From Budvicia aquatica DSM 5075 = ATCC 35567 (GTDB lineage: Bacteria; Pseudomonadota; Gammaproteobacteria; Enterobacterales; Enterobacteriaceae), in NCBI RefSeq assembly GCF_000427805.1, contig NZ_KE386585.1, positions 62,001 to 126,000 of the forward strand: 64,000 nucleotides of DNA, given 5' to 3'. Shown here one piece after another: positions 1-64,000 of the stretch. Below the pieces are notes generated by a model, which had not been told where the DNA came from, ran no database searches, and saw nothing but the letters and a program-made list of their open reading frames with translations. Position numbers and translations under genes: made by a program. Numbering within the stretch: position 1 is the first letter of the stretch; every line of letters starts with the position of its first letter.

Positions 1-166
1 TAGATAAATATTGACCTATTTCAGTAGATACGCGCTGCAGGACATCACTTATCTCAAGTTCAAGCGCTGCTCTATCGTCTTTTATAGCATCAACGCGATC
101 CAGGTCTAACTTCTTAAGAATATTTTCTCTGAAAACTCGCAGTAATGATAATTCATTCGGTCCCAT
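1..166 (-). CDS. tadA: TadA/CpaF secretion ATPase, N-terminal fragment (runs off left edge)
   Basis: Only the first 55 or so codons are present, starting at the ATG at 166 and reading MGPNELSLLRVFRENILKKL and onward. This short helical start, rich in Leu, Asp and Arg, matches the N-terminal domain of CpaF/TadA hexameric ATPases, which power Flp pilus assembly at the inner membrane. The Walker motifs lie outside the window, so the call depends on this segment plus position directly after tadZ. About 248 bp separate it from tadZ, unusually wide for a tad operon, so it may have its own promoter. Identity is fairly secure from context, less so from sequence alone. Confidence 0.7.
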   Translation of the reverse strand, partial: MGPNELSLLRVFRENILKKLDLDRVDAIKDDRAALELEISDVLQRVSTEIGQYLS

Positions 167-414
167 TTATGCTCCACAGCTGTTATTTATTACTAAATAA
201 CTTTATTTTATTTAACATACTAAATTCTTTTGCACTTGGTTTAAGATCGTCTTTATCACAACCGGGACTGTTACTGTAAGACAATGGATAATATGAGAAA
301 ATGTGCAATATCTTATTATTTAAATACATGATAATTTCGCATTAATTATATAATTAATGTGTTCTGATATATTTCAATTGAAATATTCATTGCTATTATC
401 ATCTATATCTATAC

Positions 415-1566
415 TTATTTTTTACTAAATATATTTATCTTATTTAAAAAACCACTCAATATATTTGTATTTTCTTTAGAATCTTCTTTATCGCGACCTA
501 GAACTGTTGCAGCAAGATGCTGAAGAATTTGAGTAAACGGATCATTTTCTTTTCTCACTTGAAAATGTGGCAATATCACATTAATTTCGCAACCAAGATA
601 TTCAGAAATGTCTTCATTAGAAAATTTATTGCGATTATCACCCGGGTTATACTCATTTATGCATAACACTATCTTACGCATGAACGAATCCGTTTTTTGC
701 CTTTCAAAGCGTATATATTCATCCATAATCCGCTTAGCCGTTCTGAAAGATGAGAAGTTACGGCCGATAATCAATACTATGGTGTTCGAATGATTAAAAA
801 TCGACTCCAAATTCTCTGTTGAAATTGCAGTCGCATTATGATCAAAAAGCGCAATATTAAACTGGTTAAATACAGGATCCGTATAGTTAAACATCTCATT
901 ATTCGATTCAAACTTCATAAATCTGTTATCGGTAATTTTCTGAACTTTACTGTCCGACGAATCAAGCTTATGTCCGGTGATCAGATCAAAATCGCGGCTT
1001 CCGGTCGCACCTTGTACCAATAAGCAAGGTACACTCGTATATTTATTCAATGAAGACAAAATACCACTACTTACGGTGGTCGTCCCACATCCACCTTTGC
1101 ATCCCAGAATACTTATTCTCAACGTCGATCTATCTGTTGAATGAACTAAAGCCTTCACGACAATATCCGGCAGCTCATTGAGTTGAGTGTCAATATATAA
1201 ATACCTGCCGCCTGACTTTTCTAATGATTTAGCAAATGCAATAGAATCGGTATTACCAACAAGCACATAATATACATCATAGGGAACAATTAGCGATGTA
1301 ACATCGTTAATAGCATTAATATCCTTTTCATCCTCAATATCCAGTATCATCCAGCCGGCATCTTTTGTACTCGCATCATCCAGATATTCATTGAGAGATA
1401 CTTTTTTTTGCACCACGTTATTTACATTGTGCATTTTAAGAATATTTTTAATATCCGTTTGTACTTTTTGATTACGGGAAATAAGGACAACCTTACTCCG
1501 GTCTAATATAATACGATTACCGTCATCTTTGTTGTCAGTTTCAGCTGATGTGCTAAATAATCTCAT
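415..1566 (-). CDS. tadZ: TadZ/CpaE-like pilus localisation ATPase
   Basis: 383 aa. The N-terminal part (about residues 20-135) resembles an atypical receiver domain. It is followed by a MinD/ParA-type ATPase domain starting near residue 150 with a deviant Walker A motif, LGCKGGCGTTT. TadZ/CpaE proteins sit at the cell pole or membrane and position the Tad pilus machine. The ATG at 1566 is preceded by GGGGA, and the gene begins 10 nt after the rcpA stop, so the two are probably translationally coupled. A rcpB gene usually lies between rcpA and tadZ in Aggregatibacter-type loci; none is here. Confidence 0.85.
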   Translation of the reverse strand: MRLFSTSAETDNKDDGNRIILDRSKVVLISRNQKVQTDIKNILKMHNVNNVVQKKVSLNEYLDDASTKDAGWMILDIEDEKDINAINDVTSLIVPYDVYYVLVGNTDSIAFAKSLEKSGGRYLYIDTQLNELPDIVVKALVHSTDRSTLRISILGCKGGCGTTTVSSGILSSLNKYTSVPCLLVQGATGSRDFDLITGHKLDSSDSKVQKITDNRFMKFESNNEMFNYTDPVFNQFNIALFDHNATAISTENLESIFNHSNTIVLIIGRNFSSFRTAKRIMDEYIRFERQKTDSFMRKIVLCINEYNPGDNRNKFSNEDISEYLGCEINVILPHFQVRKENDPFTQILQHLAATVLGRDKEDSKENTNILSGFLNKINIFSKK

Positions 1567-1576
1567 TGCTTATCCC

Positions 1577-3004
1577 CTATTTAGCAAAGCCAACCTGATC
1601 AAGAAATTCCACGGTATCATCGTTTAAACGATTATTACGCGTTTTCTCATCAACACCGACATTGAAAAAAATCTTTGAAGATGACGTTTTCTTAAAGCTT
1701 GGTAACGCAATTCTTTCACCTGAAGATGTAGGCTTAACCAGATTGACTGTCGCAAAAACGACCAGTTCTGTTTTACTACGTTCGGAACCTGCTCTTCTAC
1801 CTAATGCCCCTAGAATAGGAATATCACCAATAAAAGGAACTTTAGTCAGCGTTTCCAGATCTGATTCATTCAACAGACCACCAATTGCAAAACTATCTCC
1901 GTCACCTAGTTCAATAGTAGAATTTGACTTACGGGTTCTTAGCGTAGGGATCTGGTATGTATTATAGGCGTATGTCCCCGTCACGCTGCTGACTTCATTC
2001 GATATAAATAGCTTGATCTTATTGCGACGTTCTACTTTTGCGGCAATATTCAGACGAATACCATATTCTTTATAGGTTACCGTTGTGGCATCACGATCTT
2101 GCATAAGAATTGGAATTTCACCACCAACAAGAAAGTTTGCTGACTCGCCGGATAACACGGTGAGATTAGGCTGGGCCAATACGCGCGCAATTTTGTCATT
2201 ATGTACCGCATTGATCAGAGTACTAATATTTCTTGCATCAAAACCGTTTTTAAAACCCAGAAGATTGAATGTTCCTGCAGAATTTACCGTGCTCCCGCCC
2301 CCCATCATGCTGTCCAGAGTCAGGCTACTCCATTCAATTCCCAGATTATCAGTAAACTCTTTTGTTACTTCTACCACGGTTAATTTCACATTAACTTGAT
2401 TTGACGACGGAAGTTCAATACGGTTGATAACGTTATCGTACCTTTTAACGCTGGCGAAAAAGATTTCGCTGTTGTTCAGCATCATATTGCTTGAGTTCCC
2501 GCCACCAGTATTCTCATCGACTTTTAGCGTTTCTTCCTTTTCAGCGGTGCCAACCAGACTACCGACTAGCTGATAGACACCGTCTCGTATCTCTTCACTT
2601 TGCACCAGACCGGTTAATATATAGGAGGCTTTACCTGCGTTATCATTAAAACGTTTAATGATAACGTTGCTGCCGGGATATTCCTGCCTAATACGCTGTG
2701 ATAGCTCGGGTAAAAGTGGGTCAACGCCTAAGCTCACATTATAAATGACTTTCGAATTGGCCCCATAAACAGAAATCTCAGCAGAACCACTTTTTTTGCC
2801 ATATAAAACCACTGACTTGTTGCCAATCACTTTATAATCAGCAATCTCAGGCGATGAAATAAATACTGTTTTAATCGAATCCCGGGTATTTATCTGCTTT
2901 GACATTCCAGGTTTTAAATAGAGCTGTTCTGCAAAAACGGCTGTGTTAATAAAAAAGGCCGAAGCCAAAATACATACTTGCCAAATATAATTACGCTGAC
3001 ACAT
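1577..3004 (-). CDS. rcpA: RcpA/CpaC outer-membrane secretin of the Tad system
   Basis: 475 aa. A signal peptide (hydrophobic stretch around residues 8-25, cleavage near VFA) is followed by a pilus/BON-like N domain (LYLKPGMSKQI, then the KSVVLYGKKSGSAEI block). The secretin domain lies at about 200-430, with the typical AQPNLTVLSGESANFLVGGE and VPFIGDIPILGALGR blocks. Secretins form the outer-membrane ring through which the Flp pilus leaves. AAGGAT precedes the ATG. The gene lies in the tad operon between rcpC and tadZ, and its length is normal for CpaC. Confidence 0.92.
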   Translation of the reverse strand: MCQRNYIWQVCILASAFFINTAVFAEQLYLKPGMSKQINTRDSIKTVFISSPEIADYKVIGNKSVVLYGKKSGSAEISVYGANSKVIYNVSLGVDPLLPELSQRIRQEYPGSNVIIKRFNDNAGKASYILTGLVQSEEIRDGVYQLVGSLVGTAEKEETLKVDENTGGGNSSNMMLNNSEIFFASVKRYDNVINRIELPSSNQVNVKLTVVEVTKEFTDNLGIEWSSLTLDSMMGGGSTVNSAGTFNLLGFKNGFDARNISTLINAVHNDKIARVLAQPNLTVLSGESANFLVGGEIPILMQDRDATTVTYKEYGIRLNIAAKVERRNKIKLFISNEVSSVTGTYAYNTYQIPTLRTRKSNSTIELGDGDSFAIGGLLNESDLETLTKVPFIGDIPILGALGRRAGSERSKTELVVFATVNLVKPTSSGERIALPSFKKTSSSKIFFNVGVDEKTRNNRLNDDTVEFLDQVGFAK

Positions 3005-3076
3005 ATAGTTTATCCTTATGGGACTTATTCTATTCCAGATTTGAAGTGCGACCCTTCATGCATAATGAAAACGGTA

Positions 3077-3961
3077 TTAACCACGTAACTCAGTAACACC
3101 ATCCCTAGCAGGTGCCAATCCCGGTGATGGATAGTTATTTTCAGGTAAATATGGCGCCTCTTCCACCATACCGCTGTTTCCTTCATAAAGCTGGAGAAGT
3201 ACATCTAAGGTCAATTCCTCTTGCTCTTGCTCTGTCGCCGGAAACAATGCTAATTTAGCGCCCATCTCTAAACCTTTAAGAATTTTGACATCTTCATTAT
3301 TTAACTCTGCCACTATCTGACTACCTTCAGCAACGGTGTAAACACCATCTTTCTCCTTCCGTTGGGCTTTATTAATCGACAGCACACGCTTATTAGATAT
3401 AACTCTTTTAAGACTGCGTCCTGTAATTGATGTTGGTGGAGAGACAATACTCTCTCGCATATCTCTACCAACTTCTCGACCATAAATTAGATAAATATCA
3501 ACGCCGGTACCGACTTTAATATTATCCAGCAAATAATTTTCATTATTTTGCAGAGTAAAGGTATAGATGACATTACCTGGCATCAGAAACAATTCAAAGT
3601 AATCACCCGTTCCGGGTTTAGCCAGATGTTCTGTTGTCAGCTGTGAATTTTCTTTTAAATCAGTTTTCAGCGCCCAACCGTTAATATCATCTAAGCTACC
3701 CATGGCGCTGCGTTCAGAAGGAGTAACCTCATTGTCTTCCTTCTTAATTGTTTCAATACGATAGTCTTTCTCTGATAAAATCGCACTACGGCGGAGATCG
3801 TGAGTTAATACAATTTTTTTGATCTCAATAAACGGCTTTACTTCTTTTACATTTTGATCCGAAATGACATCCCTGTCTGAATCGCTCTTGCTGAAAACAA
3901 AAATACCTACAACCCCGACCAAAATCATTAATATATAAACAATGACAAGCTTTCTTTTCAT
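3077..3961 (-). CDS. rcpC: RcpC/CpaB Flp pilus assembly protein
   Basis: About 294 aa from the ATG at 3961, chosen because AAAGGG sits just upstream; an upstream in-frame start at 3985 lacks such a site. One N-terminal membrane anchor (KLVIVYILMILVGVVGIFVF) is followed by a periplasmic region with a SAF-like segment (DLRRSAILSEKDYRIETIKK) and an RcpC/CpaB domain. The family is periplasmic and assists secretin function and pilus biogenesis, possibly through peptidoglycan contacts. It lies between flp and rcpA on the same strand. Confidence 0.85.
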   Translation of the reverse strand: MKRKLVIVYILMILVGVVGIFVFSKSDSDRDVISDQNVKEVKPFIEIKKIVLTHDLRRSAILSEKDYRIETIKKEDNEVTPSERSAMGSLDDINGWALKTDLKENSQLTTEHLAKPGTGDYFELFLMPGNVIYTFTLQNNENYLLDNIKVGTGVDIYLIYGREVGRDMRESIVSPPTSITGRSLKRVISNKRVLSINKAQRKEKDGVYTVAEGSQIVAELNNEDVKILKGLEMGAKLALFPATEQEQEELTLDVLLQLYEGNSGMVEEAPYLPENNYPSPGLAPARDGVTELRG

Positions 3962-3990
3962 CTTAATCCCTTTGTTGCAAAGCAAATAAA

Positions 3991-4021
3991 TAAAAAACCA
4001 CTACCAATACCAAAGGTATTG
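3991..4021 (-). terminator. Hairpin between flp and rcpC, possible attenuator
   Basis: A 7-bp stem, CAATACC / GGTATTG, with a 3-nt loop (4005-4021) lies in the flp-rcpC gap. On the minus strand it is followed nine bases later by a run of six T. The long spacer makes it a weak terminator. It could give more flp mRNA than mRNA for downstream machinery, as is common for major pilins, but that is inference. Confidence 0.4.
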
Positions 4022-4128
4022 ATATTTTAGCCGAGGGTATATTGTAAGATTTTCAGCAATACGTAAAATTCATCACATAAAAAGTTGTGACAAATATTCT
4101 TTAAGTGACTACGGATGATAAAATTATA

Positions 4129-4374
4129 TTATGATCCTGAACCACCACCCATCAGAGCAGTTATTTTAGTCTGCAACGTTGTAAAAACTCCCGTTAACAT
4201 TGTATCCACTGGCCCATCAGTACCAAATACGACCAAAACAACTGCCGCGATCCCCGCAACGACAATTGCGTATTCAACTGCAGTTACACCATCTTCTTTT
4301 TTCAAGAAGTTTTTGATTTTGTACCCAATGATATTTGCACGACAATAACTATTAATCATTAATTTATTTAACAT
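4129..4374 (-). CDS. flp: Flp-family type IVb major pilin
   Basis: 81 aa from the ATG at 4374, chosen because AGGAG sits 5-7 nt upstream. The protein has the Flp signature: a short basic leader ending KKEDG, then VTAVEYAIVVAGIAAVVLVVF. Cleavage is expected after the Gly, leaving the essential Glu at mature position +5. The Gly/Ser tail (GGGSGS) is typical of short Flp pilins. It is the first gene of the tad operon here. No prepilin peptidase (tadV) is visible next to it, so processing must come from a gene elsewhere. Confidence 0.92.
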   Translation of the reverse strand: MLNKLMINSYCRANIIGYKIKNFLKKEDGVTAVEYAIVVAGIAAVVLVVFGTDGPVDTMLTGVFTTLQTKITALMGGGSGS

Positions 4375-4412
4375 ACTTTTCTCCTGTATAAAAATAAACA
4401 CTGCAAAAATAT

Positions 4413-4439
4413 AGTATAACCTGCAGTGTACTTATCCAA
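4413..4439 (-). promoter_or_regulatory. Candidate sigma-70 promoter for flp
   Basis: On the minus strand a TATACT -10 hexamer (4413-4418) lies about 39 nt before the flp start. A TTGGAT -35-like hexamer (4434-4439) lies 15 bp further upstream, shorter than the ideal 17. The position is right, but the match is only moderate. Confidence 0.35.
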
Positions 4440-4735
4440 CTTAGCGGTCTACTTTTTATTACTCTGAAATTTTCTCCCTTACAATTTTATGATATTTTTA
4501 TTTATTGTCTTCCTTGATATAGAACGATAGCTACCGCACGAAAAAAAATTAAAATATTTTTTCGGTATTATTTACTGCAGGACAAAAGAATCCCCCGTAA
4601 ATATCATTATTTTCGGCAACAACAATGAATACAGTCACAATAAAAAATTGGGCTATGTTCGTTTTCTTTCTTATTCCTTATTCAAAAATTTTATCCACTG
4701 CCCTACTTTATTTTTATTAAACGAGTATAATTTTA
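4440..4735. other. AT-rich intergenic DNA upstream of the tad operon
   Basis: No ORF with protein-like composition and no clear hairpin are seen here. Regulatory input to the tad operon could lie in this stretch. Confidence 0.4.
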
Positions 4736-4951
4736 TTACGATTTGTCCTGCCAGATTATTAATCTGGTGAACTCAGAAATTTCATGATGGCTCCAGTCAC
4801 TGGAATACATCGTCACAATAAAGGAGTTGATATCACTATTTTCATCTAATTCTATATTCTCCTCCTTGTATATTTTATAAAATATATATAATGCTTTACC
4901 TGTTTTAAGTATACCCACAATAACCACACAAGAACTGTGCTTTTTGTGCAA
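4736..4951 (-). CDS. Doubtful small ORF, unknown
   Basis: 71 aa beginning with TTG. The frame stays open only a few codons further upstream to a TAG, with no ATG. Composition is protein-like (a hydrophobic CVVIVGILKTGKALYIFYKI stretch, then an acidic and polar C terminus), so it may be the tail of a decayed gene. I do not recognise a family. Confidence 0.25.
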   Translation of the reverse strand: MHKKHSSCVVIVGILKTGKALYIFYKIYKEENIELDENSDINSFIVTMYSSDWSHHEISEFTRLIIWQDKS

Positions 4952-5189
4952 ACTATCAATTTCATTTATCTAAACGATCAATTACTTTGATCGTAAACAG
5001 AAATAGCTTGAAGGAAACTAGTCAATTTAGTTCCCCAAGGCATAACACTCTCGCACTTTATCAACACAGACCAGAGGTTACCTCCGTTTGCAGGTAGGTC
5101 AATTAGAAATAGGCGCCTGTATGATTTTATACCCGGATAACAACAAATTATTTATTACCTTTAATATCAATGTATTATAATTAATTAAT

Positions 5190-5420
5190 AAAAAATCGGT
5201 ATATCTCAACGAGTATATTAAAGCATGTTTAGCATTTAATACCGCGGCGGGCATCCTTGCTCACAATCATTTATCCGATCTGACAGAATCCTAACAAACC
5301 GATCATTTAATCACCAAAAAATTAGAAGAAGTGTTATCGCTAGTTGGCGTCAAGATCTTAGACCACTTTATTATTGACCATGGTAAATTAATCTCATTTA
5401 ATAAACATGATTGGCTATAA
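5190..5420 (+). pseudogene. Decayed radC-family gene (C-terminal JAB/MPN region)
   Basis: In one frame the DNA reads KACLAFNTAAGILAHNHLSD, then LTES, a TAA stop, QTDHLITKKLEEVLSLVGVK, then ILDHFIIDHGKLISFNKHDW and L, ending with TAA at 5418-5420. This is the RadC/YkfG metal-binding segment: the usual ILAHNHPSG motif is ILAHNHLSD here, and ILDH plus a terminal SF...L are kept. An in-frame stop and the missing Pro-Ser-Gly show decay. Related residues may reach back to about 5085 (MILYPDNNKLFITF). RadC-like genes usually travel on prophages and islands, so this is likely a scar of an old accessory element. Confidence 0.72.
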
Positions 5421-5504
5421 ATCAAACAAATCTAATCCGCGATGATATATTAACAGCTCAATCCTCAATGCAATTCCTCCTTTCCCCCTCAAAACAATCC
5501 CGAC

Positions 5505-5525
5505 AAAAAACTCGCCCAAAGCGAG
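5505..5525 (-). terminator. Short hairpin with T-run on the minus strand
   Basis: CTCGC / GCGAG stem (5511-5525) followed on the minus strand by six T. It has the shape of an intrinsic terminator, but no minus-strand gene is evident just upstream of it, so its partner is unknown. Confidence 0.3.
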
Positions 5526-5647
5526 CAATTTATTACCACCGAACAACTATCAACATGTCGTTAACCGCTAACTACGGCTATCCTTAAAAATGAACGCATT
5601 TCAATCACTACCTTTTATTCCTATTTACGCTCGCTAAGGAGATATGA

Positions 5648-5890
5648 ATGAAATACAAATTTGAAGATGTCGATACCGCCTCGCCAAGTAGCTCAGATGA
5701 TGCCATTCAAGCCTTGCTTGCGGCCTTTGCCGCACTAGCGGCATCTGTTGCACAAGGTTCAGACGAAAAGAAACAGGATATTTTGAGTAAATTAGACCAA
5801 GTGCTTGAGCTTAATAAAGGTGTGGATTGCTACGTAGAATTAGCAAGAATTGGTCAAATCACTAAAATCGCACTATATGGAAAAGAGTAA
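5648..5890 (+). CDS. Small protein of unknown function (80 aa)
   Basis: ATG at 5648 with a strong AAGGAG site 6-8 nt upstream supports real translation. The protein has a polar N terminus (MKYKFEDVDTASPSSSDD), an Ala-rich helix (QALLAAFAALAASVAQG), a charged helix (DEKKQDILSKLDQVLELNK) and a short tail. It has no signal peptide or Cys motif. It could be a small helical cytosolic protein. A bidirectional terminator follows at about 5962. I do not recognise a family. Confidence 0.55.
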   Translation: MKYKFEDVDTASPSSSDDAIQALLAAFAALAASVAQGSDEKKQDILSKLDQVLELNKGVDCYVELARIGQITKIALYGKE

Positions 5891-5961
5891 CTTCATCGCC
5901 TTTTGCCTACTCAGATGATAATGGCCTGCAGCGCAGCCCCTGTTTTCACAGGGATAAATAA

Positions 5962-5997
5962 AAAAGCAGCGACAGAAAAAATCCTATCGCTGCTTTT
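5962..5997. terminator. Bidirectional intrinsic terminator
   Basis: An 11-bp stem AAAAGCAGCGA / TCGCTGCTTTT with a 14-nt loop lies between the convergent small gene (plus) and the autotransporter (minus). A and T runs on the two sides allow termination in both directions. Confidence 0.8.
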
Positions 5998-6016
5998 ATT
6001 GGTTTTCACACTTTAA

Positions 6017-8779
6017 TCAGAAGCTGTATTTAACGCCAAACATTCCCTGTGTATCAGTATAGGAATCGGTGCCCCACTGCTGAGCCACGTTGGCCCACGT
6101 ACTGACGTTATTGCTAAGTTTACCTTCGATACCCAATTTCAGTTCGCCGATATCCTTCGCCCCTACCTGACTGTTTTTCACATCATTCATAATCACCGTA
6201 TAGTTCTCGGTATTATGAATCCAGTTCACTTCAACAAAAGGCTGGAACTCACGATCTTTACCGTCATCAATCTGGCTGTGTCCGTTGGCATAGGCTCGCA
6301 GGCCTAAGCGAGTCATCAGATTGTTATTGGTATCATCTTTCACCCGGGTACCGTTGGTTTCGGTGTAGTCATTAGCGCTTACGCCCATCCAGATAACCTG
6401 AGCTTTTGGCTGTAGCCAGTAGCTGGTACGCTCACTTTCACCCACTTTAAAACTATAGCCGCTTTCAATAGATGCGGTAACGCCGTCAGACTTATAGTCT
6501 TCCATATGCAGTTGTTCACCCTGTACTTGGTTGTTAAACCAGTTATACAAGGCCCAAGTATCTACATAGATACCGGTTTTATCGGCATTATTCGCGTACC
6601 AGGTGCCATACAGGCCAACGCTGTAACCGTCAACCTTACCGGTTGAGGAGTAACGGCTAACGTCTGAATGGGTTCTGCTGCTGTTATTAGCATAACCGGC
6701 CATTGCACCAACGTGCCAGCGGTCTAAGCCATCCGTACTCCATTGGGCTAAGTCCCCCCCTAATTGCATCACATAACGATTGCTGGTGGTACTCAACTGG
6801 CCGCTGCTGTCGTTAAAACGATTGTGACCGCCAACGTTGCGTAACCACATGCTGGTCACGCGTTTCTCGCCGGTTAACGCGTCGGTATATTGTGTTTCAC
6901 CCAGTCTGTCGTGCAATCTGGTGATAAACATAGTGTTAGCCGCCGCTAAGTTAGCAATATAGCTACCCGATTCAGGGCGATATACCGGATCAACATTGGC
7001 AGGCGTTGGGTTTGGTGTTGGATCCGGGTCCGGCGTTGGATCTGGATCCGGCGTTGGGTCCGGGTCCGGTGTAGGATCTGGCGGAAGTCCGGAAATCAGA
7101 TACCAGTTCTTAGCATCTGCTCCATTAATCGTTGAACCTGAACGAACAAAATAGTCATAAGAACCGGCAACAATACGTTGGCTATTGCTAAAGGTACCGC
7201 CTGAAAGACCACCTACCTCAACAATTTCTATCCCTTGAATGGTTTGCGCGCCGAAACCACCAATATTATTAATAGCAACGTCGGTATGGCCGGAGGTGTT
7301 GCCTTTAACGATTAACTTATCCGTCGCAGAAGCGTCATCACCCAAAACCGTATTGAGCACTAAGGTTCCGTTGTTACCGTTATAATCATTATCGACAGTT
7401 AGCGTCTTAGGCGTAAATGCAGCCCCTGCCAGCGGTTCACTGTATTTTAGCGTTGCGCCATTTAACGTTAGGTTAGTCAGCTCTGAATCACCGATCATAT
7501 TCCAGATACTGTTAACTCCATCAATATTTAAATTGATCACGCCTTGGTTATCAGTCACCGGGTTACCGCCGGCGTCATTGTAGGTATAGGTATCTAACTT
7601 GGTCATACCGGTAAAGTTACTGGTATCTGTCATTGCCAGATCAATCAAACCTGATTGTGCAAACAGATTACCGGTAATGTTGTAAATACCTGAAGCGCCC
7701 GATGTGACCTTAGCGGCATCATTAACGATAGTGCCCGCCCCATCATAGAGTTTGTCATCACTACCGATATAGTAATTAGTTTTAGATGAAGAAATAACGG
7801 AGCCATCACCTAAGGTATGCATCGCGTAAGCGGTATCAGGCTGAGCTAAAGTGATTGTAGTATCACCGGTGAGTTCGATTTTTCCGCCCAAGGCATTAAA
7901 ATTATTGCCGAGGGTTAGTTTTTTCTCCGCTCTGAGCGCATCAGCGCCTGAACCATCAGTAGAGATATTAACGGCGGCAGAGCTACCTTGTAGTTGTACA
8001 ACGCCACCTTTATTTGCATAAACCGCATGGCCATTATTGCCGGTGGTTTTTATGGTCGCACCTGAGCCGATAACGGCAACCGCATTGGTTCCAGAGGCGG
8101 TACCATTGGTTAATACGCTATCCCGGTTACCGGCATATACCGCGTAACCCAGCGTATTTGAGCCGTTAGTCCCTGTGCCGCCGGCCTGAATATTGGCATT
8201 GTCACCAATATAGGCCAAGTTATAGAAAGGAGCCTGAGACGATAAGTTAACCCGAACTGCAGTACCGTCTCTAACAATAATATTGCTGGACTGACCAAGA
8301 TAAACCCGCCCGTAACCCGCCCCGGTATTAGGGCTTTGCGCAACGTTAATTCCGTTGCTGTTGCTCCCGGTGGCAGTTAGCGTCGCATTATCACCGGCAA
8401 TTACCGTATAAACGCCATTCACCGATGAGGTACCATTAGTTCTAATGGCATCTACAAAGCTGCCTGATGTCGTTACCGTTAAGCTATCGCCAAAAGTAAA
8501 CGCCGGATGAGGGCCATTCATCGAGAAATAAATACCGTTAGTATTAGCGGTTTCATTTCCTCCGCCGATATTTTTACTGCCTGAAGTGGTAATAGTCACA
8601 TTGTTACCGCAGTTGTTAGAAGCGGTATAAGAGCCGCCAAAAACCGTGATATTGGTGATTGTTGCGCCATTTCCGCAGGCTACGTTTGCATCAGCCAGAG
8701 CAACATTACTCATTAATGGAACTAATAATCCGATTGATATAAAGGACTCAACAATGCGATTCCTTTTAAATATTTTCAT
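6017..8779 (-). CDS. Autotransporter 1 (type Va, 920 aa)
   Basis: A signal peptide (MKIFKRNRIV..., cleavage after ALA near residue 29) precedes a passenger of about 530 residues rich in Gly, Asn, Thr and Ser, with beta-helix-like character (repeated short N-G-[IV]-[TYN] steps). A Pro-Asp/Thr linker lies at about 565-592, encoded by 18-bp tandem repeats. The C-terminal beta-barrel runs from about VYRPESGSYIANLAAANTMF to the terminal GVKYSF, ending in Phe as BamA substrates do. Such proteins export their own passenger as adhesins or related surface factors; this passenger's function cannot be told. AAAGGA precedes the ATG. The barrel is strikingly similar to that of autotransporter 2. The gene lies downstream, on the same strand, of a fimS-like switch. 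Confidence 0.93.
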   Translation of the reverse strand: MKIFKRNRIVESFISIGLLVPLMSNVALADANVACGNGATITNITVFGGSYTASNNCGNNVTITTSGSKNIGGGNETANTNGIYFSMNGPHPAFTFGDSLTVTTSGSFVDAIRTNGTSSVNGVYTVIAGDNATLTATGSNSNGINVAQSPNTGAGYGRVYLGQSSNIIVRDGTAVRVNLSSQAPFYNLAYIGDNANIQAGGTGTNGSNTLGYAVYAGNRDSVLTNGTASGTNAVAVIGSGATIKTTGNNGHAVYANKGGVVQLQGSSAAVNISTDGSGADALRAEKKLTLGNNFNALGGKIELTGDTTITLAQPDTAYAMHTLGDGSVISSSKTNYYIGSDDKLYDGAGTIVNDAAKVTSGASGIYNITGNLFAQSGLIDLAMTDTSNFTGMTKLDTYTYNDAGGNPVTDNQGVINLNIDGVNSIWNMIGDSELTNLTLNGATLKYSEPLAGAAFTPKTLTVDNDYNGNNGTLVLNTVLGDDASATDKLIVKGNTSGHTDVAINNIGGFGAQTIQGIEIVEVGGLSGGTFSNSQRIVAGSYDYFVRSGSTINGADAKNWYLISGLPPDPTPDPDPTPDPDPTPDPDPTPNPTPANVDPVYRPESGSYIANLAAANTMFITRLHDRLGETQYTDALTGEKRVTSMWLRNVGGHNRFNDSSGQLSTTSNRYVMQLGGDLAQWSTDGLDRWHVGAMAGYANNSSRTHSDVSRYSSTGKVDGYSVGLYGTWYANNADKTGIYVDTWALYNWFNNQVQGEQLHMEDYKSDGVTASIESGYSFKVGESERTSYWLQPKAQVIWMGVSANDYTETNGTRVKDDTNNNLMTRLGLRAYANGHSQIDDGKDREFQPFVEVNWIHNTENYTVIMNDVKNSQVGAKDIGELKLGIEGKLSNNVSTWANVAQQWGTDSYTDTQGMFGVKYSF
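7014..7085 (-). repeat. 18-bp tandem repeats encoding the DPDPTP linker
   Basis: Three full 18-bp units (7014-7031, 7032-7049, 7050-7067) and a diverged fourth encode the Pro-Asp-Thr linker before the barrel. Units differ by a few bases. Gain or loss of a unit would keep the frame, so length polymorphism is possible without loss of function. Confidence 0.85.
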
Positions 8780-9010
8780 TTTTTATTCCTTTAAAAGACA
8801 AGAGAAAAACACTATTCATCTTTGCCGCTATTACCACTCCACTTATTCACGGCGTTTGATACAACCTATTTAAATAAAAACAAATAAGTTGCTTACTGAA
8901 ATAAACCTTCACTCAACCCAGAAAAACACCAATAGCAACCTTCCACGGCTCTATACGTCAGCCACAGGCAATAGCTACTTTAAAAACTCACTGCTACTCT
9001 TTGGAATGCT

Positions 9011-9289
9011 TTAAGAACAAACATCCCCGGTTAATATAAACATATGCCGACCGATCACGTTTAACCCTACGCCTAATTGTCTGGCTATTTCTTCGTTACT
9101 TTTTCCTTCGGACCACATTTTTTTAATCAATCGATGAATATCTGATTCATTTCCTTGGTAGAGATAATTGGCTTGAAACGTTCGATGACAGGCAACGCAC
9201 AAGTAGCGCCTAATTCCGGCTCTGGACTTACCGTGTCGGCGAACATACGTTTTCTCTTCACAGTAATGACAGCAAGGCTTTATTTCCAT
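9011..9289 (-). CDS. Orphan IS1 InsA-like zinc-ribbon/HTH protein
   Basis: 92 aa from the ATG at 9289 (GGGGA just upstream; the GTG at 9301 is an alternative). A zinc ribbon (CHYC ... CVAC) spans about residues 6-35, with the InsA-like block RRHGKSRAGIRRYLCVACHR. A helix-turn-helix follows (SNEEIARQLGVGLNVIGRHM). IS1 InsA binds the IS ends and represses transcription. No insB frame and no IS1 ends were seen, and the reading frame is intact, so this looks like a domesticated DNA-binding protein, not an IS copy. Position between a fim-type switch and an autotransporter suggests a regulatory role, which is inference. Confidence 0.75.
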   Translation of the reverse strand: MEIKPCCHYCEEKTYVRRHGKSRAGIRRYLCVACHRTFQANYLYQGNESDIHRLIKKMWSEGKSNEEIARQLGVGLNVIGRHMFILTGDVCS

Positions 9290-9485
9290 ACGTCCCCACA
9301 CATTGTTATTTGCAAAAAATTTAGACGTTATATTTAAATCTAATGATTAACGCAGTGCCGTTATCGCTATCGCCAACTCATGTTCAATTCATCATGATTG
9401 TGTTGCGATATTTAAATCCATTTCACCAATACCGGACAATCAAATAAACAACATTGCGCCCAGCGAAAAATTCGATCATCAAATA

Positions 9486-9686
9486 TTACTCTTTGAATAC
9501 CAGGAGTACGGTATAGCCGTTTTTCATCAATTGATTAATGTGTATAGGGCACGTTTCCCTAGCCCTTCTATCAGCTAGAGTAAAATAAGAAAAGGCATAA
9601 TTAATCAATCGCGCAATAGGGCGAATAAAAGATAACCTGTTTAAAAAATACAACTTTTTTACAATTATTCTTCTTATGTTATCCAT
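9486..9686 (-). CDS. Small basic protein of unknown function
   Basis: About 66 aa from the ATG at 9686, with GGGGG 7 nt upstream; an in-frame TTG at 9692 is less likely. Composition is basic and hydrophobic (RRIIVKKLYFLNRLSFIRPI). There is no recognisable family. It is the first frame to the left of the invertible segment, on the strand that an outgoing promoter would read. It may be a real leader gene or chance. Confidence 0.35.
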   Translation of the reverse strand: MDNIRRIIVKKLYFLNRLSFIRPIARLINYAFSYFTLADRRARETCPIHINQLMKNGYTVLLVFKE

Positions 9687-9746
9687 TTTCAACCCCCATC
9701 CTTAGATACAAAAGACAACCTTACTGGTACCTTCTCTGATTGACAT

Positions 9747-9755
9747 TTAGGACCA
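9747..9755 (+). repeat. Left inverted repeat of the switch
   Basis: TTAGGACCA, six of nine bases identical in register to the fim repeat TTGGGGCCA once the two G-to-A differences and ends are compared conservatively. Preceded by GACAT. Confidence 0.75.
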
Positions 9756-9977
9756 TTTTGACAATAAAAGTTTAAGATACCAAAATTAGCCGAATATCAT
9801 GGATGATATTCCTATTTTCAATCATTTTTAGTTTATTTAACTTTCGAAACTGAATGGTAAAAATTTAATAATTGATTTTTGAATATGTTATTTTAAGTTA
9901 TTTATTTCAAATACAATAAGTTGCTAAAAATTCAATTGCAAAACATCTCTTATTATTCAAAAAGATGATGTAGAGCA

Positions 9978-10625
9978 CTAGATATTTATTTCAGATTTAG
10001 CGACAATACCAAGGACGCCAACGCATACTTTACACTTTGGTCCTAATTGTCGTTTATTTTGTATATTTTTTAATCGCCATATTCCCCTGAATCTTGCTGC
10101 ATTACTCGCCGTATACCGCACCGTATGGCGAATGTTCCGGTGTCCGAGATAATCCTGAATTAATCTGGTATCAATGCCCCTGTCTGCCAGAGCAAAACCG
10201 CAGGCATGACGCAACATATGCGGATGTGACTCAAACGAACATTGCGCTTGTTTTCCTAGCCCGCGAATAATGTTGTAAAATTGTTGCCTTGATAGCGCCT
10301 TACCTTTTGAGGTGGCAAAGAGCCAATCACACTCCATATCAGCTTCAAATCGGCGCACATTTAACCACTTTTTTATTACCTGGATTTCCTTTACCAGCAA
10401 AGGATGTACCGTTGAAAAGCCATTTTTAAGCCGACTGACATTCAGCGTCCCACCGCGTAGATCTAAATCAGAAATGCGTAAGCCCAGCAGCTCGCTGGCC
10501 CTTAACCCATGCAAATAAGCCATATAGATCAGGCAATAATTCCTTTCACTATGACGAGTCGTCCGGCTGGCTTCCAACAGTGCTTCAACCTCGGGTCCTG
10601 ATAAATACTTTCTTTTTGGCATCAT
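9978..10625 (-). CDS. FimB/FimE-type tyrosine recombinase 1
   Basis: 215 aa tyrosine site-specific recombinase with all catalytic residues visible: Arg42 (HGLRASEL), Lys67, His136 and Arg139 (HPHMLRH), His162 (GHRNIRH) and the nucleophile Tyr171 (VRYTASN). It is close to E. coli FimB and FimE, which invert the fimS promoter element. FimB-type proteins end near residue 200; here 19 extra residues follow Leu194-Gly195-Pro196, which are encoded by the right inverted repeat of the switch. In the flipped state the frame would read Pro-Phe-stop, giving 197 aa. GAGGTGG precedes the ATG. It is arranged in tandem with a second recombinase 330 bp upstream. Confidence 0.92.
   Translation of the reverse strand: MMPKRKYLSGPEVEALLEASRTTRHSERNYCLIYMAYLHGLRASELLGLRISDLDLRGGTLNVSRLKNGFSTVHPLLVKEIQVIKKWLNVRRFEADMECDWLFATSKGKALSRQQFYNIIRGLGKQAQCSFESHPHMLRHACGFALADRGIDTRLIQDYLGHRNIRHTVRYTASNAARFRGIWRLKNIQNKRQLGPKCKVCVGVLGIVAKSEINI
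10038..10046 (-). repeat. Right inverted repeat of the switch, inside the recombinase gene
   Basis: TGGTCCTAA on the plus strand, which is codons TTA GGA CCA of recombinase 1 read on the minus strand. Followed by TTGTC, which pairs with the GACA outside the left repeat. Confidence 0.75.
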
Positions 10626-10954
10626 ATTCCACCTCTAAACAAATAAACAATCGCACAAGAACTAATGCGTTGCATTAATTCCATCTGAGTTTTTACCGGC
10701 TATCAATCAGAGTAAAGATGAATTATTAACTTTATTCAAAGAAAATCAAATCACACAATAGCCATGATATTAATATGGCTATTGATTATAAGATGAGCAA
10801 AAAGGATTTATTGAGTATTACTTGGTGGAAGTATGTACCTGCATATAAATTAACTCATACACAGATACATTTTATTTTTATGATTAAGATCGCTTAATGA
10901 AAAGATGATTTATATATAATAATGACTTTCGCCATATCTTATTAAAATAAAAAT
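10626..10954. other. Intergenic region between the two recombinases, with palindromes
   Basis: AT-rich, no gene. It holds a short palindrome TAATGC-GTT-GCATTA at 10663-10677, close upstream of recombinase 1, and a perfect 10-bp inverted repeat CAATAGCCAT / ATGGCTATTG at 10756-10784 with a 9-nt loop. Neither has a T-run, so they look more like protein-binding sites than terminators. Confidence 0.45.
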
Positions 10955-11566
10955 TCAGTCCATTTTTAATACTATATCCGGGCTAGTATTAAATACCATT
11001 TGAGGTTCCGACATATTTTGCCATGCGCGATTAAATCGCTTGGGATTGCTGGCAGTATAGTGCACCGTATGCCGAATATTACGATGACCAAGATAATCCT
11101 GAATCAGTCGAGTATCCATTCCTTGATCGGCTAAACTATAGCCGCACGCATGCCGCAACGTATGCGGATGTAAAATAACCGGCAAGTTAGCTTGCTCACC
11201 GTACTTTCGAATTAAACTATAAACCCACTGTCGGGAAATTCGCCCTCCTTTATTAGAGGTAAATAACCAGGGATTACTTTGATTGCTTGGTTTTTTATTA
11301 CGCTGGGTAATCCATTTCTCTAACAGCGTAATTTCACTATCCAATAACGGATGTATGGTCGAAAAACCATTTTTTAATCGTGCAATATAAAGCGTCTGTG
11401 AAACCATATCGATATCAGAAACCCTTAAACCGGTTAACTCACTGACTCGTAGCCCGTGGATATAAGTCATAAATAGCATACAACGGTCCCGATAATAATC
11501 GGGCTCATCCGGTAATTGTTTAAACACCAACTCCCACTCATGCTTGGTAATATAGCGACGCTGCAT
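10955..11566 (-). CDS. FimB/FimE-type tyrosine recombinase 2
   Basis: 203 aa, the normal length for the family. Catalytic residues are Arg40 (HGLRVSEL), His135 and Arg138 (HPHTLRH), His161 (GHRNIRH) and Tyr170 (VHYTASN). The two recombinases here are clearly paralogous but diverged, like FimB and FimE. In E. coli one protein switches both ways and the other mainly ON to OFF; which does which cannot be told from sequence. AAAGGCAGAG precedes the ATG. No further copy of the TTAGGACCA repeat was noticed next to this gene, so both enzymes probably act on the one switch. Confidence 0.92.
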   Translation of the reverse strand: MQRRYITKHEWELVFKQLPDEPDYYRDRCMLFMTYIHGLRVSELTGLRVSDIDMVSQTLYIARLKNGFSTIHPLLDSEITLLEKWITQRNKKPSNQSNPWLFTSNKGGRISRQWVYSLIRKYGEQANLPVILHPHTLRHACGYSLADQGMDTRLIQDYLGHRNIRHTVHYTASNPKRFNRAWQNMSEPQMVFNTSPDIVLKMD

Positions 11567-11818
11567 TTTTTACTCTGCCTTTAGTCAACACAAATTTACG
11601 GCATACCTGAGTACTGAGACAAAATCTAGAATCAGATATGAAGATGGATATATTTAAGATGCGTTGCTATTGAACCCTACTCTGACCAAGAGTCCAACCA
11701 AATAGGCGTAAGAGTGTTGATGTAAAAATTAAATGAACCAATATTGGCTATATTATCGATTCTCATCGTCAAGTAATGATGACCAACCCGTTTCCGAGAA
11801 TGTCGGTTTTAAGCTTAC

Positions 11819-11850
11819 CAAAAAACGCCTGATAAAATATATCAGGCGTT
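11819..11850 (-). terminator. Intrinsic terminator after hdeA
   Basis: A perfect 11-bp stem AACGCCTGATA / TATCAGGCGTT with a 5-nt loop (11824-11850) is followed on the minus strand by TTTTTT. It lies about 80 bp past the hdeA stop. Confidence 0.8.
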
Positions 11851-11930
11851 TAAATACCGAAAAGCATAACGTATTGCAGGAGTGGATTAATGGCTTGACT
11901 CAGATTATCAATTTAATCTAACTCTATTAA

Positions 11931-12248
11931 TTACATATCTTTTTTAAGCTTCTCAAATGAAGCTTTCAACTTACTCAGAAATGAAGACTGAGCGTCTTTT
12001 TTACATGCATCGATAACGATCGGCGTTATCTTTTCAATTCCGTCAACGTCAAGCACCGCGTCTTCCACCGTCCCTTTTTGGTTTAAAAGGGCACCAATAC
12101 CTACCGCTGTCGGCTTATAGCTTTCATCTAAGGCAATAAAATCCTCACAGGTCCACGATTTTATTGGCTTTTTTGTTTCTGCTGCATTAGACATAGTTGA
12201 AAATATCAATAAACTTGCAGCACCGATCAATAACATCTTGATTTTCAT
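11931..12248 (-). CDS. hdeA: HdeA-type periplasmic acid-stress chaperone
   Basis: 105 aa. A signal peptide (hydrophobic ML LIGAASLLIF region, cleavage near SNA at 20-23) is followed by a mature domain with KPIKSWTCEDFIALDESYKP, then EDAVLDVDGIEKITP, and a C terminus ending in KKDM, all as in E. coli HdeA. The two conserved Cys (34 and 82) form the disulphide of the family. HdeA unfolds at low pH and keeps periplasmic proteins soluble. The gene stands alone with its own terminator. Presence suggests passage through an acid habitat such as a gut. Confidence 0.9.
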   Translation of the reverse strand: MKIKMLLIGAASLLIFSTMSNAAETKKPIKSWTCEDFIALDESYKPTAVGIGALLNQKGTVEDAVLDVDGIEKITPIVIDACKKDAQSSFLSKLKASFEKLKKDM

Positions 12249-12436
12249 CAGTTAACCTCTCTACTTTATTGAAGATTGCCAATTATTACTTCCTGCATAT
12301 ATAAATATAGTTAGCAAATGAGAGTTCCACAAAAAAATGCTTATATTTTTCTTTACTAAAACGCATAGTGATATGATTTAACCGCTTAAAGAAAAAACCA
12401 AAAAACCAATTATAATCAAATAGATATTAGCTATTG

Positions 12437-12763
12437 CTATTGGCCTTTCGACTCACGGTCACCACCAATATTATCTTTAGCGCTGTCAGAGGCAGATTGC
12501 ATCGCTGAATCTTGCTCTTTAACCTCCATTTGCAGGTTATTGCTTTGAATCATCCGAATAGCAAAGTAAAGGTCCGGTACCAACAATAAGTTTACATCCT
12601 TACGTATAATCTGATTTTGAACCAGCCATTCATCCAGTTCGGTAGTTCGCCCTGCCAAAACCAGCATGACGCCTCGAGTTTTCAATTCAGCCATCAGCTC
12701 TTTAAGGGATGAAAACACGCTGGCATCATTATAGGTAAAACAGATAGCAGCATCGATCGCCAC
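12437..12763 (-). pseudogene. Detached STAS domain of the SulP transporter
   Basis: 108 aa continuing the upstream frame straight after its TGA stop. Read through, the text is AAKRPN-stop-VAIDAAICFTYNDASVFSSL, the expected run from the transporter into the cytosolic STAS domain. The stop TGA stands where a Trp (TGG) would fit. A GTG follows the stop directly, so restart is possible, but there is no separate strong ribosome site. It is either a recent nonsense mutation, a sequencing error, or a coupled two-protein arrangement. The C-terminal 40 residues are low-complexity and polar. Confidence 0.6.
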
Positions 12764-14215
12764 TCAGTTTGGCCGCTTAGCAGCACTGTCTACCATCTTC
12801 AGTACGCGGGTTTTAAAGTAGGCTACGTTGAAATAGGTTAGCGTGGAGTTAAAGCGATACATCAACAAGCCATCAACGGGCTTGATATGGTTTCCGGAAG
12901 AAACCGTATGAATAATGCCCTGACTATCGACCCCGAGTAGCTGATCGGTTGGCCTAAAGACGGTATGAAGAAACTGAAGTAAACCAAGCAGAATGGCAAA
13001 GCCAATGCCGTCAATAAGGCCGACAACCAATACCGCGGCCAGGGTGAATAACGTCAAGGCATAGGCTGAACGGCTATGCTTTCTGATAGAAAATATACTT
13101 TTAATACTGAACATAGACCATGCTGCATAAATTAACACGGCCCCCAACGTTGCCAGAGGAATAAAGCTAATAAAGCGGGTAAGAAAAAACAGCACCAGCG
13201 CTATCATCAGCGCAGCAACCAGTGACACCATCTGCGTCTTGCCACCATTGGCATCATTAACCGCAGTACGACTGGTTGCCCCACTTACGGCATATCCCTG
13301 AGATAAACCGGCAGCTAAATTGATATAGCCCAGTGCGCGCAATTCCTGATCGATATCGACTTCATAACCATTTTTATTGGCGAAACTGCGTACCGTCATC
13401 ATGCAGCTGACAATGCTAATTACCGAAAGATTTAGCGAGGGAATGATTAACGCTCGCAGCAACTCAGGATCAAAATGAGCCATACTGATATGGGGAAGCC
13501 CATGACCAAAACTGCCGATAATGGCAATTCCCATTGCATTGAAGTCCAACTGCCAACTTAATAATGTCGCCAGCGTCATCACAATAAGGGGGGCGGGCCA
13601 GCCGGGACGTAATGCTTTCAAAATAAACAGGATAACCAGACAAACAGTCGACAGCGCCAACGTTAACCAATGTGTACCCGCTATCTTGCCAGGCAACGCG
13701 ATCAGGCTTTCGATGAGATCTGATGGCAGTGCGCTTAACCCCAAAATATTGGCTATCTGCCCGACAACGATAGTCACCGCCACACCATTGAGTAATCCTT
13801 GTAAAATAGGCGGGGAAAGAAAATCAGCAAAAATAGCCAAACGGAAATGGCCTGCAACCAAGCACCAAAATCCGGTCATAATGGTTATGACAATCGCTAA
13901 TAGCCACAGCATATCCTGATTGCCCAGGGCCAGCGGTGCAACAGCGGCAGTGATTATTGCGCAGGTTGCTGCATCAGGCCCGACAATCAACTGTCGTGAG
14001 CTACCAAACAGCGCATAGACAACCATAGGGAGAATACAGGCATAAAGGCCGATGATAGGGTTAATGCCCATCAGTTCGGAATAAGCGATCGCAACAGGTA
14101 ATGCAACGGCTGCAACAGAAAGCCCGGAACGAATATCATATTTTAGGTTTTTTTTATCGTAGTGAATAAAGCTTTCAAGCCCCGGAACCCACTGTTTTAC
14201 CTTGCTAAGCTGCAT
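12764..14215 (-). CDS. SulP-family anion transporter, membrane domain (truncated by TGA)
   Basis: About 483 aa from the ATG at 14215 (AGGAG about 9 nt upstream), in place of an in-frame start 57 nt further upstream. The SulP transmembrane domain is complete: GLSVAAVALPVAIAYSELMG near the N terminus, GPDAATCAIITAAVAPLA, and the SGATSRTAVNDANGGKTQM block, followed by the start of the STAS linker (FNVAYFKTRVLKMVDSAAKR). SulP proteins carry sulfate, bicarbonate or dicarboxylates across the inner membrane; substrate is not predictable here. The STAS domain is cut off by an in-frame stop. FUSC lies 76 bp upstream in the same direction. Confidence 0.85.
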   Translation of the reverse strand: MQLSKVKQWVPGLESFIHYDKKNLKYDIRSGLSVAAVALPVAIAYSELMGINPIIGLYACILPMVVYALFGSSRQLIVGPDAATCAIITAAVAPLALGNQDMLWLLAIVITIMTGFWCLVAGHFRLAIFADFLSPPILQGLLNGVAVTIVVGQIANILGLSALPSDLIESLIALPGKIAGTHWLTLALSTVCLVILFILKALRPGWPAPLIVMTLATLLSWQLDFNAMGIAIIGSFGHGLPHISMAHFDPELLRALIIPSLNLSVISIVSCMMTVRSFANKNGYEVDIDQELRALGYINLAAGLSQGYAVSGATSRTAVNDANGGKTQMVSLVAALMIALVLFFLTRFISFIPLATLGAVLIYAAWSMFSIKSIFSIRKHSRSAYALTLFTLAAVLVVGLIDGIGFAILLGLLQFLHTVFRPTDQLLGVDSQGIIHTVSSGNHIKPVDGLLMYRFNSTLTYFNVAYFKTRVLKMVDSAAKRPN

Positions 14216-14291
14216 AATATTTAGCTCCTCGATAATATTTACCGCGACCATCGAAAGGGTAAACGCGCACAAGATTTATCCCTGTCATTTT

Positions 14292-15245
14292 TTATAGTTC
14301 ATCTGGTAATACCCATAGTGCCAGCGCCGTGATAAACAACCCGCCCACGGTCAGCAACACCCTGTCGGTCGCAATAAGCAGTGCCGATGAGCCCGGATGC
14401 AAATTGAAGGTTAACGCGACGGCCGTTAGACAAAATGTCCAGATGGCATAGTGCTTAGCACCAATCATTAACATGCCAAAAACCAGCAGCAATACAAAAA
14501 ATACGTGCAGCAGCGGGAAGGTATAAAGCCCGAGTAATAACCCGCCAAAGCAGGCACCCAATAGGCTCCCCAATGCCCTGTCCCTAATGCGCTTTTTGGT
14601 TTGCTGACGAGTCGGCTTCATCACGCGCAATGCAGCAGCTGGCAGCCAACAGGGATGGGTACTGGGTACCATAGTTGCCACGATGCTGGCTATTAAAGAG
14701 ACCCCTACCATGCTGGCTAAAAAAGGTTTTTGGCTACTTAGCCAATTGGGTTTATTTACTGCTTTAGTATCCTCGGTAGCCGTTGCAACCAAGGCGAAAG
14801 TCATGATCCCTCCCCAAACGGTCCCGCTAAAAAAGTAGGTTAAAAAAAAAACCTCATCGCCATCAGCGGCCTGACCAACGGATAAAAAGAAGGCCAAAGC
14901 CGCCAACGCTACCGGCAAACTTAGGACGCTTTTTCTGAGTTCAGATACACCCTGAATAAAAGCAACGATCGCGGCAAAAAGGAAAAATGCCAAGCTCCCC
15001 AATATAACGCTCGCACCAATGGCAGAAAAAACGCTGTGGACCAACGCTGAAATGGCTAATACCAACCATGCCCTGCGCTTTGGTAAAAAGGGAAAAGAAA
15101 TAATCATCAGGTAAGTACCAAATGAAGCAATACTTCCGGCAGCCGCATTGTGAGTCATAATCCCCAGCAACCATGGCGCTACTACTCCGGTCGCCAGTAA
15201 AAATGAACGGACAATATTGATAAACCTTTGTGATGTCATATACAT
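14292..15245 (-). CDS. FUSC-family integral membrane protein
   Basis: 317 aa with about ten hydrophobic segments in two blocks (residues about 10-155 and 175-312), the duplicated half-FUSC layout. The central hydrophilic loop has the motif KPTRQQTKKRIRDRALGSLLG, matching the family's typical TxxRxxxRxxGTxxG. FUSC proteins are linked to export of aromatic acids and similar compounds (AaeB, YccS group), but this short form lacks the large soluble domain. It likely shares a transcript with the SulP gene. Confidence 0.75.
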   Translation of the reverse strand: MYMTSQRFINIVRSFLLATGVVAPWLLGIMTHNAAAGSIASFGTYLMIISFPFLPKRRAWLVLAISALVHSVFSAIGASVILGSLAFFLFAAIVAFIQGVSELRKSVLSLPVALAALAFFLSVGQAADGDEVFFLTYFFSGTVWGGIMTFALVATATEDTKAVNKPNWLSSQKPFLASMVGVSLIASIVATMVPSTHPCWLPAAALRVMKPTRQQTKKRIRDRALGSLLGACFGGLLLGLYTFPLLHVFFVLLLVFGMLMIGAKHYAIWTFCLTAVALTFNLHPGSSALLIATDRVLLTVGGLFITALALWVLPDEL

Positions 15246-15604
15246 ATGATTAACCTACATCAAGTGCTAATTATGGCAATCAATAAGAACCGGCTCTGAC
15301 TGCTAAATAATGTACTGATAAACAAATAGTAAAAGAGCAAGGTTCCGGGTTCTGACCAATCAAAATAGACTTACAGTAAATTTTAAAAATCCCATAAATT
15401 CAAATTGTTAACTGGTTACTACTTTTGGATATATTAACTCGGTGATGCAGCGTTTCTAACGCGTCGATAAGGCATTCGCTACCCTATTGCGATATTACTG
15501 ATAGAGAGTAGTCGTAAACTCAGTATAGCTATATTTTATTGATACTTATCCTGTCTATAATAAATGTTATCGGTTCAGCAGCGACTTAAGGAGACGCGCT
15601 ATTT
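15246..15604. other. Divergent intergenic region between FUSC and DUF1345 genes
   Basis: No gene. A TATAAT hexamer at 15556-15561 lies 43 bp before the DUF1345 start and may be its -10 box, although no good -35 is spaced 17 bp away. Confidence 0.35.
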
Positions 15605-16270
15605 ATGAATCCTTCGCATTTTTTTAAACATTATCTGCGACATCGTCCTCGACTATTGATATCTGTCTTAGCGGGGATACTGTGTTTTTTCCTACTACCA
15701 AGCAGTATCTCTTGGCTACAGCGCCTGATGATCGCCTGGAACCTGTTGGCTTTCCTTTATCTGGTCTTATTAAGCCGTATGATGTTGCGCAGTAATACCC
15801 GACATATACGTGAAGTTGCCAAAACGCAGGATGAAAGCGCGCGGGTTGTCCTCTTTATGGTCTGTATCGCCTGCGTCGTGAGTATATTGGTTATTCTGCT
15901 GGACCTTGGCACCGCCAATAATGCCCCCGGGTCGGCAAAAACCCTGCACTTACTTCTGACCGGCAGTACACTGATGCTCTCATGGTTACTGTTGCCTACC
16001 GCGTTCGCAATGCACTATGCACATCTGTATTATCGCCAATCGGAGAGTGACGGGCTTGGGCTGATATTTCCTAATAATTTGGTAGAACCCAGCTATTGGG
16101 ACTTTCTCTATTTCTCTTTCATTATCGGCGTCGCTTCACAAACCGCCGATGTCTCTATTGGCAGTTCAGATATACGTAAGGTATCGCTACTACAGTCGGT
16201 GCTCTCTTTTATTTTTAATATGGCTATTCTCGGTTTATCGATTAACGTAGGTGCAAGCCTGATCGGATAA
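15605..16270 (+). CDS. DUF1345 family inner-membrane protein
   Basis: 221 aa, about six hydrophobic segments. It has the DUF1345 pattern: an N-terminal HxRPRLL segment, an internal AMHYAHLYYR motif and the closing block PSYWDFLYFSFIIGVASQTA, then DVSI and a final Asn-containing helix. Function of the family is unknown. AAGGAG lies about 12 nt upstream of the ATG, a long spacing. The gene stands alone on the plus strand. Confidence 0.85.
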   Translation: MNPSHFFKHYLRHRPRLLISVLAGILCFFLLPSSISWLQRLMIAWNLLAFLYLVLLSRMMLRSNTRHIREVAKTQDESARVVLFMVCIACVVSILVILLDLGTANNAPGSAKTLHLLLTGSTLMLSWLLLPTAFAMHYAHLYYRQSESDGLGLIFPNNLVEPSYWDFLYFSFIIGVASQTADVSIGSSDIRKVSLLQSVLSFIFNMAILGLSINVGASLIG

Positions 16271-16302
16271 GTCGATTAAATTTATTAGCCTGAATAGAGA
16301 TC

Positions 16303-16330
16303 AAAAAAGCCTCGTGATTAAACGAGGCTT
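16303..16330 (-). terminator. Terminator hairpin, left copy of a duplicated 24-bp palindrome
   Basis: Stem AAGCCTCGT / ACGAGGCTT (16307-16330) with loop GATTAA. It is preceded by six A on the plus strand, so it terminates leftward transcripts. An identical 24-bp copy is at 16572-16595. Confidence 0.7.
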
Positions 16331-16571
16331 CAGATTGCTGACAAACCTCAAATACTAAAATTTAGGTGTTAAAAAACTTAAACGCAGGGAGAGCTTTCCG
16401 TTGGGGTCGTAGCAACTTTAGTTGCCGGAGGGCCCCTAGGAAAGGTAGGCCCGGAGCCCTCAAAGCTCAAAACCTCGCCCTTCGGCCGATAGAAAAAATA
16501 AATATTCCAATAATGATTATGCGGACGAAATTTGCACTGAAATCAAATTAGATCACTTTGTCATTAGTCTG
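16331..16571. other. GC-rich structured 241-bp element between duplicated hairpins
   Basis: Its ends are imperfect inverted repeats: CAGATTGCTGACAAA at 16331 and, on the other strand from 16571, CAGACTAATGACAAA (11-12 of 15 match). The centre (about 16380-16490) is far more GC-rich than its surroundings and folds well: GCAAC-TTTA-GTTGC, GAGGGC ... GCCCTC enclosing GGGCC ... GGCCC, and CTTTCC pairing with GGAAAG. It resembles a small mobile repeat (MITE-like) or a structured RNA. Short frames inside are not protein-like. Confidence 0.5.
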
Positions 16572-16603
16572 AAGCCTCGTGATTAAACGAGGCTTGGTTT
16601 TTT
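16572..16603 (+). terminator. Terminator hairpin, right copy of the duplicated palindrome
   Basis: Identical 24-bp palindrome (16572-16595) followed by GG and six T, so it works on rightward transcripts. Together with the left copy it suggests that one bidirectional terminator was duplicated when the element between them was inserted. Confidence 0.7.
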
Positions 16604-16637
16604 GTCACTTAGCGAGAGCTAAAAATGGCTTTCAGAA

Positions 16638-19600
16638 TTAGAAGTTATATTTAACCCCGAAGATGGCGGATGTATCACTGTAGCCTTCGCCGCCCATCTG
16701 CTGACCAATGTTAATCCACAGGTTTAACTTAGGATCCCACTGGGCTTCAACGCCGACTTTCAGTTCACCGATATTTCTGGCACCGTCTTGTTCAACCAGC
16801 GTGCCGCCCATATTGCCGCCAAAGCTCTTACTGTTATGGATCCAGTTAGCTTCAACAAAAGGTTCAAATACCCGCTCTTTGCCTTTATCAATATCGCTGT
16901 AGCCATTGATATAAGAACGAATACCTAAGCGCGTCAGGATATTACCATCCCCTTCACTACGGATCTGGTCACCACGAGCATCGTTGAAGTTATCGGCCTT
17001 AACGCCCATCCAGACAACCTGAGCTTTTGGCTGAATAAAGAATATTTTATTATCCTTCGGTGATTCACCCACTTTAAAGGTATAGCCCACTTCTGCCGAT
17101 GCCGTAAAGCCGTTTGACTTATAGCTTTCAGAAGCAAAAGTGTCGCCGGTAACGGTATTATTAAACCAGTTATACAATACCCAGGTATCAACATAGGTGC
17201 CGTTCTTATCAGCATCGTTATCATACCAAGTGCCGTATAAACCAACGCTATAGCCGTCAACCTTACCTCTGGAGCCGCGGTCGGTAACGTGTGAATCGGT
17301 GTTACTCTGCTGATTGGCATAACCGGCCATCACGCCTAAATGCCAGCGGTTTAAGTCGTCATCACTCCATTGGGCAATATCACCGCCTAACTGCAGCACA
17401 TACCGATTGCTCTGAGTTTTCAACTGCTCTGAAGAATCACGGAAACGGTTATGGCCGCCAACGTGACGCATCCACATGCTGGTGACTTTCTCTTCGCCGG
17501 TTAAGGCATCGATATACTGGGTTTCACCTAAGCGATCGTGCAGTCGGGTCATAAATAAGGTATTCGCCCCGGCAATATTCGCTGCATAGCTACCTAACTC
17601 AGGCCTGAATACGGAAGGGCCCGTCGGATCGGTTGGTTTTGTAGGATCGGTCGGATCGGTTGGCCCTGTAGGGTCCGTTGGTCCGTTGTCTAATTGACTG
17701 GTCAAATACCAGTTCTTTTCATTAGCCCCTTTTCCGCGGCCTAGGCTATATTCATAAGCCCCGGCAACGATACGGCCATTTTGTTCAAAGGTACCGGCAG
17801 AATCCCCGCCTACGTGCACAACTTCAATACCATTAAGAGTTTGAGCGCCCTGACCACCAACGTTAGCAACGGTCACTAACGTCTTGCCCAGCGTATTACC
17901 ATCAACAACAAGTTTATCCGTTAGGGAATTGTCATCACCCAGCACGGTATTCAGGTACAAATTACCATCATTACCCTGATAATTACCGCTCACGTGCAGT
18001 TGATTACCGGTGGCAGATGAAGCCGTACCAATATAGGTTGAACCGCTATTGGTCAGGTTTCCGCCTACCATAAAGGTCGTCGCCGGTGATAATGTGCGGG
18101 CCAGGGCCTTTTCACCCACGTATAGCGAACCCTGATTATCAATATTACCGGCAACGCCGCCGTAGCCAGACATAAAGCTATTGCTGGCGATGTTAACCTG
18201 CCGGCTTGCTAACGAAATAGGGGTTGTGCTGTTACCTAAGGTAACTCCGCCGTGATTAATATCAGTAACGCCGGTGTAGCTAACGTTACCCATTAAGGTC
18301 AACACCGTTTGACCATTCTTGGTCAGGTTGCCGGTACCGATGACATTGTTTAACAGCGTCCAGTCGGTATTAACGTCCAGTTGCAATTCGCCATTATCTT
18401 CAACGTCTGCACTGCCCAAATGTTGGGCCAAAGAGGCCGTTAACTTCGATGTATTGTCGATCTGATAACGCCCGGAGAATGATGCATTATTACCTTTCAA
18501 CACTGCCTGAGTGTTGTTCAGCTTCACATCGCCGCTATTGCTTAAGTTATTAACCAAATCGCCTGCTGCATTAGTGATGTTAAGCTTACCGGCATTATCA
18601 ATATCACCGATACCTAATCCGCTGATGTTATTTAGGTTAACCTGTGCAGTATTAGCAATTTCTGTTTTGGCTGATAATTGAGTATTGGCACCGTTTACCG
18701 TTAGGGTATTACCGGCAACGGTTAAAGTGCCTGCCCCGGTCAAACGACCATCAGAAACCCCACCGTCATTGATAGTCAGATGACCGCCGCTCAGGTTCAC
18801 CGATGTTCCCAGCTCACCCTGCAGCTCACCAATAACCTGACTGAAAGAGGCCATTTCAAATATGCTTTGATTCGTTAACTTTAACTTTTCGGTATTGCCC
18901 AGTACGTTATTCGCCGCCATCAGCAAGGTTCCTGAACGCACGTCGGTGGTACCGGTATAGCTATTCAGCGCATTAGAGAGAGAAACCGTATTATTGGCGC
19001 CGGTATCTATTGCCAAATCACCGTTGCCGGTTACTTTGGCACTAAGATCGGCAGCCGCAGAAGTTTTTCCGCCGGAGTTCAGCACTAAAGCATCAGTACC
19101 AGCAGTTAGCAGCTCTACCTGAGTTAAGCCATAGTTGATGTACAGGCCATCGCTATCCGTTCCGGCCGTTAAGCGATAGTCATAAGTCGCATTAGCGACA
19201 TGCATGTTATTTTGCTCAATCTCTGCCGTTGTCTCATCGCTAATATCTAAGCCAGTACGGTTATCAATCAACTTTAATGCACCGCCGCTGCCGCTAACGG
19301 TCGCCGTATCAAGAGCTTCAACCAGCTTTAAGATCAGATTGCCGTCATCCTGTTCCAATAACGGTGTAGTGCCTACCGCTGGTGGGGTTGGCGGAGCATA
19401 ATTTTGTACGCTCTCAATATTAACCCCCACGTTACCGGTACCGGTCAGGTCCAGCACTTTACTGGTCTCAATCTGGCTAAGCTCCGGCTGGCCCGGCGTA
19501 CCGGTATTAAAGTTAAGCGTACCGCCGTCAAATACCAGCCCGCCGATACTTTGTAGGCTATCACCGACCAGAGTCTCACTCTTTTCACCCAGCTTTAACG

Positions 19601-22600
19601 TAGCCTGAGTTAAAGCCTGCGTGTTTCCTTGCTTCAAATCGAAGGTGCTATGGCCTAACGCAACGGTACCTTCAAAACCATCGGCATCGTTATTGGTCGT
19701 GAAGTTAAAGCTCTTACCGGTGGTATTAACGCTCAGTAATCCGCTACCTGACAAATGGCTGGCAAAGGCCACGGCATCACTATTTACAATGGCAAGCTCA
19801 CTGGTGCCGTCAATGTTATAGCCGGTATCGTCAGCGTCATCTTTAGAATCACCTAATGCCAGCAAGGTATCGTTTAGTGTCAGAACTGAATTATTTTTTA
19901 ATTCAATATGTTCCATGTTCAGAATAGCATCCGCATCCAGAACGCGATAAACAGAATTATCCAGCTGCAGGGTATCGTCGCCGGTTCCGCCATTCAGGGT
20001 GCTAAATATCGTCCCCTGCTCGCTTGCTTTGATATCTTTTAATAAGAACAGGTCATTGCCAGTACCGGTTTTAAAGTCGGTCCCTTTACTGGTGCTGACC
20101 AGCGTAACGCTGTTATCTTTACCATTCAGCAGATTAACCTGACCGCTGATAACAGCGCCCGCTTGGTTGGTAAACGCCACGGCCGGACCGGCGGTAGTTT
20201 GTAATGCTAATTGCTCAGCACTTGCCGCTAAGATTTGGCCGTGGTTAGTAAAGGTGTTTACCTTGCCATTGCTGATATCAACAACGGATACGCCACTCAC
20301 CGTAGATTTGGAATCAAGCTTGCCGTATTGATTAACTTTTTGGCTGCTGCCACCTACCACTAATGCTGAACCACCGGTAGCCTGAGTAACATAAATATTT
20401 GCACCGCTGGTAACATCGGCAGATGAGTTAGTCACTAACCCTTTCCCGCCGGCTGACTTAACGTTAATGGTTAAACCTTCGGTTCCTGCCAGATTGAGTT
20501 CAACGTCGGTGGTTTTATCTCCGGCCGTATTTTTCTCAAACAGGAAGCCGGTACCGCTATCACCATTAACGTTAATGATGACATTATCGGTTTGAGCCAG
20601 GGCTGTTGCAGTACGAATACCTGCGCCTGAGCTGACATTAATGGTCGCATCGCTTAAATGGATATTGCCAATTTCAGCGGCATTCTCGATACCATTACCG
20701 CTGCCGGTCATATCAATGATGGCTTGCACCACGTCTAACCCGATAGCGCCGGTCTGCAATAGCACGCCGTGTGCCGTGCCGCCAGCTTTAGTCTGCCCCG
20801 TTCCGTCCAGGGTTAGTGACGCGCCAACGTCAACCAAATAGGCAGCGGTTTCATCCGTTGCTTCAATGATACTGGTATTATTAACCCGCGCATCTTCACC
20901 TTTGATATGGACCGCGGTGCCCTTAACTTTAATTTCACCCTGGTTATCCAATATGCCATTGTCAACCAACACCCCGGTTTTGCCTGTTCCGTCAGTTGAG
21001 AAGTCAATGCTCCCCATATGCACTAAAGTGCCGCTATTACGGGCAATATAGCCAAAAGCGCCGTCAACAGCGTGGTCAGAACCTAACTTGGCAAAGCTGG
21101 TTAACTTAGAGCTTTCACTAAAGTTATCTTCTACTTCAATACCATCAATACCATAGTATTTACCGTCAACAACGCCGGCCGTTGCTCCCTTGCCGGCAAC
21201 CCGAATAATATCGGCAGTCTGGGTAATGGTTCCGCTGGCTCCGCCTTCTACACGGATACCGGTAGAACCCTCACCATTGACGTCCATTTTTAATTTACCC
21301 GAGCTAAAGCTGGTCGCCGTGTTGGTCTTTTTATCGGTTCCGGTGACTAAAAACAGCGAGGTATCTTTTGACATAGCTGCCAGTTTTGACGAGGAAATAA
21401 TATCATCAGAACCGACAAAGCTGGCGCCACCATCAAGGCGATACAGCGTTGAACCTTCAGTGGTTAACTGCTGTTCCTGAGATGTGCTATTTAGGATCTG
21501 GGACCCCAGACCGTGAACAAAGTAGCCAATTTGGTTAATACCATCAATAAAATTGACCTGTGCGTTACCATTAACGTCAATCTTAGCGCCGCTACGGGCA
21601 TGTACACCGATGGCCCCTTGGCCGTTCAGATTAACCTTACCCTGAATATCCGCAGAGGCATCTTTACCTTCAACCCAAATAGCAATATTTCGGGTACCGT
21701 TAGAGATATCGGCGCCGCCGTCAATATTGATAACGCTGGTTGCACTGGTTGATGCAGAGGCGCTTTTATCGGTAGATAACACTTTTAAAGCAACGGCATT
21801 AACGCCGTTTAATTCGATAAGGCCATTATGTTGAATATCAGTAGCACCGGTATTTTCAGCCCACATTGCAACATTCTGCAATGGGTTTTCCGAAGCATTG
21901 CCATTGATAATAATGTTACCATTATTGATCAAAGAGCTGCCTGCATCATCGCCGGTGGCAATCATCCCTATCGCATTTTCGGTTTTAGTCCCGATAGTAA
22001 TAGTGCCGCTGTTGGTGGCTGTTCCTTTAATCAGGCGGATACCCTGTTGCGAAAGTTTATTGGTGGTGTCACTGACGCTTTCCGGCGTAACAACATTATA
22101 TTGTGCCGCCCGGCCAATATAAATTAGGCCGGTGGATTCATTGGTAAAGGTTGAACCCTCACCGTCAACAATTGCTCCGGCCAGATCGGAATCAAGGAAG
22201 TTATTGGTCACACCAAGATTCATTATTCCGCTGTTTTTTGTCTGCGCACCTGAGGTTGTCTTAATGAGGTAGTTGGTATCCATCGGTGCGTTAGAGCCTT
22301 CCACATAGCTCCAGCCGGCCAGATTCATAATCCCATTATTTATAAAGCTGGCATCTTTACCATCGGCAGTAACGGCAAAACCCTGAACGTAAGCAAAACC
22401 GTTAGGGTGTGGATGAGATGAAGCAGTATCCCAATCGTCACCGGCAATATAACCGGATGAAATAACGCCGTTATTCACGCCGGTACTCTTATCCATGATT
22501 CTCATCAGATAATAGTGACCAGATAGCTTGCCGCCCTTTTCTACCTCAATATAGCCGCCTTCTCTGGCAACCATAGCGCCTAAATAGTTGATTCGGGCAT

Positions 22601-23681
22601 CGATCTGCCCGCCGTCCTTAATAATACCTTTTGCGCCATTGCCGTCAGCCAGGATAACGGCGTTATCACCAATGGGTAATGTAACTTCATCGCCGGGAGT
22701 TATCGTATAGGAAAAAGTCCCTGACTTTTCTGTAAAGGTTACCGCTTTGGCTAAAGCATCATCATAGGCCTGCTGCGATTTAATCTTGCCGTCCTTTAAT
22801 GCCTGAATCAGAGCATTATTATAGTTTTTTAGCTGCTCGGCATTAGTTACGGTATGGCTATTGTTATCAAAGCCGATAAACGTGCCCAGATAGTTTGGCG
22901 TACTATAGTCGAAATTAGTGGTACCAGTTCCCGCAGCTGCCGGGCTCCAGGTTTCAAACACCACTAAATTTTTAGAAGTCCATTCGACGGTACTACCCGG
23001 TCCTTTAGCCACGGTTAAGAAACTTTCTTTGGCGGCCATTTTAATGGTGTTTTCTTTATGGGTTGATTCCACCGAGGAATTGCCCAAATTAACCACCAGC
23101 GTGCCATTCTCGACGGTAGCAAAACGGGTATTTAAATATTGTTCGCCGTTAACATTATGCGGGATAGCGGTAAACCAATAGTCAGACGCTCCCCACATTG
23201 ATGACCCTATTTGATCGGAGTAGTAGGTCGCAACAATGATATTTGCTCCGGTGATCTCATCCTTGGTAGTCACACCGTTGGTTTTATCGCCAAGCACCAA
23301 ATGTTCTTCACTATTGGTGCCCGCAACAAGATCGCCAAGCTTGAAGCTGATATAGCCCGGGTCACCTAAAGCAATGGTCGTGACATCACCCGTCAGGGTA
23401 ATTTTGTCACCATTGTTGACATATAAAGCCCCGACCTTATGGTCATTTGTTTTCGGGTCAAACATGTTGGTGATAGAACAACTGCCGCCATCAGCAACCG
23501 CAATTCCGCCGTCAATACCATTAGAGGTATTGCAACTGGAAGCGTTGGCCGCATTGGCAAAATATAGAACTCCGCTACAGGCCATAATAACACCGGCGGC
23601 AACTTTACTCAGTTTAGCACCGCTGATTAAGCCACCGACGCTCAGAAAAGGGGGATTGGTTGAATTGTGTTTAACTGACAT
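16638..23681 (-). CDS. Autotransporter 2 (giant, about 2347 aa)
   Basis: Start set at the ATG at 23681 because AAGGAAGG lies just upstream; an in-frame ATG ten codons earlier is weaker. The signal region is atypical and long: a polar MSVKHNSTNPPFLSVGGLIS stretch, then the hydrophobic VIMACSGVLYFANAANA. The passenger is beta-helical in character with many G-x-N and T-x-x-G-x-I steps, and near residue 1225 has an RTX-like GGTGDDTLQLD motif. Autotransporter-associated repeats (TGTTDVRSGTLLMAANNVLG type) precede a Thr-Asp-Pro linker at about 2000-2025. The barrel ends in GVKYNF. The passenger N-terminal block LKNYNNALIQALKDGKIKSQ recurs in diverged form in autotransporter 3, while the barrel is nearest autotransporter 1. 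Likely a surface adhesin. Confidence 0.93.
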   Translation of the reverse strand: MSVKHNSTNPPFLSVGGLISGAKLSKVAAGVIMACSGVLYFANAANASSCNTSNGIDGGIAVADGGSCSITNMFDPKTNDHKVGALYVNNGDKITLTGDVTTIALGDPGYISFKLGDLVAGTNSEEHLVLGDKTNGVTTKDEITGANIIVATYYSDQIGSSMWGASDYWFTAIPHNVNGEQYLNTRFATVENGTLVVNLGNSSVESTHKENTIKMAAKESFLTVAKGPGSTVEWTSKNLVVFETWSPAAAGTGTTNFDYSTPNYLGTFIGFDNNSHTVTNAEQLKNYNNALIQALKDGKIKSQQAYDDALAKAVTFTEKSGTFSYTITPGDEVTLPIGDNAVILADGNGAKGIIKDGGQIDARINYLGAMVAREGGYIEVEKGGKLSGHYYLMRIMDKSTGVNNGVISSGYIAGDDWDTASSHPHPNGFAYVQGFAVTADGKDASFINNGIMNLAGWSYVEGSNAPMDTNYLIKTTSGAQTKNSGIMNLGVTNNFLDSDLAGAIVDGEGSTFTNESTGLIYIGRAAQYNVVTPESVSDTTNKLSQQGIRLIKGTATNSGTITIGTKTENAIGMIATGDDAGSSLINNGNIIINGNASENPLQNVAMWAENTGATDIQHNGLIELNGVNAVALKVLSTDKSASASTSATSVINIDGGADISNGTRNIAIWVEGKDASADIQGKVNLNGQGAIGVHARSGAKIDVNGNAQVNFIDGINQIGYFVHGLGSQILNSTSQEQQLTTEGSTLYRLDGGASFVGSDDIISSSKLAAMSKDTSLFLVTGTDKKTNTATSFSSGKLKMDVNGEGSTGIRVEGGASGTITQTADIIRVAGKGATAGVVDGKYYGIDGIEVEDNFSESSKLTSFAKLGSDHAVDGAFGYIARNSGTLVHMGSIDFSTDGTGKTGVLVDNGILDNQGEIKVKGTAVHIKGEDARVNNTSIIEATDETAAYLVDVGASLTLDGTGQTKAGGTAHGVLLQTGAIGLDVVQAIIDMTGSGNGIENAAEIGNIHLSDATINVSSGAGIRTATALAQTDNVIINVNGDSGTGFLFEKNTAGDKTTDVELNLAGTEGLTINVKSAGGKGLVTNSSADVTSGANIYVTQATGGSALVVGGSSQKVNQYGKLDSKSTVSGVSVVDISNGKVNTFTNHGQILAASAEQLALQTTAGPAVAFTNQAGAVISGQVNLLNGKDNSVTLVSTSKGTDFKTGTGNDLFLLKDIKASEQGTIFSTLNGGTGDDTLQLDNSVYRVLDADAILNMEHIELKNNSVLTLNDTLLALGDSKDDADDTGYNIDGTSELAIVNSDAVAFASHLSGSGLLSVNTTGKSFNFTTNNDADGFEGTVALGHSTFDLKQGNTQALTQATLKLGEKSETLVGDSLQSIGGLVFDGGTLNFNTGTPGQPELSQIETSKVLDLTGTGNVGVNIESVQNYAPPTPPAVGTTPLLEQDDGNLILKLVEALDTATVSGSGGALKLIDNRTGLDISDETTAEIEQNNMHVANATYDYRLTAGTDSDGLYINYGLTQVELLTAGTDALVLNSGGKTSAAADLSAKVTGNGDLAIDTGANNTVSLSNALNSYTGTTDVRSGTLLMAANNVLGNTEKLKLTNQSIFEMASFSQVIGELQGELGTSVNLSGGHLTINDGGVSDGRLTGAGTLTVAGNTLTVNGANTQLSAKTEIANTAQVNLNNISGLGIGDIDNAGKLNITNAAGDLVNNLSNSGDVKLNNTQAVLKGNNASFSGRYQIDNTSKLTASLAQHLGSADVEDNGELQLDVNTDWTLLNNVIGTGNLTKNGQTVLTLMGNVSYTGVTDINHGGVTLGNSTTPISLASRQVNIASNSFMSGYGGVAGNIDNQGSLYVGEKALARTLSPATTFMVGGNLTNSGSTYIGTASSATGNQLHVSGNYQGNDGNLYLNTVLGDDNSLTDKLVVDGNTLGKTLVTVANVGGQGAQTLNGIEVVHVGGDSAGTFEQNGRIVAGAYEYSLGRGKGANEKNWYLTSQLDNGPTDPTGPTDPTDPTKPTDPTGPSVFRPELGSYAANIAGANTLFMTRLHDRLGETQYIDALTGEEKVTSMWMRHVGGHNRFRDSSEQLKTQSNRYVLQLGGDIAQWSDDDLNRWHLGVMAGYANQQSNTDSHVTDRGSRGKVDGYSVGLYGTWYDNDADKNGTYVDTWVLYNWFNNTVTGDTFASESYKSNGFTASAEVGYTFKVGESPKDNKIFFIQPKAQVVWMGVKADNFNDARGDQIRSEGDGNILTRLGIRSYINGYSDIDKGKERVFEPFVEANWIHNSKSFGGNMGGTLVEQDGARNIGELKVGVEAQWDPKLNLWINIGQQMGGEGYSDTSAIFGVKYNF
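17609..17695 (-). repeat. Degenerate repeats encoding the PTDPTGP linker
   Basis: Repeated GGATCGGTTGG / GGGTCCGTTGG units encode Pro-Thr-Asp-Pro-Thr repeats between passenger and barrel. They fill the same position as the DPDPTP linker of autotransporter 1 but with different units. Confidence 0.7.
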
Positions 23682-23754
23682 AGCTAGCACCTTCCTTGTT
23701 ATAGCATTCATTTATTGATTTCTAGATTGATGTGAATTTGTGTTATTTTGTTAT

Positions 23755-23802
23755 ATTAACATTCCGTTACATTAACATCTCGTTACATTAACACTCAGAA
23801 TC
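23755..23802. repeat. 16-bp tandem repeats upstream of autotransporter 2
   Basis: Units ATTAACATTCCGTTAC (23755), ATTAACATCTCGTTAC (23771) and a diverged ATTAACACTCAGAATC (23787) lie 74-121 bp upstream of the start codon. They may be regulator-binding repeats or simple slippage. Confidence 0.6.
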
Positions 23803-24730
23803 ACTAACATTGCCAACAATCTAAAAATAATACATCAAGAATTCCACCACACACTATGGAATATATAAATCATTCATAAGAACGATACGAACAGAATGAT
23901 GCAAAATACATCAAAGAGTGAAAAGATCAACAATAATATAGATCAAAAGCGTTTTTAAAAAAAATAAAACATAACAAAAATAGCCATTAGCAAACTAACT
24001 AAATTTAAATTAATAAATAAAAACATTAAAATCAATAAGATAAAATAAACAATTAATTAAAAAGACAAACTAATAACAATTGTAAATATTATCAATAGCG
24101 TTAGTTCCACAATGAAACAAAGCGATCAAATAATGAACAAATAAAGATCAAAAGGGTGTGCTAATTAAATTAATAACTTATTAACATATTGACCAAGATC
24201 ATTAAAAATAGCATCTGAAAAGTTGTTTGATATTTTAAAATTAAAAATAAGTATATGAGGACATAAGTTTTAAGAAAGAATCATTGCGTGTAGCCAGTTC
24301 TAACGCCGCACAGTTGACATAAAACCTGAAATATATTTTCTCTTAATCATTTTTTATATCGCTAAAATGGGTAGTGCTTAATCAAGTAATGTCGTTCACT
24401 GCTATTCACTAATCAACGCCTGATTTATGGGTAATTTATCTTTATTAGCTCAGACTGATTTGACATTGTTACAGCACCGAGCTTAACCTAATTTAGCATG
24501 GCAGCGCTGTGCCAAAAGCTGACAAAATAACATCAGAAAATATTTAAATTCCGCACAAGTCTTGTTAAGGCTGGGATAATGTCACCGCCCGGAGGCCTTA
24601 ACGTACGGTTCAAGTGCACCCGAAGAAAGCTGAGTTCCGACCATGGGTTACTGTTCATTGCATCCTCCCGGTTGTTACCCCTTCAGAACAGATCGCCTAT
24701 TGCTGCATCTTGTCCTACAGGTCTGATAAA
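23803..24730. other. Long AT-rich leader and intergenic DNA
   Basis: No supported gene. From 23803 to about 24300 it is extremely AT-rich with several GATCAAA motifs (for example near 23940, 24123 and 24146), the kind of sequence often bound by H-NS. From about 24540 composition shifts toward the TSUP/LysR pair, suggesting that pair arrived as one block. Confidence 0.4.
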
Positions 24731-25471
24731 TCAAACAAAGGGGCGTAAAATCAACTCCATTCCGAGCACAATCAGAAACAGGAGAAAACACTGTCTGAAA
24801 CGTTTGGCACCAATGCGCGCCCGCACCTTCTGCCCCAGCCACATCCCAGCCAAAGCAGGCAATATAGATAAAAAGGACAGTGAAAACTGCTCTACCCTGA
24901 AAGCATCATGTAGATAAAGCCCCACGGCCAGCGCCACGGTAGAAACTGTGAATGACAGCCCCAGGGCCTGAACGAGTTCATCTTTATTGAAGCGAAGCGA
25001 CTGAAGAAAGGGAACGGCCGGCATAACGAATACGCCTGTCGCACCGGTGATTACACCGGTCACGCCGCCAATAACCGGGGAAAGCCATTTCTCCCTGGCT
25101 TGAGAAACCGTAAACGACGGTGAAACCAGCGCAAAAGCAGCATAAACGATTAAAGCCACGCCCAGAGCGAATGCTGACCAGGCCGGATTAATGGTGATAA
25201 GAAGCGAAGATGCTGACACTGTACCAACTACAATAAGCAGCATCATCAGCCACAGACGGCTGATAATCAGCCTCACTGAGGGGCCGGTAAAAAGCTGCAG
25301 CATATTCGTCACGAAAGAAGGAATGACCAGCAATGCCGCCGCGATCGGAAGTGGCATAAACATGCCAAGCAGCCCCATTGCTACGGTTGGTAATCCCATT
25401 CCGGTCACGCCTTTTACAAAACCGGCAAGGATAAATATCAATGAAAGGTAGATATACAGCTGTTCGCTCAC
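24731..25471 (-). CDS. TSUP (TauE/SafE) family exporter
   Basis: 246 aa, eight or so transmembrane segments. It has the duplicated TSUP hallmark: FILAGFVKGVTGMGLPTVAM in the first half and GVTGVITGATGVFVMPAVPF in the second. TSUP proteins move sulfite, sulfoacetate or other small organosulfur or organic anions across the inner membrane. The substrate cannot be read from sequence. A LysR gene lies divergently 114 bp away, a classic regulator and target pair. Codon use is more GC-rich than the flanking autotransporter leaders. Confidence 0.88.
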   Translation of the reverse strand: MSEQLYIYLSLIFILAGFVKGVTGMGLPTVAMGLLGMFMPLPIAAALLVIPSFVTNMLQLFTGPSVRLIISRLWLMMLLIVVGTVSASSLLITINPAWSAFALGVALIVYAAFALVSPSFTVSQAREKWLSPVIGGVTGVITGATGVFVMPAVPFLQSLRFNKDELVQALGLSFTVSTVALAVGLYLHDAFRVEQFSLSFLSILPALAGMWLGQKVRARIGAKRFRQCFLLFLIVLGMELILRPFV

Positions 25472-25546
25472 AAAGTTTGCCCCGACATAGAATTTTCAGT
25501 GATTCAATCATCTCACCTGTTAGTAGACAATCTGGTTTAAGTGGGA

Positions 25547-25571
25547 CATGCTTCGGATAATCCGAAGCATG
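25547..25571. promoter_or_regulatory. Perfect palindrome in the TSUP-LysR divergent region
   Basis: Perfect 11-bp arms, CATGCTTCGGA and TCCGAAGCATG, around a 3-nt centre (TAA). It ends 14 bp before the chosen LysR start, without a T-run. It could be an operator for LysR autoregulation, or an RNA hairpin that hides the LysR ribosome site. The usual LysR motif (T-N11-A) is not clear in it. Confidence 0.5.
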
Positions 25572-25585
25572 AGGTAAATATCCCT

Positions 25586-26476
25586 ATGAGACTGGATCTT
25601 TCTGATTTGAAACTTGTCGTCTGTATCGCTGATGCCGGAAGCATTACCCATGGTGCGCGATGTGCCAGCCTGGCCGTTGGTTCGGCCAGTGAGAGACTTA
25701 AAAACGTAGAGGACGATACCGGGGTGAAGCTGTTTTCACGGCATCCTAGGGGCGTCAGCCTTACAGAAGCCGGTGAGGTCCTCGTACGTCATGCCCGGGA
25801 AATACTGTCCCAGCAGGAGCGGCTTAAAGCTGAGCTCAGCGCTTATGCAAAAGGAGTCAGAGGAAAAATAAGGTTATATGCCAATACCTCAGCGATGGCT
25901 GAGTATCTGCCCGGCAGGCTTGCAAAGTGGCTTTCAGAGCACCCGGATGTGACCATTGAGCTGGAAGAGAGAACAAGTGCGGATATCATTAACAGTATAA
26001 GTAATGGTATAGCTGAAGCAGGACTCGTTTCAGATGCGGTAGACGCCCGGGAACTCATGCTTGAACCAATGGCGGATGACAGACTTGCTCTTATCGTCCC
26101 ACCCTCTCACCCGTTTGTACGCAGAGATAAAATCTCTTTCTCCGATGTGATCACAGAGCCTTTCATTGGCTTATACCCCGGTAATGCGCTGCAGGACCAC
26201 ATCAGTGAGCATGCCGAAGGCCTTGGCCATCCACTGACTTATCGCGTCAGAATGAGCAGTTTTGAAGGGATTGGTGAGATGGTCAGTAGCAGTATTGGCG
26301 TAGGGGTTCTTCCTGTATCAATAGCTGAACGCTTCAGTAAAAAATTTCATTACCATATATTGCCGCTAACCGATCAATGGGCGCAGCGGCGAATCTGCAT
26401 TTGCTATAAAACACCGGATTCACTGAGCCCAGCAATGAGAGAATTGATCGATTTTCTCAGGGTACAAGATTTATAA
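25586..26476 (+). CDS. LysR-family regulator, probable controller of the TSUP gene
   Basis: 296 aa from the ATG at 25586 (GAGGT upstream), chosen because MRLDLSDLKLVVCIADAGSI is where LysR proteins normally start; an earlier in-frame ATG would add 15 residues across the palindrome. The winged HTH is at about residues 5-62 (VGSASERLKNVEDDTGVKLF, then SRHPRGVSLTEAG). A periplasmic-binding-like effector domain follows. It is divergent from the TSUP exporter and likely activates it in response to the exported substrate, which is inference. Confidence 0.88.
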   Translation: MRLDLSDLKLVVCIADAGSITHGARCASLAVGSASERLKNVEDDTGVKLFSRHPRGVSLTEAGEVLVRHAREILSQQERLKAELSAYAKGVRGKIRLYANTSAMAEYLPGRLAKWLSEHPDVTIELEERTSADIINSISNGIAEAGLVSDAVDARELMLEPMADDRLALIVPPSHPFVRRDKISFSDVITEPFIGLYPGNALQDHISEHAEGLGHPLTYRVRMSSFEGIGEMVSSSIGVGVLPVSIAERFSKKFHYHILPLTDQWAQRRICICYKTPDSLSPAMRELIDFLRVQDL

Positions 26477-26755
26477 ATATCCCTGTTATGCCAGATTAAC
26501 GCTGTCCTACTCAGTCTCAGGTAATGTTAAGAAAGCAGTTCAAGTCATGTGGTGATCAATTGTGGGTAAAACTGCGAACTTCCGCTTTTCGCCCTGAGAC
26601 ATTCACCCGCTGTTTTTCTCGACGTTTTTAAACGTTACACCAGTAACGAGCCGGTATTAATATCTTTAGTCAGGTTATTTGGCTTTATCAGGAGTCTTTA
26701 TAAAAAAAGGACGCTCAGTTTTCACTGCACGCCCTTCTGTTTTTACTTCAACCGA
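26477..26755. other. Intergenic region between convergent LysR gene and autotransporter 3
   Basis: No gene. Imperfect stem sequences (AAAAAAAGG near 26703 facing CGCCCTTCTGTTTTT near 26729) may form the terminator for autotransporter 3. Confidence 0.35.
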
Positions 26756-29700
26756 TCAGAACCGATATTTCACACCAAAAGTTACCGCGGTATCGCGGTA
26801 ACCATTATCTCCCATCCGCTGAGCGACGTTACTCCATAGATTGATATTCTGGTTGAGTTGACCTTCCGAGCCCAGCTTCAGTTCCGCTACATTACGGCTG
26901 CCGGACTGCTTAACTTCAGTGCCGTCAAGTATTGCTCCGGCCTGTTGGCTGTTGTGCAGCCAGTTGGCTTCGGCATACAGAGTAAACAGCTTATCAATGC
27001 CTTTGTCTTTATCACTGACGCCGTCACGGGAAACTTTGACGCCCAAACGAGTTTGAACGTTATCATGTCCGGAGGAAGAGGCTTTGGTGCCGCCTGTTTC
27101 TATATGATCATCAGCGGTGATGCCGTTCCAAGCTATCTGGCCTTGGGGAGTAATAAACACGTCCCCGTTTACCCCCTGATACACCGGTAAACGGTAACCG
27201 GCTTCTATAGAGGCACTGAAGCCGTCCATATCGTAAGACTCTTTGGCGACATCCTGACCGTTTACTTCGGCATCTAACCAGCTGTACTGTACCCAGCTAT
27301 CTACATAAGCGCCGTTCAGGGTCTTGGCATCCTGATACCAAGTACCGTAAACACCGGAGCTGTAGCCATCAATGATGCTATTAGCTTTATAGCCGGTCTT
27401 TTGACTGTGAACTTTACTGTCAGCCTGACCGTAAGCCATCATCACGCCTAATCCAAAGCGGTCAGTATCACTAAGCTGAGTAGTGAACACTTCACCGCCG
27501 CCCTGCACCACATAGCTATTGGTAGCGGTACGTAACTGACCGCTGCCGTCGCGATGTTTATTACGTGAACCTTCCTGACGCAACCATAGGCTGGAGTTCT
27601 CCGCCCGGCCTTCACGATCGGCTAACCGCAGGCTAAACAGATTTCCTGCCGCCGCCATATTAGCCATATAACCACCGGCTTCCGGACGATAGACTGACGG
27701 GTCCGGACTCAGTGAACTTAAGGATGAACGTAAATACCAGTCACCGTCGGCTGGCGTAGCAATCCCCCCCTGATACAAAAAGTATTCATAGGCCCCAGCG
27801 ATGGCCCGACCGCTTAATGTGAACTGAGCATTAGAGCGGCCCTGTACATCAATCAGCTTAATCCCGTTCTGAGTTTGAGCCCCTTCCCCCCGGGCACTCA
27901 AAACAACAACCTTGCTATTACCTTCAGTATTGCCGGTAATACGCAATATATCGGTGGAGGATGAGTCACCGTCCAGCGTTGAATTAAAGGTAATAGTGCT
28001 GCTATCGGTACCGGTATAGTTACCGTCAATAATAAACTGACCGTGAGTTCCGCCGGTTAAAGCATGACCCATAATCAAATTACCGCCGCTGGTCACATCT
28101 CCGATAACGCTGCCATAGCCACCCAGTGCGCCATTTTTGCCAATGGTGACATCGCTCTTAAGCACTGCCTGCGTGGAGTTCGCAGCCCCGCCAACCAGCA
28201 ACAGACCGTTCTCAATGTTGGTTAACCCGGCAGAAATATTATCCGCCTCTAACTGCAAGGTACCATTGCCTTTCTTGACCAAAGTACCGTTGCCGCTGAC
28301 GATATTATCCAGCGTCCACAGATTAGAGGTATCAATAGCAAAGGTACCGCGGTTATCAATGGTGGCGATGCCTAACTGGCTCTGTTCCGTGGCGGTTAAA
28401 GTGGTACCGGTATGGGTGGTAAAAGTGCCGCCATAACCGGTGTTATGGCCGCCCAGATAGATGTCTGCCCCATTATTCAGTACGGTTGCACCGCTGCCGT
28501 TCAGGTTGTTAAACAGTGTACCTTTGGCTGTATCTAAGTTCAGAATTCCTGCGTTATTGATGATACCCCGACCTAAACCCTGTGGTTTAGTCAGTCGGGC
28601 CGTGGTCCCGAACTCAATCTCGGTGGTACCAATAAAATGGCTGCTGTTCTGATTCAGGCTTAAGGTATTGCCGGTCAGGATAAGCTTTCCCTGCCCGATA
28701 AATGTACCGTCATTCAGTCCACCGTTGGTGATAGTCAACTCACCATTGTTTAGGTTAATCACGCTGCCGGCCATCGCCGCCAGAGAGCCCAGAACCTGAC
28801 GATTACCGTTCAGATCTAATCCGGTACCGCTTTGCATATTCAGCGCTGACGTCTGGCCTAAACTATTGTGAGTAATCAGCTCAATATTACCGCTGTTCAG
28901 GTCTGTAGCACCAAGGTAATCACTGCTGGCGTTACCAATTCGTACCGTGCCGTTGGCCTTAATGGTAAAGCCACCATTACCGGTCAATTTAGCCCCCAAT
29001 GCGTTATCAATTGCGCTAGAGTTGTCCAGAATCACAGATTGCCCGGCAAAGGCATCAATCTGTGTCAGGCCAAAGCCCAGATACAAACCGTCACCTTTAA
29101 CCGAACCAAAGTAGCTGTAGTAAGCGTTCCCTGCGGTAGTTCCGTCTTGTATCAGACCTACAATCGAATCCGGAGCGACCGACGTACCGTCGAGCTTGGT
29201 TACGGCTATTTGTGTTCCTACTCCGTTGACGCTATTAGTCGCTCGCACGACCACATCGAATACTCTATCATCCTGGTCAAACAGAGAAACGCCGGTGACC
29301 GGGATCGGATTCGGTAAATTCCCCGGAGTGGTGATAGCTAAGTTACCGCCACCAACCACATCTAAGGTATTTGCCGTCAGTAATCCTTCAGGAAGGTGAT
29401 TCAGGCGGCTGAACTCCACTTCCAACTGACCGCCGTTTAGGGTCAGCCCACCGATAGTGTGGTTTCCCATAAGCTGAGTACTGCCGTTGGTATTCAGTTG
29501 TAAAGTGGCCTGTGCCAGCGCGTTATCTGCATCGTTATTCAGCACAAAGCGACCGTTATTCATAGTTACCTGACCGGTAAAGTTGCCACCAATTGAAGAG
29601 GCCTTCATGCTTAACTCCTGGGCTTTACCGCCCAAGTTTACTAGCATTTGACCGCTACCGCTTAGCTGGCGGGTAAAGTCAACATTGGTGGTATCACCAT

Positions 29701-32700
29701 TGGCTTTCATAATCGATAATGTGCCGCCTGAATCGAGATTAATCTCACCGATGGCACTGGCCAGATTATTCAGTTCAGCTACCTGCAATGTACCACTGGC
29801 TACATTAACCTTGGCCGCATTGGTACTGTTATTACCGGTCCAAATTAAGGTGCCGTCACCGGTTTTGGTCATGGTACTGGAACCATTGCTCTGATCATCC
29901 CAGCCGCTCATACTAGCAGTGACACCACCATCAACAATCACACTGCCATTTTTCACCAGCGAGATATCCCGCAGAGAGGCCAGATCGGCAGTAATCTGTA
30001 AATCACCGCCGTTCAGCAAGGTCTGATTCGACATCCTGCCCCCCCCCAGATTTTCATCGGCAGAAATTGAAACGATGCCGCTCTGAATATCCGTTTGACC
30101 GCTATATGTATTGGTACCGCGTAAAATTAAGGTACCGCTATTTTGTTTAATCAGATTACCGTTACCGCTGATATCCGCAGCCAGAGACATCTCAGTACTG
30201 TTATTGGAGATAAAATTACCCCCGTTAATAATGCCGATAGCTCCGCCAATATGCTTCGCCTCACCGATAGTTAGCCGGGAATCGTTATCAATACCTACTA
30301 TGCCGCTAAAGTTGCGGTTATCACCACTTAAGGTCACATCACTGCCGGCATAGCTATTAAGCTTGCCGCTGCCGGAGAGCGCATTAGCAAATGTACCGCT
30401 GGTATCAATCAGCGTCACTTCACCATTGGTAATAACATTGCCCGCGCCTAACGCCTGTAGATCTTCCAACAAAGCCTGTGCCCCGGCATTCACCGTAGTC
30501 GTTGCACTTAGGCCGATGTTAGCATTGGTGACGGTTAGCGTCGCGTTAGCGCTAACTCTCAGATTACCGCTACCGGTCAAGCTACCGGATGAAGTACTGT
30601 TGGCGGTCAGAGTTAAATCGCCCCCCTTGAGGTCTAAGGTGGAACCTGATTTACCGTCCAGAGCCCCGATAGTCTGAGTTTTACCGTTAATATTCGCGGT
30701 AGTGGTGCCCGCTAAACTAAGCTTCGAGGTCGCGCCAAATCCATTATCGGCGCCCAGTATAACAGTGCCGTTTTTCACATCGGTTATGCCGGTATAGGTG
30801 TTATTCAGATTGCTTAGAATGAATGCATCTGCACCGTCACCTGCGTCAATACCAAAGTCACCGCTTCCGGTCAATTTGGCAGACAGCACTTTCTCAGCGC
30901 TGTGAGCGGTGTTAATCACCAGTTTATGCCCGCCATTTGCCAATAGCTCTAGCTCAGTCAGGCCATAACCCACATACAAGCCACCAGCCGTTCGGTTATT
31001 GTCCACGGTGGTTAGACGATAATCGTAGTGGCCGTTAGCCGCATGAGTACCGCTTTGATATACCGCAGTACCGTTAGCATTGCTAATTACATTCCCGAGT
31101 TCATCCGTTAGCACTAAATTACCGGCTGCACCGGTTACCGTTGTAGCACTAACAAGCTGGATTATGGTGTTGGTCTGCTGATCTAACAGTCCGCGAACTT
31201 GGCTGACGCTCGGTGCAACCGCACTATCGATAAACGTGTGTGTAACCTTAATATTGCCGGTGCCTGAGGCATCCAGGGTGTTAACCTGAATGCGATTATC
31301 AGCTGTCGTTGCACCGGGAATACTGATACCGAAATCGACCGATCCGCCGTTAAATATCAGCCCGCCAATCACCTGATTTCCTTCACCGACGATGGTGGTG
31401 TTATCACTCATCACCTTTAGGGTAGCATTGGCCAGAGCATTGGTATTACTATTTGACAGAGCAAACCGGGCGCTGTTCATTTGCACAATACCGGTAAATT
31501 GGTCGCCGGCGGAGCCGCCAAAATTAAACTCACTACCGGAATGAACAGCGATCAGCCCGTGGCCGCTCAGAGCATGGTTAAGGGTGTAATCACCGGAAGA
31601 ATTGAGTATCAGTGATGATGTACCGTCAATAGCAATCCGACCAAATGATGTAGCCGTATCCCCCATCTGAATCGCTTGTGCGGTAGTAAAATCTGCACCA
31701 TTGATCAGATTCAACAAATCGAAACGTTGGATATTGGCAGAATCTGCCAAGGTATAATTCGTACCGTCAAAAGTCAGACTATTATTAGTCCCTCCGCTAC
31801 CCGCATCCAGGGTACCAAAGGTGGCCATATCTTTGACCAGTACCGCATTATTACCGCCGGCACCGGCAATCAGTCTGGCGATTTGTGCGCTGCCTGATAG
31901 CGTCAGGTTATTATTGCCAGTCCCCAACGTAATCGCGCCAGCTTCTGAAGTGCCGCTGAAAGTTAGTCCATTCTCTCCGTTACCGGTGGTGATATTACCC
32001 ATCGTTGAGCTATCGACAGTAAGCTGATTAACGCCATCACCTAACGTCACGTTGCCTACAGAAGAGGATTCACTCACCGTTATCCGATGGTTCCCTCCTC
32101 CTACCATCACCAGATGACCTATTTCTGACGCGTCACTCACCGTCACGTTCTGAGCTTTAGTCCCGGCCAGCATAATCTCGCCGAGATGCTTTGCCCCCTC
32201 TGAAGCGATCAGAGTATTAGCGCCGCCGTTAGCCTTAATACGACCGGTTAGCGTGCCGCCGATCAGGTTAATCAGATTATCCCCCGAGGTAAAATCCAGC
32301 AGGCCGTGGATATCACCGGTATTGGTAAAGGCCTTATCACCCACGTTAGACATAGCAATAGCGGCAATATCCATAGAGGATGCAGTAATAGTTCCGCTAT
32401 TATTAATTATCTCAGCGTCATGGACATTCAGCACATTACCGTTAGCCGCCGTGGACTGAGAGACTAATACTCCAGAGTTCACCACAGTTTTAGCCCCGCT
32501 AACATCAATGGCTGAACCGCCGGTAGCACTTTTAACGTTAACGCTAACTCCGGTATTGACACTCCGATTATTGCCATCCAGTGAGGCTTTTACCCCAATA
32601 CCGCTGCCGATAACGTTAATTTCCAGATTAGCCGAATCGGAAAAGTCCAGATTCGCCGCGACATTCGTCCTGTCTTCATTAAGATATAAAATACCGGTAC

Positions 32701-35700
32701 CATCGGTTACATCAATCTGGCCTGAGTTAGCCTGCGCCAATGACGCTCCGGTCTGAATACCAATGCCGGTTCCGCCCAGCTTAATATAGGTGTTATCAAG
32801 CCGAATACCTTCAATACCTGCTACGTTATGAATACCGATACCGCTGGATGAGGCATCACTCATATCAATCACAGTATTGGCCACGTTCAGGCTAAGGGCT
32901 CCCTCATCCAACAGAATACCGTCCGCCGTGCCTTTGGCCTTAATCGTACCGGTAGAACCTGAGATCGCACTTAAGTTTAACCCGGCGCCAGTATCCACAT
33001 GAATAGCGGCTTTACCTCCGGCTGCTGTAATTTCACCGGTGCCGGAGTTAGTAATTGTACTGTCACTGCCTTTAATGTGAATCGCTGTGCCGTTAGCCTG
33101 AATATTACTGCGATTAACCAGATGGCCATTGTTAAGATCTATCGCCGTATGGCGGCTACCTATTGATAAATCGATGGTACCCTTATTGTCGATCTCACCG
33201 CCGTTCTCGGCTAAAAACGCCGTTGAGCCGCTGCTTCCGGCTACCGAGGTCACCAAGGCATTATTTTCTACCTGACTGTTCACCCCGCTGGCTTTACCGA
33301 CAATCGCCCTATCACCGCTGATATTAAACTGGGAACCGGCATCAATCACCGCTTTACCCGCATTTTCAGCCAATACGCCGGTAGCATTGGTACCTATAGT
33401 CAACTGACTACCGCCTGCTAATGTAGCAAGTGAATCCACACCGCTCACCCGAATACCTGAGGTAATTTTATCGCTGCCGGCTTTACCCGATAGATTCAGA
33501 TTCAGCACACCGTTCAGGGTTGCTGTATCAGTAACATAAAATAGCGTGACCCCGTCGCCATTGACCTGGGTGTTAGTGGTACCTGCTTTGGTGATAATTT
33601 TAGAACCATTGCCATCAACCCAAAAGGCAATTTGGTCAGAATTATTGATGTCAAAATTAACGGCAACATTGTCATTTAGCGTGACGGTACTACCCGCGGA
33701 GGCATGAACACCAACCGTGCCGGTGCCGTTCAAATTAACCTCAGCCGCATTAATACCGTTACCTATAGTGACAGAAACTTGGCTACCGTCAGCCAGTACT
33801 CCGGTGGTACGAGTTCCATCATTCAGGCCATCCCAACTGCTGTTTAACGTCAGATTTCCGGTAGAACTTAATATAGTCGCCAAGGTATCCGCTGATGCTT
33901 TAAGACCGACAGCCCCCATGCCACCTAAAGTCATATTCCCGCTGTTAGCACCGACCGCACCTTCCTCCACTTGAATGCCGGTGGTGTTATCGCCGCTAAA
34001 ATAAATATTACCGGAGTTGGTTAACGTCGCCAAATTACGGGCAATATAACCAACCACACCATCCAGCGCCGAGTTCAAATTGGCACCGGCAGTCAACGAG
34101 GTGGTTTTTTTCTCCACATCTGTCATGACTTTTTCAACACCGCCCAGATCGTGCCCTTGGCCGTCGGCGATACCGGCAATTGCACCTTTACCAGAGAGAT
34201 TAATGGTGCCCGTACTGCCAATTGTGCCCGTGGCTCCGCCCTCAATCAGAAAGCCGATGGCCTTATTGCCTTTTACATTAACCGTCATCCCGCCGGAATC
34301 AACAGAAGAACCCGTACCGGTAGCCACAATCACATTGGCGTTATCACCGGAAGCTGACATGGTCGAAGAGATATCAGACGAGCCGGTAAAGGCTGCTCCG
34401 CCGTCAAGGCGCATCAGAGTGGAGTTATTGGTAGTAACGTCTTGTGCACCGGTACTGTTATTAATAATTTTGGAATCAGCACCGTAAATGTAGTAACCAA
34501 TCTGGTTTTCACCATGGTTAAAGATGACTTTTCCTGCACCGGATAGGTTAATTACGCCTTTATCTTTGGCATGAATAGCAATTGCATTATCGCCGGTCAG
34601 GCTAACCGTACCTGAAACCTCCGCGGTTGAATTGGCCCCTTCAACCCAAAGGCCAAAATTATTAAGATTGTTCGCAGTTTGCTTACCAAAAACGTTAATA
34701 ATACCGGAAGAAATAGCCTTGGCGCTGCTAAGTACTCGCATACCGATATTATTGGTACCTTTAACATTGATCGTGCCGGCATTGGTAACGCCATAGGTCC
34801 TGTCGCTCAGAGCAATACCAACATTGGCAGCTGCGGTGTCAGATTTCTCACCTAAAATGTCAATAATACCGCTGGCGCTGTTAGTAAAATCAGCATTCCT
34901 ATTGCCTGTATTGATGATCACGGCGTAGTTACCCGCAGTATTTTCGCCTAATACCAGTTGGCCACTATTTTGGTTATTTCCATCAGTGGCAGTCACCGTC
35001 ATAATCGAAGAACCTACTGCAGTATTTATCGCTGTACCGTCCGCCAATAAACCCAGCGTCATTAATCCTTCGTTATTTACCGAACCAGAATTAGCATAAA
35101 TACCTTTGGTTATATTAGGTATAGCAACGCTGGTATCAGTAAGGTTCATTATTCCTTTATTGGTAAACATAGAACCCGACTTCAGCGAAAGTGCAAAGGT
35201 AAACTCGGAATCAGAAGAATAGGTGGATTGAGATAAGTTTATTATGCCACTCTCATCGTTAATAAAGTGACTACCCGCACCGTGTAATACGCCTAAATAG
35301 TTTAGCCTGGCAGTTTCCTTATTATTATCAATTAACCCCTGATTAATAAAAGTACTACCGCCATTAACGATTATTCCATAGCCATACCCCCAACTAGTGA
35401 TGCGTCCTTTGTTGATACCGGTTGCACCATTGTCCAACAGAACCAGTGAGTAAATTCGGTTATTGTTATTAATCACGGTACCGGTCAGCGAACCGGTCAC
35501 CTCTACGGTAGCTTTGCTACCGTTACCATACAGTGCGGCAAATTGACCGACATCAGCCGTTAAGATCGGGTCAGTAATCGGAGTACTTTCTGGTGCCGTA
35601 TTGATCAGATAGGAGACGTTTACCAGCGTATAGGCTTTGGCTAATTCAGCATCGTATAGGCTGCCTTTCAGATCACCTTGCTTAATTTGTTGAATTAGCC

Positions 35701-36541
35701 AAGTGTTATAGTTCTTTAGCCCTGCAAGATCGTTAATTGCAATGGTTGAACCATCAAACGCAGTGATTGATGTTTTATAGTCATGATATGAACTGTTATG
35801 TGTAACCGGTGCGATTCCCACCGTACTTATCACCTGATTAATCGTATTATCGGATGCCCAAATAGCTTTAGCATCCTTCGTATCACTTTCGGCAGAAACT
35901 AATTGGGTATCTTTAAAAATCCCACTGATATTGGAGGCTCCTATATTAATCGTCGCCTCACCGTCAGTAACTTTTAAAAATCCGGCCTGATAGTAATAAG
36001 GGGCTGAAGTAATCTCAGGATCCAAAATAGACACCGTGTTGTTTCTTAGGATTTGTGTCATTGTCGATGAGTTATAGGTACTGACAGTACTCGTAACGCC
36101 AGTCAACGGATCGGTCAACACAATACTATTGTTTTTATTACCAAAAGTGATAAACGGCTTACCATTAATTTTATCGGTATTATTTGTGATATAGCCCTGA
36201 TCAATAGCATCGTTAACCGTGACAGTGATAATGCCATTGCTGGTTGCACTATCAAATATAGACGGACCCGTAATCGTATAATTTTTCCCATCACCTATTA
36301 CTGCGGTTTGTACGCCACTGTTAGCCGTCGCGTATTTCCATTCGCTAGCAAGCTTACAGGTTAATAGTTGCGGATCACAGTCAGGTGCGGCAAGCACAGA
36401 AGCAGATAGCAGCGATAGTCCCACGCCGATTCCTGCCAGCTTTTTATTCGTAGCGCTTTTTACTTTTCCGCGACCTAACTCTGAAGTAACAACCCACGAA
36501 CTCAAAGCGTTGTTCCAAATAATTCTATAGATTCTATTCAC
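26756..36541 (-). CDS. Autotransporter 3 (giant, 3261 aa)
   Basis: GTG start at 36541 with AGGAGG 8 nt upstream. The N terminus is a textbook extended signal peptide: MNRIYRIIWNNALSSWVVTS and then a second hydrophobic part (AGIGVGLSLLSASVLAA) with cleavage near 51. The passenger is about 2900 residues of beta-helix-like Gly/Asn/Thr-rich sequence. About residues 1450-1590 hold short tandem units of the kind GxGxNxLTxSGxxxxGxIT. Several autotransporter-associated repeats follow. The barrel starts near SVYRPEAGGYMANMAAAGNL and ends GVKYRF. No protease triad was recognised. It is probably a very large surface adhesin. The barrel is more diverged than those of autotransporters 1 and 2. Confidence 0.95.
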   Translation of the reverse strand: MNRIYRIIWNNALSSWVVTSELGRGKVKSATNKKLAGIGVGLSLLSASVLAAPDCDPQLLTCKLASEWKYATANSGVQTAVIGDGKNYTITGPSIFDSATSNGIITVTVNDAIDQGYITNNTDKINGKPFITFGNKNNSIVLTDPLTGVTSTVSTYNSSTMTQILRNNTVSILDPEITSAPYYYQAGFLKVTDGEATINIGASNISGIFKDTQLVSAESDTKDAKAIWASDNTINQVISTVGIAPVTHNSSYHDYKTSITAFDGSTIAINDLAGLKNYNTWLIQQIKQGDLKGSLYDAELAKAYTLVNVSYLINTAPESTPITDPILTADVGQFAALYGNGSKATVEVTGSLTGTVINNNNRIYSLVLLDNGATGINKGRITSWGYGYGIIVNGGSTFINQGLIDNNKETARLNYLGVLHGAGSHFINDESGIINLSQSTYSSDSEFTFALSLKSGSMFTNKGIMNLTDTSVAIPNITKGIYANSGSVNNEGLMTLGLLADGTAINTAVGSSIMTVTATDGNNQNSGQLVLGENTAGNYAVIINTGNRNADFTNSASGIIDILGEKSDTAAANVGIALSDRTYGVTNAGTINVKGTNNIGMRVLSSAKAISSGIINVFGKQTANNLNNFGLWVEGANSTAEVSGTVSLTGDNAIAIHAKDKGVINLSGAGKVIFNHGENQIGYYIYGADSKIINNSTGAQDVTTNNSTLMRLDGGAAFTGSSDISSTMSASGDNANVIVATGTGSSVDSGGMTVNVKGNKAIGFLIEGGATGTIGSTGTINLSGKGAIAGIADGQGHDLGGVEKVMTDVEKKTTSLTAGANLNSALDGVVGYIARNLATLTNSGNIYFSGDNTTGIQVEEGAVGANSGNMTLGGMGAVGLKASADTLATILSSTGNLTLNSSWDGLNDGTRTTGVLADGSQVSVTIGNGINAAEVNLNGTGTVGVHASAGSTVTLNDNVAVNFDINNSDQIAFWVDGNGSKIITKAGTTNTQVNGDGVTLFYVTDTATLNGVLNLNLSGKAGSDKITSGIRVSGVDSLATLAGGSQLTIGTNATGVLAENAGKAVIDAGSQFNISGDRAIVGKASGVNSQVENNALVTSVAGSSGSTAFLAENGGEIDNKGTIDLSIGSRHTAIDLNNGHLVNRSNIQANGTAIHIKGSDSTITNSGTGEITAAGGKAAIHVDTGAGLNLSAISGSTGTIKAKGTADGILLDEGALSLNVANTVIDMSDASSSGIGIHNVAGIEGIRLDNTYIKLGGTGIGIQTGASLAQANSGQIDVTDGTGILYLNEDRTNVAANLDFSDSANLEINVIGSGIGVKASLDGNNRSVNTGVSVNVKSATGGSAIDVSGAKTVVNSGVLVSQSTAANGNVLNVHDAEIINNSGTITASSMDIAAIAMSNVGDKAFTNTGDIHGLLDFTSGDNLINLIGGTLTGRIKANGGANTLIASEGAKHLGEIMLAGTKAQNVTVSDASEIGHLVMVGGGNHRITVSESSSVGNVTLGDGVNQLTVDSSTMGNITTGNGENGLTFSGTSEAGAITLGTGNNNLTLSGSAQIARLIAGAGGNNAVLVKDMATFGTLDAGSGGTNNSLTFDGTNYTLADSANIQRFDLLNLINGADFTTAQAIQMGDTATSFGRIAIDGTSSLILNSSGDYTLNHALSGHGLIAVHSGSEFNFGGSAGDQFTGIVQMNSARFALSNSNTNALANATLKVMSDNTTIVGEGNQVIGGLIFNGGSVDFGISIPGATTADNRIQVNTLDASGTGNIKVTHTFIDSAVAPSVSQVRGLLDQQTNTIIQLVSATTVTGAAGNLVLTDELGNVISNANGTAVYQSGTHAANGHYDYRLTTVDNNRTAGGLYVGYGLTELELLANGGHKLVINTAHSAEKVLSAKLTGSGDFGIDAGDGADAFILSNLNNTYTGITDVKNGTVILGADNGFGATSKLSLAGTTTANINGKTQTIGALDGKSGSTLDLKGGDLTLTANSTSSGSLTGSGNLRVSANATLTVTNANIGLSATTTVNAGAQALLEDLQALGAGNVITNGEVTLIDTSGTFANALSGSGKLNSYAGSDVTLSGDNRNFSGIVGIDNDSRLTIGEAKHIGGAIGIINGGNFISNNSTEMSLAADISGNGNLIKQNSGTLILRGTNTYSGQTDIQSGIVSISADENLGGGRMSNQTLLNGGDLQITADLASLRDISLVKNGSVIVDGGVTASMSGWDDQSNGSSTMTKTGDGTLIWTGNNSTNAAKVNVASGTLQVAELNNLASAIGEINLDSGGTLSIMKANGDTTNVDFTRQLSGSGQMLVNLGGKAQELSMKASSIGGNFTGQVTMNNGRFVLNNDADNALAQATLQLNTNGSTQLMGNHTIGGLTLNGGQLEVEFSRLNHLPEGLLTANTLDVVGGGNLAITTPGNLPNPIPVTGVSLFDQDDRVFDVVVRATNSVNGVGTQIAVTKLDGTSVAPDSIVGLIQDGTTAGNAYYSYFGSVKGDGLYLGFGLTQIDAFAGQSVILDNSSAIDNALGAKLTGNGGFTIKANGTVRIGNASSDYLGATDLNSGNIELITHNSLGQTSALNMQSGTGLDLNGNRQVLGSLAAMAGSVINLNNGELTITNGGLNDGTFIGQGKLILTGNTLSLNQNSSHFIGTTEIEFGTTARLTKPQGLGRGIINNAGILNLDTAKGTLFNNLNGSGATVLNNGADIYLGGHNTGYGGTFTTHTGTTLTATEQSQLGIATIDNRGTFAIDTSNLWTLDNIVSGNGTLVKKGNGTLQLEADNISAGLTNIENGLLLVGGAANSTQAVLKSDVTIGKNGALGGYGSVIGDVTSGGNLIMGHALTGGTHGQFIIDGNYTGTDSSTITFNSTLDGDSSSTDILRITGNTEGNSKVVVLSARGEGAQTQNGIKLIDVQGRSNAQFTLSGRAIAGAYEYFLYQGGIATPADGDWYLRSSLSSLSPDPSVYRPEAGGYMANMAAAGNLFSLRLADREGRAENSSLWLRQEGSRNKHRDGSGQLRTATNSYVVQGGGEVFTTQLSDTDRFGLGVMMAYGQADSKVHSQKTGYKANSIIDGYSSGVYGTWYQDAKTLNGAYVDSWVQYSWLDAEVNGQDVAKESYDMDGFSASIEAGYRLPVYQGVNGDVFITPQGQIAWNGITADDHIETGGTKASSSGHDNVQTRLGVKVSRDGVSDKDKGIDKLFTLYAEANWLHNSQQAGAILDGTEVKQSGSRNVAELKLGSEGQLNQNINLWSNVAQRMGDNGYRDTAVTFGVKYRF

Positions 36542-37518
36542 AGATATAACCTCCTATCTTTAAGCCCAATAAATAGATAGAAGTCTACTTATAGATTTTT
36601 AAAAACACATAACGTGAATTATTAACTATAAACAAAATACCTCTATATGTGTTGGCGATAGTAATTCACTATCTATTTTTAAATAAATTGTTAATAACGA
36701 TAAATTTAAATAATTCAATAATCAAAACCTATCAAAACAAATATACCGATCGATTATTACGATCAAATTGCATTACATTATCAATCATAAATTACTACAT
36801 TAAATTTACAAAACAAATTAACAAATTGATTTACAACAATAAATAAACCTTGGAGTAGTAAGATGAAATTAAAATATAATTTATAAATTATTTAACTAAA
36901 AATAAAATAAAAATATCACTAATGCGTTATATAAATGAAGTTATTGTGAATAAAAAGGACATATCAGCATTAATGTATAATTTATATCAATAGAGCAAAA
37001 TTAAGTAACGACAGGAGATAAAAAAGGTTGGTAACATATATTTATAATAAATTATAAATTCATTTGTTATAATATGCTTATTAACAATATTTCTGCTTAA
37101 AAAACAGTCCAAAAACAGATAAAAAACTGGCTGTCGGTCTCATATGTTTTCTTAAATATTCATCCAGACTTATTAAGTGTTGCTCTATTATTATTCAATC
37201 CGGCCGCTGTTGGCGGTTATAGCCCATAATGTATACATCGTCATTAATGTTAGTTTGATAACAGAATGGCTCAATTTGGGCCCTATCGTAGATTTCTTCC
37301 GCATAATCAACAGCAGAATATTTACTTTTTCTGGCGGCCGAATACCGATATTTTACGCTGGGTGAGACTTAACGAGAATCTTGTAACAGCAAAAATTCTG
37401 CACAACGCCAAATGTGATCTTACAAAAGAAACCTTTAGCCTTAATCCATTACAATCAGGAAAGGATGCGGTCGTTAAGCTATCCCCTTTGTTATTCGGGC
37501 ATCAAATGGAGCAAGAGA
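36542..37518. other. Long AT-rich region between autotransporter 3 and a LysR gene
   Basis: About 980 bp without a supported gene, almost all A/T up to 37080. Short frames here are compositional artefacts. Promoters for both divergent neighbours must lie in it. H-NS-type silencing is plausible given composition. Confidence 0.4.
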
Positions 37519-38457
37519 GTGCAGCATTCTCATCACGTTGAATTAATCTGGCTTGAAGACTGTCGCGCACTGGCAGAAACGTTGAATTTTTCACGCGCAG
37601 CCCAGCGCAGAAATGTCACTCAGCCGGCATTTAGCCGACGCATACAGGCATTAGAACAGTGGACCGGAACGCCGTTATTTGAACGAAACCGTCGTGAGGT
37701 AAAACTGACTAAAGCCGGCGAGGTTTTTAATCAACAGGCTATAAAGCTATTACGTATGATTGGCACCATGCATCAGACCACGCTGGAAGCCGCCGGCGTT
37801 TCATCACCGATGCTCATTTTTGCCGCTACCCACTGCCTGTCATCAACCTTTTTTCCCGGCTGGATTAGAAAAAGCCAGGTTGAGCATGTATACGAGACCC
37901 TCAAGCTGGTTTCAGATACTTTATCAGCCTGTGAAAGAATGTTCTTACACGGCGACGCACAGTTTTTGCTGTGTCACTGCCACCAAAACACCCTCGACCA
38001 TTTAACTCCCGGTCAGTTTACCAGTCTGAAAGTCGGCCAGGATGAGTTAATCCCGCTGTGCGTTTCAACCGGCGATGGGGTAACGCCAAAATGGCAGCTC
38101 GCCCGTCAGACCAAAGATGTTCCTTTATTGTGCTATAGCAATGATTCAGGATTAGGGCGGATTATCAATCATTGCCCGAAGGTGGCTGATGCAGTCAGGG
38201 AGATGAAAAAGGTATTTACCTCTGATTTAGCAACTTCACTATTAGCCATGGTGCGAGCAGGTGACGGCGTTGCATGGCTGCCTCGTTCACTGGCTGAATC
38301 AGATCTGATGAATGGCACATTAGTTAATGCCGGTTCTGAAGCCCGTGACTTCAGCGTTCCTATTGAGATTCGCCTGTTTCGCCCCGCAACGCCGCTACCT
38401 GCAGCGGCAGAAAAGCTGTGGCACAGTTTGAAACGGTATCGGCTTAAGCCCGGCTGA
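37519..38457 (+). CDS. LysR-family transcriptional regulator
   Basis: 312 aa with a GTG start at 37519, chosen because GGAG lies 8 nt upstream and the HTH then begins at the normal distance (VELIWLEDCRALAETLNFSR). The frame is open upstream to 37414, but that extension is not LysR-like. The DNA-binding domain has AAQRRNVTQPAFSRRIQALE and LFERNRREVKLTKAGE. The effector domain includes SSTFFPGW and ends near LKRYRLKPG. It is convergent with tarD, so a role in tartrate use is possible but unproven. Its position divergent from autotransporter 3 is the other candidate link. Confidence 0.85.
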   Translation: MQHSHHVELIWLEDCRALAETLNFSRAAQRRNVTQPAFSRRIQALEQWTGTPLFERNRREVKLTKAGEVFNQQAIKLLRMIGTMHQTTLEAAGVSSPMLIFAATHCLSSTFFPGWIRKSQVEHVYETLKLVSDTLSACERMFLHGDAQFLLCHCHQNTLDHLTPGQFTSLKVGQDELIPLCVSTGDGVTPKWQLARQTKDVPLLCYSNDSGLGRIINHCPKVADAVREMKKVFTSDLATSLLAMVRAGDGVAWLPRSLAESDLMNGTLVNAGSEARDFSVPIEIRLFRPATPLPAAAEKLWHSLKRYRLKPG

Positions 38458-38472
38458 ATACTCCGGTGTGTT

Positions 38473-38506
38473 TCCGGGTTTGAAAATAGTGATTATCAAA
38501 CCCGGA
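38473..38506. terminator. Hairpin after the LysR gene
   Basis: An 11-bp stem TCCGGGTTTGA / TCAAACCCGGA with a 12-nt loop lies between the convergent LysR gene and tarD. No good T-run follows on either strand, so it is a weak or Rho-assisted terminator. Confidence 0.45.
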
Positions 38507-38534
38507 GATTAAGTTAATACTATCGAATCATGCC

Positions 38535-38577
38535 GGTTTGCTAGCAAACCAAATCTACGCAAATCTACGCAAATCTA
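38535..38577. repeat. 16-bp palindrome and 10-bp tandem repeats
   Basis: GGTTTGCTAGCAAACC is a perfect palindrome at 38535-38550. It is followed at once by CAAATCTACG repeated 2.8 times (38550-38577). Located in the 140-bp gap between convergent genes. Confidence 0.6.
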
Positions 38578-38598
38578 AAATTAAGCCGCCGGATAAAA

Positions 38599-39762
38599 TT
38601 ACTCGGCTAATTCCCTCATAACCTTAATCAGGTCTGATTTACCTTCAAAACCAATTCCCGGTAGCTCAGGCATCACAATATGGCCGTTCTGAACCGAGAC
38701 TGAATCAGGGAAGCCGCCATAAGGCTGGAACAGATCGGGGTAGCTTTCGTTACCGCCGAGCCCCAATCCTGCTGCGATATTTAACGACATCTGATGCCCG
38801 CCGTGAGGAATACAGCGCTTCGGTGACCAGCCAAATTGCGCCAGTACGTCCAAAGTACGCAGATATTCAACCAGCCCATAAGATAACGCGCAGTCAAATT
38901 GCAGATAGTCACGATCGGGACGCATGCCGCCATGGCGCAGCAGATTGCGGGCATCCTGATGGGAAAACAGATTTTCTCCGGTTGCCATCGGTCCCGGATA
39001 GAATTCAGACAACGCCGCCTGTAGGGAATAATCCAGAGGGTCACCGACCTCTTCATACCAGAATAGCGGGTATTCCCGCAGCATTTTGGCGTAGGCAATG
39101 GCAGTTTCTAAATTAAACCTGCCGTTAGCATCAACCGCTAATTGGGCCTGATCGCCGATCTCATCGAGAACCGCATCAATCCTGCGGCGATCTTCGTCCA
39201 GAGAAGCACCGCCGATCTTCATTTTAACTACCGTGTAGCCACGGTTAAGATAGCTGCGCATTTCTTGGCGCAGTGCGGCCAGATCTTTTCCCGGATAGTA
39301 ATAGCCGCCGGCGGCATAAACAAAGACCTCAGGATTAGCTTCAACGCCTTTCATCTCTGCCAGCATGCGGAATAAAGGCTTACCGGCAATTTTGGCCGTT
39401 GCATCCCAAATCGCCATATCCAATGTCCCGACGGCAACGGATCGTTCACCATGGCCGCCGGGCTTTTCATTCACCATCATCGCATTCCACACCCGATGGG
39501 GATCCAAATTATCACCTTTATCGTTTAACAGACTGTCCGCATCCGCCTGCAGAATACGCTGTTGAAAACGTTCGCGGATCAGGCCGCCCTGACCATAGCG
39601 ACCATTGGAATTAAACCCGTAGCCGACCACGCGCCGACCATCAACCACCACATCGGTGACTACCGCGACCAGGCTGGTCGTCATTTTACTGAAATCGATA
39701 TAGGCATTTCGGATAGGAGAAGCAATCGGCTTGGTTATTTCAACTACGTCAATAATTCGCAT
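38599..39762 (-). CDS. tarD: D-tartrate dehydratase (enolase superfamily)
   Basis: 387 aa enolase-superfamily protein. Visible active-site set: catalytic Lys182 in VVKMKIGG, metal ligands Asp211 (VDANGRF), Glu237 (WYEEVGDP) and Glu263 (ATGENL), and His320 in the KRCIPHGGHQ segment. These match in spacing the Bradyrhizobium D-tartrate dehydratase, which turns D-tartrate into oxaloacetate. AAAGGA precedes the ATG. It stands alone behind the cobO terminator. Function as a related sugar-acid dehydratase cannot be excluded, but the match to the TarD subgroup is good. Confidence 0.75.
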   Translation of the reverse strand: MRIIDVVEITKPIASPIRNAYIDFSKMTTSLVAVVTDVVVDGRRVVGYGFNSNGRYGQGGLIRERFQQRILQADADSLLNDKGDNLDPHRVWNAMMVNEKPGGHGERSVAVGTLDMAIWDATAKIAGKPLFRMLAEMKGVEANPEVFVYAAGGYYYPGKDLAALRQEMRSYLNRGYTVVKMKIGGASLDEDRRRIDAVLDEIGDQAQLAVDANGRFNLETAIAYAKMLREYPLFWYEEVGDPLDYSLQAALSEFYPGPMATGENLFSHQDARNLLRHGGMRPDRDYLQFDCALSYGLVEYLRTLDVLAQFGWSPKRCIPHGGHQMSLNIAAGLGLGGNESYPDLFQPYGGFPDSVSVQNGHIVMPELPGIGFEGKSDLIKVMRELAE

Positions 39763-39957
39763 GGCTAATTCCTTTGGTTAAGCAATTATATTGATGACCG
39801 GTACCCGAAATAACTCGAGTGACATTGAGGCCAACCAACTCCGCCAACAAAAAGCTAACTTCAAGTATGACGGGTATAAAGCGAGTATAACGGTAGGCTG
39901 ATTTGCTTTTCTAATGCCGGTTCAGCCGGCTGTTATGCCGTGAAAGCATCACTAAAA

Positions 39958-39994
39958 TAAAACCCCGCCGCGGATCAACGCGACGGGGTTTTTG
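39958..39994 (-). terminator. Terminator after cobO
   Basis: GC-rich stem AACCCCGCCGCG / CGCGACGGGGTT with one mismatch and a 6-nt loop, followed on the minus strand by TTTTATTTT. It lies just past the cobO stop; T bases on the plus side make it partly bidirectional. Confidence 0.8.
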
Positions 39995-40026
39995 ATCACC
40001 AGATGTAAAGGTTTGAGCTCAAAGCG

Positions 40027-40617
40027 TTACCAGTCGATCCCCTTCTGTGCCTGAATGCCATTTTCAAAAGCATGTTTTACCGGACGCAGCTCACTCACCG
40101 TATCTGCCAGCTCGGTAATATCCCGGTGACAGGCTCGGCCAGTAATAATCACGCTTTGGTGAGGCGGTCGATTCTTCAATGCAGTCAGTATCTCATCCAG
40201 CGCTAAATATCCGCAGGGAATCATATAGGTCAGCTCATCCAGCACCACTAAATCAAATGACGCATCTGCCAGCATGCGCAAACCTTCTAGCCATGCTTCC
40301 TCAGCCGCTTTGATATCATCGCCTTTGTCTTGGGTATTCCAGGTAAACCCGGTTGCCATAACGTGGAATTCAACGCCGTTTTTCTCCAGCAGATTACGTT
40401 CCCCGTTTTCCCATGTCCCTTTGATAAACTGAATAACACCGACCTTTAGGCCGTGGCCGACCGCTCGGGCTACCGTACCAAAAGCCGCGGTAGACTTACC
40501 TTTACCGTTGCCGGTAAAGACGATAATAATACCGCCGGTTTTAGTTGCCGCCGCAACGCGTTCTTCTACGCGCTCTTTTAGCTGTTGTTGACGCTGTTGA
40601 TATCTGTCTTCGCTCAT
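40027..40617 (-). CDS. cobO: Cob(I)yrinic acid a,c-diamide adenosyltransferase (CobO/BtuR)
   Basis: 196 aa. P-loop GNGKGKST at residues 36-43 binds ATP; FIKGTW, DLVVLDELTYMIPCGYL and the VIITGRACH segment are the family blocks. The enzyme adds the 5'-deoxyadenosyl group to corrinoids, in de novo synthesis and salvage. It lies 33 bp after the fumarase gene on the same strand, so the two are probably cotranscribed, separate from the main cob operon about 3 kb away. The C terminus AFENGIQAQKGIDW is typical of BtuR. Confidence 0.95.
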   Translation of the reverse strand: MSEDRYQQRQQQLKERVEERVAAATKTGGIIIVFTGNGKGKSTAAFGTVARAVGHGLKVGVIQFIKGTWENGERNLLEKNGVEFHVMATGFTWNTQDKGDDIKAAEEAWLEGLRMLADASFDLVVLDELTYMIPCGYLALDEILTALKNRPPHQSVIITGRACHRDITELADTVSELRPVKHAFENGIQAQKGIDW

Positions 40618-40650
40618 ACTGATGTTCCTCAGTGTTGAATCTGAATATCA

Positions 40651-42297
40651 CTACTGGTGGCAACCTGCACATATCTGTGACTGAATCTGGTCAAAGAATG
40701 AGTTACCTTTATCATCCACCAGAATAAACGCCGGGAAGTTTTTCACTTCCATTTTCCACACCGCTTCCATCCCCAGCTCCGGATACTCAAGGCAGGTCAG
40801 GCTTTCAATATAATCCTGAGCCAGTATGGCTGCCGATCCACCGATACTGCCTAAATAGAATCCGCCGTGCTTATGACAGGCATCGGTTACCTGCTGACCG
40901 CGGTTGCCTTTAGCCAACATCACCATGCTCCCGCCGCGGGACTGGAACAGATCAACGTAAGGGTCCATTCGACTGGCGGTTGTCGGTCCCATAGAACCTG
41001 ACACAAACTCTTCCGGCTTTTTGGCCGGCCCGGCGTAATAAACAGGATGGTTTTTGATGTAGTCGGGCAGCTCTTCGCCTTTATCTAAACGCTCTTTAAG
41101 CTTGGCATGAACAATATCGCGGGCAACAATCAGCGGACCATTAAGGGATACTCGGGTTGAAACCGGATGGCCGGAAAGCTGCTGCAGAATATCAGCCATC
41201 GGTCGATTAAGGTCGATATTTACCACGCTGCCCTCATTCCCTTCACGGAAATGCGCAGGAATATAGCGCTCCGGATGGTACTCCAGCTTTTCCAGCCAGA
41301 TACCCTGTTTGTTAATCTTGGCTTTAATATTACGGTCAGACGAACAGGAAATCGCCATTCCGATAGGACACGATCCGCCGTGGCGCGGCAGGCGAATAAC
41401 CCGAACGTCATGAACTAGATACTTACCGCCAAACTGAGCCCCTAAGCCGAACTCGCGGGAAGCGTCCAGCAGCTCTTTCTCCAGTTCGATATCACGGAAA
41501 GCCTGACCGTGCTCATTTCCTTCGGTGGGTAGATTATCGTAATACTTAGTTGACGCTAATTTAGCCGTTTTCAGGTTGGTTTCTGCTGAGGTTCCGCCGA
41601 CGACAAAGGCCACATGGTAAGGCGGGCAGGCAGACGTTCCGAGGCTTCTCATTTTTTCGGTCAAAAAGGCCTTTAGCTTTTCCGGTTCTAAAATGGCTTT
41701 CGTTTCCTGATACAGCGCCGCTTTATTCGCAGAACCACCGCCTTTATTGACAAACAGGAAGCTGTATTCATCACCCTCTGTGGCATAAATATCAATTTGC
41801 CCCGGTAAGTTAGTACCAGTATTCACTTCGGTATACATATCCAGAGCGGCATTTTGCGAATAGCGCAGGTTGTCATTCTGGAAGGTGCGATAAATTCCTA
41901 ACGATAGCGCAGCCGCATCATCCGTCCGGGTCCAGACATGCTCGCCCTTCTTGGCAACAATGGTGGATGTTCCCGTATCCTGACAGTTTGGCAAAATGCC
42001 TTTGGCTGAAATCTCAGCGTTACGTAGCAGCTGTAGCGCGACATATTTGTCGTTTTCGCTGGCTTCAGGGTCGCTTAAAATATTACCGACCTGCTGCTGA
42101 TGAGCCGGGCGGAGAAAAAAGGAGGCATCATGAAGCGCCTGTTGGGCAACTAGCGTTAACGCTTCCGGTTCAATTTTTAATATTTCCTGCCCGTCACAAA
42201 CTAAGGTGGACACATATTTATCGCTCAGAAGATAGTACTCGGTCTCGTCTTCTGATAAAGGAAAGGGTTGTTGATAAAAAAATTTATTATTAGACAT
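40651..42297 (-). CDS. fumA: Class I (Fe-S) fumarate hydratase
   Basis: 548 aa from ATG ([20 protein letters not shown]); a GTG three codons upstream is an alternative. It aligns end to end with E. coli FumA/FumB. The three cluster Cys are visible in [14 protein letters not shown] and GSCPIGM. The C-terminal block [17 protein letters not shown] is also kept. FumA/B dehydrate malate or hydrate fumarate, and FumB also acts on D-tartrate. The gene next door but one is a D-tartrate dehydratase, so a role in tartrate or anaerobic C4 metabolism is possible. A LysR gene lies upstream on the same strand, separated by a terminator. Confidence 0.95.
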
Positions 42298-42306
42298 TTT
42301 TTTCAC

Positions 42307-42673
42307 TCATTTAATCGTAGGGAAGAAATATAAAAATAGTCGTATTTATTATTTAACAAATAGATAATTAATAATATTTAAGATGTACTGAGCTCAATTT
42401 ATTACACCACATCATTATTAATTTAAAAAAGTAAAAAGCAAATGATCTATCTGCAACAGATGGTGCACATAAGTTAATAAGTAATAGTTAGCACACAACT
42501 AAAAACACCCAAACCCAATAAGCACGGAGCTTCCATACCAATGAGAAAATAACGACAGAATATTTCCGTTAAAATTAAAATAGAGTTTAATATTAAAAAC
42601 AAGAATCACATCACAAACCAAATTTTATTTAGCCATAAAGCAATGCGTTATTAAAATCTAAAAAAATATCAGA
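42307..42673. other. AT-rich promoter region upstream of fumarase
   Basis: No gene. Must contain the promoter for fumA-cobO. No convincing Fnr or CRP box was seen by eye. Confidence 0.35.
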
Positions 42674-42714
42674 CAGGGGAAAACCCACCGAATAAGGTGT
42701 CATATTTTCCCCTG
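42674..42714 (-). terminator. Terminator after the upstream LysR gene
   Basis: Outer stem CAGGGGAAAA / TTTTCCCCTG (42674-42683 and 42705-42714) encloses a smaller CACC-GGTG hairpin. On the minus strand the outer stem is followed within seven bases by a run of T. Confidence 0.65.
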
Positions 42715-42757
42715 CTGTTCTCAGAATCAATAATAAAAAATATATCAGACGTTATTG

Positions 42758-43675
42758 CTAGCTTTGTTTTTGTTTCAGTGCTTCCGCTTTTGATTTTTCA
42801 TGAACCCACTGGCTGAACTTTTGTAAGCTCTGCAAACCTATCTTGTCTTCCTTATAGGTCAAGATAAAGTGGTTGCCGGTACTCATGGGTAAATCACACG
42901 GAATCACCATATCACCATTCTCTAAATCTTTTTGAATAGCAAAGCGCGGAAGTAATGCCACGCCAAGATTAGAGCGCACCGCTGATATCAGCATAGACAG
43001 CAGGTCAAAACGCGGCCCCATTCGGACTTTAGGATTACTTACGCCGGATAATCCAAACCAGTCAAACCATGAATCCAACCGTGTCGTCTGATGAAGCAGA
43101 GTAAACTCTTCCAGCAGCTCTTCCGCTCGCATCACTTTTTTATCGTCTCGCCACAGCATTCGACTACATACCGGAACCAGTTCTTCTTCAAATAAAGATT
43201 CATTCTCAGCCCAAGGGCTGCAAAAATCCTCTCGCATAATTGCCGCATCATATTTCAGATGCAGGAAATCTGCCGGCGTAGTCAGCGCGATAAGATTAAG
43301 CACAATGCCGGGGTGTTTTTCACGAAAGTCATTCAGGTTAGGAATAAGCCAGTGGGTACTAAAGGTTGGCGTCGCAGCCACTTCAAGTACCTGTTGGGTT
43401 GAATGATAAGACATGATGCTTTGAGTATCCCTCTCCAACTGCTCTAAGGTTTCTCTGACCAGCTTGAGATAATAGTGCCCGGCATCATTAAGAAAAATTC
43501 GCTTACGCACATGATGAAATAGCGAAACGTTAAGAAACTCTTCCAGCGCCGTGATTTGCCGGAAAACCGCACTTTGCGTTAAGGCTAACTTCTCTGCTGC
43601 ACGCGTGTAGCTTTCATACTGGGCAACCGCCTCAAACGTCACTAGTAAATCGGTCTTAGGAATTTTACACCGCAT
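42758..43675 (-). CDS. LysR-family transcriptional regulator (GcvA-like)
   Basis: 305 aa from the ATG at 43675 (AGGAGGG just upstream); the frame extends 15 codons further but without a ribosome site. The HTH is at about residues 6-64 (TRAAEKLALTQSAVFRQITA, LEEFLNVSLFHHVRKRIFLN). The effector domain has HWLIPNLNDFREKHPGIVLN and a GVALLPRFAIQKDLENG close, as in GcvA/AmpR-type members. It lies between cobT and the fumA gene, pointing toward fumA, and may regulate that gene; this is position-based inference. Confidence 0.87.
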   Translation of the reverse strand: MRCKIPKTDLLVTFEAVAQYESYTRAAEKLALTQSAVFRQITALEEFLNVSLFHHVRKRIFLNDAGHYYLKLVRETLEQLERDTQSIMSYHSTQQVLEVAATPTFSTHWLIPNLNDFREKHPGIVLNLIALTTPADFLHLKYDAAIMREDFCSPWAENESLFEEELVPVCSRMLWRDDKKVMRAEELLEEFTLLHQTTRLDSWFDWFGLSGVSNPKVRMGPRFDLLSMLISAVRSNLGVALLPRFAIQKDLENGDMVIPCDLPMSTGNHFILTYKEDKIGLQSLQKFSQWVHEKSKAEALKQKQS

Positions 43676-43725
43676 TTTAGCCCTCCTGACATTGATAATA
43701 GGGTCAATCAATACATACATCGCCG

Positions 43726-44787
43726 TTATTGGCTTAATGACCGACGTAAACTAAAGCCGCTGTTTTCCTGTAGCCCCATATCGCAATACATGGCACAGGC
43801 TGCACCGACTACGGACATAGCTATCGCCGCCCCGCTTCCTTCTCCCAGTCGTAAATCCAGATATAAATAAGGTGTTAAGTTAAGATGTTGCAGAGCGCGT
43901 TTAGCGCCTTTCTCTGCTGAGAAATGTGAAGGAATACAATACTCCCGCGCAGCCGGCGCTATCTGACAGGCCGCCAGTGCAGAAGCATAAGAAAGAAAAC
44001 CGTCAAGAATGACCGGAACGCCACAGGCTGCCGCCCCCAGAATCACCCCGGTCATCCCCACCAGATCGAAGCCTCCTACCTTGGCCAGAACATCAATGCC
44101 ATCGTTGGGATCGGGTTGGTTAACCACAATCGCCTGACGCACAATATTTTCTTTATGTTTCACCCGCGCCTGAGGCAAGTTGGCCCCGATACCAACCACT
44201 TCATGAGGGTCACAGCCGGTGAGTACGCTGACAATTGCTGATGCCGGCGTGGTGTTGGCTATCCCGAGTTCACCAACGCCAAAAACAGAAATCCCTTGCC
44301 CGACCCGCTGCTGAACCAACTGAGCGCTGGCTAATATCAACTGTGCTGCCTGCTGATAGCTCATGGCGGGCCCCTGAGCTATATTGCCGCAGCCTCTGGC
44401 AACTTTGAGCGACATCAGGCCATCAATAGGATCGCAATCAATACCGATATCAACCGGCAGCACGCTGGTATTACTGTTTTTAGCCAGTACGCATACGCCG
44501 GTTAGTCCTTTTTGCATATTACGCGCCTGAATCGCGGTAACATTTTTAGGTGTAATCGCCACGCCCTCATCAAATACACCGTGATCGGCACACATCACCA
44601 CAATCTCTTTTTGCAGATCTTGTAGATCTGAAATTCCCGGCATGCCGAAAAGTTGTACCGCCAGCGTTTCAAGCCGGCCAAGGCTTCCCGGTGGTTTTGC
44701 CAGACTATCAATGTGTTTGACGGCATAGTTCATATGGGCCCGGTTCAAGGGCTGTATCGACGAAATTAAACTCTGAATTGTTTTCAT
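43726..44787 (-). CDS. cobT: Nicotinate-nucleotide-dimethylbenzimidazole phosphoribosyltransferase (CobT)
   Basis: 353 aa from the ATG at 44787, which aligns with the Salmonella CobT start ([20 protein letters not shown]). An ATG five codons upstream overlaps the cobC stop but its GAGG is too close to serve as a ribosome site. Blocks [38 protein letters not shown] and the catalytic-Glu region [13 protein letters not shown] are intact. It makes alpha-ribazole phosphate for the lower ligand of B12. Last gene of the large cbi/cob operon. Confidence 0.95.
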
Positions 44788-44798
44788 TATGGTTATTC

Positions 44799-45410
44799 TC
44801 ATTCCTCAGGTAGGTACTGCACCTGCCCATTAAATACCCGTAAAGTGATAAACCCGGCATGATTCTCCACCATGCTGTAAGCCTGGTGCTGAAAGCTAAA
44901 ATGCCACATTGCCTCCGCCGGCATATTCAGTAGCCGGGCTAACAACAGGCTCAAAACGCCTTGGTGGGCAACAATCAGCTGATGACCAGAGGTGGTTATC
45001 GCCCTTAGCTGCTCGGCAAACTCCGTCACCCGCTGAGCAAAATCCTCAAAGGGTTCGCCTCCGGTTGCACATGCCTTCTGCCCGCCGGTTAGCCAGCGTT
45101 GCCAGCCGTGAGGATCATTTTTAGCAATCTCCTCAAAGTGGCGCATTTCCCATGCACCAAAGTGCATCTCGTTCAGCCGCCGATCAAACTGCATAGATCG
45201 GGAACGGGCAGGCAAAATGATATTGGCCGTCTGCTGTGCCCGGCGTAGCTGGCTGCAGTACACCGACTCAAACTTAACGCTTTTGAGGGCCAATTTTATC
45301 TTCCGCGCCTGAGCAAGGCCGGTCCGGGTCAGCCCGAGATCCGTACTGCCATAAAACAGCCCTTTTTCATTGGCTTCGGTCTGACCATGACGAACCAGAA
45401 AAAATCGCAT
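44799..45410 (-). CDS. cobC: Alpha-ribazole phosphatase (CobC)
   Basis: 203 aa histidine phosphatase. Catalytic [13 protein letters not shown] at the N terminus, proton donor region NEMHFGAWE, and the second His in [11 protein letters not shown]. It removes phosphate from alpha-ribazole-5'-phosphate or adenosylcobalamin phosphate in the final steps. In Salmonella cobC lies apart from the cbi-cob operon; here it sits between cobS and cobT, only a few bases from each. Confidence 0.93.
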
Positions 45411-45413
45411 CCG

Positions 45414-46172
45414 TTAGCTCCAAAGTAGTGCCAGCAGAAAAATAACCTCACCCAGCTCTTCTGAGGCGCCCAGCGTATCTCCGGTTTGGCCACCGAGGTG
45501 ATAACAGAAGTATCGGCTCAGGCCATAAACCGCCATCAGTGTGATCCCCATGGCGAACAGGCCCTGCCAGCCACTGATAACGCCGATGAATATCCCGCCA
45601 AGTAACAAGGTGCTGCCCGTTTCGCGCCGCGACACTTGGCCGATGTAGATATTGCCCATCCCTTCACCTTCGCGGGAATAGCGTTGTCGGTACATCAATA
45701 AAACCATGGCCGTACGTCCGGCAACCGGAGCGCACACCAATACCGCAAACAGCTGCAGCGGTAAGAGGTGAGAGAGTTCCACCACGGCCAGCGTTTTAAT
45801 CCCGATACAAAACACCAATGCCAACCCGCCGTGAGTACCCAAGCGGCTGTCACGCATAATCTCCAGCATCCGCACCCGGTTACGGGCAGAGAAAATGCCA
45901 TCGCAGGTATCAGCCAGTCCGTCTAAATGAAAGCCGCCGGTTAACAGTGCCAGCACCAGCACATAACCCATTGCGCCAATATAAATACCGCCGCCGGACT
46001 GGCTAATTGCGACGGAAATTGCCGCCGCAATAGCGCCGACAATCAGCCCGACCAGCGGAAAAATCGGTACTCCGCGGCCATATTGCCGAAAATCAACGCC
46101 GCTCGCCCAAGACGCCGGAACCGGAATTCGGGTAATAAATTGCAACGTTGCCCAAAACATCGCCGGTTTCAT
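45414..46172 (-). CDS. cobS: Adenosylcobinamide-GDP ribazoletransferase (CobS)
   Basis: 252 aa integral membrane enzyme with several hydrophobic segments. The hallmark GGFHLDGLADTCDGIFSARN lies at about residues 79-98, and GTHGGLALVF follows. It joins AdoCbi-GDP to alpha-ribazole (phosphate) at the inner membrane to make cobalamin. Its ATG overlaps the cobU stop by 4 nt (ATGA). Confidence 0.95.
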   Translation of the reverse strand: MKPAMFWATLQFITRIPVPASWASGVDFRQYGRGVPIFPLVGLIVGAIAAAISVAISQSGGGIYIGAMGYVLVLALLTGGFHLDGLADTCDGIFSARNRVRMLEIMRDSRLGTHGGLALVFCIGIKTLAVVELSHLLPLQLFAVLVCAPVAGRTAMVLLMYRQRYSREGEGMGNIYIGQVSRRETGSTLLLGGIFIGVISGWQGLFAMGITLMAVYGLSRYFCYHLGGQTGDTLGASEELGEVIFLLALLWS

Positions 46173-46714
46173 TTAATTCTCACTCCAATACCGGACACCA
46201 CCAGCCATACCTCATCTGCCGCAGCGGCAAGCCGCTGATTAGCCCGCCCGGCAATGTCCACAAAGTGGCGAGCCAGTCGGTTCTCAGGCGTAATCCCCAT
46301 GCCTAACTCGTTAGTGACGATATAAACCGGCGTTCGGCAACTTTTACTGGCATCGATCAGATCGCTAATTTGTTGGTCAATAAAGGCTTCCAGAGGTGCG
46401 AAATCCAGAGTGTCGGGCGACTCAGCGCCGGACTGTTCAAACAGCAGATTGGCTATCAGCGTTGTAATACACTCCAGCATCACCCCTTCACCGGGCTTAA
46501 CTTGTTGACGAATAACATCGCCTAACTGCTGAAAACCTTCCCACGTTCGCCAGTGGGCCGGACGCTGCGTTTTATGGCGGGCGACTCTGGCCGCCATCTC
46601 GCTATCGGTAATCACTGAGGTGGCGATATACAGCACCTGTTCGCAGCGAGTCTTTGCCAATTTTTCGCCAAAAGCGCTTTTGCCGCTGCGCGCTCCGCCG
46701 GTGACTAAAATCAT
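46169..46714 (-). CDS. cobU: Adenosylcobinamide kinase / guanylyltransferase (CobU)
   Basis: 181 aa. P-loop GGARSGKS at residues 6-13, the guanylation His region [17 protein letters not shown], and [20 protein letters not shown] near the C terminus are all in place. It phosphorylates and then guanylates adenosylcobinamide. It starts inside the cbiP stop (4-nt overlap). Confidence 0.96.
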
Positions 46715-48246
46715 GCCGTTACCTCCTGGTGTTGGCGTATTAACCGATAGATTCGGTCAATATCCAGATGCTCTCGCATGCCGGCGGCTAAGATATTGAA
46801 CTGCTGCTCTTTATGTAGCGCATAGTCGAAGCTGTCATTGTCCAGCGCAGGAAGGCCTTTATTACTGCGTAACTGATTAAGCAGCGGGCGGGTAAAATTA
46901 TTCTGGTCGAAGATTCCGTGAAGATAGCTGCCCATCACCGAGCCATCCCGGTTAACTGCCCCGTCACTCCACACCTCACTCTGACCATTGCGTAAGTCCA
47001 TTTCGGCCAGCGCAATCGCGTTATCACCCAGCCTTGAAACCCCCATATGAATTTCATAGCCCGCAATCGGTTGTTGGCTGCAGCGGGCTAAAAAGCCCGG
47101 CAGATTATCCCGAGTTGCACCTTTAACCTGAGCGGTATGCTTTTTAGTTTCAAACTGGGTTTCAACGTCTAGCAGGCCGAGCCCGTGCATATGGCTCAGC
47201 CCGGATTCCACTTCATCAAATATCTGAGTCCCCAGCATTTGATAACCGCCACAGATACCGATAATCGGCGTTCCGGCCTGATGGGCATCAATAATCGCTT
47301 TATCCATCAGCTTGCTTTGTAACCACGTCAGGTCACCCAGCGTGTTTTTACTGCCCGGCAGAATGATCAAATCAGCGCCGGTAAGTTGCTGTGGGTCGGC
47401 GGTATAACGCAGGCGAACGTCAGGCTGTGCGGCCAGTGCATTAAAATCGGTGAAGTTAGCGATATGAGGAAGCTGTACCACGACAATATCCAGTAGCTCA
47501 CTGGCTTTGCCGTGGTATTTTCCGACCTGTAGGGCAACGCCGTCTTCATCTTCCAGATCGACATCCAGCCATGGCAAAACCCCAAGTACAGGAACCTGAG
47601 TTAAAGATTCAATCTGAGTAATACCGGGCTTCAGCAGCTCAATATCGCCGCGAAACTTATTGATGATCACGCCTTTTACCCGCGCCTTCTCATCCGGCTC
47701 AAGCAGGGCCAGCGTGCCATAGATAGAGGCAAATACGCCGCCCCGATCGATATCGGCAACCAGAATTACCGGCGCATCGGCCAGCTTAGCCATGCCCATA
47801 TTCACAATATCGCGATCGCGCAGATTGATCTCTGCCGGGCTTCCGGCCCCTTCCAGCACCATGATATCGGCTTCAGCACACAGGCTGCGGTAGACATCCT
47901 GAATTTGTTGCTGTAGCTGAGGTTTATATTGATGGTATTCAACGGCATCCATATTGCAGGCAACGCTGCCCATTAAAACCACCTGAGCTTTACGGTCGCT
48001 GGTGGGTTTAAGCAACACCGGGTTCATACGCACATCCGGCTTAATACCCGCCGCTTCAGCCTGAAATATCTGCGCCCGCCCCATCTCTTTGCCGTCGGCA
48101 GTAATCCCCGAATTGAGCGCCATATTCTGAGATTTAAACGGAATACATCGATAGCCATCCTGTGAAAATATCCGGCAAAAACCTGCGACCAGAACGCTCT
48201 TACCCACATCAGATGCCGTTCCCTGAATCATCAACGATAAACTCAT
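46711..48246 (-). CDS. cbiP: Cobyric acid synthase (CbiP), glutamine-dependent
   Basis: 511 aa. The N-terminal dethiobiotin-synthetase-like domain has [20 protein letters not shown]. The C-terminal type-1-like glutaminase domain has the nucleophile Cys in [10 protein letters not shown] and the His in GSYLHGIFD. It amidates carboxyl groups b, d, e and g of adenosylcobyrinic acid a,c-diamide. It overlaps cbiO upstream and cobU downstream by 4 nt each. Confidence 0.96.
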
Positions 48247-49070
48247 GGTATTTCTCCCGTATTGGTACGTAGAATCGCTAGCAGTTCCTGCTCGGTTTTA
48301 CATAAGGGCAGCCCGGCTTCGCTGTGTAATTTGACCAACCAAGGCTGCTCAAGCCCGGCGTTTTCCAGCATCTCTTTTTGCACAAAGACTTCCTGAGGCG
48401 TGCCGGTACTCACTATCTGTCCGTCTGACAGCACATAGATTCCGTCACAAATCTGATAGATCAGGTCAATATCATGGCTGGAGATAATGATGCGTTTTCC
48501 CTGAGCCACAATGGCTGAGATAATGTCGAGCATTTGCTTGCGCCCGGAAGGATCCAGCCCGGCGGTAGGTTCATCCAGTAGCAGATAATCTGACTCCATC
48601 ACCAGCGCCCCGGCGATAGCCACCCGCTTTTTCTGGCCGAAGCTTAAACATTGAATCGGTTTGTCGCGAAAGTGCCCGGCATCAACCATCCGTAGTGCAC
48701 GTTCAGTTCGGCGACTGATTTCAGCTTCATCAACGCCAAGATTACGCAGGCTAAAAGCAATATCGCTGGCAACATCGGTATAAAAAATCTGTTGGTCAGG
48801 GTCCTGAAATACCGTGACTACATTCTGACGCAGCGCCATAAGCCCTTTTTTGCTATAGTCCAGCGGCTCATTATTCCACCAGACCTCACCTTGCTGCGGC
48901 CGCAAAATGCCGGCAAGATTCATAAACAGCGTTGACTTACCACAGCCGTTAGCGCCGATAATCCCGGTCACCTTGTACTGACTAAAATCCAGCGTCAGAT
49001 CTTTTAGCACCGGCGAGTCCGGATAGCTGAAACTCAGGGTTCGGGTCGCTAACATGTTTTCGCCATTCAT
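48243..49070 (-). CDS. cbiO: Cobalt ECF transporter ATPase (CbiO)
   Basis: 275 aa ABC ATPase. Walker [11 protein letters not shown]-loop [11 protein letters not shown], signature [15 protein letters not shown], Walker [16 protein letters not shown] and switch His in [10 protein letters not shown]. It drives the CbiMNQ cobalt importer. It follows cbiQ with a 4-nt overlap. Confidence 0.95.
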
Positions 49071-49744
49071 AGATGGAAATCACCCTGATAAAGTTTTATC
49101 TCTAAGGCTACCGACATCTGCTGATAGCGGCTAAGAACCCGGGAAAATAACATGCAGACCAGCATGCTCAGCGAACGGTAGCTGGTACGCAGTGAGCGAT
49201 AGCCAAACCGCAGTGACTGGGCATGATGAATCGCCGTTGCTTCTTCAACAAAAATAAAAATAAAGCGCCAGGTCAGTAATATTTGTTCAATAATCAGATT
49301 GGGCACCCGACAGAATTTGAGTAATTTAATCAGTTGCTCAAACGGCATATTCAGCATGAACCAGAAGGTGGCGGCTAAAGAAGCCAGACTTCGCCAGAAA
49401 GTTTGGTTAGCCGTCAGCAGCCCCTGCGGGTCAATTCCCAGCCAATAGTTTCCTAGCGGAAACCCCACCAGCAGGCTATCTGGCTGAGCAGATAGCGAAA
49501 TCACAATCGCTACCAGCCCGACAGACAAAAAACCTAAAGGAATCAGCAACCACTTGAGATAGCTCAACGGACTGACCCGCAATAAATAGCAGGTAAACCC
49601 GGCTAGCCCCAATAGCAGCAGCCCTTGCCCTAAGGGAGGAAGCATCATCGCCAGCGCCATAAACAGCAGATAGAGCGCAAACTTCATTCTGGGATCTTTA
49701 TGACGCCAGCGACTTTGGTTACTCAGCTTATCAATACTGAGCAT
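49067..49744 (-). CDS. cbiQ: Cobalt ECF transporter T component (CbiQ)
   Basis: 225 aa from the ATG at 49744, which gives MLSIDKLSNQSRWRHKDPRM, as in other CbiQ proteins, and overlaps the cbiN end by 14 nt; a start 12 codons upstream is open but not CbiQ-like. Several transmembrane helices and a coupling-helix region (MPFEQLIKLLKFCRVPNLII). It couples the ATPase CbiO to the membrane subunits CbiM and CbiN. Confidence 0.93.
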   Translation of the reverse strand: MLSIDKLSNQSRWRHKDPRMKFALYLLFMALAMMLPPLGQGLLLLGLAGFTCYLLRVSPLSYLKWLLIPLGFLSVGLVAIVISLSAQPDSLLVGFPLGNYWLGIDPQGLLTANQTFWRSLASLAATFWFMLNMPFEQLIKLLKFCRVPNLIIEQILLTWRFIFIFVEEATAIHHAQSLRFGYRSLRTSYRSLSMLVCMLFSRVLSRYQQMSVALEIKLYQGDFHL

Positions 49745-50012
49745 TGTCTTTACGACCGCGGCGATAGTAGCCGAGCACATAAAAAATCACGGCGGTGCCG
49801 AGGCTTCCCTGTAGCGTAAACAGCAGGCTTTCAATCTCGCCGCTGGCAGGCTGATACAGCGACTCAAACCACGGCTCATAGTCCGGCGCAATCAGCATAA
49901 TTTGATCTTCGGCCTGACCGTCTGCGCCGCCAAACTCACCGCCGTGATCGATAAAGAACGGAGCGATCACCAGCCCAACAATCAGTAATATCAACACCAA
50001 TGTCTTGTTCAT
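49731..50012 (-). CDS. cbiN: Cobalt transporter accessory subunit (CbiN)
   Basis: 93 aa from the ATG at 50012, which shares a base with the cbiM stop (TAATG) and has GGAG about 9 nt upstream. Two transmembrane helices flank the conserved periplasmic stretch FIDHGGEFGGADGQAEDQI and the motif PWFESLYQPASGEIESLLF. CbiN helps load cobalt into CbiM. Confidence 0.94.
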   Translation of the reverse strand: MNKTLVLILLIVGLVIAPFFIDHGGEFGGADGQAEDQIMLIAPDYEPWFESLYQPASGEIESLLFTLQGSLGTAVIFYVLGYYRRGRKDNAQY

Positions 50013-50752
50013 TATTTGAAACTCCATGCAGGCACCTGAACCAACTGTCTTTTCACCAATTGGTCATAAATCAGAACGGTTAATAAGCCTTCGGCAATGG
50101 CGATAGGCACTTGGGTTAAGCAGAAAATACTCATGAATTTCACGATGGCGGCCCCGGCCCCCATCTGCGGATCGGGGAAGGCTACGCCTAACTGCACCGA
50201 AGTGACGGTATAGGTCACAATGTCGGCAAAGAAGGCGCAGAGGAACACCGCAACGTCTTTACGCATGCCTAACTTGCATGAGAAGCGCCAGACCAGATAA
50301 CCCACCATCGGGCCAATCACCGCCATCGACATAGCATTAGCCCCCAGGGTGGTGATACCGCCGTGAGCCAGTAACAGCGCCTGAAACAGCAGCACAATGG
50401 TACCGAGCACCGCAACCACCGAAGGACCGAACAGAATAATTGCCAGCGCCACGCCGGTCGGGTGAGAGCAACTGCCGGTAACCGACGGAATCTTCAGCGC
50501 CGAAAGCACGAAGATAAACGCACAGCACAGGGCCAGCAGCACCTTCTGGTTACTGTCTTCCTGCACAATTCGCCGTAGCCTGACAATACCGGTTGCCAAA
50601 AAAGGTAAAAAGATCAGCCACCATGCTATCGCCCACATGGGTGGCAGAAACCCTTCCATAATGTGCATGGCAAAGGCCTCTTGAGGAGCGGTGATCAGCA
50701 AAATGCCAATCGCTGCGCCGGATAACGAAAACTTCGTCAACTGCTTTTGCAT
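50012..50752 (-). CDS. cbiM: Cobalt ECF transporter substrate-binding subunit (CbiM)
   Basis: 246 aa. An N-terminal signal-like helix ends at EAFA, so the mature protein would begin MHIMEGFLPPMWAIAWW; this exposed Met-His N terminus binds Co2+ in the family. The GSCSHPTGVALAIILFGPSV block with its conserved His is present. It imports cobalt for CbiK to insert. Confidence 0.95.
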   Translation of the reverse strand: MQKQLTKFSLSGAAIGILLITAPQEAFAMHIMEGFLPPMWAIAWWLIFLPFLATGIVRLRRIVQEDSNQKVLLALCCAFIFVLSALKIPSVTGSCSHPTGVALAIILFGPSVVAVLGTIVLLFQALLLAHGGITTLGANAMSMAVIGPMVGYLVWRFSCKLGMRKDVAVFLCAFFADIVTYTVTSVQLGVAFPDPQMGAGAAIVKFMSIFCLTQVPIAIAEGLLTVLIYDQLVKRQLVQVPAWSFK

Positions 50753-50755
50753 AAC

Positions 50756-51472
50756 TTACCTCGATGTATTCCAATGTTTGTTAACCAAAATTGTTGAAAA
50801 ATAAGGCAGCTTCAGCTCACTGTCCGATTGACTCAAATCCCGCCAGCACTGTTCCGTTGGCAGAGTGGCATCCGCCATCATCAGCGCATGTTCAAGTAGA
50901 TTCAGTCGGTGAAGCAGAGCGCGTACCTGTTCCAGTCGCCCATAAACTTTCATCAAAACCACACAGTCGTGGCTGCGCAGCGTTTGTTCCAGCTCATCTT
51001 CAGAAACGGTGCACGAAATCACCGCCATGGTCTGGGTTTCCATTGCCAGCGGCATCACTCCGCGGGCGGCAATAGCGGCAAAAGAGGTGACGCCCGGCAC
51101 AATCTCTAACCATGGCTGGCGGCCGATTCGTTCTAATAAAGAGACCCAAGTACTGAATAGCATGGCATCGCCCAAGGTGATAAAGCCCACCTTACGGCCG
51201 TTCTTCACTTCATCTTTCAGCGCCTGAGCGACTTCATCCCACACGGCGGCTTTGTCATCCGCCGAGGCCTGCATTAAAAAGTGATAGGTCCGAACCTCGG
51301 TTTTCGCCGAGACGTACTCTTGCACAATGGTATGCGCCAAGCTGGGTGCGCCCTTTTTGCCTGCCGGTGCGTACAGCACGTCCAGTTCGCCAATAATTCG
51401 TGCACCCCGGACGGTGATCAGATCGCTGGCCCCCGGACCAACGCCAATGGCATATAGCTTTCCGTCCATCAT
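50756..51472 (-). CDS. cbiL: Cobalt-precorrin-2 C(20)-methyltransferase (CbiL)
   Basis: 238 aa SAM-dependent tetrapyrrole methylase: GVGPGASDLITVRGARII at the N terminus, GDAMLFSTWVSLLERIG and PGVTSFAAIAARGVMPLAM in the core. Methylates C-20 of cobalt-factor II/precorrin-2. It overlaps the cbiK stop by 4 nt (ATGA). Confidence 0.95.
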   Translation of the reverse strand: MMDGKLYAIGVGPGASDLITVRGARIIGELDVLYAPAGKKGAPSLAHTIVQEYVSAKTEVRTYHFLMQASADDKAAVWDEVAQALKDEVKNGRKVGFITLGDAMLFSTWVSLLERIGRQPWLEIVPGVTSFAAIAARGVMPLAMETQTMAVISCTVSEDELEQTLRSHDCVVLMKVYGRLEQVRALLHRLNLLEHALMMADATLPTEQCWRDLSQSDSELKLPYFSTILVNKHWNTSR

Positions 51473-52263
51473 GCCGGCTCCGCGCAGTTTTGATTGATTG
51501 CGTCTTCCAGATGGCTGACAAACATCTGGCGAATAATGCGGTTTTCACCCAGCCCCTGTAGCCAAGGGGTTGCACCTATTCCGGCCTTTTCTAACTGGCT
51601 TTTCCATGAGTCTTCTTCATCGGAGGCCATATCGTTAATGGCATGGTCCCCTGCCACCAGCATCAATGGCATCAGGTGAACGTTGCCAATACCTTTGGCT
51701 TTTAAGTCAGTAATAATCAGGTCAATCTCAGGGTAGCTTTCAACTGCACCAACTCGGGCCGGAAAGCCCTGGCTGGTCATCAGATGATCGAGGCAGGCGT
51801 AGGCAGAAAAAGCATGATGAGTCGCGCCATGGCCCATAAATACCGCGCACTCATTTGCTTTGAGTTCAGGCATCTGGTGCTGTATTGCCACCATTAACTG
51901 TTGATAGTCTTCAAATCGGCTAAGCAAAGGAGCCCCGAGAACTAAGCGTTTAAAGTACGGGCGAAACTTTTCAATCTCGCGGACAATCTTTTCGTATTCA
52001 TCCCCCTTAATGACGTGCAGAGACTGAATAGCGACGTCTTGATATCCGGCCTGTGCCAGTCGGGACAATGCCTCTCGCGGGGTATCAATTTTTAAACCAT
52101 CGCGGCGTTCTAATTTACGAATCACCATTCCTGAGGTAAATGCCCGAAACAGATCGCGATCGTCAAAGGCATCGGCCAGCTGTTGTTCGCAGGCTTCAAT
52201 ATTCTTTTTTCGCGTTTCGGTGTAACTGGTTCCAAAACTGATGGCTAATAATGCTTTTTTCAT
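51469..52263 (-). CDS. cbiK: Anaerobic cobaltochelatase (CbiK)
   Basis: 264 aa from the ATG at 52263, preferred over 52269 because AGGA is then correctly spaced. The class II chelatase pattern is intact: KKALLAISFGTSYTETRKKN, a metal-binding His in FMGHGATHHAFS and another in HLMPLMLVAGDHAINDM. It inserts Co2+ into precorrin-2/sirohydrochlorin without ATP. No N-terminal signal peptide, so it is the cytosolic biosynthetic form. Confidence 0.94.
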   Translation of the reverse strand: MKKALLAISFGTSYTETRKKNIEACEQQLADAFDDRDLFRAFTSGMVIRKLERRDGLKIDTPREALSRLAQAGYQDVAIQSLHVIKGDEYEKIVREIEKFRPYFKRLVLGAPLLSRFEDYQQLMVAIQHQMPELKANECAVFMGHGATHHAFSAYACLDHLMTSQGFPARVGAVESYPEIDLIITDLKAKGIGNVHLMPLMLVAGDHAINDMASDEEDSWKSQLEKAGIGATPWLQGLGENRIIRQMFVSHLEDAINQNCAEPA

Positions 52264-52276
52264 CACCATATCCTGA

Positions 52277-53071
52277 CTAGTTAGCGGTAATCTGACCTTG
52301 GGTTAATAATCGTTCCATCTCTTTCAGGCCGTTGACCTGAGTGACTCCGTCACCATCAAACAGCCCTTTCGGGCGACAAACGATAATGCAGGGAATGCCT
52401 AACATCAGGCAGGGTTCGACCTTTTGTTTAAATCCCCCCTGGGCGCCAGACTCTTTGGTAATCACCACGTCAGCCTGACAAAACTGGTATAACGCCCGAT
52501 TAAAGTCGGCGCTGAACGGTCCTTTTAGGGCAAAAATTTGATCGACCGACAGGCCGCAGTATTCGCACAGCGCTAAAACCTCAGTGGTGGGTAACACTCT
52601 GGCCATCACCGTCATGCCGGAGAGCAGATTGACGTAGTCCGGTAGTTGCTTACTGCCGGTGGTTAGCAGCACCCGCTGCCCGAGGCTTTTAGCCAGTTCA
52701 CACGCCTGATCGATAGTGGATACTCGATGAACCAGCGGATGCAAAACCGCATGAATCTCACTAATACGCTCATAGCGAATCAGCGGAATACCGACGACCC
52801 GGCAGGCCTGAAAAATATTCTTGCTGAGCAGTTCTGCATAAGGATGAGAGGCATCGATCACCTGCCGGATACCCTGCTGCTGTAAGTAATCAATCATTTG
52901 ATCCGCATCCATTCGGCCACAGACAATTTCGCCACCAATTCCGGCTGCCTGCTGAACGCCGGTCGCGGTGGCTACCGATAATCGGTAAGCGCTCCCGCTG
53001 TCATCAAGCATTTGGCAAATCTGGCGGGCATCGCTGGTACCGCCAAAGACATGGATCAATGGTTGGCTCAC
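52277..53071 (-). CDS. cbiJ: Cobalt-precorrin-6A reductase (CbiJ)
   Basis: 264 aa. Family blocks: HVFGGTSDARQICQMLD at the N terminus, VIDASHPYAELLSKN, VLLTTGSKQL and the late ITKESGAQGGFKQKVEPCLM. NAD(P)H-dependent reduction of the macrocycle. It overlaps cbiH by 4 nt. Confidence 0.94.
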   Translation of the reverse strand: MSQPLIHVFGGTSDARQICQMLDDSGSAYRLSVATATGVQQAAGIGGEIVCGRMDADQMIDYLQQQGIRQVIDASHPYAELLSKNIFQACRVVGIPLIRYERISEIHAVLHPLVHRVSTIDQACELAKSLGQRVLLTTGSKQLPDYVNLLSGMTVMARVLPTTEVLALCEYCGLSVDQIFALKGPFSADFNRALYQFCQADVVITKESGAQGGFKQKVEPCLMLGIPCIIVCRPKGLFDGDGVTQVNGLKEMERLLTQGQITAN

Positions 53072-53793
53072 AGCGTATATCCCCTTGGCGTGATCATTAG
53101 GCCATCGCTGATGTAGGTCGACTGATTGCCGACAATCACCAGGCTGGTCATATCCACATTGCTGTAGTCCATTTCACCGAAGGTGGTTATCCACTTTTCC
53201 TGCTTTTTGCGACCGGCGGCTTTCACCACCCCGACCGGCGTTGAAGGTGATGTCCAGGGCGCCATAAGCTCAAAAGCCTTTGCCAAATGACCTTCACGGC
53301 CCCGGCTGCGCGGGTTGTAAAAACAGATAACAAAGTCGGCCTCAGCGGCGGCTTTAACCCGCTTCTCAATCACATCCCATGGGGTTAATAAGTCGCTCAG
53401 GCTGATATGACAGAAGTCATGCATTAGCGGAGCCCCTAGCAGAGCCGCGGCGGCAATGCTGGCCGTAACGCCAGATACCAGTCGCACCTCAACGTTGCGC
53501 TTTTGCTTAGTCACAATCTCTAAGATCAACCCGGCCATGCCGTAAATACCGGCGTCACCGCTGCATACCATGGCGACGTTCTTACCCTGTTCGGCTAAAT
53601 CGATGGCCAAATGGCAGCGCTCAATCTCTTTACACATGCCGGTTTTAATCACTTCTTTATCGCCGACCAACGGTTTAACCAGATGGGTATAGGTTTTATA
53701 CCCCACCACTACATCGGCCTCTTTTAACGCAGCAATGGCATCCTGAGTCATCATTGCTTCACTGCCGGGGCCAATACCAATCACTGTTAACAT
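53068..53793 (-). CDS. cbiH: Cobalt-precorrin-3 C(17)-methyltransferase (CbiH)
   Basis: 241 aa SAM-dependent methylase with GIGPGSEAMMTQDAIAALKE, the CSGDAGIYGMAGLILE loop, and FVICFYNPRSRGREGHLAKA, the CbiH/CobJ hallmark. It also closes the ring contraction step. It shares one base with the cbiG stop (TAATG). Confidence 0.95.
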   Translation of the reverse strand: MLTVIGIGPGSEAMMTQDAIAALKEADVVVGYKTYTHLVKPLVGDKEVIKTGMCKEIERCHLAIDLAEQGKNVAMVCSGDAGIYGMAGLILEIVTKQKRNVEVRLVSGVTASIAAAALLGAPLMHDFCHISLSDLLTPWDVIEKRVKAAAEADFVICFYNPRSRGREGHLAKAFELMAPWTSPSTPVGVVKAAGRKKQEKWITTFGEMDYSNVDMTSLVIVGNQSTYISDGLMITPRGYTL

Positions 53794-54851
53794 TACGCCA
53801 ATACTCCTAAAGTCATGGTGACACCCTGTTGTTTCAGGGTATGTCCGGTAATATTCCCGCCGCTCAACAGCCAGGCAACCGGTTGAGAAACACAGCCGGC
53901 TCCTACCGTTTGACGGACAAAATCAGAAACCGGAAAAAGATGTTCAAGCTCAGAAAGGGCACTCACGGGGAATAGCTGAAACGGAACGCCGCTGGACCGA
54001 GCCAGTTGGTTCAGCGCGGGCTCATCTCGTTTTAAATCCACGCTGCCAATCGCTTTTAACGCCAGAGGATCAAGATCATTGTCAGCCAGATGTGCCGACA
54101 ACATTTGCGCGACCAAAACGGGGTCAACGCCGCGACGACAGCCAATCCCGACAACTACCCGACGCGGCACCAGCTTGAACGTTGGCACGTTTAGCCTCAG
54201 CATTTCCCGGTGGTAGCTGATATACACCAGCCCGTCGAGTTCAGGTAAAGCGGCCAAGTCCTCTACCGGTACAAAACCGCGGGTATCAACACGCTCTTTT
54301 TGCGCAACTAATGCCGGGTGCCACCAGATGCCGACTTTTTTGCCGCTCACCAACATTTGGTTTACCGTCTTTACGCTGTCACGAAAGTTGTCTATCCGGC
54401 CGTCGATCTCTCCTGCCAGTTGGTCAAGAGCGGCCATGTTATTGACGTCAGTAGCCGTAGTAATCACCGCCTGCCCGCCGAGAATATCGGCAAGCTGCCG
54501 GGCCAGTTGATTAGCACCGCCAACGTGGCCGGACAATAAGCTAATAGCAAATTGGCCTTGTTCATCGAGTACCACAACGGCCGGATCGGTCAGTTTGTCG
54601 TGAAGTACCGGCGCCAGCACCCGAACGGTAACGCCGGTGGCCCCGATCACAATCAGTCGGTCATACTGGCCAAATGCCTGACGAAGTGCGTTGGCAAACC
54701 CGCCATCAAACGGAATAAAACCGGGTTCTATCAGCGCCGGGCTGGTAAAACAGCTCATCTTCAGATGCGGTCGTAGCCGCCGGGCCAGCGCAACGCCGCC
54801 CGGCGTCAGACAAAACAGCGCAATGGATAAATCAGGCCTGACGGTACTCAT
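53793..54851 (-). CDS. cbiG: Cobalt-precorrin-5A hydrolase (CbiG)
   Basis: 352 aa from the ATG at 54851, aligning with known CbiG starts ([20 protein letters not shown]); the frame is open upstream through the cbiF end. CbiG core [20 protein letters not shown], then [18 protein letters not shown] and the C-terminal [10 protein letters not shown] and VGAGCVSQP blocks. Opens the lactone and releases acetaldehyde. Overlaps cbiF by 20 nt. Confidence 0.94.
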
Positions 54852-55611
54852 GGCTGAATCCCGCATCATAAAGTTTTGAATAGTGATACTCATCACCGAG
54901 GAACGGCCCCACCAGAATCAGCGCCGTCTTACAAATACCGGAAGCTTTTACCCGTTCAGCGATATCCGCTAAGGTAGCGCGCACAATCTGGCAGTCTTCC
55001 CATGTCGCTTTGTAAACTACCGCAACCGGTGTTTCTGGCGGATAACCGCCCGATGTGAGCTGCTTAACGACTCCGGTAATATCCTGAACCGACAGAAAAA
55101 TCGCCATCGATGTTTGATGGGCAGCAAAGGATTCCAGACTCTCCTTGGGGGGCATCGGCGTTCGACCTTCAATACGCGTAATAATCAGGCTTTGCGAAAC
55201 CTCCGGTACGGTATATTCCACCCCAAGCTGAGAAGCCGCCCCCAAAAATGAGCTTACCCCCGGTACAGAAACGAATGAGATTCCGTGTTCCGACAGCACT
55301 TCCCCCTGCTCACGAATAGAGCCATACAGGGATAAATCACCGGTTTGCAGACGAACCACGAGCTTGCCGGCCTTAACTCCGCCGATCATCAGGTCCGTAA
55401 TTTGGTGTAACGTCAGGCTGGCACTGTCATGACATTCTGCGTCTGCAGGGCAATACTCCAACAGTTCAGTATTAATCAGCGAGCCGGCATAGATAACCAC
55501 CTGAGCCTGTTGTAACAGACGGTAGCCTTTTAAGGTGATCAGGGTTTTATCCCCCGGTCCGGCGCCAACAAACCATACTTTGCTGGTATCAAAATCAAAA
55601 CGTTCAGGCAC
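54832..55611 (-). CDS. cbiF: Cobalt-precorrin-4 C(11)-methyltransferase (CbiF)
   Basis: 259 aa SAM-dependent methylase: [60 protein letters not shown] and the [12 protein letters not shown] segment typical of CbiF/CobM. It overlaps cbiT by 8 nt upstream. Confidence 0.96.
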
Positions 55612-56173
55612 GACACTCCTCCTTCAGACAGGAAATAAGATAAGCGGGATTATTCGGTTTGAAATAGTGCCCCTGCCCCAGTGAAGTCAACGCACCTATC
55701 TGAAGTTCGCAGCAGTCAAGCTGTGTCACCCGGCAGGTTTGGAGATACGCCAGTGCTTTGGTCAGGTTTTCGAGCAGAATAAAGGTCATCACCAGGCGAC
55801 CGCCTGACGGTAAATGTTGCAGCGACCAGTCAACTAACTCCGTCAGTTGACCACCGGTTCCGCCAATAAAAATGGCATCAGCCGTTTCCGCAATATCGAC
55901 CGGAGCCATGCCGGAGATAATCCGGATATTGTGGCAATCAAAATGCCGACAGTTTTCAGCGATCAGACTCAACGCAGACTCATTGCGCTCAATGGCAATC
56001 ACGTCCAGATTCGGGTAGCGTAAAGCGGCTTCAATAGAAATACTTCCGGTGCCGGCGCCGATATCAATCAATCGCCGTGCATGGCGTAAATCCAGCCGTT
56101 CCAACGCCAGCAGCCTTACCGGCTCTTTAGTCATTGGCACCCGGTGCCCGCGCAGAAATAGTTCATCGTTCAT
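55604..56173 (-). CDS. cbiT: Cobalt-precorrin-6B C(15)-methyltransferase, decarboxylating (CbiT)
   Basis: 189 aa class I SAM methyltransferase: [22 protein letters not shown]-binding [14 protein letters not shown] and the [16 protein letters not shown] block. Methylates C-15 and removes the C-12 acetate carboxyl. CbiT and CbiE are separate here, as in Salmonella; they are fused as CobL in aerobic pathways. Confidence 0.95.
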
Positions 56174-56765
56174 TGAGAATCACCACTACGTTGATGTCAT
56201 AGTCAGACCCAACTTCGTCGGGTTTAAGATAGGTAATTCGCTGACTTTGCTGAGATAAGTTCTCGCCAATCACCATAAATCGCTGCTGACCGCGCGCTAA
56301 AATCTGATCGGCAATTTCACGCGGACCGATGATTTTATCGGTCACCATGCCAATTTTGGGATGAGATAAAAGCCAGTCGAAATCGGGCCTGCGCCCGTGG
56401 CTGCTGGTGAGATAGATGTCATTCATATCCAGATGAATCAGCGAGCACAGATACTGAACCGCACTGATGCCGGGAAGAATGCGGATATTCTCAGGTCTGA
56501 AATATTCGGCGATCCGTTTGCCGATGCCATAGAACAGCGGATCGCCGGAAGCCAGTACCACGACGTTTTTCTGCTGGTGCAGCTCAAGCCATTTCATCAG
56601 AGAATAGATATCTGAACTAAGCCGTTTGGTCTCACCGTTAAAATGGGGAAATATCGCTAAATGGCGTTCTCCGCCGACCAGAATATCGGCCCGTGCGACG
56701 GCGTTCAGTAATGCCTGAGTGTGATGGTCCGGCGCTCCCGGGCCAACGCCGACAACGGTAATCAT
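56163..56765 (-). CDS. cbiE: Cobalt-precorrin-7 C(5)-methyltransferase (CbiE)
   Basis: 200 aa SAM methylase: [53 protein letters not shown] and the [20 protein letters not shown] block. It overlaps cbiD by 4 nt and cbiT by 11 nt. Confidence 0.95.
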
Positions 56766-57916
56766 CGGAAGTCCTCCACGATCTCACTCACCGGGCGATT
56801 GCTGCCCAAGACCTGATTTTCAAAAGAAAACATTACCGCGTCGCACTTCGGTTTATCACTAGAGAACCGCAGCATTTGGTCGACACGGAAACAGATCTTT
56901 CGGGCTATTTGGTGATAAACCGCTTGCCAGCCGCGTTCAGCAATCAGCTCAATCGCCGCCTCGGTGGTGTCGCACCGATCTACCGCCTGAAGCAGTTCAA
57001 CAGGTGCCCCCATCAGAGCCAAATGTGAGATCAAGGTTTCCATGCGACCATCAGCAATATGACTGTGGGTATGGAAAATTCCGGCGGCAATCTTCACCAG
57101 CTTACCGGGGTGCCCCACTAAAACCACATGGCGGAAACCCAGCCGGACCGTTTCCTGTAACATGTAGCCGACAAAATTGCTCATAGTGACGACATAATCG
57201 CCATCGATAGACATTTGCTGACTGACAAAGCGTTCGCCGTGGTTACCGGGCACCAAAATGATTTTCTCTAGCCCGTTGGCTCGCTTCATTTCCAGTTCAA
57301 TAGACAAAGAGCGTTTCCAGCTCTCTTCTGACATAGGCGTTACAATGCCGCTGGTACCGATAATTGAAATACCGCCTTTAATACCCAGCCTGTCGTTATA
57401 GGTTTTCTTTGCCCGTTCTTCGCCTTCCGGCGCAAAAATCACAATCTCAGCCCCGCGATTAGGGCCAATAACATCGCGTACCGCCTGCTCAATGGTTTGC
57501 CGAGGGGTTTTATTAATTGCCGCACAGCCGACGGGTAAGCCGACGCCGTTGCGCGTAACCCGCCCAACGCCCTCTCCGCCTTCAAGCCGTATAACGCCGC
57601 CATCGTTGAGTGACACTCTGGCGTAAATCAGCATGCCGTGAGTCGCATCAATATCATCGCCGCCGTCTTTACGAATAGCTGCTGAGGCCTGCTGACCTTC
57701 AATCAGCGGCTGTTCAACGTTTAAAAACAGCGCGACGCCTGACGGGGTCACAATGGAAACTTGATTAATCACCTGCTGGCGTAACACCATCAGCGCCGCG
57801 ACTCGCGCGGCCGCCGTTGCGCAGGAACCGGTGGTATACCCTTTGCGCAGCGCTTTGCCTTTATGCCAGACCACGCCGAGATTGGCACTGCTGTCCGGCG
57901 GGCTTATCTGATTCAT
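56762..57916 (-). CDS. cbiD: Cobalt-precorrin-5B C(1)-methyltransferase (CbiD)
   Basis: 384 aa. CbiD hallmarks: [40 protein letters not shown] and [20 protein letters not shown]. Methylates C-1 in the anaerobic pathway; the fold is unlike the other methylases. It begins at the cbiC stop (ATGA). Confidence 0.96.
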
Positions 57917-58545
57917 ACCGCCTCCGGCATCCGGTACAGGATGGCGTTAATAATGGCGGCCGCCACGTTACTCCCGCCTTTTCGTCCTTTGGCGGCAATG
58001 TAGTTTAAGTCACTGTCAATCAGCGCATCCTTTGACTCTTCGGCCCCGACAAAGCCAACCGGCACGCCCACAACGGCAGCCGGGCTGACCCGATGCTCCA
58101 TCAGTCGAAACAGCGCAGTCGGCGCATTGCCGAAAACAAATATCTTTTCTTCCGGCTCCTGCAGGGCAATATCCACCGCCGCCATCGAGCGGGTAATCTG
58201 TTGGTCTTTTGCCATCTGGACCACCCGCGGGTCACTGATATAGCAACGGCACTGGCTGCCATACTGGGCAAGGCGGGTTTTATTGATACCCGAAAGCGCC
58301 ATAGTGGTATCGGTATACAGGGTACAGCCGCGCTGAATAGCCTGACGGATAGTCGCGATAACATCGGGGGAGAAATGAAGAATATCCAGCCAGTCAAAGT
58401 CTGCGGTGGTATGGATAACCCGCTTAATGACCGCTTCCCGATCTTGATCGGCAAAGCGATATTCCGGCCGCGCTTCATGAATAATGTCACTGATAATACA
58501 AAAACTGTTTTCTTCTATTTGTGCGGGTTTTTGAATGTAATTCAT
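57913..58545 (-). CDS. cbiC: Cobalt-precorrin-8 methylmutase (CbiC)
   Basis: 210 aa. Catalytic His region [32 protein letters not shown], and the closing [20 protein letters not shown], then [18 protein letters not shown]. Moves the methyl group from C-11 to C-12 to give cobyrinic acid. 13 bp after cbiB. Confidence 0.96.
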
Positions 58546-58558
58546 GAAGCTGCGATCC

Positions 58559-59518
58559 TTATATCATCAGGTTAAACAGGCTATATAACAGCGCAAACAG
58601 CAGCAGAGCCATCACCGATGCAACCTTCATCAGCTGCGTCGTTTTAGTCATATCATCAAGGGTGATTTCACGCCGTTCGTCGCCTATCCATGGTTTTTCA
58701 ACCCGTTGGTTAAAATAGGTATTTGGCCCGCCAAGGCGTACGCCTAAGGCTCCTGCTACCGTGGCTTCTGACCATCCGCTATTCGGGCTTTTGTGCTGAT
58801 AGCGATCCCGCCAGCCAATATGCAACGCCTGACGGTAATCCAGCTTTAGCCACCAGGCGGCCAGTGCCAATAGCAGCCAACCGAGGCGGGCCGGGATCCA
58901 GTTAGCCACATCGTCGGCCCGGGCTGAGAACATGCCGATAGCCTGAAATTTTGGCGTTTTGTACCCCACCATCGAGTCCAGCGTATTAACCGCTTTATAT
59001 GCCATCGCTAACGGAGCCCCGCCCAGCATCAGGAAAAACAGCGGGGCTATAACGCCGTCAACGGTGTTTTCTGCCACGGTTTCCGTTACCGCTCTGGCTA
59101 TTTGTGGTGGCGCTAACTCAGCGGTATCTCGACCCACGATCCACGAAAGCTTCTCGCGGCTTTCTGCCAGATCGCCCTTTTTCAGCGCCTGATAAACCTG
59201 ATCGGCGGCATCGCTCAGGCTTCGGGTCGCCAGAGTGGTATAAATCATCCACACTTCTACGGCGCATCCCAGCCAAAACTGGATACCAAAAGCCAGTCTG
59301 AGTACCCAATAACTGGCCAGCCAGGCCGCTCCCACCACCACCAGCCAAAGTACAATGCCGCCCAGTTGCAGGCCCGACTCCGTTTTACAGCGGCTGCGAA
59401 TCATCGCTTCCGTTTTACTAATAAGTTCGCCAATCCAGCGCACCGGATGCGGCCAGCTTTGGGGGTCTCCCAATTTCAGATCTAATAGAAAAGCAATAAA
59501 CCAGGTGAAAATACTCAT
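58559..59518 (-). CDS. cbiB: Adenosylcobinamide-phosphate synthase (CbiB)
   Basis: 319 aa polytopic membrane protein. Conserved LLDLKLGDPQSWPHPVRWIG at the N terminus, VGRDTAELAPPQIARAVTET, then the VDGVIAPLFF and YKAVNTLDSMVGYK blocks. Attaches the (R)-1-aminopropan-2-ol phosphate arm to adenosylcobyric acid. It works with PduX and CobD, encoded on the other side of the divergent region. Confidence 0.95.
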   Translation of the reverse strand: MSIFTWFIAFLLDLKLGDPQSWPHPVRWIGELISKTEAMIRSRCKTESGLQLGGIVLWLVVVGAAWLASYWVLRLAFGIQFWLGCAVEVWMIYTTLATRSLSDAADQVYQALKKGDLAESREKLSWIVGRDTAELAPPQIARAVTETVAENTVDGVIAPLFFLMLGGAPLAMAYKAVNTLDSMVGYKTPKFQAIGMFSARADDVANWIPARLGWLLLALAAWWLKLDYRQALHIGWRDRYQHKSPNSGWSEATVAGALGVRLGGPNTYFNQRVEKPWIGDERREITLDDMTKTTQLMKVASVMALLLFALLYSLFNLMI

Positions 59519-60942
59519 AGATGTTCCCGCGCGATTTCAAGCCAACGGTGGAGTAAACCAGGCCGTTGAGCAAAGTGGACGTGTAAATAACTGGCCAGCG
59601 TATTACCATTTTGGTATCCGCCCTGCCAGCATTTTTCAATCACGCCATCTCGCCGTTTAGTGATATCGAAGACCGGATCAAGATCTGAGTTAAAATCGGA
59701 ATAGTGAAATTCATGCCCGCGCAGGGTTTCACCTTTAGCTATCAGAGTGGTGTCGCGGTTAGCTTTAGCTTCACAATAGCCAAAGCGGGTCAGCCGCTTT
59801 TCCATATGGCTTTGGCCGGCAATCAGCCCGACCATCGTATGGCGAACGCCTTGTGCATCGGTCAGCGTTTCACCTAAATACATCAGCCCGCCGCACTCGG
59901 CGTAAATAGGAATCCCTTTCAGGTGTGCCTGTCGCAATGACTGATACATTGAGCCGTTAGCGGCCAGTTGCTCGGCATACAGTTCGGGGTATCCGCCGCC
60001 GATATACACCATCTGACATTCCGGTAGCTGGCTGTCGTAAAGCGGACTAAAGCGCTTTATCACCACGCCGGACTTTTCCAGCAATGCCAGATTGTCGGGG
60101 TAATAGAAGTTAAAGGCTGAATCTTCAGCTAAAGCCAGCGTTAACCCGTGGCCCAGTTGAGGGTCAATAAGCCCCTCAACGCTGCCGATGGGTGGTTCAT
60201 TAAGCCGGACCAAATCAAGCAGCTTGTCCAGCTCAACCGTCGCTTCTATTTGTTGTGCCAGAACCTGCCAGCGCTGTTGTTGTAAGCCTTGCTCAGGTAA
60301 GCATTGCGCTGATAAGGATTGCGCTGATAAGGATTGTTCACGGGCAGGATTAAGGCCAAGATAGCGTGAAGGCAGTTCAATATCAGGCATTACCGGCATG
60401 CGTCCCAATACGGGGATGCCACAATGTTGTTCAATAGCCTGTTTGAGTAGTTGGTAATGGCTGTCACTGTTAACCCGATTGACCAGCACGCCGGCGATAT
60501 TGACCGAAGGGTCAAAGTGCTGAAAGCCCATGACCGTTGCGGCTATTGAGGTGGATACTCCTTTGCCATCAACTAATAAAATAACCGGGCATCCCAGTTG
60601 TTTAGCCATGGCCGCGGTGCTGCAATAGTTCAGGCCGGTACCGTAGCCGTCATAAAGCCCCATAACGCCTTCGATCACCGCAATATCTTTATCGACTAAA
60701 CATTGGTTAAACAGGCCATTAAGAATTGAGGCCGGTAGCATAAAAGCATCAAGATTACGGCTGGCAACGCCGGTAACCGCGGTATGCCAACCGCTATCGA
60801 GATAATCTGGTCCGATTTTGAAAGGTTGTATACGCATCTGGCGAGCCATTAAGGCGCGCATCACGCCAAGCGTTATGGTGGTTTTACCACAACCACTGGC
60901 AGTACCTGCAATCACAAACGCGTATTTTTGTTGCTGATGCAT
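59515..60942 (-). CDS. cbiA: Cobyrinic acid a,c-diamide synthase (CbiA)
   Basis: 475 aa from the ATG at 60942, preferred because AGGAAAGG lies just upstream and the ATP domain begins at once (MHQQQKYAFVIAGTASGCGK); a start 20 codons earlier is open but not family-like. Walker A GTASGCGKTT; glutaminase nucleophile Cys in AECGGLMYLGET; late His in YLHVHFAQ. Residues around 225-240 hold a small repeat (SLSAQSLSAQCL) in the interdomain linker. First gene of the 20-gene minus-strand operon. Confidence 0.95.
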   Translation of the reverse strand: MHQQQKYAFVIAGTASGCGKTTITLGVMRALMARQMRIQPFKIGPDYLDSGWHTAVTGVASRNLDAFMLPASILNGLFNQCLVDKDIAVIEGVMGLYDGYGTGLNYCSTAAMAKQLGCPVILLVDGKGVSTSIAATVMGFQHFDPSVNIAGVLVNRVNSDSHYQLLKQAIEQHCGIPVLGRMPVMPDIELPSRYLGLNPAREQSLSAQSLSAQCLPEQGLQQQRWQVLAQQIEATVELDKLLDLVRLNEPPIGSVEGLIDPQLGHGLTLALAEDSAFNFYYPDNLALLEKSGVVIKRFSPLYDSQLPECQMVYIGGGYPELYAEQLAANGSMYQSLRQAHLKGIPIYAECGGLMYLGETLTDAQGVRHTMVGLIAGQSHMEKRLTRFGYCEAKANRDTTLIAKGETLRGHEFHYSDFNSDLDPVFDITKRRDGVIEKCWQGGYQNGNTLASYLHVHFAQRPGLLHRWLEIAREHL

Positions 60943-61603
60943 AACCTTTCCTAAAAATGCCAGAACCTTGTTATCAGACAAAATGAAAAACCCTGTATTC
61001 AATTAGGCAATACACAGTCCGCATACGGAAAATTTATTTTATATAACGTTTCATTAACCCAAATATATATAACAATAAATGTATCAATATTGTTATTACA
61101 TTGTGAGCTTATATTTTAAATCGGCAAAAAATAAAGATCGTCTTCTTCATTTTTAAAATACACAACTTAACTTATATAAACACACTACCATTCATTTTTT
61201 GTGACAACACTCATAATTATTATTGATTAATTATATTTCCGTACAAAAAACACCCTCACATTTATAAAAAAACAAAAGAATAAATAGTAACACGCATTTT
61301 AATATATTTTTCCAAAGTCTTCATTCTTGTAAAAATTCAAATCAAAATCACATTTTATTGATTTTTAACGATATTAATTTACCAAAAATAGGAAATTTAA
61401 TTCATTACATATTTTAAAGAGGTCATTCCGTAAAATGATTAAATAATGAGATCGAAGTCAAATTTATTATTATTTTATTAATGGATAATGCGACGGATTT
61501 TAAATTAGCGATAAAAGTTACTTATATAAAAATCACCAGCTACTCATTCAGAATAAATAGCAGTTAAATAGTCATATATCTTCTCAGTCATATAGGTAAT
61601 CTA
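60943..61603. promoter_or_regulatory. Divergent control region of the B12 genes
   Basis: About 660 bp, very AT-rich, between cbiA (minus) and cobA (plus). No cobalamin riboswitch signature (no GC-rich multi-stem leader, no B12-box-like GCCACTG) was found on either strand. Contains a CRP-like site at 61200-61215. Both operons must start here. Confidence 0.5.
61200..61215. promoter_or_regulatory. Candidate CRP-binding site
   Basis: TGTGA-CAACAC-TCATA: a perfect left half-site, six-base spacer, and four of five bases of the right half TCACA. It lies near the middle of the divergent region. In Salmonella the cob operon is known to respond to Crp, which makes the position plausible. Confidence 0.4.
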
Positions 61604-62392
61604 ATGAACAAAGGAAAAGTATGGTTAGTTGGAGCGGGTCCCGGAGATCCCTCTTTGATTACAGTAAAAGGATTACACTGTATTCGGGAAGCTACAGTTA
61701 TTGTTCACGATCGCTTAGTTAATCCTAAACTTATCGCTCAGGCTCCGGATACTTGCCAGATTATAAACGTCGGAAAAACGCCTAATCACCATCCGGTCCC
61801 TCAGGAACAAATTAATCAAATATTGATTGACCATGCACTGGCAGGAAAAAATGTCGTACGCCTGAAAGGCGGTGACCCGTACGTTTTTGGCCGTGGTGGT
61901 GAAGAAGCCGAAAGCCTGTCCCGACATAAAATTGCCTTTGAGATTATCCCCGGCATCAGCTCTTCAATTGGTGGCTTAGCCTATGCAGGAATTCCGGTTA
62001 CCCATCGAGATTACTCTTCCAGCTTTCATGTCGTCACCGGGCATTTATGTCAGGGTAATGAGCCACAAAACTGGCATGCGTTGGCAAAAACAGAAGGCAC
62101 ACTGATTATTCTGATGGGAATGACCCGCCAGGAAGAGATCTGTAAGCTATTAATTGAGGGCGGAAAATCACCCGATACGCCAGCTGCGGCAGTAATGTAT
62201 GCCAGTCAACCACGCCAAAAAATCGCTAAAGGCACCCTGTCTACCTTAAAACAAGAGATTGAAAATCAAAAATTACATGCCCCGGCACTAATTGTGATTG
62301 GCAACGTGGTCAATTTAAGCGAAATTCTCTCTTTCGCATCGACTCAGGTCGATATTAGCCATGAGTCTCTCCAGCTAGTAGAGGCAATGTAA
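61604..62392 (+). CDS. cobA: Uroporphyrinogen-III C-methyltransferase (CobA/SUMT)
   Basis: 262 aa stand-alone SUMT, without the CysG dehydrogenase/chelatase domain. VGAGPGDPSLITVKGLHCIR, VRLKGGDPYVFGRGGEEAES, PGISSSIGGLAYAGIPVTHR and LMGMTRQEEI are intact. Makes precorrin-2 from uroporphyrinogen III. In E. coli and Salmonella this comes from CysG, so a dedicated copy beside the cbi genes commits flux to B12. First gene of the plus-strand operon. Confidence 0.93.
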   Translation: MNKGKVWLVGAGPGDPSLITVKGLHCIREATVIVHDRLVNPKLIAQAPDTCQIINVGKTPNHHPVPQEQINQILIDHALAGKNVVRLKGGDPYVFGRGGEEAESLSRHKIAFEIIPGISSSIGGLAYAGIPVTHRDYSSSFHVVTGHLCQGNEPQNWHALAKTEGTLIILMGMTRQEEICKLLIEGGKSPDTPAAAVMYASQPRQKIAKGTLSTLKQEIENQKLHAPALIVIGNVVNLSEILSFASTQVDISHESLQLVEAM

Positions 62393-62415
62393 CAACCGAA
62401 ATACAGGAAAAAACA

Positions 62416-63498
62416 ATGAGTGAACACGGTGGAAATACGGTCGAAGTTGCCCAAAAAATGGGGATCTCTGCTGACTCATTGATTGATTTCAGTGCCAATA
62501 TTAACCCGCTCGGCGCCCCCGAGCGGGTTAAAGCAGTGATTAAAAATAACCTCAGCCGTATCGAAAAATATCCGGATGTGGAATACCGCCATTTGCATCA
62601 GGTTTTGGCTAATGCCCATCAGTGTGAAAGCGCATCCGTTATGGCCGGTAACGGAGCAACTGAGTTAATTTATGCGGTAGTCCGTTATTTAAAACCCAAG
62701 CGGGCGCTGTTATTAACCCCGGGCTTTGCCGAATATCGTCGAGCACTACAGGCATTTTCTAATGGCCAAGTAGAAATAGTTGATTATCCTTTGCGGGAAG
62801 AACAAGGATTTCAGCCCGATATGCACTTGCTTGAAACGCTGGCAGAGGTTCAGCCAGACTGCCTGTTTATTGCCACGCCAAACAATCCAACCGGATTAAT
62901 GCCCGACCAACTATTCTTGCAGGCGCTGGTTGATTACTGCGAACAACAGGCTATTGCCCTAATCGTCGATGAAGCATTTATTGACTTCTTACCTCAGTCT
63001 GAAAGTTTAATTGCTCGAATAAACACCACCCGCCACCTGTATATTCTACGTTCCCTGACCAAGTTCTTCGCGATTCCCGGATTACGCCTTGGTTACATGG
63101 TGAGCGGCGATAGCCATGGAATAGCCCGGATGAAGAGCCAGCAAGAGCCCTGGTCAATTAATGCCTTTGCCGCACTAGCCGGTGAAGTCCTGCTGGATGA
63201 CCATCAGTATATTGCTGATACTCATCGCTGGTTAAAACAACAACAGCAGTATTTATGGACTCAGCTTTCAGCCTTTGATGCCTTGACCGTTTGGCCGCCA
63301 ACGGTTAATTACCTGTTCTTTCGCTGCAACCGCCAAGGTTTTAACCTGCAGCAGGCTCTGCTGGAGCATCGAATTCTGATACGCCATTGCAAAAATTATC
63401 CCGGCCTGAATGAAAACTACTATCGGGTAGCCGTGCGCAGTAACGCAGAAAATCAGACGCTGATTAACGCGCTGCATAAGGTATTTTCTCATGGCTGA
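62416..63498 (+). CDS. cobD: Threonine-phosphate decarboxylase (CobD)
   Basis: 360 aa PLP enzyme of the aminotransferase fold. DFSANINPLGAPERVKAVIK, GNGATELIYAVVRYLKPKRA, ATPNNPTGLMPD, VDEAFIDF and the PLP-lysine segment RSLTKFFAIPGLRLGYMV. Produces (R)-1-aminopropan-2-ol phosphate for CbiB. 23 bp after cobA and overlapping pduX by 8 nt. Confidence 0.95.
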   Translation: MSEHGGNTVEVAQKMGISADSLIDFSANINPLGAPERVKAVIKNNLSRIEKYPDVEYRHLHQVLANAHQCESASVMAGNGATELIYAVVRYLKPKRALLLTPGFAEYRRALQAFSNGQVEIVDYPLREEQGFQPDMHLLETLAEVQPDCLFIATPNNPTGLMPDQLFLQALVDYCEQQAIALIVDEAFIDFLPQSESLIARINTTRHLYILRSLTKFFAIPGLRLGYMVSGDSHGIARMKSQQEPWSINAFAALAGEVLLDDHQYIADTHRWLKQQQQYLWTQLSAFDALTVWPPTVNYLFFRCNRQGFNLQQALLEHRILIRHCKNYPGLNENYYRVAVRSNAENQTLINALHKVFSHG

Positions 63499-64000
63499 TG
63501 CCCGTTGCCCGGCCTCATGCGGCGAACTGATTCAGGGCTGGATACTGGGCAGTGAAAAGCTGATCTCTTGCCCGATAGATTGGTACAGCCAAGTGTCCGT
63601 CACCGAAGGTACACCGCAACAGGATGAACGCCCGCGCATGCGCCAGATGGCCGAACGGGTACTGAATTACTTCGGTGAGCCCCCGGAGCTCTCCGCCAAT
63701 TTATGCATTGAGTTTGAATCAACGATTCCGGTAGCTAAAGGCATGGCCAGCAGCACCGCAGACATTGCGGCAACGGCTAAAGCGACGGCAAAGCTGCTTG
63801 GCCAGTCACTGGATAACGATGCCATTGCCCGTTTATGCGTTCAACTCGAACCGACAGACAGCACTATTTTTGACCGGCTGACCCTGTTCGATCACCAGAC
63901 GGCCCTAACGCGCATCTCTTTTTCATGGGTACCTGAGATCGATATTTTACTGCTGGAAAGCCCGCTCAGCCTGCTGACTGAAGATTACCATCGTCTTAAT
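63491..64000 (+). CDS. pduX: L-threonine kinase (PduX), N-terminal 170 codons, runs off right edge
   Basis: Open frame from the ATG at 63491, reading MADARCPASCGELIQGWILG, then a GHMP-kinase ATP motif PVAKGMASSTADIAATAKAT. PduX phosphorylates L-threonine for CobD. The frame is open to the end of the window (TEDYHRLN). It lies in an operon with cobD, which uses its product. Confidence 0.93.
   Translation, partial: MADARCPASCGELIQGWILGSEKLISCPIDWYSQVSVTEGTPQQDERPRMRQMAERVLNYFGEPPELSANLCIEFESTIPVAKGMASSTADIAATAKATAKLLGQSLDNDAIARLCVQLEPTDSTIFDRLTLFDHQTALTRISFSWVPEIDILLLESPLSLLTEDYHRLN

Follow-up and report, generated by a model that had tools for sequence, protein, structure and literature searches.

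A putative ipuS/fimS-type invertible element with one arm inside a recombinase gene, probably switching an autotransporter in Budvicia aquatica

In the 64,000-nucleotide stretch of Budvicia aquatica DSM 5075 DNA analysed here (the window), two recombinase genes lie beside a pair of short inverted repeats, one of which falls within the coding region of the first recombinase. This arrangement raises the question of whether the enclosed segment is an invertible switch, which genes it would control and whether a change at the end of the recombinase upon inversion is a form of feedback, as the initial annotation had suggested. On the basis of homology, we consider it likely, with a probability of about 0.85, that the segment is an ipuS/fimS-type invertible element switching an autotransporter; the inversion, the promoter, the ON/OFF polarity and the targets are predictions for this organism. 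The features of the locus are listed in Table 1.

Table 1. Features of the putative switch locus, in positions of the window.
Feature	Position	Strand	Remark
920-aa autotransporter, AC_1 and autotransporter beta domains	6017-8779	-	Probable switched target; same direction, downstream
96-aa InsA-like protein (IS1 N-terminal zinc-binding)	9011-9301	-	Presumed member of the target operon
Distal arm, GACAT + TTAGGACCA	9742-9755	+	9-bp repeat at 9747-9755
Distal-arm inner half-site TTTTGACAA	9756-9764	+	Would supply Phe and stop TGA to recombinase 1 once inverted
Putative invertible element, ipuS/fimS type, 300 bp	9747-10046	none	Assigned from half-sites and homology
Recombinase 1, 215 aa, FimB/FimE/IpuA-type tyrosine DNA invertase	9978-10625	-	Leu194 onward encoded within the element
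Proximal-arm inner half-site AAGTGT (read from recombinase 1)	10032-10037	-	
Proximal arm, GACAA + TTAGGACCA	10038-10051	-	Its 9-bp repeat (10038-10046) holds the codons for Leu194-Gly195-Pro196 of recombinase 1
Recombinase 2, 203 aa, groups with IpuB	10955-11566	-	
HdeA/HdeB-family protein	11931-12248	-	Directly upstream of recombinase 2

The two 9-bp repeats, TTAGGACCA on the left and TGGTCCTAA on the right, span 300 bp from outer end to outer end, and the arms extended outward agree at 13 of 14 bases with the GACA flank counted, just as the initial annotation had described them. Perfect 9-bp inverted repeats with an outer length of 200-400 bp are common by chance: the 64-kb window contains 107 of them, and one was present in 79% of 500 dinucleotide shuffles of the 1.4-kb region of the locus, with a 14-mer pair matching at 13 or more of 14 bases in 10% of these shuffles. 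The repeat alone is therefore no evidence of a switch, and the case depends on the identity of the arms to fim half-sites and on their conservation in relatives. The arms share a core and differ in their inner flanks: the flank toward the recombinase gene is AAGTGT, the one at the opposite end TTTTGACAA. Both correspond to fimS-type half-sites, in which TTAGGACCA is followed inward by AAnTGT or TTTTGAC. A pair of inverted repeats that carries fim-like inner half-sites and encloses about 260-330 bp, a feature of an ipuS/IpuA-type switch, is present in the window.

NCBIfam DNA-invertase models matched both recombinases, which the initial annotation had assigned to the FimB/FimE type, with recombinase 1 above the curated cut-off and recombinase 2 slightly under it (218.3 versus 221 bits). 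Both are intact, with the catalytic residues R42, H136, R139, H162 and Y171 invariant in a 35-row alignment. Recombinase 1 shares 50% identity with IpuA of Escherichia coli CFT073 through the arm-coded segment, where LGPKCK is aligned to FDPKCK, and recombinase 2 shares 54% identity with IpuB. A quick tree of 105 rows placed recombinase 1 with IpuA (SH-aLRT 88, under the tool's 95 mark) and recombinase 2 with IpuB (SH-aLRT 97); long branches were flagged, and several of them leave the deeper joins of this tree unsure. Reading the inverted segment in frame yielded a recombinase 1 of 197 aa ending in LGPF-stop, compared to 215 aa in the present orientation, which bears out both the proposed short form and the position assigned to the right arm in the gene.

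The locus appears to be a relative of ipuAB-ipuS of CFT073, an architecture that is supported by these comparisons and is already known. In PMC6083910, ipuS is described as 260 bp long and bounded by 7-bp repeats, of which the distal repeat lies within ipuA; the OFF orientation gives full-length IpuA, and the ON orientation removes 11 residues, changes the last one (K-L in the text, K to F in the figure legend) and allows transcription of ipuR and upaE, with inversion and promoter published in 2018. In the same account, IpuA inverted ipuS in either form, full-length or truncated, in an assay that was not quantitative (PMC6083910), and inversion of ipuS by all five Fim-type recombinases is reported in PMC6458436. 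In the CFT073 locus sequence, the IpuA tail is HFDPKCKPNLCLEILV and the inverted frame reads HFDPF-stop, a change from Lys to Phe that agrees with the figure legend. The CFT073 half-sites are AAAATGT and TTTTGAC, and the arms as placed here span 275 bp outer to outer, compared to the 260 bp published. Common to both loci are two FimB-type recombinases, a short element, an arm in the 3' end of recombinase A, an inverted reading frame with Phe and a stop in place of Lys, and an autotransporter as target, which in the window is the probable target. However, the window has 9-bp arms (TTAGGACCA) rather than the 7-bp TGACCCA, a 300-bp element rather than one published as 260 bp, a predicted C-terminal truncation of 18 residues rather than 11, tandem rather than divergent recombinase genes, and a small InsA-like gene where CFT073 has the LuxR-type ipuR. 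RefSeq annotates a frameshift in CFT073 upaE (L157 7816-15767), yet published work treated its protein as functional.

The initial annotation had compared the locus with fimS. The fimS element has 9-bp arms, the inner half-sites AACTGT and TTTTGAC and a length of about 315 bp, and the window shares with it the arm length, the same pair of inner half-sites and a similar element length. In 14 fimS-type loci, however, the arm core lies 19-55 bp past the recombinase stop codon, whereas the window has an arm within the ORF; the target is fimbriae for fimS and, in the window, probably an autotransporter. The two features of fimS proper, arms outside the recombinase ORF and a fimbrial operon as target, were accordingly absent from the window. 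The contrast with fimS drawn in the initial annotation thus holds, but the arm inside the gene is no novelty, as ipuS of CFT073 is built alike (PMC6083910). The AACTGT arm faces the recombinase in 13 of the 14 fimS-type loci, and in E. coli E69 the half-sites are exchanged, the outcome that inversion produces. In the OFF phase of fimS, the AACTGT arm adjoins the recombinase, and by analogy the present orientation of the 300-bp element would be OFF-like.

Conservation of the locus was examined in 99 genomes, among which Budvicia diplopodorum (G001) was the sole other Budvicia genome, so that the genus is compared with one genome per species. The locus is present in this close relative together with both recombinases, and the repeats are retained: the arms agree at 35 of 36 bases, whereas the element interior is 61% identical. 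Positions 9747-9764 are identical at 18 of 18 bases in the B. diplopodorum locus L031 and in two further switches of that genome, L133 and L134. Arms and asymmetric half-sites are likewise conserved across genera while the interior has diverged. Exact paired TTAGGACCA arms with a flipped frame of LGPF-stop were found in 6 of 14 loci examined, namely those of the window, B. diplopodorum, Yokenella regensburgei, Erwinia endophytica (two) and Serratia quinivorans. With a looser arm pattern, 17 recombinases out of 105 unique ones have the arm within the ORF, several of the 17 being near-copies; the count leaves out L034 (open frame over the filter length; flip to LGPF), L065 (distal arm TTCTGAC) and L144 (both arms AAAATG). 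Thirteen of the 17 have a short form of 196-200 aa, and for the other four, the L147-type Salmonella plasmid proteins, it is 218 aa by the start codon of the script and 197 aa by the annotated 660-base L147 gene. In the tree, a branch with support of 99 separates the 17 arm-inside rows from the 14 fimS-type rows; the 17 form two clusters, with rows for which no arms were found between them. The arm-inside set takes in loci on Salmonella, E. coli, Pantoea and Providencia plasmids, and among the downstream annotations in these plasmid regions are CaiF/GrlA regulators, inverse autotransporters, fimbriae, Tad pilus genes and TibA. The ipuS arrangement thereby reaches beyond uropathogenic E. coli, to the genus Budvicia and, on the basis of homology, to chromosomes and plasmids of other Enterobacterales, where it would stand before differing surface structures.

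A search with TNRGGNCCATTTTGACAA matched in 7 of 392 genomes of the family, with three sites in B. diplopodorum and six in another genome (G032). B. diplopodorum thus has three switches but one intact recombinase pair. The orphan switch L133 (G001:C17, 7591-7893) precedes an autotransporter 79% identical to that of the window, and L134 (G001:C33, 8063-8361) precedes a different autotransporter with an InsA-like gene behind it; at both, a recombinase 1 remnant with stops adjoins the proximal arm. Recombinase 1 had ten matches in this genome, two of which are the intact pair and the other eight either frames of 310-381 residues at 27-30% identity, which we name Xer- or integrase-like, or broken pieces. 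The arms of the orphan switches agree at 34-35 of 36 bases and the interiors at 55-68%, with binomial tails of 1e-7 to 2e-5 that serve only as a guide, since one interior stretch is also identical at 18 of 18 bases (L031 versus L133). The retention of arms beside dead recombinase 1 remnants suggests that the orphan switches are acted on in trans. The three switches, the one intact pair and the arms kept beside dead remnants are what is new here, and a literature search by title, with subscription journals mostly uncovered, listed no title that dealt with the locus or with ipuS-type switches of the orphan kind.

We lean toward a reading in which one ipuAB-like pair runs the autotransporter switches of Budvicia in trans and new switches arise by copying of the whole recombinase-switch-adhesin cassette. 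Since one arm is part of the recombinase gene, each orphan switch would then retain a dead stump of that gene. As part of the same reading, G032, a genome of the same family, may show this design on a wider scale. It has six switch arms (L136-L141), three of them within 400 bases of contig ends, and five lie near surface genes of various kinds, namely two usher operons (L139, L140), a fimbrial gene (L141), an inverse autotransporter (L136) and a YadA-type adhesin (L137), with L138 as the sixth arm. Recombinase 1 tail remnants are present at two of the six (L139, L140), and the genome has a single FimB-type gene that is intact, besides two N-terminal pieces, one at a contig end. In Bacteroides fragilis, of a different phylum from Budvicia, the recombinase Mpi likewise serves several distant switches, as we infer for B. 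diplopodorum. Mpi acts on 13 inversion sites (work cited in PMC6083910), whereas B. diplopodorum has only three switches, with a putative action in trans. Arms beside dead stumps provide a natural test that separates the site as DNA from the site as protein code, and they suggest how multi-switch adhesin networks grow. In the genome of the window itself (5.67 Mb, 120 contigs), searches with distal- and proximal-arm patterns found no second switch: the distal arm at up to three mismatches gave six sites (the known arm at 0 and the other five at 3) compared to three control matches, and the proximal-arm pattern occurred once.

The initial annotation had left the likely target unnamed. The autotransporter gene is probably the target, and the InsA-like gene probably the first gene of the target operon. 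The 96-aa protein gives a match, below the cut-off, to IS1 InsA over the N-terminal region of the latter (NCBIfam NF033558, E 3e-14) and is possibly a domesticated regulator in place of ipuR. InsA-like genes also occur near B. diplopodorum autotransporters (L031 9724-10005, and L134 4596-4889 at 64% by BLAST). A consensus scan found no convincing promoter in the window element (shuffle fraction 1.00 in 300 single-base shuffles), with 9 promoter-like sites in 2.7 kb versus an expectation of 11.2. The scan is insensitive, as it also misses the published promoter of the CFT073 element (0.90). Outward promoter-like sites beside the proximal arm had a fraction of at most 0.09 in 6 of 13 elements (L032-L035, L139, L140), and none of the 13 had such a fraction beside the distal arm. 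This proximal-arm signal was absent in the window (1.00), L031 (0.73), L133, L134, L149, L152 and CFT073 (0.90). By the proposed mechanism, recombinases 1 and 2, as relatives of IpuA and IpuB, would cut and rejoin the DNA at both TTAGGACCA arms and turn the segment round. In the present, OFF-like orientation, a promoter inside the element would be directed toward recombinase 1. Once the segment is inverted, transcription from it would leave the element across the left arm and enter first the InsA-like and then the autotransporter gene, and the adhesin would be displayed by a minority of cells. Inversion would also swap the C-terminus of recombinase 1, from 215 aa to 197 aa ending in LGPF, because one arm sits in the last codons of the gene and the site's own sequence, CCA-TTT-TGA, is read in frame.

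The initial annotation took this swap for a possible feedback; as a selected feedback, the 215-aa and 197-aa forms would differ in activity or direction and so bias the switch. Tyrosine recombinases can act on adjacent subunits through their C-terminal tails, and the arm is in frame in all 17 unique arm-inside recombinases, with a flip that always gives [G/D]PF and then a stop, either immediately or after one further codon. However, the tail past the arm is wholly different between the sister Budvicia species (KCKVCVGVLGIVAKSEINI versus KCQSTGFQDAIFYE). The stretch that follows the PxC motif is 0 to 25 residues long in the 17 recombinases, and L152, L150 and L035 have little or no tail. The arms persist beside dead recombinase copies, so that their conservation needs no coding role, and the inversion of ipuS by both IpuA forms, in the non-quantitative assay mentioned above (PMC6083910), also argues against a selected difference. 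Of the proposed feedback, only the change of frame holds; selection for it seems unlikely, and the swap is most likely a tolerated by-product rather than a main feedback, although it may have some influence on activity. A structure model of recombinase 1 reached a mean pLDDT of 56 with 7 rows and 76 with 35 rows; in the latter, pLDDT is below 50 across residues 186-215 and low from about residue 151, catalytic Tyr included, and the model therefore says little about the tail.

A further alternative is that the element was once invertible and is now locked in its present orientation. Only one orientation was seen: no flipped copy was present among the loci of the 17 unique arm-inside recombinases, all in the long-form orientation, or among eight full-length Salmonella plasmid copies, and the window element lacks a clear promoter. 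However, E. coli ipuS, whose inversion is published, is also in one orientation in all 231 genomes carrying it (5426 searched). This call was made with a 700-bp CFT073 query that was covered at 80% or more in one place in 231 of 231, where a flipped copy would by reckoning cover about 61%, and a query of 100 bp from ipuA alone likewise found 231 E. coli genomes. Moreover, the intact recombinases with their five invariant residues, and the preservation of the arms over a diverged interior between the two Budvicia species, are not expected of a fossil, which we regard as improbable. A chance repeat inside the gene, with no switch, is hardly credible: common as such repeats are at this spacing, the arms and asymmetric half-sites are conserved across genera despite the diverged interior, and the half-sites are shared with fimS and ipuS. 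These comparisons favour a fimS-like switch with one arm inside the recombinase gene, which the initial annotation had proposed and which is well supported by homology.

Two observations concern related loci. The Salmonella plasmids NZ_CP019190.1, NZ_CP017721.1 and CP074271.1 (L147, L148, L155, L160-L187) carry several recombinase-switch copies each, with three full-length copies on two of the plasmids, two on the third and diverged pieces besides. Finally, L142 and L143 (G399, G177) have the same arms with TTTTGACAA on both inner sides, and there the recombinase stops short of the arm.
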